A DNA stretch of 32,077 bases from Deltaproteobacteria bacterium (GTDB taxonomy: Bacteria > Myxococcota_A > UBA796 > UBA9615), in the NCBI GenBank assembly GCA_023954745.1, contig JAGSHC010000050.1:1-32077 (forward strand). The letters run 5' to 3'. Below the pieces are notes generated by a model, which saw only the letters and a program-made list of their open reading frames with translations, was not told the DNA's origin and did no database searches. This document shows, one piece after another, positions 1 to 32,077 of the stretch (the stretch's first letter is position 1; every line of letters begins with the position of its first letter). The translations under genes were made by a program, and so were the position numbers.

Positions 1-69
1 GCATGGTGTTTGGCGCACGGCGAGCGACTCGGGCCCTCGACGAGGCGGTCCCGGTCGCGGTGGAGGCTC

Positions 70-1458
70 TCAGGCGATCCGATCGATGAGCTTTCCCGCC
101 CGCTCCACACAATCTGGCGGGACATAGACCCGGGTCATCCGCAGCTGACTCTCGTACCTCTCGAAGAGGTTGGTGCTGTCCTCGAGTTCGGTCACTTCGG
201 GGTCTGGCGCTCCGCGGTAGCGCTGGCGCAGGACGTAGATGGGCGCGGTCGGAAGCTGGTCGTCGGCGTGGACCTCGCCCAGGGGCAACGTCCACTGCGT
301 GCCTCCCGCTGCCTTGCGGTGCGCGAAGTACTTGCTCAGCTCGCCCTTGCTCTGGGTCACGAAGTTCGGGACGCCGGCGTGGTCCAACCGCTCCTTGATG
401 GGCGAGAGGTCGATGTCTTCGGGGGAGCCGTGGCGCTCCAGGAGCAGCTTGTACTCCTGCCGGGTCACGATCCGGCGGGCCCACGGGTCCCGGGACCGCC
501 GCAAGTGAGCGAACAGCGTCGCGTCATCGACGAACGCGTAGTCCTCGATGTTGGTGGGGAACGCCCAGCCGTCACCTCCCGCGTGGAAGAAGCGGTGCAG
601 CATCTGCTCGTAAGCCACGCTCCGGTAGTGGAAATACACCATCAGGAACATGTGGTAGCGGGCGATGAGAAAGTCGTCGAAGGCGTAGATCGCGCGGTCG
701 GACAGCCCGAGCCAGGCGCGCCCTCCTCGCACGTGGGGTGCGAGATTGCTGACCAGCCAGTCCACGTCGAAGACTCCGTAGTGCACGCCGGCGAAGTGAC
801 TGTCCCGACCCAGATAGTCCATTCGGTCCACGTCGAGCTCGGAGCTGATCAGCTGCTGGAGCAGCGGGCGCCAGTCGATGCCCCCGCCTCGGTACCAACT
901 CGAGTCCACGGGGAGACGTGGGTCCACCAGTCCCGCCACCGCCCGTGCAGGGAAGTCCCCTCCCCCCTCGACGAGGCGCGTGAGGGAAGAGTCGGTGATC
1001 ACCTTGATCGTGTAGTCCTCGTGGGTCGCCTGCCGCGTCGGCGGATACAGCTCCGGGGACTCGGCGTAGACCGGGACTGCAAGCTCAGCCAGGGGAGGCA
1101 TCGCATACTCGGACGCGTGGGAGAAGGGAGCGTGGCCGACGTCGTGGAGCAAGGCTGCCGTGCGGACCATGTCCCGAAGGACCGCGCGACGCTCCGGGGA
1201 GACGGTCCGGCCCACGTCCCCAGAGAAGACGACGTCGAACGCGCGACCCGCCAGGTGCAGGGCCCCGATCGAGTGGAGGTATCGCGTGTGCGTCGCCCCT
1301 GGAAACGAGAGATCCGAGAACCCGAGCTGCTTGATGTGACGAAGACGCTGAAACAGCGGGTGGTCCAGCATCGCGCGCTCCCGCGGCGTCACGCGGATCG
1401 CGCCGTGCAGGGGGTCGCGGATCTCGGTCGCGCGGGCTCGGGGGGTGTCAGGAATCAC
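70..1458 (-). CDS. HD-superfamily phosphohydrolase (dGTPase-like)
   Basis: Predicted soluble metal-dependent phosphohydrolase of the HD superfamily (COG1078/YwfO-like, related to dGTP triphosphohydrolases); it would hydrolyse a nucleotide, but the substrate cannot be read from sequence. With the GTG start at 1458 the product is 462 aa. The opening 'EIRDPLHG' is typical of this family. A metal-binding His near residue 62 (in 'TRYLHS') precedes the HD pair at about 105-106 in 'LLHDVGHAPFSH', and a distal Asp lies in 'DVDRMDYLGRDS'. An ATG at 1518 would overlap the asnS start codon and adds a segment with no family look, so GTG 1458 is preferred, though neither start has a clear ribosome binding site. 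The gene is divergent from asnS. Family assignment is firm; substrate is open. Confidence 0.85.
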   Translation of the reverse strand: MIPDTPRARATEIRDPLHGAIRVTPRERAMLDHPLFQRLRHIKQLGFSDLSFPGATHTRYLHSIGALHLAGRAFDVVFSGDVGRTVSPERRAVLRDMVRTAALLHDVGHAPFSHASEYAMPPLAELAVPVYAESPELYPPTRQATHEDYTIKVITDSSLTRLVEGGGDFPARAVAGLVDPRLPVDSSWYRGGGIDWRPLLQQLISSELDVDRMDYLGRDSHFAGVHYGVFDVDWLVSNLAPHVRGGRAWLGLSDRAIYAFDDFLIARYHMFLMVYFHYRSVAYEQMLHRFFHAGGDGWAFPTNIEDYAFVDDATLFAHLRRSRDPWARRIVTRQEYKLLLERHGSPEDIDLSPIKERLDHAGVPNFVTQSKGELSKYFAHRKAAGGTQWTLPLGEVHADDQLPTAPIYVLRQRYRGAPDPEVTELEDSTNLFERYESQLRMTRVYVPPDCVERAGKLIDRIA

Positions 1459-1516
1459 GGGGGGCGCAAGGTAGCAGCGATGCGGCGCGAAAAGACGGGG
1501 TGTAGGCTCCGCCGCC

Positions 1517-2890
<1,374 letters not shown>

Positions 2891-2895
2891 ACCCG

Positions 2896-4047
2896 TCAGG
2901 CGGGCTGCGGCGCGGCCTCGACCCCAGGGCCCGGCAGCTGGTCGAGCGCGGCCTCGACCTCACTCCGCACGTACGCGTCTTCGTCGTTGCGTGCGGAGTC
3001 GAGGGAGCGTCGGGCCTCGGCTCCCCCCAGGACGCCGAGCGCCCAGGCGGCGTGTCCCCGCACCAGGGGCTCGTGCTCCGTGGCCAGACAGGTGGCGAGG
3101 GCGGAGACGACACCGCGATCTCCTGCGTTCCCCAGGGCGACGCAGACGTTCCGGAGAAGGCCACGTCGCTTCGTTCGCTTGATGGGGCTCCCCTTCATGA
3201 CGCGGCTGAACGTGGCCTGGTCCCAACCCAGGAGGTCCTCCAGTGGGGGGTGCACGAGCTCGGGACGGGGGCGGAAGCGCTCCTCCCGGGTGGGCTCGGC
3301 GAAGCGATTCCAGGGGCACACGTCGAGACAGAGATCACACCCGTAGATCCAGGTCCCGATCAGGGGCCGCAGCTCGCGAGGGATGGGGCCCCGGTGTTCG
3401 ATGGTCAGGTAGGAAATGCACAGGCGGGAATCCAGGCGGTAGGGCTGGTCGGCCCGAATGGCCTTCGTCGGGCAGACATCCAGACACCGGGTGCAGGTCC
3501 CACAGCGGTCGACGTGAGGCTCCGAGGGCTCCACTTCGGTGCGCGTGATGATGTCGCCGAGGAACCACCAGCTGCCGTGGCTCCGGCTGACGCAGTTCGT
3601 GTGTTTGCCTACCCAGCCGAGCCCGGCTCGCTGCGCGCGGGGCTTCTCGAGGACGGGCCCCGTGTCGACGTAGGGGCGCGCCAGGTCGTCCCCGAGGGAC
3701 TCGGCGAGGCTCCTCACTTTGGTCAAGAGAAGATCGTGATAGTCGTCCCCGAGGGCGTAGCGCGCGATCAGCCCCGTGGGGCGATCGGCGGGGTCGGGGA
3801 GATCTCCCTGAAAGTAATTGAGGCCCACGGACACCACGGAGCGGGCGCCCTCGAGGACGATCCGAGGGTCGGCGCGGCGGGCGGGGTCACGCTCGAGCCA
3901 GCGCATCTCCGCATGGTTCCCCGCGTCCAACCATTGGACCAGTCGCTCTTTCTCGGGCCCCGGAGGGGCCGAAGAGGAACCAACATCGAGACCGAACTCC
4001 TGGGCCCGCTCCCGAAGCTCTTGAAGCGAGACGAAACCGACAGGCAT
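2896..4047 (-). CDS. queG: Epoxyqueuosine reductase QueG
   Basis: Cobalamin- and Fe-S-dependent enzyme for the last step of queuosine biosynthesis in tRNA, reducing epoxyqueuosine to queuosine. The 383-aa product carries the conserved Asp in 'YVDTGPVLEK' (about residue 128), the 'GLGWVGKHTN' segment, and two 4Fe-4S clusters of bacterial ferredoxin type: Cys 182, 185, 188, 192 ('CGTCTRCLDVC') and Cys 237, 240, 244 ('CDLCLDVCPWN'). A C-terminal HEAT-like repeat region follows (about residues 300-370, 'HAAWALGVLGG'), as in characterised QueG. The ATG at 4047 is preceded by a GGGGAG ribosome-binding motif. It stands alone between asnS and a divergent lipoprotein gene, with no other queuosine genes in view. 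Confidence 0.94.
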   Translation of the reverse strand: MPVGFVSLQELRERAQEFGLDVGSSSAPPGPEKERLVQWLDAGNHAEMRWLERDPARRADPRIVLEGARSVVSVGLNYFQGDLPDPADRPTGLIARYALGDDYHDLLLTKVRSLAESLGDDLARPYVDTGPVLEKPRAQRAGLGWVGKHTNCVSRSHGSWWFLGDIITRTEVEPSEPHVDRCGTCTRCLDVCPTKAIRADQPYRLDSRLCISYLTIEHRGPIPRELRPLIGTWIYGCDLCLDVCPWNRFAEPTREERFRPRPELVHPPLEDLLGWDQATFSRVMKGSPIKRTKRRGLLRNVCVALGNAGDRGVVSALATCLATEHEPLVRGHAAWALGVLGGAEARRSLDSARNDEDAYVRSEVEAALDQLPGPGVEAAPQPA

Positions 4048-4176
4048 GGCTCCCCTATTCGTACGGGCAGACGACCGCCCTTCACGGCTGGGAATTTACA
4101 ATGCTAGAGCGACAAGGGAGAATGACGCGATTCAATGGCATTAGCCTGCGAACGATCCCTCGGAGATGCCGCTCAC
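4048..4176 (+). promoter_or_regulatory. Divergent intergenic promoter region with TACAAT box
   Basis: This 129-bp gap separates divergent queG and the lipoprotein gene, so it should hold promoters for both. The only AT-rich island is near 4091-4108, and it contains TACAAT at 4097-4102, a plausible sigma-70 -10 element reading right toward the lipoprotein. I cannot find a good -35 box at the usual spacing, so the call rests on the -10 match and the context. Confidence 0.3.
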
Positions 4177-6300
4177 ATGCTTCATCGCTTCCTGCTGTTC
4201 CTGCTGTTGACCTCCATGTCTCTCACCGCGATCGGGTGTCCCTCAGGGGGCCGGACCGACGACGACGACTCGGGTGACGACGACGACTCCGCCAACGTGA
4301 ACCCCGGCGGGGACGCGGACGGTGACGGCTTCTGCCTGGGCGACGACGAGTGCGACGACGAGGACCTCACCCCGGGGGACTGCGACGACAACGACGGATC
4401 CGTCAATCCCGACGCAGAGGAGGCCTGCGACGCGAAGGACAACGACTGCGACGGTCGGGTCGACGAGAACTTCGACGCCGATGGCGACGGCTACGTCACA
4501 GTCGAGAACCCGGAGTGCGTGGGCACGTACCCGCCCGAGGAGCTCGACTGCAACGACCTGATCGGCGCAATCAACCCGGCCGCGGAGGAGACCTGCGACG
4601 GGAACGACACCAACTGCGACGGCCTCATCGACAACGGCTTGGATCAGGACTTCGACGGGTTCCGCATCTGCGACGCCCCCGCCGACTGTGACGACGAGGA
4701 TCCGCAGGTCTACCCAGGAGCCGCTGAGGACTGCAACGAGGAGGACGACAACTGCGACGGCCTCATCGACAACGGTCTCGAGGTGGAGTTCCAGGACCAG
4801 GACCTCGACGGGTTCACCCCGTGCCAGGGCGACTGTGACGACGACCCGGTGAGCGGTTTCGTGAACTACCCCGGCGCCCAGGAGGGGTGCGACGACATCG
4901 ATAACGACTGCGACGGCGATGTGGACGAGGACTTGGACCTCGATGGTGACGGCTCTCCCGGCCAGTACCCCGGCTGCCTGCAGGAGTACGGAGAGGTGGA
5001 CTGCGACGACACCGACGCCACGGTCTTCCCGAGCAACGCCGAGATCTGCGGCACCATCGACAACAACTGCAACGGCCAGATCGCCGAGAACCTCGACTGC
5101 GACGGAGACGGCTTCACCTCGTGCCAGGGTGACTGCGCCTCCCTCGACGCCGCCGTCAATCCGGGAGCCACCGAGGCCTGCAACGGCATCGACGACAACT
5201 GCGACGGTGTCGTCGACGAGGGCTTCGACGGGGACGGGGACGGCCAGTCCGCCTGCGCAGGCGACTGCGACGACGCGCTCGCCACGGTGTACCTGGGCGC
5301 GCCCGAGCTGTGCGACACCATCGACAACGACTGCGACGGCGTGGTGGGCGCCAACGAGACCGACGTCGATGGCGACACCTACTCCGAGTGTGACGGCGAC
5401 TGCGACGAGACGGACGTGGCGGTGAACCCAGGCGCGACCGAGAGCTGCAACGCCATCGACGACGACTGCGACGGCGTCGTGCCCGCAGACGAAGACGACG
5501 CCGACCTCGACGGCTTCATCACCTGTACCCCTCCCGGTTGCTCTGTCGCTCTCGTCGCGGACTCCGATGACGCCACGTACTTCGATTCCTTCACGGCCCT
5601 CGATGCCCTGGGGCTCGACACGGTCGTCTCCGTGGACGCCGAGGTTTCTGGCGTGCTCGGTGATGCGGCGAACTTCTCGGACAGCCGGGTGATCCTCTGG
5701 GCCACCGGGTACCGCGAACTCAGCTCGAACGAGTACGACGAACTCATCTCGTGGATTGGGGCGGGCAACGGCCTGATCGTCACCGGCGAGGGCGTGCTCT
5801 ACGAGGAGTTCGCAGCGGGCGATGACGACGACTCCGCAGCGGGCGATGACGACGACTCCGCAGCGAGCACCGACGTCGACGCGACCCTCATGGCCGACCT
5901 CATCGGTTCGCTGACCACGGGGCTCGGCCCCGAGACGGACGCCTGCACGGTGTCCAACGCGAGCACGCCGGTCACTACGGGCCCCTATGGAGTCTGGGGT
6001 ACGTCCTACGCCTTCACGGCGAGCTCGACAGTGCACGACAACGCCTTCGCGAACACCGGCGCCGGAGCGGTCCGAGTGGCTTCCGTGGGCTCGCGCGCGA
6101 AGATCATCTGGCGGCCGGTCATCGGCGGTGGGGTCGTTGCGTACTGGAACGGCAACGTCGACATGGGTGACTGGGCCGACGCCGACCAGGGGGCAATGCT
6201 CCGCAACATCGTCAGCTACATGAACAGCAGCTGCAATGTGCTTCAGGGCGGGGACTGCGACGACGCGGACCCGAACGCCTACCCCGGCACCTGCCCCTAG
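4177..6300 (+). CDS. Large MopE-type Cys/Asp-repeat lipoprotein
   Basis: Predicted surface or outer-membrane lipoprotein of 707 aa; function unknown. The start at 4177 is chosen because it opens directly into a type II signal peptide with lipobox 'TAIGC' (Cys21); an in-frame upstream start at 4135 would only add a leader. The mature N terminus has an Asp-rich spacer (DDDDSGDDDDS). Residues about 60-450 hold eight repeats of the 'DNDCDGLIDN' kind alternating with 'DCDD...NPGA', matching the putative metal-binding motif family found in MopE-like proteins; calcium binding is inferred. Residues about 450-690 form a separate alpha/beta domain that looks like a glutamine-amidotransferase/ThuA-type fold ('VILWATGY', 'GNGLIVTGEGVL'), interrupted by a second DDDDS stretch. 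A last repeat fragment ends the protein with 'CDDADPNAYPGTCP'. It appears monocistronic. Confidence 0.85.
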   Translation: MLHRFLLFLLLTSMSLTAIGCPSGGRTDDDDSGDDDDSANVNPGGDADGDGFCLGDDECDDEDLTPGDCDDNDGSVNPDAEEACDAKDNDCDGRVDENFDADGDGYVTVENPECVGTYPPEELDCNDLIGAINPAAEETCDGNDTNCDGLIDNGLDQDFDGFRICDAPADCDDEDPQVYPGAAEDCNEEDDNCDGLIDNGLEVEFQDQDLDGFTPCQGDCDDDPVSGFVNYPGAQEGCDDIDNDCDGDVDEDLDLDGDGSPGQYPGCLQEYGEVDCDDTDATVFPSNAEICGTIDNNCNGQIAENLDCDGDGFTSCQGDCASLDAAVNPGATEACNGIDDNCDGVVDEGFDGDGDGQSACAGDCDDALATVYLGAPELCDTIDNDCDGVVGANETDVDGDTYSECDGDCDETDVAVNPGATESCNAIDDDCDGVVPADEDDADLDGFITCTPPGCSVALVADSDDATYFDSFTALDALGLDTVVSVDAEVSGVLGDAANFSDSRVILWATGYRELSSNEYDELISWIGAGNGLIVTGEGVLYEEFAAGDDDDSAAGDDDDSAASTDVDATLMADLIGSLTTGLGPETDACTVSNASTPVTTGPYGVWGTSYAFTASSTVHDNAFANTGAGAVRVASVGSRAKIIWRPVIGGGVVAYWNGNVDMGDWADADQGAMLRNIVSYMNSSCNVLQGGDCDDADPNAYPGTCP
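5812..5865 (+). repeat. 24-bp tandem repeat encoding Asp-rich DDDDSAAG units
   Basis: A 24-nt unit occurs twice without any base change (5812-5835 and 5836-5859), followed by the first 6 nt of a third copy. It encodes two AAGDDDDS units inserted in the C-terminal alpha/beta domain of the lipoprotein. Exact repetition suggests recent duplication by slippage. The same DDDDS motif occurs near the N terminus of the protein. Confidence 0.85.
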
Positions 6301-6500
6301 GGCCTCGCCCTTCGGGTCGCTCCTTCGCTGGCCCTTCGGGTCGCCGGAGCGGCCCGATCTCGGCGTTGAGTTCCTCGCTCGGTCTTGCGGCGTACTGAAG
6401 TACGCCTCATCCGTCCCTGCGTCCTCACCTGGACTCGGGTCGCTCCGACGCCCCTCTCGTTGTCCGGGCGCCTGCGGGCTCGGCGCCCTCCCCTCTCCAA
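6301..6500. repeat. Repeat-like intergenic spacer with short direct and inverted repeats
   Basis: No coding signal is recognisable here. A 14-nt sequence, GCCCTTCGGGTCGC, occurs at 6307-6320 and again at 6331-6344. A perfect inverted repeat, GGCGTACT/AGTACGCC, lies at 6389-6406 with a 2-nt centre. The overall texture resembles dispersed extragenic repeats that I recall from deltaproteobacterial genomes. I cannot show other copies within this window, so the dispersed-repeat reading is inference. Confidence 0.4.
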
Positions 6501-6501
6501 G

Positions 6502-6546
6502 CGCCACCGCCGGCCCTGAGCATCTGCTCGGGAGCCGGCGGTGGCG
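6502..6546. terminator. Bidirectional hairpin terminator candidate
   Basis: Thirteen perfect GC-rich base pairs (6502-6514 with 6534-6546) continue, after a bulged A at 6533, into a further 7 pairs (6515-6521 with 6526-6532, one of them G-T) closed by the loop ATCT. The hairpin lies between two convergent genes, the lipoprotein (stop 6300) and the gamma-lyase (stop 6585). The right flank has only a short TTT, so the U-tract is weak; termination is inferred from position and stem strength. Confidence 0.65.
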
Positions 6547-6584
6547 GTTTGAGGGGCGCCCGCGGCTGGGCCGCGGGGAACGAA

Positions 6585-7796
6585 CTAGCGGGAGGCTTCG
6601 AAGGCCTCGGCGAGGTCGTCCCGCAGGTCGGTCAGGTCCTCGACTCCCACACTGAGTCGCACGAGTCCGTCCGCAATGCCGATTGCCTTCCGCACGTCGG
6701 GGGGGACGGAGGCGTGAGTCATGGCCGCAGGCAACTCGATGAGGCTCTCGACCCCACCCAGGCTCTCCGCCAAGGAGAACACCTTGCAGCTCGCGACGAA
6801 GCGTTCGGCGCGGGCCAGATCGCCCTTGAGCTCGAAGCTCACCATTCCACCGAACCCGCTCATCTGCTTCGCGGCCACCGCGTGCTGCGGATGGCTGTCG
6901 AGCCCTGGGTAGAGCACCTTGTCTACCTCGGCGTGCTCCGAGAGGAACTCCGCCAGCGCCGTGGCGTTCGCCTCGTGCGCTTGCATGCGCAGGTGCAAGG
7001 TCTTGAGGCCGCGCAGCTGGAGGAAGCAATCCTGGGGTCCCGGTGTCGCTCCGATGCCGTTCTGGAGCCGGAAGATCTCGTTGGCGAGCGCCTCGTCGCT
7101 GGTCACCACCGCGCCACCGACCACGTCGCTGTGGCCGCCCACGTACTTCGTGGTGCTGTGCACCACTGCGGTGGCGCCGAGCGCCATCGGCTGCTGGAAG
7201 TACGGCGTGGCAAAGGTGTTGTCCACCACGCACATGGCCGACGCAGCCCTGGCGATGTCGCACATGGCCGCGATGTCCACGCACTTGAGCAGCGGGTTCG
7301 TGGGCGTCTCCACCCACAGAAGCTTCGTGGTGCCGGGCCGCACCGCCGCACGCACCTCATCCACATTCGTCATGTTCACAAAGGTGAACTCGATCCCCAT
7401 GGGCGCGAAGACGGTGTTGAACTGGCGGTAGGTGCCGCCGTAGACGTCATCACTGCTGATGACGTGGTCACCAGGGCGCAGCGAGTGCAGGAGCGTGGCC
7501 GTGGCCGCGGAGCCGGACGAGAAGCACGCCCCGTAGGTCGCCCCCTCGAGGGACGCCAGGCAGGTCTCGAGAGCCGCGCGCGTCGGGTTGCCCGTGCGCG
7601 AGTACTCGTAGCCGAGGTGCTCCCCCACGGCCGGCTGCACGTAGGTGCTCGTTTGGTAGATGGGCACCATCACGGCGCCGGTCCGGGGCTCGGGAGGCTG
7701 TCCCGCGTGGATGGCGCGCGTGCCAAAGGCCCGGTCGGGGATCAGGTGATCCCGCGGGGGCCAGGGGGCGGTCGGGTCGTCGTCGAGCACGCTCAT
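6585..7796 (-). CDS. Cystathionine gamma-lyase / gamma-synthase family PLP enzyme
   Basis: PLP enzyme of the Cys/Met metabolism family, 403 aa. In this context it most likely splits cystathionine into cysteine, ammonia and 2-oxobutyrate. The PLP-binding Lys is about residue 217 in 'HSTTKYVGGHSDVVGG'. The 'YEYSRTGNPTR' segment (about 64-73), 'FSSGSAAT' and the 'VDNTFATPY' strand with the PLP-ring Asp are all present. The ATG overlaps the stop of the upstream beta-synthase gene as ATGA (7793-7796), so the two are translationally coupled. The pairing favours gamma-lyase (reverse transsulfuration) over gamma-synthase (metB), but the two activities are hard to separate by sequence alone, so no gene symbol is given. 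Confidence 0.9.
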   Translation of the reverse strand: MSVLDDDPTAPWPPRDHLIPDRAFGTRAIHAGQPPEPRTGAVMVPIYQTSTYVQPAVGEHLGYEYSRTGNPTRAALETCLASLEGATYGACFSSGSAATATLLHSLRPGDHVISSDDVYGGTYRQFNTVFAPMGIEFTFVNMTNVDEVRAAVRPGTTKLLWVETPTNPLLKCVDIAAMCDIARAASAMCVVDNTFATPYFQQPMALGATAVVHSTTKYVGGHSDVVGGAVVTSDEALANEIFRLQNGIGATPGPQDCFLQLRGLKTLHLRMQAHEANATALAEFLSEHAEVDKVLYPGLDSHPQHAVAAKQMSGFGGMVSFELKGDLARAERFVASCKVFSLAESLGGVESLIELPAAMTHASVPPDVRKAIGIADGLVRLSVGVEDLTDLRDDLAEAFEASR

Positions 7797-9193
7797 CGAC
7801 CGAGCTTGCTGACGTAGTCGATGAGGTCGATCTTGGTGATCACGTTGACGATCTCCTTGCCCTGGAGCACCAGGGCCAGCTTCACGCGGGTGAACATGTC
7901 GGAGAGCACCGGAATGGTGGTGTCCGCTTCGACGACGGAGTAGCTGTTCTCCACCAGGTCACTGACCGGCTCGTCAGCGGCGCCAGGGTGGTCCAGTAGG
8001 TGAGCGAGCACCCGGCCCTCGGTGAGGATCCCGTGAATTCCGCCCTCGGCGTCCATGACTGGTACCTGACTGACGCCGTGCTTCTTCATGCGCTGACCGG
8101 CATCCCGGACGGAATCGTTGGCGTTGACGCTGATCACGTTCCGGTTGAGCGTGGCGCCAAGGAGCTCGCGCACCGTGCCGAGATCGCCCTCGGACGCCAG
8201 GTAGCGGTTCTCCACCATCCAGTCGTCGTTGAAGATCTTGCCGAGGTACTGCCGGCCCGTGTCCGGGAGCAGAATCAGCACTTGCTGCCCCTCGACGTCG
8301 TGGCTCTTGAGCCACTTGAGGGCCCCGGCCACCGCGGCACCGCACGAGCCGCCACAGAAGACGCCCTCCTTGCGGACGAGGTCGCGGGTCATCAGGAAGC
8401 TCTCCTTGTCGGAGACGCGCACGCAGTCGTCGAGCCAGGTGAAGTCCATTGTGCTGGGGAGGAAGTCCTCGCCGATCCCTTCCAGCACGTAGCTGTAGGC
8501 CTCCGTCAGCTTCCCGGTCTTGAAGTAGTCGTAGTAGATGGACCCCACGGGGTCGATGCCCACGATCTTGATGTCCGGGTTCTTCTCCTTGAGGAACTTG
8601 CCGATCCCCGAGAGCGTGCCGCCGGTGCCCATGCCCCCGATGAAGACATCGATCTTGCCGCCCATCTGGCGCCAGATCTCCGGGCCCGTCGTGAGGTAGT
8701 GAGTCTCTGGGTTGTCGGGGTTGTGATACTGGTTCGCGAAGAAGGCGTTGGGGGTCTCGGTGCCTAGCTTGTTGGACACCGAGTAGTAGGAGCGTGGGTC
8801 CTCGGGCTCGACGGCAGTGGGCGTCACGACGACCTTGCTGCCGAAGGCGCGCAGGGCCTGGACCTTCTCCATGCTCTGCTTGTCGGGCATCACGAAGATG
8901 GCCTGGTAGCCCTTGACTGCAGCCGCCATGGCGAGACCCATGCCGGTGTTGCCGGACGTCCCTTCGACGATGGTTCCGCCGGGCTTGATCTCTCCGCGCT
9001 GCTCGGCCCGGTTGATCATGTGGAGCGCGATGCGGTCCTTGACCGAGCCCCCTGGATTCATGAACTCGAGCTTCGCGTAGACCTGCGACTCGATTCCCTT
9101 GGTGACCCGGTTGAGGCGCACGATGGGGGTGTCCCCAATCGCCTCCAGGACGTTGTCGAACACTCGCTCTCGCTGCGGATTCTCTTCGGACAT
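7793..9193 (-). CDS. cbs: Cystathionine beta-synthase with C-terminal CBS domains
   Basis: PLP enzyme condensing serine and homocysteine to cystathionine, first step of reverse transsulfuration; 466 aa. The catalytic part (about 10-330) has the PLP Lys52 in 'NPGGSVKDR', the phosphate/substrate loop 'GTSGNTGMGLAM' (about 78-89) and the glycine-rich 'GGMGTGGTLSGIG'. It lacks the N-terminal heme domain of the animal enzyme. Residues about 340-460 form a tandem CBS (Bateman) pair ('HGVSQVPVMDAEGGIHGILTEG'), the module that binds S-adenosylmethionine in vertebrate CBS; its ligand here is unknown. It is first in a two-gene operon with the gamma-lyase, starting at ATG 9193 with CGGAG about 8 nt upstream. 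A plain cysteine synthase is unlikely because of the Bateman tail and partner gene. Confidence 0.92.
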   Translation of the reverse strand: MSEENPQRERVFDNVLEAIGDTPIVRLNRVTKGIESQVYAKLEFMNPGGSVKDRIALHMINRAEQRGEIKPGGTIVEGTSGNTGMGLAMAAAVKGYQAIFVMPDKQSMEKVQALRAFGSKVVVTPTAVEPEDPRSYYSVSNKLGTETPNAFFANQYHNPDNPETHYLTTGPEIWRQMGGKIDVFIGGMGTGGTLSGIGKFLKEKNPDIKIVGIDPVGSIYYDYFKTGKLTEAYSYVLEGIGEDFLPSTMDFTWLDDCVRVSDKESFLMTRDLVRKEGVFCGGSCGAAVAGALKWLKSHDVEGQQVLILLPDTGRQYLGKIFNDDWMVENRYLASEGDLGTVRELLGATLNRNVISVNANDSVRDAGQRMKKHGVSQVPVMDAEGGIHGILTEGRVLAHLLDHPGAADEPVSDLVENSYSVVEADTTIPVLSDMFTRVKLALVLQGKEIVNVITKIDLIDYVSKLGR

Positions 9194-9414
9194 TCTGGGG
9201 CTCCGGGGAGGGCCGCGGCCGGCGGGCTGCGGGCCGGATCCGTATCACGCGCGCGAGGCGCGAGCAATGAGATCAGTCCCCCCTGCTGCACCTGCGGAGT
9301 GCCCCGCAATGGGACGGGGTTCGGTCCGTAGAAGGAGGACGAGCAACGGACTCCTCCCTGCTCTACCCTTCTCCCTCGCCGACCCCGTGGTTGGCCCATT
9401 TCAGAGGACACACG

Positions 9415-10314
9415 ATGAAGCTCTCTCTCGTCACGATTCTTACCGCCTCCCTCGCTCTGGCCGCCTGGAGCCCCGCCCTTGCCGACGACGCGCCGAAGGT
9501 GACTCTGGTCGAGGCAGGAAGCGGCAAGCTCGAGGCGCTCCGCCTGGCCCCCAAGGCCGGCGACAAGGCCACGGTCACGATGGACATGGACATGACCATG
9601 TCCATGTCCTTTGGCGGGCAGACCATGCCTCCCCAGACCGTGCCCACCATGCGCATGGGAATGGACATGGTGATCAACGAGGTCAAGGGCGAGGAGTTCA
9701 CGACCACGTTCGTGTACACCAAGGCCACCGTCGATGACGCCGCCGGCCTGCCCGAGCAGGCGGTCGAGACTCTGCGCGGAGTGCTCGGGGGACTGGTGGG
9801 GTCGGAGGGCCACACCACAATGACCACCCGCGGCTTCGTGAAGGACGGCTCGTTCGTCCCCGCAGAGGCGGCCGACCCGCAGATCAAGGACATGGCCGCC
9901 AGCATGGAGAAGCAGCTGACCCAGCTCGCGGCGCCGTTCCCGGCTGAGCCGGTGGGAGTTGGCGCGAAGTGGACCGTCGCCATGGCGGTGTCCAACCAGG
10001 GAATGGTCATCGACCAGACCGCGGAGTACACGCTGACGAAGCGCGAGGGGAACATGGTCTACCTCGACGTGGCCATCACCCAGGGGGCGGAAGCCCAGAC
10101 CCTGTCCACGCCCCAGGGCGAGGCGAAGGTGAACAGCGTCAAGAGCACGGGCACGGGCACGGTCACCATCGATCTGTCGCTGGCCTTGCCCGCTGCCGGG
10201 AACACGAAGCTGAACTCGGCGATGTCCATGGAGATGGACATGCAGGGGCAGACCGTCGCCATGGACACGGTCACCGACATGGGCTTGAGCCTCTCCAGCG
10301 AGCTGAAGAAGTGA
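9415..10314 (+). CDS. Secreted Met-rich beta protein (DUF6263-like)
   Basis: Predicted periplasmic protein of 299 aa, function unknown. The start at 9415 is supported by AGAGGA 6 nt upstream and opens into a Sec signal peptide with likely cleavage after 'SPALA' (residue 23). The mature protein is beta-rich. Near the N terminus (about 55-85) and C terminus (about 270-285) Met alternates with Asp or Thr, as in 'MDMDMTMSMS' and 'MSMEMDMQGQ', which would place Met on one face of a beta-strand. The spacing of strands resembles the uncharacterised DUF6263 group, but this is a judgement by eye. Its stop overlaps a GTG start of slyX (GTGA, 10311-10314), suggesting co-translation. It is divergent from cbs across a 221-bp gap. 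Confidence 0.75.
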   Translation: MKLSLVTILTASLALAAWSPALADDAPKVTLVEAGSGKLEALRLAPKAGDKATVTMDMDMTMSMSFGGQTMPPQTVPTMRMGMDMVINEVKGEEFTTTFVYTKATVDDAAGLPEQAVETLRGVLGGLVGSEGHTTMTTRGFVKDGSFVPAEAADPQIKDMAASMEKQLTQLAAPFPAEPVGVGAKWTVAMAVSNQGMVIDQTAEYTLTKREGNMVYLDVAITQGAEAQTLSTPQGEAKVNSVKSTGTGTVTIDLSLALPAAGNTKLNSAMSMEMDMQGQTVAMDTVTDMGLSLSSELKK

Positions 10315-10535
10315 CCGACGGCGACGGTTCGCGCATGGAATCCCGCGTGATGGAGCTCGAGATCCGCTCCGAGGAGCGACGGAGCGATCTGGCCGAACTC
10401 GAAGCGTTCGTGCGCGGATACGAGTCGCGTATCGCGGCACTCGAAGGCGAGATCAGGGTCCTCCGCCAACAGATGGTCGAGAACGGCGTCGGCGACATGC
10501 CCAGCGCCGAGGATGACCGCCCACCCCACTACTAA
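10311..10535 (+). CDS. slyX: SlyX family protein
   Basis: Small coiled-coil protein of 74 aa. It has the SlyX hallmark: one heptad-patterned helix ('LEGEIRVLRQQM') followed by a short acidic linker and the terminal 'RPPHY', close to the family ending PPHY. Function of the family is not established. Two in-frame starts are possible: GTG 10311, which overlaps the previous stop as GTGA, and ATG 10335. The overlap fits the coupling style seen repeatedly in this window, so 10311 is chosen; the choice changes only eight residues. Confidence 0.82.
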   Translation: MTDGDGSRMESRVMELEIRSEERRSDLAELEAFVRGYESRIAALEGEIRVLRQQMVENGVGDMPSAEDDRPPHY

Positions 10536-10574
10536 CCACCAGTCCCCTTCCAGATTCGCCCTGGCGCGGATCGC

Positions 10575-12143
10575 ATGGAGTCGCAGCCCACCATGCTTCC
10601 TCCCTTCGAGACCTGCACGTACACCGACTTTTCGGACCCCGACCACGCCGCTGCGTTCGAGCAGGCCTTGGCCAAGATGCGCGCTCAGCTCGGTCGCACC
10701 TATCCGCTCGTCATCGCCGGTGAGGAGATCGCCCTCGAGACGACCTTCGCCTCGATCAACCCGTCGAATCTCGACGAGGTGATCGGACACTTCGCCGATG
10801 GCACCGTCGAGCACGGAGAGGCAGCGTTGCAGGCCGCGTGGGATGCATTCCCGGACTGGGCAGGGCGCACGCCCGAGGACCGCGCTGGCGTCTTGATGCG
10901 CGCCGCCGCCCTGATGCGCGCCGAGAGGCACCTCTTCTCCGCAGCCATGGTTCTCGAGGTGGGCAAGACCTGGCCAGAGGCGGACGCCGACACCGCCGAG
11001 GCCATCGACTTCCTGGAGTTCTACGCACGCGAAGGAGTCCGTTGGGCCAAGCCCCAGGAGACCACCGAATATCCCGGGGAGACGAACGTGGTGCGGTACG
11101 TGCCCCTCGGAGCCGGGGTGGCGATTCCGCCCTGGAACTTCCCCGTGGCGATCGCCGCAGGCATGGCCACCGCGCCCATCGCGGCGGGCAACACCATGGT
11201 GCTGAAGCCTGCAGAACAGAGCCCCCTGACCTCCTGGTTGGTGTTCGACCTCCTGCGGCGGGCTGGCCTCCCAAAGGGCGTGCTCAACTTCGTGACCTGC
11301 TCCGATGGTGCCGTGGTCGGAGGCCACCTGGTGCAGCACCCCCGGACGCGGTTCATCAGCTTCACGGGAAGCAAGGCCGTCGGATGCTGGATCTTCGAAG
11401 AAGCCGGCAAGGTGCGCCCCGGCCAGATCTGGCTCAAGCGAGTGGTCGCCGAGATGGGCGGGAAGGACGCCGTCCTCGTGGACCGGGACGCGAACCTCGA
11501 AGCGGCGGCCGACGGCATCGTCCGCGGCGCCTTCGGTTTCCAGGGGCAGAAGTGCTCCGCCGGTTCGCGGGCACTGATTCACGCGGATGTCTACGACGAG
11601 ATCGTCCCGCTGATCGTCGCCAAGGCAAGGGCCGTGACCGTGGGGAGCCCCGAAGTCAACGGACAGGGAATGGGTCCGGTGATCGAGCAGGAAGCCCTCG
11701 ACCGTGTGCTTCGGTACATCGACTACGGCAAGGAGGAGGGAACCCTCCTCGTCGGTGGCGAGGCCGCTCCAGGCAACGGCCACTTTGTCCAGGCCACCGT
11801 GTTCGGCGACTGCGCACCGGACTCACGAGTCGCCAGCGAGGAGATCTTCGGACCGATCCTCGCCCTGGTGAAGGTCGCAGACTACGCAGCTGGCGTCTCG
11901 GTCTTCAACGGCACCGAGTACGGACTCACAGGGGCATACTTCGGAATCGAGAACATCGAGCGCGCCAAGCGTGAGTTGTTCTGCGGGAACCTCTACATCA
12001 ACCGGAAGTGCACCGGCGCTCTCGTGGACGTCCAGCCCTTCGGCGGGTTCAACATGTCCGGCACCGACGCAAAGGCGGGGGGGCGTGAGCACCTGCTTCA
12101 GTTCTTGCAGGGCAAGTCCATCTGCGAGCGCCTGCTCATCTGA
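10575..12143 (+). CDS. pruA: 1-pyrroline-5-carboxylate dehydrogenase (L-glutamate gamma-semialdehyde dehydrogenase)
   Basis: NAD-dependent aldehyde dehydrogenase oxidising glutamate gamma-semialdehyde to glutamate in proline/arginine breakdown; 522 aa, the usual size for the monofunctional (RocA/PruA-type) enzyme. Key residues are visible: Asn188 in 'PPWNFPVA', the NAD-loop 'FTGSKAVG', the general base Glu293 in 'AEMGGKDA' and the catalytic Cys327 in 'GQKCSAGSR'. The C terminus 'GGFNMSGTDAKAGG' and 'LLQFLQGKS' is typical of this subfamily. No proline dehydrogenase gene is adjacent, so the proline oxidation partner must be elsewhere. An in-frame ATG seven codons in (MLPPFET) is an alternative start. 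Confidence 0.92.
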   Translation: MESQPTMLPPFETCTYTDFSDPDHAAAFEQALAKMRAQLGRTYPLVIAGEEIALETTFASINPSNLDEVIGHFADGTVEHGEAALQAAWDAFPDWAGRTPEDRAGVLMRAAALMRAERHLFSAAMVLEVGKTWPEADADTAEAIDFLEFYAREGVRWAKPQETTEYPGETNVVRYVPLGAGVAIPPWNFPVAIAAGMATAPIAAGNTMVLKPAEQSPLTSWLVFDLLRRAGLPKGVLNFVTCSDGAVVGGHLVQHPRTRFISFTGSKAVGCWIFEEAGKVRPGQIWLKRVVAEMGGKDAVLVDRDANLEAAADGIVRGAFGFQGQKCSAGSRALIHADVYDEIVPLIVAKARAVTVGSPEVNGQGMGPVIEQEALDRVLRYIDYGKEEGTLLVGGEAAPGNGHFVQATVFGDCAPDSRVASEEIFGPILALVKVADYAAGVSVFNGTEYGLTGAYFGIENIERAKRELFCGNLYINRKCTGALVDVQPFGGFNMSGTDAKAGGREHLLQFLQGKSICERLLI

Positions 12144-12203
12144 GTCCGTGAGTCCTCTGGTGGTCGGCTCACGCGGCCCCATGCTCCCTTTCGTGAGGGC
12201 GTT

Positions 12204-14312
12204 GTGAAGCAGATCACGCTCGTCGTCCCCACTCCTGCGGAGCCAGCCCGGCTCGACCGCTTCCTATGCGCCCAGCTCCATGGGCTCTCGCGTCGCAAGG
12301 TGAAGGGGATCCTGGACGCAGGTCAAGTGCGCGTCGGAGCGCGGCCGGAGCGTAAGGCCGGACTCACGCTCACGCCTGGGCAGGTCCTCACGCTCGATCT
12401 GCGACCTTCGCTCCTGCCGTGCCCGACCCTCGCTCCGCAAGACATCCTCTCCGAGGGGCAAGGATGGCTGGCTCTGAACAAGCCACCTGGGCTACCCACC
12501 CACCGACCGTCGGAGGATGTGCCCGGGGTTCCCGAGGCGCTGGACGCTTTGGTGCCCGCTCCCCGTGAGGCCATTCGTCCAGCACACCGACTCGACCGCG
12601 CGACGTCGGGCGTCCTTCTGGTCGCCCTCGACGACACCCGCGCCTCCTCCCTTTCGTCGGCCTTCGGGGCGGGCCTCGTGACGAAGCGGTACCGCGCCGT
12701 GGTCTCCCCCGCGCCGGAAGGTCAGCAGGGTGTCCGGGAGGACCCCGACGAGCGAGGGCCGATGCGGCTGAGTTGGCGTGTCCTGCGTCGCTCCAAAGAC
12801 GGTCTGCGCGCGGACCTGGAGGTCTGTCCCGAGCAAGGGCGCACCCACCAGATCCGCCGGCAACTGGCGGCCGCGGGCTGGCCCATCGTGGGCGACCTCA
12901 TCCATGGACGCGCCCTCCCTGGCGGCGCGCCGCGCATGGCTCTGCACTGCGAGGAGTTGCGCTGGGATGGAGAGACGGTCACTGCGCCCCTCCCCCAGGC
13001 CTGGGACCTGCTCCTGAACCCCGGAGCGGCGGCAGGCTCCACGCCCCCACCTCCGAGGGACCGCAAGCCCAAGCGGCGACAGGACCGGCCGGCGCCCACC
13101 CTGCGCGTCTCCGCCGCGACGACGCGGGTCCTCGCAGGAGGACATCCGTGGGTCCTCCCAGATCGAGACACTGGCGACCTCCGCTCCTTCACCCCCGGGG
13201 ACCAGGCACTCCTGGTGGACACTCGAGGCCGGGAGCTTGGGGTCGCCCTGGTGGACCCCGGCCACGACGTCGTGGCCCGACTCCTCGACCCCGAGGCCCG
13301 CAGCCCACTCACTCCCCAGTGGTTCGCGGACCGAACCCGACGCGCTCTTCGGCGGCGGGCGAGCCTCCTGGCTCGAGAGGACACGGACTGCGGACGGCTC
13401 ATCAACGGAGAGTCGGACGGTCTCCCTGGACTGGTCGTCGACCGCTGGGCGGACGCCTTGGTCCTCACCCGAAGCACGCAGGCCGTGGACGGCTTCATCG
13501 AGCCCGTCGTGGATGTCCTCGGCGCGACCTTCCCCGGGGCGAGGATGTACCTGAAGGACCACATCGTCGACTTGCGCCGGCGCGGCGGCGGCCACGAAGG
13601 AGAGCAGTTGCCGGGGAGATGGTTGCGAGGCGGTCCGCAACCGTCGGATGAGCAACTCATCACCAAGGAGGCAGGGCTGCACTACCGGGTCGAGCCCTTC
13701 GGCGGTCTGACGACGGGCTTCTACCCCGACCAGCGGGACAACCGGGCACGGCTGGCGAAACGCATCGCGCCCAGCAGCCGCGTCTTGAACCTGTTTGCCC
13801 ACACGGCGGCGTTCTCGGTCTGCGCGGCGGCGGCGGGGGCGCAGCGGACGGTGAGCGTGGACCTGTCCCACCGGTACTGCACCTGGGCTGAAGAGAACCT
13901 CGCTCGCAATGGCCTGGACCCGGCGCGGCACACGGTGGTCGCGTCGGCGTCGGACCGGTTCCTCCAAGGGACCGACGAGCGTTTCGATGGCGTCGTGATC
14001 GACCCCCCCGCGTTTGCCCGTGGAAAGGCGGGGGCCCGCGGGTGGAGTGCCCGCCGTGACTACGGAGCTCTGGTCGAGCAGGTCGCCGGTGCCCTGAGCC
14101 CCGGGGCGTGCTGGCTGCTCTGCGTCGTGAATCTCAAGGGGACCAAGCCCGCATGGCTCCGGCAGCAGGTGGAGTCCGGACTCCGAGCGGCGGGACGCAC
14201 GGCCACGGAGCTCGAGAGCGCACCTCCGGCCCGGGACTTTCCGTCGCGCCGCGGATTCCCGGAAGGAAGACCCTTCGTCGGGGTGTTCGTGAGTGTGCCC
14301 CCCCGCGCGTGA
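12204..14312 (+). CDS. Fusion: RluA-type pseudouridine synthase + RlmI/RlmK-type methyltransferase
   Basis: Predicted bifunctional RNA-modifying enzyme of 702 aa, GTG start with GAGGG upstream. Residues about 1-70 are an S4-like RNA-binding domain. Residues 80-270 are an RluA-type pseudouridine synthase, with catalytic Asp131 in 'HRLDRATSG', 'TKRYRAVV' and 'GRTHQIRRQL'. A Pro/Lys/Arg linker (about 272-298) joins a PUA-like domain (about 299-365) and a SAM methyltransferase of COG1092 type (about 375-702), with 'INGESDGLPGLVVDRW', 'TGFYPDQRDNR', the SAM strand 'RVLNLFAHTAAFS' and 'DPPAFARGK'. The substrate is probably 23S rRNA. The methyltransferase position where RlmI has 'SCS' reads 'VVN' here, so m5C activity is doubtful. 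No stop or frame break is seen across the junction, so the fusion is encoded as one frame. Confidence 0.88.
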   Translation: MKQITLVVPTPAEPARLDRFLCAQLHGLSRRKVKGILDAGQVRVGARPERKAGLTLTPGQVLTLDLRPSLLPCPTLAPQDILSEGQGWLALNKPPGLPTHRPSEDVPGVPEALDALVPAPREAIRPAHRLDRATSGVLLVALDDTRASSLSSAFGAGLVTKRYRAVVSPAPEGQQGVREDPDERGPMRLSWRVLRRSKDGLRADLEVCPEQGRTHQIRRQLAAAGWPIVGDLIHGRALPGGAPRMALHCEELRWDGETVTAPLPQAWDLLLNPGAAAGSTPPPPRDRKPKRRQDRPAPTLRVSAATTRVLAGGHPWVLPDRDTGDLRSFTPGDQALLVDTRGRELGVALVDPGHDVVARLLDPEARSPLTPQWFADRTRRALRRRASLLAREDTDCGRLINGESDGLPGLVVDRWADALVLTRSTQAVDGFIEPVVDVLGATFPGARMYLKDHIVDLRRRGGGHEGEQLPGRWLRGGPQPSDEQLITKEAGLHYRVEPFGGLTTGFYPDQRDNRARLAKRIAPSSRVLNLFAHTAAFSVCAAAAGAQRTVSVDLSHRYCTWAEENLARNGLDPARHTVVASASDRFLQGTDERFDGVVIDPPAFARGKAGARGWSARRDYGALVEQVAGALSPGACWLLCVVNLKGTKPAWLRQQVESGLRAAGRTATELESAPPARDFPSRRGFPEGRPFVGVFVSVPPRA

Positions 14313-14333
14313 GCGGCGATCCCACAGGGAGAG

Positions 14334-14984
14334 ATGCTAGGTTCCGACGCCATGAGAGACGTGAGTTCACTCGACCCGATGTGGGACCCAGAGCCCGAAC
14401 ACACCCTGCGCGGTGGGGCCCTCGTGCGGGTGCTGGGCCGGCTCGGGAAGACCGTGGCTCCCCACCTGGTCTCCTGGGCCGCGGGGATGCACCCACAGCT
14501 GCGGGTCTCCTGGGGCGCGACGGAGTACCACGTGCGTCGAGACGGCATCGCTGCGATGCGTCGCGGAGAGCCGGGGTTCGAGGACAACCCGCGGAGCAAC
14601 TACAACGAGCGCCTCCGCAAGCGACAAGAACGCGCGGCGCGCGTGGCGCCCGACCCAGCGCCCGAGCCAGCGCCGGCCGCCGAGACGGAGTCCGAGACGG
14701 CACCGCGCGTCGACCTCTCGGAGCAGGCCCTGCGAACGGCCGTGCAGGCCAAGATGGGCCGAGAGGTTGCGGGAGACACCGAGGCGATCTCGGACCCCGA
14801 CGCGCTGAAGAGCACCCTGGCCCAGGTGCGCGCATCGCTCCACGCCCTCGATGACGTCAAGGACTGGGGCATCGTCGAGACCCTCGACGACGAGCTCTAC
14901 AAGCTGCACAAGGCCGTCGAGTACACCATGCGGAACCACAAGGCGTCCGAGGCGAAGAGCAAGCTGGACGACCTGTTCAAGTGA
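14334..14984 (+). CDS. Unknown acidic protein coupled to the response regulator
   Basis: Not recognised; 216 aa. The N-terminal half (about 1-100) is a compact domain with 'LVRVLGRLGK', 'HPQLRVSWGATEYHV' and 'NYNERLRKRQER'. A Pro/Glu linker ('APEPAPAAETESE') leads to a charged helical C terminus (about 125-216) that looks capable of coiled-coil or bundle formation ('DELYKLHKAVEYTM', ending 'KSKLDDLFK'). There is no signal peptide, so it should be cytoplasmic. Its TGA overlaps the GTG of the sigma-54 regulator (GTGA, 14981-14984), implying coupled translation and perhaps a shared pathway. GGGAG lies very close to the 14334 ATG; an in-frame ATG at 14352 is an alternative. Confidence 0.7.
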   Translation: MLGSDAMRDVSSLDPMWDPEPEHTLRGGALVRVLGRLGKTVAPHLVSWAAGMHPQLRVSWGATEYHVRRDGIAAMRRGEPGFEDNPRSNYNERLRKRQERAARVAPDPAPEPAPAAETESETAPRVDLSEQALRTAVQAKMGREVAGDTEAISDPDALKSTLAQVRASLHALDDVKDWGIVETLDDELYKLHKAVEYTMRNHKASEAKSKLDDLFK

Positions 14985-16348
14985 GCCCCGACGGTCCTCG
15001 CATCCTCGTCGTCGACGACGAGCCAAACATTCGCACGACGTTCTCCCGCGCGCTGGATTTGGAAGGGTTTGCGGTGCGCACCGCTGAGGACGCGGGGACG
15101 GCCCTCGAGGCCGTCGACGAGTTCAAGCCCGACCTCGTCCTCCTGGATCTGCGCCTCCCCGACCAGGACGGGTTGTGGGTTCTCGAGCAGCTCGCGACGC
15201 TGGACGAGGCCCCTCCGGTCATCATGATGAGCGGGCACGGGACCCTGGAGTCCGCCATCAAGGCGACCCGGCTCGGGGCCCTGGACTTCCTCGAGAAGCC
15301 CGTGCAGATCGACCGCCTGCTCATCACGGTGCGAAACGTCCTCAAGCTCGACGAGCTCGACAAGCAGGTGTCGGTCCTGCGGCGCAGCGTGGTCAGGCGG
15401 CACGGGATGGTCGGGGACTCCCCTGCCCTCCACCGGGTCATCGAGGCAATTCGGCGGGCTGCTCCGACCCAAGCGCGGGTCCTCATCACCGGCGAGAGCG
15501 GCGTCGGCAAGGAGCTGGTGGCCCGGGCCATCCATGACCTCAGTCGCCGGGCGGCCGGGCCCTTCAACAAGCTCAACTGCGCCGCGATCCCCGAGAACCT
15601 CGTCGAGTCCGAGCTCTTTGGGCACGAACGCGGGGCCTTCACGGGCGCCGAGCGTCGCCGACTGGGGCGCTTTGAGCGCGCAGATGGAGGAACGCTCTTC
15701 CTCGATGAGATCGGCGAGATGCCGCTGTCGCTCCAGGCGCGGCTCCTGCGGGTGCTTCAGGAGGGCGAACTCGAGCGCGTTGGCGGCAGCACTGTCATTC
15801 CCGTGGATGTGCGAGTCATCGCCGCCACCAACCGTGACCTCTCCGAGGAGATCGCGGCGGGTCGCTTTCGCGAAGACCTCTATTACCGCCTCGCGGTCCT
15901 CCCCATCGCGGTCCCCCCGCTGCGCTCCCGCCTGAGCGACGTCCCAGCCCTGGCCACTGCGCTGCTCAGCGGCGCATGCACCCAGCACGACTTGCCGCCC
16001 ATCGAGTGGACCGACGAGGCGCTGCGGGCTCTCCAGCGTCATGACTGGCCCGGAAACGTGCGGGAGCTGGGCAATCTCGTGGACCGGCTCGCAATCCTCA
16101 GCCGCGACGCGCTGATTCGCGGCGATGATGTGCGCACTGCGCTGCCGGGAGCTGCTCCGCTCTTGGGTCCGAGCATTCCTGAGGAGGGGGCGCTCTACGA
16201 GCTCCTGGAGTCCTTCGAGCGACGCATCATCGAGGACCGCATCGCGCGGTTCGATGGGAACATGACCCAGGCAGCCACGGACTTGGGGCTGGAGCGCAGC
16301 CACCTCTACAAGAAGGTGAAGCGACTCGGGATTCGCCGGGAGGATTGA
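14981..16348 (+). CDS. Sigma-54-dependent response regulator (NtrC/NtrX family)
   Basis: Two-component response regulator that should activate sigma-54 promoters; 455 aa. The receiver domain (about 5-120) has the acidic pair Asp12/Asp13, phospho-acceptor Asp56 in 'LVLLDLRLP', Ser84 and Lys106. The AAA+ domain (about 140-370) carries Walker A 'GESGVGKE' (171-178), the sigma-54 contact loop 'GAFTGA' (218-223), Walker B 'GTLFLDEIGEM' and the arginine-finger region 'RFREDLYYRL'. The C-terminal Fis-type helix-turn-helix (about 425-452) is 'NMTQAATDLGLERSHLYKKV'. All residues needed for phosphorylation and sigma-54 contact are present. The gene starts with a GTG overlapping the previous stop. The cognate kinase is most likely the NtrY-like protein at 20160-21851. 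Confidence 0.94.
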   Translation: MSPDGPRILVVDDEPNIRTTFSRALDLEGFAVRTAEDAGTALEAVDEFKPDLVLLDLRLPDQDGLWVLEQLATLDEAPPVIMMSGHGTLESAIKATRLGALDFLEKPVQIDRLLITVRNVLKLDELDKQVSVLRRSVVRRHGMVGDSPALHRVIEAIRRAAPTQARVLITGESGVGKELVARAIHDLSRRAAGPFNKLNCAAIPENLVESELFGHERGAFTGAERRRLGRFERADGGTLFLDEIGEMPLSLQARLLRVLQEGELERVGGSTVIPVDVRVIAATNRDLSEEIAAGRFREDLYYRLAVLPIAVPPLRSRLSDVPALATALLSGACTQHDLPPIEWTDEALRALQRHDWPGNVRELGNLVDRLAILSRDALIRGDDVRTALPGAAPLLGPSIPEEGALYELLESFERRIIEDRIARFDGNMTQAATDLGLERSHLYKKVKRLGIRRED

Positions 16349-16411
16349 GCCCCGCGGCTCCCGCCCCGAACGCGTGTGTCCCGGGAGGCACACCCACCAC
16401 GGCAGCGGCGT

Positions 16412-16429
16412 GGACGTCTTGCCACGTCC
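16412..16429. promoter_or_regulatory. Candidate upstream activator site (GGACGT dyad)
   Basis: A perfect 6-bp inverted repeat, GGACGT/ACGTCC, with a 6-nt spacer, overlaps a second dyad (CGTGG/CCACG). Its centre is about 70 bp upstream of the -24 element candidate, close to -95 relative to the inferred start site. That is the usual position of binding sites for NtrC-family activators. Binding by the neighbouring regulator is inference. Confidence 0.45.
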
Positions 16430-16489
16430 CGAGGTGGCGCGAGAGCCCCCGCCGGCCTCAACCTCTGCAAGAACAGGCACTTGGCGTTG

Positions 16490-16505
16490 TGGCACGGAAC
16501 GTGGA
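16490..16505 (+). promoter_or_regulatory. Near-consensus sigma-54 (-24/-12) promoter
   Basis: TGGCACGGAACGTGGA matches the sigma-54 consensus TGGCACG-N4-TTGCW at all -24 positions with correct spacing. At -12 it reads GTGG where TTGC is expected, so the normally conserved GC is GG, which could weaken it. It lies about 50 bp upstream of the TPR lipoprotein start and directly after a sigma-54 activator gene. Confidence 0.5.
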
Positions 16506-16552
16506 GTAAGGATGGAGCAGCCGCGATGTTGCGGCCTTGATTGGAGGCTCCC

Positions 16553-17551
16553 ATGCCCACGTCCCGCTTGTTCCCCGTTGTCACCACCCTCCTGGCCGCC
16601 GCGGCCCTGAGCGCATGCACCCCCGACGGCGAGGTCTCCATCGCACAGGCAGTCTCGGCGGAGGCGGCGGCGGACATTCCAGACCTCGCCGCCAGCCTCG
16701 TCGAGCCCGCACCTGAGGAGGAGGTCGACGAGGCGCTGCGGCCCATCGGCGAGCCTGGTACTCCCCTCGCCCGAGAGGCCATTCCGCACCACGACCCGCG
16801 CTTCCACGACCACTTCGCTGAGGGGCAGCTCCTGATGGAAGAGGGAGACGCCACCGGTGCGATCGACCACCTGCGGAAGGCGCTCTTCGACGCCCCTGAG
16901 TCTGCGGCCACCTGGTACGAGCTCGGCCAGGCGTATGTGACGGTGGGCCGTCGGGGTCGCGGCGTCGACTGCATGGAGGAGGCGGTGGCTCGAGAGCCAC
17001 GCCACGTCGAGGCGCAGCGGTTCCTGGCACGCCACTTCCTCAATCGAGGGGAGACTGCCGCCGCCCGGGCGCCCGTGCGCGCCCTCGCCCGCTACGACCG
17101 AGAGGACTTCCGCACGCCCTACCTGCAGAGCCGGCTGTTCCTGGCGATGAACATGTGGCAGGAGGCCATCACCGCCAGTCGGCGCGCGGTCGCCCTGAAC
17201 CCGGAGTTCATCTACGCCTACAACAACCTCGGCTTTGCTGCCCTTCAGGTGGGGCGCGACGCCCTGGCCATCCAGTACCTCGAGGCAGCCACGGAGCTCA
17301 CGCCGCTGGAGCCCTACATGCTCAACAACCTGGGCGTGGCCTACGAGCGCTTGCTCCGGCACGGCGACTCCCTCACGGCCTTCGCCCGTGCCGCAAGCCT
17401 GGACCCGATGTACGTCAAGGCGGTCTCCAACCGCGACCGGATGCAGGCGGTGGTCGACCGCGAGACCGCGGATGAGGTGGCCCGCATCCTGGCCGCCCGC
17501 GCTACGGGTGAGGCGCCTGACGAGGGCGTGGCGTCGATGCAGCTCCCCTAG
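16553..17551 (+). CDS. TPR-repeat lipoprotein
   Basis: Predicted envelope lipoprotein of 332 aa, function unknown, likely a scaffold for protein contacts. The start is set by TTGGAGG 5 nt upstream and by the lipoprotein signal peptide ending in 'LSAC' (Cys22). After an acidic, Ala-rich linker (about 25-75), residues 80-300 hold about six tetratricopeptide-like repeats. Examples are 'GDATGAIDHLRKALFDAPES', 'AYNNLGFAALQVGRDALA' and 'YMLNNLGVAYERL'. It is the first gene after the regulator, behind the sigma-54-like promoter, and is followed 30 nt later by the FG-GAP-like gene. It may be a target or a sensory accessory of the two-component system. Confidence 0.85.
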   Translation: MPTSRLFPVVTTLLAAAALSACTPDGEVSIAQAVSAEAAADIPDLAASLVEPAPEEEVDEALRPIGEPGTPLAREAIPHHDPRFHDHFAEGQLLMEEGDATGAIDHLRKALFDAPESAATWYELGQAYVTVGRRGRGVDCMEEAVAREPRHVEAQRFLARHFLNRGETAAARAPVRALARYDREDFRTPYLQSRLFLAMNMWQEAITASRRAVALNPEFIYAYNNLGFAALQVGRDALAIQYLEAATELTPLEPYMLNNLGVAYERLLRHGDSLTAFARAASLDPMYVKAVSNRDRMQAVVDRETADEVARILAARATGEAPDEGVASMQLP

Positions 17552-17581
17552 GTCGGCGCCCCGCTGCTCTATCCTTCACCC

Positions 17582-18832
17582 GTGACGCGTCTCTCTCTCG
17601 TCGGGTTCCTGGTTCTCGCGCTCGTCGCCCTGCGGCCGGCCGTGGCCCAGGAGCCCGGCGAGAGTTCGCTCACCGGGTGGCTCGATGCGTTCGCGCGGCA
17701 GCTCGAAGGCGTCCCCGACGGCCCGCGGGCCGGTCTGTCCATACAGTGGGTCGCTGGGCGCGGTGTGGAGGAGCGCCGGGTCGAGCGCGTCGTGCGCCCA
17801 CACCTTGTCCGGCGGCTCGAGCGAGGGGCGGTGGTGGGACCCCTCAACGATGACGGCGACTCGGCCATGGTGATCACCGTCTCTCTGGAGGGCGACCGGG
17901 TCTGGGCTGTCGGCGTGCTGCGAAGCGGGGGGCTGGCGGGCCCGGTGGCCGTCGCTCAGGACTGGCCCGTCGATCGGGAGCTCGAAGCGCTGCTCGGCCT
18001 GCGCCCTGCGCGACCGGGCCAGGGTCGCTGGAGCATGGAGCGGCTGGGCACGCTGCCCCTCGGAGTCCTCGATCTCCTGTTGCAGGATCTGGACGGCGAC
18101 GGGCGTGATGACATCGTTCTCCTCGGCGTCGACGGCGTGCGCACCTACCTGTGGTCCCCTCTGGAAGAGCGCCCGTCTCTGGACCAAGGGCCCCTCCCTC
18201 TCCCTCGGGCTCCCTGGCCTCGGGCCCTCGAGGGGTGGCTCGCCTGGGACGGTGCCGCGGTCCGGGTGGCGACGACCGCCGGGCACCGCATGCGATGGCC
18301 CATCGATGGGCGCGCTCTCCTCCCCGACGAGGAGGACGGCGTGCCTCTCTCCCAGGCCTACGATCCATCCCGCGCGCCGTTGCTGCTGGGCCGCCTCGGT
18401 TCCGGCGTGGACCTCACCGTCCCATCCACTCCTCAGTCCGGCCCCCTCCGCGACGTGGCCCAGTGGCCAGGGCGGGATGACGTGTGGCTGTGGGTCGACG
18501 CAGCGGGTGTGCTCGGGGGGGCAGGCTCAGCTGGGCCGCCCACCTTTCGGGAGCGGCGGGTGGGAGATCGGCTCCTCCTCGCAGATCTCGACGCCAACGC
18601 TGGCCCGGAGCTCGTGACGTCGGAGGCTGCTCTCCCGGGGAGCCCCGACCGGGTGCGGATCGAGGCCGTGAGCCCGCGCCTCGATGTCCTCACGGTCTTG
18701 TTCGAGGGATCGTTGGACGGCGCCGTGCGAGCGATGGCGGCCGGCGACGTGGACTTCGACGGCCGGGGCGACCTCCTGCTGGTGGAAGAGACTGCGGGCG
18801 CACCGGTCCTCTGGATTGTGAGGAGGCGCTGA
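17582..18832 (+). CDS. Secreted FG-GAP/VCBS-like protein
   Basis: Predicted periplasmic or secreted protein of 416 aa. A GTG start opens a signal peptide with likely cleavage after 'RPAVA' (residue 22). Three short Asp-rich loops of FG-GAP type are visible: 'DLDGDGRDDIVLLG' (about 169-182), 'ADLDANAGPELVTS' (about 340) and 'GDVDFDGRGDLLLV' (about 390). These are calcium-binding loops in beta-propeller proteins, so a partial propeller is likely; the N-terminal 150 residues are not assigned. Its TGA shares its last A with the ATG of the next gene (TGATG), so the two are coupled. Function is unknown; position suggests a part in envelope sensing or in the regulated output. Confidence 0.7.
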   Translation: MTRLSLVGFLVLALVALRPAVAQEPGESSLTGWLDAFARQLEGVPDGPRAGLSIQWVAGRGVEERRVERVVRPHLVRRLERGAVVGPLNDDGDSAMVITVSLEGDRVWAVGVLRSGGLAGPVAVAQDWPVDRELEALLGLRPARPGQGRWSMERLGTLPLGVLDLLLQDLDGDGRDDIVLLGVDGVRTYLWSPLEERPSLDQGPLPLPRAPWPRALEGWLAWDGAAVRVATTAGHRMRWPIDGRALLPDEEDGVPLSQAYDPSRAPLLLGRLGSGVDLTVPSTPQSGPLRDVAQWPGRDDVWLWVDAAGVLGGAGSAGPPTFRERRVGDRLLLADLDANAGPELVTSEAALPGSPDRVRIEAVSPRLDVLTVLFEGSLDGAVRAMAAGDVDFDGRGDLLLVEETAGAPVLWIVRRR

Positions 18833-20159
18833 TGCGGCTCGCCGCCATGATCGCGCTCTCCTTGTTGGCGACAATGGCGGCGCCCGCCCCGAGCGAGGCG
18901 CGCCGCGCGGCGGTGGGCGGCGGTGAAGCCAGCGTGTATTTGGGCAATGTCGACCTCGCGCTGTTGGCCAACGCCCTCGAGACCACCCCCCTGGTGGAGC
19001 CACGGGACCGTCGCATCTCGCCCGACCTTGCGGCGGCCTGGCCCACCATTGGTGAGGAGGGGGCGCGTTCTCGGTTTCTCGCAGGTCTCGTGTCTTCGGA
19101 CGCCGGACGCCTCTGGACTCTCGTCCCCCACGGAGACGCCAAGCCGCTCGCAGGGATCCTGGCCGCATGCCTGAGCGGGAGCGACGCCTGGCCGGCGCGT
19201 GCGCTGCGCGCAGCGGGGACGGAGGTGACGGTGGGGACCGCGGGGGAACGGGTGACCCTCAGCTTCTCATCCCCCGTGGGAGCAGTCCTTGCTCTCCTCC
19301 GGGGGTGCGCGTCCCCGGACGGACCGTTCCTTGCGGCTGGAGACAGTGGATGGACAGCCAACCCCGCGGCCGCCGGAGGGCGCCCCCACCTGGACACGGT
19401 CACGGTCGTGACGACCCCCGGGGAGGCAGCGCTCCTGGCCGCGACATCGGGCGCAGCCGGTGAGCTGCTGGTCGCTCCGTGGCCCGATGTGTGGCTGCTC
19501 GTCCCCGACGAGGCCGCGAAAGACGCGGACCCTCTGGACCTCGGCGTGGCGGGCGAGGGGCTCTCACGCTTCTCGGACGAGTTGGCCGCGGACCTCATTC
19601 TCGCCGTGCATCGCGGAGGCCGAGGCGCCGCGACGACGCACCTACTTCCTCCGGGGGTGGCCCCAGCCCGGAGCATGGCCGTCGCGCTCGGGAGGGCCCC
19701 CGCGCCACCGTTGACGCTGCTGCCCTTGCCGGCAGACGCTCCATCACTGCGCGTGGCGCATCAGGCAGCCGACGAGCTCGCCGGTGCCCTGCTCGAACGG
19801 CTGGCGCTCTTGCTCCGGGCCCGTGGGTGGGCGGTGACTGGAGCCGAGTCCAAGGGGGCGCCGGCGGCTCACATCGTGCGCTGGCGGCCGTCGACGCCCG
19901 ACACGGGGCTTGCGCTGTTGACCCTCGCCGCTGATCTCGACCTGCCACTCCCGCCCGACTCCGCCGAGGGGCTCCTCTCCGCGACTCGAGCAGAGCGTAC
20001 GTCTGCCGCGCTGACCATCGAGCGGCAGTGGCTGGACGCTCGCCTGGTCGTGCCTCTCCTCACGGCGGAGCGTACGCTGACCGTGAGTCCTCGCCTCGTG
20101 GGCGTGAGGGTTCGGGGTGACGGCGCCCCGGTCCTCGATGATGCCTGGTGGGTCTCGCC

Positions 20160-20163
<4 letters not shown>
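18832..20163 (+). CDS. Periplasmic protein resembling a shortened peptide-binding (SBP_bac_5) protein
   Basis: Predicted periplasmic protein, 443 aa, with a signal peptide likely cut after 'PAPSEA' (residue 23). The ATG at 18832 overlaps the previous stop and has GGAGG 5 nt upstream. Several segments sit in the order seen in extracellular solute-binding proteins family 5: 'RRISPDLAAAWPT' near the start, 'VTLSFSSPVGAVLALL' with 'GPFLAAGDSGWTANPAAAGG', 'PHLDTVTVV', and 'HLLPPGVAPA' in the second lobe. It is shorter than most family members (over 500 aa) and no permease or ATPase genes are nearby. The assignment is by eye and moderate. If right, it could present a ligand to the adjacent kinase rather than feed a transporter. 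Confidence 0.55.
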
Positions 20164-21851
<1,688 letters not shown>

Positions 21852-23069
21852 AGCTCGTGCGTCCGGGGTCTCGAGCTGCTCCTCCACGCGCCGCAGCGCG
21901 TGCCTCAGCTGGTCGAGCGCGTCACCCTCGACGCGCAGGTCGTGGGCATCCATCAGGAGCCAGCGGTAGTCCTCCACCGCCTTCTCGAGGAATGCACGGG
22001 TCTGTTCCCTGAGGAGACCCAGGTACACCACGGTGGCTTCGGCATCGAGGGACGTTGGGGTGTCGGCTGCGAGCATCGACCCACGGAACTCCTCGTTGAT
22101 GCTGCCCAGGGCCAGGGCCGCGCGTCCACTCCACTCGGGGTGGCGATGCTCGAGCACCCGCTTGTGGCAGCGCCGGGACTCCAGGAACCACCCCGCGGTG
22201 GTGTCGAGCCACCTCCGTGCGGCCGGCAAGTCATCTACGTCGAGGAGGCGCTGCGCCTTGGCGCGGTCCCGGTACATCTCCGCCGCGTGGAACCAGACCA
22301 TCGCCGACGACCACGGCACCACCTCGCGGGTCGTGCGCGTGTACCGGCGAATGCCGCGCCGAACGGAGTCCAGCTCTCGCTCGGCGAAGGCCCAGTCTCC
22401 CCCCAGTCCGGCGATGCGCGCCAGGATGGCTCGTCCCTCCCAGCGCTCGGTGATGTCGAGGGTGGAGGAGCCCAGCGCCCGCCGCAGGGCCACCACCGAG
22501 CCGGGATGGTCTCCGCCCTGCCAGCGCAACAGCCCTGCATGGAGGACGAGGCCCGTCGCCTCCTCAGGCTCGGTTCCTTCAATGACGGCCACATACTCGA
22601 GGTAGAGGTCCGCCGCGTCTCCCAAACGCCCCTGGCGCTCCGCCGCGAGGGCGAGGTTGTAGCGGGCCGCGATGGCGAGCGGACTCGCCGGAAACTCCTG
22701 CAGGAGGCGAGCAAACGCGACCCGCGCCAATCCGGGGTTCTCTGCTTCCAGCGTCGCCACGCCGTACTCGAACAGGTCCTGGGCGTCGTAGACGGCCAGA
22801 TCCAACATGGGGTCCAGGTCGGACTGGATGCGGGTCTCCCCTCCGGCGACGGTGCGGGTAGGCCGAGGGCGCGGGGGCTCCAACGTTCCTGAGGTGCGCG
22901 TGGGCGCCTGGCGCACGCACCCCGAGGCAGCGACGAGGAGGAGCAGCAGGAGGGGAAGGCGCCGGGTCATGGCAAGGAGCACTCCATCGGCGGTCGTCCC
23001 CTGAACTGGAGCGCACCACGCTCCCATAGGACCCAACGGCGCCTCGGATGTTCCCAGGGACAATAGCCC

Positions 23070-25091
23070 CTACTGCGACTCCAGCTGCTCCCACTCCGCC
23101 ATGGCGCGGTCGCGGCGCCGCTCCAGAGGGTCGCGCTGGTTCAGGAACTCCTGCATGCGCTCCCAGTCCCCGCCAACCTCCGGTGTCGCCAGCTGGGCGT
23201 CGATGACGCCCAGCTTCGTCTCCAGCTCGTCGATGATCCCGAGGAGCTGCTCGAGGCGCTTCTCGCGCTTGGCGGACTCTCGCTTGCGGCGCTTGGCCTC
23301 CTCCCAGGACTCCTTCGACTCCGGCTCGACCGTGTCCACAGCCTCTCGCGCGCCCTCGGCTGCCTGTACCTTGGGCTTGCTGCTCCCGGTGAGGCCCACA
23401 TCTCCGTCGCTCGCCGTGGGCAGGCCCTTGAGGAGCCACGCGTCCGGTGCCGTCTGACCCGGAGCGCGTCGCGACACGACGCCCATCTCCTCAGCCTTGC
23501 GCCAGAGGAAGTCGTCGAAGTCGCCCACATGGCGTCGAATCGTCCCGTCACCCACCTCCCACACCTGGTTCGCCACGGCGTTGGCGAAGACCCGGTCGTG
23601 AGACACCAGGATGAGGGCGCCAGGCCAGGCACCCAGCGCGTTGACAAGGGCTTCCTTGGTCTCCACGTCGAGGTGGTTCGTGGGCTCGTCGAGAAGCAGC
23701 AGGTTGGCACGCCGCAGCAGGATCTTCGCAAGAGCCACCCGACTGCGTTCCCCACCAGACAACACCCCGATGAGCTTGTGCACATCGTCCCCAGAAAAGA
23801 GCATCGCGCCGAGGGCCGTGCGAAGTCGCTGCTCCAGCAGCAGCGGGTCCCCTTCTGCCGCCGCCTGCATCACGGTGTGGTCTGGGTTCAGTGCCCGGGC
23901 CTGGTCCTGGGCAAACCAGGCCACCCGGGTGGACGGACGAGGCTGCATCACGCCATCGTCGGGGCGCTCGTCCCCGGACAACATGCGGAGCAGCGTGGAC
24001 TTACCGGCGCCGTTCGGCCCCACGAGCAAGATGCGGTCGCCCGCGAGCACAGATGCGTCTGCACCCGCAAAGACCGTGGTGCCGTCGTACGCCTTCTTGA
24101 CCGACCGGATCTCCAGCATCGGACTGTCCGCAGGCGGCGGGTCCGGGAAGCGCAGCTGGGCGCGCTTGTCGTCGGTGGGGACCTCGATGGGCGGAAGCTT
24201 CTGCAGCATCTTCACCCGCGACTGCACGGCCGCAGCCTTGCTGGCCTTGTATCGGAACCGGTTGATGAACGCCTGGATCCGCTCCCGCTCCTCGGTCCGC
24301 TGCCGGCTGAGCTCGCTCAACTGGGCGATGCGCTCGACGCGGGCCCGGGCCCAGGCCGTGTACCCCCCTGCGCTGGACTCCACATTGCCCATGCGGACTT
24401 CGACGGTGCGGTTGACGAGTCGGTCGAGGAAGTCGCGATCGTGACCGACAATCACCACTCCGCCGGGGTAGGCGCGGAGTTCGTGAAGCAGCCAGGTGCG
24501 GGTCTCGATGTCGAGATGGTTCGTCGGCTCGTCGAGGAGCAGGAAGCGCGGGCGCATCAGCAGCAGGCGAGCGAGCGCGATGCGGACCTGCCACCCGCCC
24601 GAGAAGGTCGCGGTGTCGCGCTCCCAGTCCTCCGCCTCGAACCCCAGACCCGAGAGGACCCGCCCCACGTCGGCCTCGAGTCGGTATCCACCGCGGACCC
24701 GAAACGCCTCTTGGAGCCGGTCAGCCTCCTCCAGGAGAGCCATCTGCTCCTTCTCGGAAAGCGCCCCAGAGTCGAGGCCTTGGAGGAGATCATTCGCCTT
24801 GAGCTCGAGGTCGAGAATGGGCTGCACAGCCGCCTGGGCTTCTTGCCACAGCGTCTGCCCTTCGGTGACGGCGTGCTCCTGAGCGAGATACCCCACGTCC
24901 TCGCCGCGGCTGAGCAGGATCCGGCCACCATCCGGCGGCAGCAGCCCGGCGGCGATCTTCATCAACGTCGACTTGCCTGCACCGTTGCGACCCACGATCG
25001 CCACGCGGTCGCGGTCACTCACCCGAAGATCGACACCATCGAGCACGACCTTCGTGCCCAGCTGCATGTGGACGTTCTCGAACTGAAGCAC
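23070..25091 (-). CDS. ABC-F family ATPase
   Basis: Cytoplasmic duplicated ATPase of the ABC-F family, whose members act on ribosomes rather than as transporters; 673 aa. Domain 1 has Walker A 'GRNGAGKST' (about 35-43) and 'LLLDEPTNHLD'. Domain 2 has 'GPNGAGKST', the signature 'LSGGERSRVALAKILL' and a second 'LLLDEPTNHLD'. The linker between domains (P-site tRNA interaction motif region) carries 'FINRFRYKASKAAAVQSR'. The C terminus (about 590-673) is a charged coiled coil ('LEQLLGIIDELETKLGVIDA'), as in Uup and YheS. It has no transmembrane segments. A GTG start at 25091 follows the miaB stop after 3 nt. I do not assign a specific subfamily. Confidence 0.92.
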   Translation of the reverse strand: MLQFENVHMQLGTKVVLDGVDLRVSDRDRVAIVGRNGAGKSTLMKIAAGLLPPDGGRILLSRGEDVGYLAQEHAVTEGQTLWQEAQAAVQPILDLELKANDLLQGLDSGALSEKEQMALLEEADRLQEAFRVRGGYRLEADVGRVLSGLGFEAEDWERDTATFSGGWQVRIALARLLLMRPRFLLLDEPTNHLDIETRTWLLHELRAYPGGVVIVGHDRDFLDRLVNRTVEVRMGNVESSAGGYTAWARARVERIAQLSELSRQRTEERERIQAFINRFRYKASKAAAVQSRVKMLQKLPPIEVPTDDKRAQLRFPDPPPADSPMLEIRSVKKAYDGTTVFAGADASVLAGDRILLVGPNGAGKSTLLRMLSGDERPDDGVMQPRPSTRVAWFAQDQARALNPDHTVMQAAAEGDPLLLEQRLRTALGAMLFSGDDVHKLIGVLSGGERSRVALAKILLRRANLLLLDEPTNHLDVETKEALVNALGAWPGALILVSHDRVFANAVANQVWEVGDGTIRRHVGDFDDFLWRKAEEMGVVSRRAPGQTAPDAWLLKGLPTASDGDVGLTGSSKPKVQAAEGAREAVDTVEPESKESWEEAKRRKRESAKREKRLEQLLGIIDELETKLGVIDAQLATPEVGGDWERMQEFLNQRDPLERRRDRAMAEWEQLESQ

Positions 25092-25094
25092 GAC

Positions 25095-26483
25095 CTATCC
25101 GAGGATCGGCAACGCGGAGCGCGCCACGGACGCCCGCGTGACCACTTCGCCAGCGAGGGAGTTGGTCAAGGCCTCGGTGACCCGGACGGTCACGAGCTCG
25201 CCGCAGAGGCGCTCGGAACCCTTGAAGTTCACCATCCAGTTTTGTCCGATACGTCCTGCCAGCCATGAGGAATCGCGTTTGCTAGGACCCTCGACAAGGA
25301 CCTCCACGTCCTTCCCGACCCAGGAAGCGAGCGCCTCGTCGGTGATGGTCCGTTGGAGGTCCTGCACCTCGCGGAGCCGACGCTTCTTCACATCGACGGG
25401 GACATCGTCGTCGTACTTTCGCACTGCGCCTGTGAAGGGTCGGGGCGAATACTTAAAGCTATAGATGAAGTCGTAGCGCACTGCGGACAGCAGCGACAGC
25501 GTGGCTTGATGCTCCTCCTCGGTCTCCCCCGGGAAGCCCACGATGATGTCGGTGCTCAAGGCCAGATCGGGGCGGGCAGCGCGCAGCTCCTCGACCAGCT
25601 CCAGATAGCGCTCCCTGGTGTGGCGCCGTCGCATGCGAACGAGCATGGAGTCGGCCCCCGCCTGCACCGGCAGATGGAAGTAGCTGCTGAGGCGAGGCTC
25701 GTTCGCATAGAGCGCGACGAGGCCCTCATCGAGGTCCCAGGGGTTGCTGGTCGTAAACCGCACCCGCGCGATGCCCTCGACCCCCGCTGCGCGCGCCAGC
25801 AGCTCGTGGAACGGGATCTCGTTGCTCTTCTTGAGGCCGTAGCTGTTGACGTTCTGGCCGAGGAAGGTCACCTCCCGCACGCCCTCGGCTGCCAGCCGAC
25901 GCACCTCGTCAATCACATCGTCGGCGCTGCGCGAGACCTCGCGCCCTCGGGTGAACGGAACGATGCAGAAGCTACAGAGGTTGTCGCAGCCCTTCTGAAT
26001 GGTGACGAAGGCAGAGACGCGTCGGTCGCCTCGAAACACCAGGTCGTTGGTGAATGGGTAGTCCTGCCGGTCGAGCTGCTCCGTCGCCAACTCGCGACGC
26101 CCGGCGCGCACGTCCATGAGGAGGGCCGGGAGGCGTGGGATGGCGTCGGGGCCCATGACGAGGTCGAGGTCGTCGAACCGGCGAAGCAACTCCCCCTTTG
26201 CCTGCTGGGCGTAACAACCAGTGACGCCAATCACGAGGTCTTCGTTGGCGTGCTTGAGCTTCTTGTAGCGCCCGAGCAACGAGCGCACCTTCTGCTCGGG
26301 CTTCTCGCGCACCGAGCATGTGTTGATGAGGATGACGTCCGCGTCCGACGGGTCCGCGGCGGCGGCGTAGCCGTCCGACTCGAGCAGGCGCAGCATCTTG
26401 CCGCTGTCCAGCTCGTTCATCTGGCAGCCGAAGGTCTGGATGAAGACCCTCTTGCCGTCAGGGGCGGGCGTCAGCTCCGCCAC
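25095..26483 (-). CDS. miaB: tRNA-2-methylthio-N6-dimethylallyladenosine synthase MiaB
   Basis: Radical SAM methylthiotransferase acting on i6A37 of tRNA; 462 aa. The GTG at 26483 is chosen because GAGGAGG lies just upstream and the first family motif follows at once ('VFIQTFGCQMNELDS'); it overlaps the end of fabD by 13 nt. The N-terminal UPF0004 domain holds cluster cysteines Cys20, Cys56 ('NTCSV') and Cys90. The radical SAM motif is Cys166, Cys170, Cys173 ('CDNLCSFC'). Further family signatures are 'PFTRGREVSR', 'FLGQNVNSYG' and 'DIIVGFPGETEEE'. A C-terminal TRAM domain ends the protein. The MiaB reading is favoured over RimO or MtaB by the 'GRE.SR' and 'QNVNSYG' segments. Confidence 0.95.
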   Translation of the reverse strand: MAELTPAPDGKRVFIQTFGCQMNELDSGKMLRLLESDGYAAAADPSDADVILINTCSVREKPEQKVRSLLGRYKKLKHANEDLVIGVTGCYAQQAKGELLRRFDDLDLVMGPDAIPRLPALLMDVRAGRRELATEQLDRQDYPFTNDLVFRGDRRVSAFVTIQKGCDNLCSFCIVPFTRGREVSRSADDVIDEVRRLAAEGVREVTFLGQNVNSYGLKKSNEIPFHELLARAAGVEGIARVRFTTSNPWDLDEGLVALYANEPRLSSYFHLPVQAGADSMLVRMRRRHTRERYLELVEELRAARPDLALSTDIIVGFPGETEEEHQATLSLLSAVRYDFIYSFKYSPRPFTGAVRKYDDDVPVDVKKRRLREVQDLQRTITDEALASWVGKDVEVLVEGPSKRDSSWLAGRIGQNWMVNFKGSERLCGELVTVRVTEALTNSLAGEVVTRASVARSALPILG

Positions 26484-27385
26484 TTCTCCTCCTCGAAGGA
26501 CGACAGGTTCGCCTTGCGGTCGAAGCGCTTGACGAATCCCACGAGGGTGCGGCCGTGGCCTACTTCGAGCCACTGGTCGACGCCGGCTTCCTTCATGGCC
26601 GCCATGGTCTGCAGCCACCGGACCGGGTTGCTGACCTGCTCCACGAGGTTGTTCTTCACCTGCTCCGCGCTGGGGTCGACGGTCCAGGCGCCGGTCACGT
26701 TGGGCACGTAGGGGACGCTGAGTGGCTTGATGTCCACCGCGTCGAGCCCCTCCCGCAAGACTGCTTCGGCGGGGGCAAGCAGGGAGCAGTGGAACGGCGC
26801 GGACACGTTGAGTTGCACCCCGCGCAGGCGGAAGTCGCTGGCCTGCTCCACAGCCCGAGCGATGGCGGTGCTGTGCCCCGCGATGACCGTCTGCCCGTTC
26901 GTGTTGAAGCCCGCGGGCTCGAGAACCTCGCCCTGGGCCGCCTTGGCGCAGAGGTTGGTGATCGACTCCTCGTCCCGGGCCATGAGGATCGCCGCCATGG
27001 AGCCGACGCCCTCGGGCACTGCGCTCTGCATGGCGCGACCGCGCAAGCGGGTGAGCCGCACCGCGTCAGCGAAGTCCAGGCAGCCTGCCGCGACGAGAGC
27101 CGAGTACTCGCCGAGGCTGTGGCCTGCGACCACATCGGGCGCCTTGCCTTCGGCCTGGAGAACTCGCCAGTAGGCGACAGACACCGTGAGCAGTGCGGGC
27201 TGGGTGTTCTCGGTGCGGGTGAGAGCCTCGATGGGCCCTTCGAGGATCACGCTGCTCAGGGACTCGCCGAGGGCCTCGTCGGCCTCCTCGAAGGTCCGCT
27301 TCACCACGTCGGACCGGCCGAGCCAGTCCGCGCCCATTCCTACGGTCTGGGACCCCTGTCCCGGAAACATGAAGGCCGTTGTCAT
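26471..27385 (-). CDS. fabD: Malonyl-CoA:ACP transacylase
   Basis: Transfers malonyl groups from CoA to acyl carrier protein to start fatty acid elongation; 304 aa, standard length. The N terminus 'MFPGQGSQTVGMG' is the classic oxyanion segment, the nucleophile is Ser90 in 'AGHSLGEYS', the conserved Arg lies in 'LRGRAMQ' and the catalytic His199 in 'SAPFHCSLL'. The ATG at 27385 is preceded by TAGGAG, in which the TAG is the stop codon of the upstream lipoprotein gene, so the two are closely linked. No other fab genes are nearby, which is unusual but not rare outside the gamma group. Confidence 0.95.
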   Translation of the reverse strand: MTTAFMFPGQGSQTVGMGADWLGRSDVVKRTFEEADEALGESLSSVILEGPIEALTRTENTQPALLTVSVAYWRVLQAEGKAPDVVAGHSLGEYSALVAAGCLDFADAVRLTRLRGRAMQSAVPEGVGSMAAILMARDEESITNLCAKAAQGEVLEPAGFNTNGQTVIAGHSTAIARAVEQASDFRLRGVQLNVSAPFHCSLLAPAEAVLREGLDAVDIKPLSVPYVPNVTGAWTVDPSAEQVKNNLVEQVSNPVRWLQTMAAMKEAGVDQWLEVGHGRTLVGFVKRFDRKANLSSFEEEKWRS

Positions 27386-27394
27386 CCGTCGCTC

Positions 27395-28219
27395 CTACTT
27401 CACTTCGACCTGGAGACAGGCGACGCCAAGCAGCTTCGCCTCTCCACCGTTGCACTTGACCTTGCGATGCATCGCGACCCCGTGAAGCCCCAGGAAGTCG
27501 TTCTCGTAGGGGTGATGCCAGCGCAGCATTCCGTCCCTCTCCTCCACGGTCTCTGCGCCGATGACCTCCATGGACTTCCCGTCGGTCCAGAGATCGAAGT
27601 GCGCGGTGCAGCCGGGGCCGACCTCACCGGTGGGGCCCCAGGCGGCCACCGGCATGTTCGAGGATCGCACCACCGGGGGGGTGGCGGGCTTCTTGTAGGA
27701 CTTGGCAGAGCTGTGCGACTTCGCGGCGCGGCCGGTGTACAGCACTTCGGTGCAGGGCTCGAAGTCCCGGCTCTTCAGGTCCTCGAAGGGCACGTACTTG
27801 TCCGCCGGAATGGGGCTCTTCGCCTCGGTGCCGTCGCCGCTCACGGTGCCCATCTGCGCCTCGATGCGGCAGTCGTTCGTGATGGTGGCCCACACGCGCT
27901 TGCGCTCGCCCGACCCCACCTCGGTGAAGACCGCAGTGTCTTCGCCGGTCTTCGTCCCTTCATAGGCCGTGACGTCGAACCCGCCGGGGGCCCAGCGGGC
28001 AGTGAGCTTGCCGTCAGCGCTTCCGAACTGAACGCGGAACTTGCTGTTGACGCCGTTCTCGCCCTGCAGCTTCCCGAAGTAGCCGTTGAGGTCCTTGAAG
28101 TTCACGTCGCCACAACGATGTCGGACGATGACCTGGGGCTTGTCGGCTCCGGGCATCTCCACGTTGCAGGCGGCGCCGAAGAGGACGGCGCCCAACAGGG
28201 CGAGGGCGTTCTTGCTCAT
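27395..28219 (-). CDS. Small Cys-containing lipoprotein, unknown
   Basis: Not recognised; 274 aa. A short hydrophobic leader ends in 'LFGAAC' (Cys18), an imperfect lipobox, so a lipoprotein is likely but a plain secreted protein is possible. The mature part has six further cysteines (in 'HRCGD', 'NDCRIE', 'EPCTEV', 'GPGCTAH', 'VKCNGG', 'GVACLQ'), which could form disulfides in the periplasm. The body looks mostly beta, with repeated Gly/Asp turns and 'DLWTDGKSMEVIG'. It is the first gene after the rodA hairpin and sits 9 nt before fabD. Confidence 0.7.
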   Translation of the reverse strand: MSKNALALLGAVLFGAACNVEMPGADKPQVIVRHRCGDVNFKDLNGYFGKLQGENGVNSKFRVQFGSADGKLTARWAPGGFDVTAYEGTKTGEDTAVFTEVGSGERKRVWATITNDCRIEAQMGTVSGDGTEAKSPIPADKYVPFEDLKSRDFEPCTEVLYTGRAAKSHSSAKSYKKPATPPVVRSSNMPVAAWGPTGEVGPGCTAHFDLWTDGKSMEVIGAETVEERDGMLRWHHPYENDFLGLHGVAMHRKVKCNGGEAKLLGVACLQVEVK

Positions 28220-28295
28220 GCTGGCTCCTGGGCGCGCCCGGCACGGACGCGCGCCGCGTATAGCAGACAGAGCCCCAAAGCGGCGCTCTCAGCGG

Positions 28296-28332
28296 TCTAG
28301 ACGGCCTCTCATCGAATGAGAAGCCGTCTAGA
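28296..28332. terminator. Long near-perfect hairpin at the end of rodA
   Basis: Two 17-nt arms (28296-28312 and 28316-28332) pair with a single mismatch around a CGA loop. Each arm ends in TCTAGA-like sequence, and the right arm includes the rodA stop codon (28328-28330). On the minus strand no T-run follows, so it is not a classic intrinsic terminator. It most likely ends or attenuates the mreD-mrdA-rodA transcript, or protects its 3' end. Confidence 0.6.
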
Positions 28333-29461
28333 GACGCTCACTCCCCATGCGGCGCATCGACACCGACAGGAGCATCCCGATCCCGACCAGCGTCGTCAGG
28401 ATCGAGCTGCCCCCGTAGGAGAGCAGCGGCAGGGTGACGCCGGTGATGGGCAGCAGGCCCAGGACTCCCCCGAGATTGATGCACACGTGACAGAAGAGAA
28501 CGGTCACGATGCCCGCAGCCAGCAGCGAGCTGAAGCGATCCCTCGCGTTCCACGCCACGAGCAATCCGAGCAGCATCTGGCCGAAGTAGAGGAAGAGCAG
28601 CACCATCGAGCCGACAAAGCCACGCTCCTCGGCGTAGACGCTGAAGATGAAGTCCGTGTGCTGCTCGGGAAGGAACTTGAGGCGGCCTTGCGTGCCCTGA
28701 CGCCAGCCCTTGCCCCAGACCTCACCGCTCCCGATGGCCCAGCGCCCCTGAATGGCCTGGTAGCCCTTGCCCTTCGGGGCCTGCTCGGGCGCAAAGAGGG
28801 TGTCGACTCGACCTCGCTGGTAGTCCGTCAGCACGAACTGATACGCGAGAGGCGCGGCGATGGTGCCAATCACCACGAGGATGGCCATGGTGCGCCAACG
28901 AAGTCCCACCACGAAGCTGATGCCCGCGAAGATGAAGCAGAGGAACAGGGTGGTCCCAAGATCGGGCTCCATGAACGTCAGAGCGGCCATGGGGAGCAGG
29001 AACATCGCTGCTGGCTGGACGAGCTCCTTGAGCCCCCAGCCATCCTCGCGCGGCCGTGTAGAGAACCAGCGCGCGGCAGCCAGGACGAGGGCGATCTTCG
29101 CGAGCTCCGAAGGCTGCAGACGAAACCCTCCCAAGGGGAGCCATCGCTGCGATCCGTTGACTTCGGGGGCGAAGAGCAACACCGCGAGGAGGAGCACGAG
29201 CACCACCCCGTAGACCACGTATGCGACCTGCTCAAACACCCGAGCGTCGACGAAGGCGAAGACGACCATCACCACGAGGCCCACGCCCATGAAGAGCGCC
29301 TGCTTCACGACCCGAGCGGAGATCTCGTCTCCGATGGGCGCCGCGGTGGCGGCCGCCAGCGTGGCCAGGCCGATGACGAGGAGCGCCATGGTGGTGAGGA
29401 GCATGGGCCAGTCCCAATGCCGACCTCCCGTGCGCACCTCGATGTTGCCCGCGTCACCCAT
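28328..29461 (-). CDS. rodA: Rod shape-determining protein RodA (SEDS glycosyltransferase)
   Basis: Polytopic inner-membrane peptidoglycan glycosyltransferase of the SEDS family that polymerises lipid II in the elongasome with PBP2; 377 aa, about ten membrane segments. Family marks include 'GFRLQPSELAKIALVL', 'MEPDLGTTL', 'QHTDFIFSVYAEERGF' and the C-terminal 'TGVTLPLLSYGGSS'. The ATG directly abuts the PBP2 stop codon (TAG then ATG, no gap), so the genes are co-translated. RodA rather than FtsW is indicated by the adjoining PBP2 and MreD genes. Confidence 0.95.
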   Translation of the reverse strand: MGDAGNIEVRTGGRHWDWPMLLTTMALLVIGLATLAAATAAPIGDEISARVVKQALFMGVGLVVMVVFAFVDARVFEQVAYVVYGVVLVLLLAVLLFAPEVNGSQRWLPLGGFRLQPSELAKIALVLAAARWFSTRPREDGWGLKELVQPAAMFLLPMAALTFMEPDLGTTLFLCFIFAGISFVVGLRWRTMAILVVIGTIAAPLAYQFVLTDYQRGRVDTLFAPEQAPKGKGYQAIQGRWAIGSGEVWGKGWRQGTQGRLKFLPEQHTDFIFSVYAEERGFVGSMVLLFLYFGQMLLGLLVAWNARDRFSSLLAAGIVTVLFCHVCINLGGVLGLLPITGVTLPLLSYGGSSILTTLVGIGMLLSVSMRRMGSERL

Positions 29462-31609
29462 CTACTCGTCCTCGGCGGGGGCACCGATGCGGAGCCCCGC
29501 TTCCTTGGCTTCGGCCATCCGCTCTTTGAAGTACAACTCGAACATCTTGCGCGCAATCGGTGCCGCAGCAGTGGATCCGTGCTCCCCGTTCTCCACCAGG
29601 ACGGTGATGGCGACCTCTGGATCTTCGTAGGGAGCGAACGCCACGAACCAGGCGTGGTCTCGGTGCTCCTTGGCGTTGGACGCCCCAAGAGCGACCACCT
29701 GCGCGGTGCCTGTCTTCCCGGCGAAGGCGAGCTCCGGCAAGCGCTGACGGCGCGCGGTCCCTCCCACCTCGTTCACGACGGAGAACATCCCTTCGCGGAT
29801 GGCGTCGAAGTGCTCGGGTGCGAGGTCCACCTGGCTCTTCACCTGCGGATCCTCGCGGTGCACCACCCTCCCGTCGGCCGCCACCACTCGATCGACGATG
29901 AGGGGCCGGTAGACCAGCCCCCCGTTCGCGAGGGCCGCAGTCATCACCGCGAGCTGGATGGGCGTCGCCAGGGTCGCCCCCTGACCAATCACGGCAGAGG
30001 CAGTGTCCCCCGGGGTCCAGACCCCCCGACTCCCTGAGCCATAGCGGCGCTTCTTCCAGGCCGTCGTTGGATTCAGCGCGCCGGACTCGCTGTTGATGCC
30101 GATGCCCGTGGGCTTGCCCATACCGAACATGGAGGCGTAGTGCGCGACCTCGTCGATGCCCATGGCGAGACCAGCGCGGTAGAAGTACGTGTCGCAGGAG
30201 CCCTTGAGGGCCCCGTCGAGGTCCACCTTGCCGTGGCCACTCCGCTTCCAGCAGTGCCAGGTGCGGCGCCCGATCCTGTGGCCGCCCTTGCAGACGACCG
30301 AGGTGTCCTTGGTCCAGGTCTCCGACCCGAGCACCGCCGCGGCCACCAGCATCTTCCACGTCGATCCCGGGGGATAGATCCCGGTGAGGGACTTGTCGAC
30401 CATCGGTCGCTGCGGGTCGTTTTGGAGTGCGTTCCAGGTGTGCGGCGGAAGCCTCCGGGCGAAGATCGCAGGATCGAAGCTCGGGGCGTTCACGAGGCTG
30501 AGCACACGACCGGTGTTCACCTCGAGCATCACCACCGAGCCGCTCTGCTCGCCGAGCAGGTCGTAGCCGAGCCTCTGCAAGTCGCTGCGCACCGTCAGAT
30601 GCAGGTCGTGCCCGGGCACCTCTGGGATGACCTCGGTGTCGAGGAAGTGGGCGATGCTTCGGAAGTACTCGGCTCCGGGCTGGTTCGGGTCTGCGCTCCG
30701 GCCCAGCTGACGGCCGAGGGCATCCACCTGGACCCAGTACGCGCCGTCCGTGCCGCGCAGCCACTCCTCCCACCCGGCCTCGATGCCGAACTTGCCGATC
30801 AGGTCGCCGGATTCGTACCAGTCCTCGCCGTGATCGGTGTCCTTGTACTTGCTGCGCAGACGCTTGAGGTCGTCGGTCCGTACCTCGCGCTGGTAGCCCA
30901 GGAGGTGGGCGAACAACTCCGGGTCCGAGTAGCTCCGTCGATGGCGACTCGCGACGGAGATGCCCGGAAGCCGGGGCCGGTTGGCGAGGACGCGCTCGAG
31001 CTCTTCGAACGACACGTCGGGCGCCAGGACGAGCTGCCGATGCCGGCTGGTCTTCCGCGCCTCGTCCCACCGCTCGAGGACTTCGTCCACGGTGGAGTCG
31101 TCCAGCAGAGGAGCCAATCGCTCACTGAGGGTGAGGATGTCCGTCCGCTCTTCGATGGTCCACAGGTCGTCCAGCAGCGGGCCGCCCAGGAGTCCAGCGG
31201 CGCCATCGTCCTCAGCGCCACCGCCCCCATCGGCCCCGGGCACCGAGGAACGCCGCCGGGGCTGGCGGTCCCCCACCGGCGTCGCGTCTACATCGCGGGG
31301 CTGAATGACCAGGTCGAACGACGCACGGACCTCCGCGAGGCGTTGCCCTTCGGCGTCGTAGATGGAGCCGCGCGGCGCGGGAATCTCCCGCTCCTTGAGG
31401 TGGTTCGACTGAGCCTCCCGCGCGTACTCCTCGCCACGGACCACCTGAAGGACCCACAGCCGTCCGAGCAGCACGAGCAGCACGAAGAGCATCAACGCTG
31501 CGTACGCCGAGAGGCGGTTGCGGAGGTCCTGGGGGCGAGCATCCCGGCGCAACGCCGGAGCTGAGCGGCGCGACCGCGTGCCGAAGGCTCCTCCCATGCG
31601 GCCGCTCAT
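29462..31609 (-). CDS. mrdA: Penicillin-binding protein 2 (elongasome transpeptidase)
   Basis: Class B PBP that cross-links peptidoglycan during cylinder growth, partner of RodA; 715 aa. ATG 31609 overlaps the mreD stop as ATGA. A basic cytoplasmic tail (about 35 residues) precedes a single membrane helix (about 36-56). The pedestal domain follows and includes 'REIPAPRGSIYDAEG'. The transpeptidase domain has the active-site Ser416 and Lys419 in 'GIYPPGSTWK', 'SCD' (471-473) and 'KTGTAQ' (from 632). It is longer than most PBP2 (about 600-650 aa), because of a Gly/Asp/Arg-rich insert at about residues 107-150 in the pedestal domain. Confidence 0.95.
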   Translation of the reverse strand: MSGRMGGAFGTRSRRSAPALRRDARPQDLRNRLSAYAALMLFVLLVLLGRLWVLQVVRGEEYAREAQSNHLKEREIPAPRGSIYDAEGQRLAEVRASFDLVIQPRDVDATPVGDRQPRRRSSVPGADGGGGAEDDGAAGLLGGPLLDDLWTIEERTDILTLSERLAPLLDDSTVDEVLERWDEARKTSRHRQLVLAPDVSFEELERVLANRPRLPGISVASRHRRSYSDPELFAHLLGYQREVRTDDLKRLRSKYKDTDHGEDWYESGDLIGKFGIEAGWEEWLRGTDGAYWVQVDALGRQLGRSADPNQPGAEYFRSIAHFLDTEVIPEVPGHDLHLTVRSDLQRLGYDLLGEQSGSVVMLEVNTGRVLSLVNAPSFDPAIFARRLPPHTWNALQNDPQRPMVDKSLTGIYPPGSTWKMLVAAAVLGSETWTKDTSVVCKGGHRIGRRTWHCWKRSGHGKVDLDGALKGSCDTYFYRAGLAMGIDEVAHYASMFGMGKPTGIGINSESGALNPTTAWKKRRYGSGSRGVWTPGDTASAVIGQGATLATPIQLAVMTAALANGGLVYRPLIVDRVVAADGRVVHREDPQVKSQVDLAPEHFDAIREGMFSVVNEVGGTARRQRLPELAFAGKTGTAQVVALGASNAKEHRDHAWFVAFAPYEDPEVAITVLVENGEHGSTAAAPIARKMFELYFKERMAEAKEAGLRIGAPAEDE

Positions 31610-32077
31610 CGGCGCACCCTGGGGGCCCGGCGCGTGCGGTCGTCTTCCCAGCCAGCGATGCGGCGATAGAGTGGCCAGCAAAGAAAGGCAGCAGCGGACG
31701 TGCCCAGGCTCTCCCAGGGGATCTCAGCCCAGTCGGCGGTGTTCTCGGCCCCCATGAGAGTCAGCAAGACCAGCAAGACCGTGCCCGCGACCGCAGTCGC
31801 CATTCCAACGCCGAGCACGGGGACGAAGCGGTCCCGCAGGACCACCTTGCCGTGGAGCGGGAGGGCCATCAGCACCACGACGGCGTAGCGCAGCATGGTG
31901 CGACCGGACGAGACACCACCGAAGAAGTCCGCCAGGTACCCGAGCACCATCGCGAGGATCCAGGCCTCGACCCGCCGGCCGCCAAGGGCAAAGGCGGCCA
32001 CCAGGGGCAGCAGGGGATCAAAGGGGAGGTCGCCCAGACCCAGCTGAGGCAGCACCGCACTCTGGACCATGAGCCAC
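31606..32077 (-). CDS. mreD: Rod shape-determining protein MreD (5' end outside window)
   Basis: Inner-membrane elongasome protein; at least 157 residues are visible, with hydrophobic segments throughout ('YAVVVLMALPLHG', 'AVAGTVLLVLLTLMG') and a charged tail 'RRIAGWEDDRTRRAPR'. The frame stays open to the window edge, and an ATG at 32070 would delete most of the first membrane helix normally preceding the 'QSAVLPQL'-type motif. The true start is therefore probably off the right edge. Its stop overlaps the PBP2 start (ATGA). mreB and mreC would be expected further right. Confidence 0.85.
   Translation of the reverse strand, partial: WLMVQSAVLPQLGLGDLPFDPLLPLVAAFALGGRRVEAWILAMVLGYLADFFGGVSSGRTMLRYAVVVLMALPLHGKVVLRDRFVPVLGVGMATAVAGTVLLVLLTLMGAENTADWAEIPWESLGTSAAAFLCWPLYRRIAGWEDDRTRRAPRVRR

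Follow-up and report, generated by a model that had tools for sequence, protein, structure and literature searches.

A candidate sigma-54 promoter with paired operator sites between an NtrC-type regulator gene and a sensor kinase operon in an uncultured deltaproteobacterial lineage

Background

Activators of sigma-54 RNA polymerase bind as dimers to tandem upstream sites, from which they reach the polymerase by looping and then remodel it. Their L1 loop, which carries the GAFTGA motif, is described as engaging sigma-54 and the DNA near -12 (PMC9770992).

The QseE/QseG/QseF (GlrK/GlrR) system of Escherichia coli resembles the locus considered here in the clustering of an NtrC-type regulator, a kinase and a lipoprotein. 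As described, its cluster includes an outer-membrane lipoprotein, QseG controls the kinase QseE, the regulator binds TGTN12ACA upstream activating sites of sigma-54 promoters, and qseEGF itself has a sigma-70 promoter and no autoregulation (PMC6075780). ZraS/ZraR, a sigma-54 two-component system, is described as autoregulating the operon that encodes it (PMC12316311). For Nla28 of Myxococcus xanthus, paired half-sites are reported upstream of TGGCACG-N4-TTGC(T/A) promoters, some of them off consensus (PMC7910581). The described part of the sigma-54 regulome of Desulfovibrio vulgaris, obtained by a comparative approach like ours for other regulators and other motifs, includes inverted-repeat sites, tGGcacg/tTGCt promoters and autoregulated units (PMC4641369).

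Unlike qseEGF, the kinase operon described here itself carries a candidate sigma-54 promoter; its TPR lipoprotein recalls QseG by analogy. The sites upstream have the general form GTG-N10-CAC (TGT-N8-ACA in one relative) instead of TGTN12ACA, and their GTGTCC is unlike the Nla28 half-site CT(C/G)CG(C/G)AG. The likeness to ZraS/ZraR lies in the probable sigma-54 two-component autoregulation. The regulator reached no NCBIfam equivalog cut-off among the 25 matches listed (score/cut-off: NtrC 457.4/558.6, NtrX 436.9/600, AtoC 443.8/714, ZraR 363.6/760, GlrR 340.6/763), and thus misses both the GlrR and the ZraR models.

Results

The locus and its relatives

The window, that is, the whole analysed stretch of 32,077 bp, contains a 204-bp gap (16349-16552) between the regulator gene and the TPR lipoprotein gene. 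The features are as follows.

14981..16348, plus strand: NtrC-type response regulator, presumed activator (PF00072; PF00158, 7.9e-75; PF02954)
16376..16391, no strand: candidate distal operator GTGTCCCGGGAGGCAC, centre 106.5 bp upstream of TGGCACG
16410..16425, no strand: candidate proximal, weaker operator GTGGACGTCTTGCCAC, centre 72.5 bp upstream of TGGCACG
16412..16429, no strand: exact dyad GGACGT-cttgcc-ACGTCC, centre about 95 bp upstream of the predicted start, judged incidental
16490..16505, plus strand: candidate sigma-54 promoter TGGCACG-GAAC-GTGGA, -24 exact, -12 off consensus (GG for GC)
about 16516, plus strand: transcription start predicted from sigma-54 geometry, about 13 bases after the -13 G
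16553..17551, plus strand: TPR-repeat lipoprotein, first operon gene (TPR families; lipobox-like LSAC by eye)
17582..18832, plus strand: FG-GAP-like protein, probably exported (PF01839, 21.4 bits, slightly below the 22.1 cut-off; orthologs in both relatives)
18832..20163, plus strand: probably exported protein of no recognised family (no match in Pfam or NCBIfam)
20160..21851, plus strand: sensor histidine kinase (HAMP, HisKA, HATPase; Pfam), presumed partner of the regulator, last operon gene, synteny in 3/3 genomes

The regulator combines a receiver domain, a sigma-54 AAA+ domain with GAFTGA and a Fis-type HTH, and is therefore an NtrC-type activator. The genome has one copy of rpoN (PF04552, 3.1e-63; ARRTVAKYR box read by eye).

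At E <= 1e-120 the regulator occurs in three of the 58 genomes searched: the own genome (G000), one of the same genus g1 (G001, locus L032, 76% identical) and one of g4, a second genus of the same family (G005, locus L006, 66% identical). The end of its HTH, LGLERSHLYKK, has the same letters in all three orthologs. The order p14334, regulator, gap, TPR lipoprotein, FG-GAP protein, 18832..20163 protein, kinase is kept in both relatives, where the lipoprotein orthologs are 58% and 51% identical. The 18832..20163 protein is present in 3 of the 71 genomes of the class, the same three that carry the regulator locus; its predicted structure is unusable (mean pLDDT 46.9). A scan of a GTDB-based contig collection with the TPR alignment gave no relatives beyond these two.

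Elsewhere in the window (12204-14312), one half of a single open frame is an RluA-type pseudouridine synthase and the other an RlmI-like rRNA methyltransferase. Its match in G001 is also one single stretch.

The sigma-54 promoter

The gap had been predicted to hold a sigma-54 promoter with TGGCACG at a proper -24 position and GG instead of GC at -12, and these elements are indeed there. TGGCACG lies at 16490-16496, and its GG (16491-16492) is separated by 10 bases (16493-16502) from a second GG (16503-16504). The -12 element is TGGA (16502-16505); since GG replaces GC, the promoter is classed as a variant and not as a consensus member. TGGCACG is unlikely to occur in this gap by chance (P 0.027, 5000 dinucleotide shuffles), and it is identical in 3/3 orthologous gaps, 44-64 bp before the start codon, amid other ungapped columns of the three-way alignment of which 44/141 are identical. 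This conservation and the presence of rpoN argue for a sigma-54 promoter. The -12 region is GTGG in the window, GTGA in G001 and the canonical CTGC in G005. No sigma-70-like promoter was found in 16200-16700.

Directly after the predicted start, at 16520-16535, there is a hairpin GCCGCgatgttGCGGC with a similar stem in G001 and none in G005; it folds no better than shuffles (z -0.40).

The regulator of G005 (L006:704-2044) has GAFSGA for GAFTGA, and its promoter has a canonical -12, unlike those of the two GAFTGA genomes, an observation on three genomes only. GAFSGA is counted as an activity-keeping variant in the Desulfovibrio vulgaris regulome as described (PMC4641369).

The operator pair

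The original prediction also named two inverted repeats. The exact GGACGT/ACGTCC dyad is present about 95 bp upstream of the start, as claimed, and was rejected as an operator: 6-bp inverted repeats with 3-15 bp spacers are at chance level (one observed, shuffle mean 1.19, P 0.60, 5000 shuffles of the gap), and the dyad is absent from both orthologous gaps. It merely overlaps the weaker, proximal half of a different structure, a pair of 16-bp GTG-N10-CAC sites. The imperfect hairpin GTGTGTCCCGGGAGGCACAC, correctly noted at 16374-16393, encloses the distal and stronger half of this pair. Judged by the shuffles, the unusual features of the gap are the promoter and the imperfect hairpin; the exact dyad is unremarkable. 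Two GTG-N10-CAC sites in the gap compare with a shuffle mean of 0.12 (P 0.005), for a pattern picked after seeing the relatives.

In G001 the operon gap contains one clear site, at 62.5 bp from TGGCACG, and a poor distal one (9.8 bits; spacing 31 by eye); in G005 there is a site at 71.5 bp and a second, imperfect one 24 bp further upstream (L006:2056, 2080). The position of the proximal window site agrees with the sites at 62.5 and 71.5 bp. Among the 32,062 window positions, the distal site takes first rank with each of three matrices: one built from two sites of the relatives (one from G001, one from G005), one from three sites and one from the promoters of the VIT/VWA gene described below. 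The respective ranks of the proximal site are 50, 80 and 6. The VIT/VWA-only matrix, ranking the two sites first and sixth, therefore provides independent support for both. Conversely, a matrix from the single window site ranks the G001 site L032:8846 first in 18,969 bases, and L006:2080 and L006:2056 first and second in 11,727 bases. Thus repeated dyad sites upstream of -24 are kept between species, as in enhancer regions, and the GTG-N10-CAC pair is the likely operator, its halves being candidate regulator-binding sites.

The spacing between sites is 34, 34 and 32 bp at three promoters of genus g1 versus 24 bp at three promoters of genus g4, a difference of about one helical turn.

A second target

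A strict search for GTGTCCCNNGGGACAC with at most one mismatch in four genomes matched only the G005 operon site and four other places where the retrieved sequence has no sigma-54 site; its excessive stringency made it miss the target described here. Scoring for the operator in the regions upstream of 171 sorted TGGCACG-N5-TGNW sites singled out two loci, L062 in the own genome (G000:C186:2348-2504) and L112 in G001. The latter had been labelled coding by the codon model and reads as a clear intergenic promoter. Both precede orthologous genes of a VIT/VWA-domain protein (68% identical; Pfam VIT 1.2e-26), divergent in both genomes from a gene of an SPFH/Band-7 protein and unlinked to the regulator locus. 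So the proposal that the same dyad might precede other genes holds, for one further gene, once the operator is redefined.

The operator and sigma-54 promoter precede the VIT/VWA gene in the own genome and in 3/3 relatives with the gene (L062, L112, L251, L252). Measured from TGGCACG, the site centres lie 94.5 and 60.5 bp upstream in G000, compared with 92.5 and 60.5 bp in G001; the proximal distance is exactly 60.5 bp also in G005 and G004, where distal and proximal sites are 24 bp apart, the distal one of G005 being chosen as the best-scoring stretch. The -12 is TGC in G000, G001 and G005; in G004 the GC is at the right distance, with G replacing the preceding T. G004 has a VIT/VWA ortholog with a near-perfect operator, but no copy of the regulator or of the TPR gene turned up there; as the assembly is 79% complete, this absence is uncertain.

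The combined operator-plus-promoter pattern has 13 matches in the 71 genomes of the class, two in each of G000, G001 and G005 and seven in the other 68. The six matches in the regulator carriers all fall at the kinase operon or the VIT/VWA gene; since the pattern was drawn from known sites, only the G005 VIT/VWA match, which was new, and the later-read G004 site are out of sample. With the reversed pattern as a control, the three carriers had no match but many other genomes did. Four genomes from other families also contain the two-site pattern. Within the family, the genomes G002, G003 and G006 have no regulator, no close VIT/VWA ortholog and no operator-plus-promoter match. A literature search found no paper with a VIT domain under sigma-54 and none on VIT, SPFH and envelope stress together.

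In several promoters (L249, L250, L251, L252, L078) TGGCACG is preceded, at about 20-30 bp, by a TGAAAT/ATGATTT stretch that may be a site for IHF or alpha-CTD.

Variants of the -12 element

We sorted the 171 sites by the two last letters of TGGCACG-N5-TGNW, seeking C-type sites in three genomes and non-C sites in seven, and excluding the window site and its G001 ortholog. The shares of sites labelled intergenic are 44/57 for CT, 15/28 for CA, 12/20 for AA, 7/22 for GA, 3/12 for AT, 2/18 for GT, 3/9 for TA and 1/5 for TT, compared with a base level of 6.4% and 2/22 in an anagram control. These fractions are rough, because the labelling relied on a home-made codon model, which had been trained on the window and mislabelled L112 as coding. 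Most of the intergenic sites have C at -12 (59/87). As their intergenic shares exceed the base level and the anagram control, TGAA seems to be a genuine minority form and TGGA may be another; a minority of the order's TGGCACG promoters apparently have TGAA, perhaps also TGGA, at -12.

Intergenic TGGCACG-N4-TTGAA sites occur in several genera (L043, L049, L050, L164, L181, L182, L189, L199) and are a possible variant class of sigma-54 promoters. The idea that a non-C -12 requires A at -11 was not clearly upheld. With the same two sites left out, A is found in 6/6 intergenic versus 9/22 coding non-C sites of G000, G001 and G005, and in 16/22 versus 20/36 in four further genomes.

Discussion

The gap is most probably an enhancer-type sigma-54 region through which the neighbouring regulator, bound at two sites, activates the kinase operon and the VIT/VWA gene in a feedback loop; we put the probability of this reading at roughly 0.83. 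The phosphorylated regulator would bind as dimers to 16376-16391 and 16410-16425, about three helical turns apart, and loop to the sigma-54 polymerase held at TGGCACG-N5-TGGA (16490-16505). ATP hydrolysis by the regulator would then open the promoter of what is presumably one operon encoding the TPR lipoprotein, the FG-GAP protein, the unnamed protein and the kinase. The kinase presumably phosphorylates the regulator in turn, which would make the feedback loop positive. The same regulator would activate the VIT/VWA gene, a surface-protein gene elsewhere in the genome.

The link between regulator and sites is read from genome comparison. Because the sites recur in relatives and before a second gene, the regulator most likely activates both the sensor operon and the VIT/VWA gene. 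The original prediction that it controls the downstream genes, including its kinase, is likewise favoured by the gene order, -24 element and operator kept in three genomes and by the presence of rpoN. The prediction as a whole thus survives in part, with the promoter and the regulator's control retained and the exact dyad given up as a binding site. The missing C at -12 in the window and in G001, the weakness of the proximal window site by the operon-site matrices, and the occurrence of the whole locus in three genomes only count against the reading. So do the single clear site in the operon gap of G001, the VIT/VWA target of G004 in an assembly where the regulator did not turn up, and the two-site pattern in genomes of other families.

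Could the promoter and operators be real and yet be bound by another NtrC-type regulator, with the neighbouring one acting elsewhere? Many sigma-54 activators per genome are likely, as the own genome has 96 first-look candidate stretches for the regulator, and the VIT/VWA target is unlinked. However, targets and regulator co-occur in G000, G001 and G005 and are all lacking in G002, G003 and G006, the end of the regulator HTH is invariant, and the only discordant genome, G004, is incomplete; we consider this explanation unlikely. Improbable to a similar degree is decay of the promoter in genus g1, where loss of the C at -12 would inactivate it and the operon would be read through from upstream. 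The C is the prevailing -12 letter in the census and is replaced in TGG and TGA here. On the other hand, the -24 element and the operators are kept amid heavy divergence, the TGAA and TGGA forms are intergenic more often than the base level and the anagram control, and one-base changes in GC or GG are on record for characterised sigma-54 promoters (PMC7910581).

The dyads might also be RNA hairpins or a terminator ending the regulator transcript, the operon being read from elsewhere, and GC-rich inverted repeats do lie directly after the stop codon. But no terminator-like site was found, folding is no better than in shuffles (z 0.58 and -0.07), and the sites recur at set distances from -24 and before an unlinked gene. 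This reading was rejected as very improbable.

Under the preferred reading of an enhancer-type region, a wider model can be put forward, tentatively, as we regard it as rather doubtful. The system may be a small envelope-sensing feedback regulon that shares the logic of QseEGF and, unlike it, amplifies itself. The promoter of the kinase operon might, in genus g1, be detuned at -12 (TGG/TGA) while that of the VIT/VWA gene keeps TGC, so that the effector would fire before the loop, the order at large using a minority -12 class of TGAA, perhaps TGGA.

Conclusion

The circuit is of an ordinary kind; what is new is its mapping in an uncultured lineage, the redefined operator and one further target. 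If the -12 variants are active, scans for sigma-54 promoters overlook real ones in these genomes when they insist on GC at -12. What had been a guess by eye is now a candidate regulon of two targets whose operator is defined, and its feedback design is testable.
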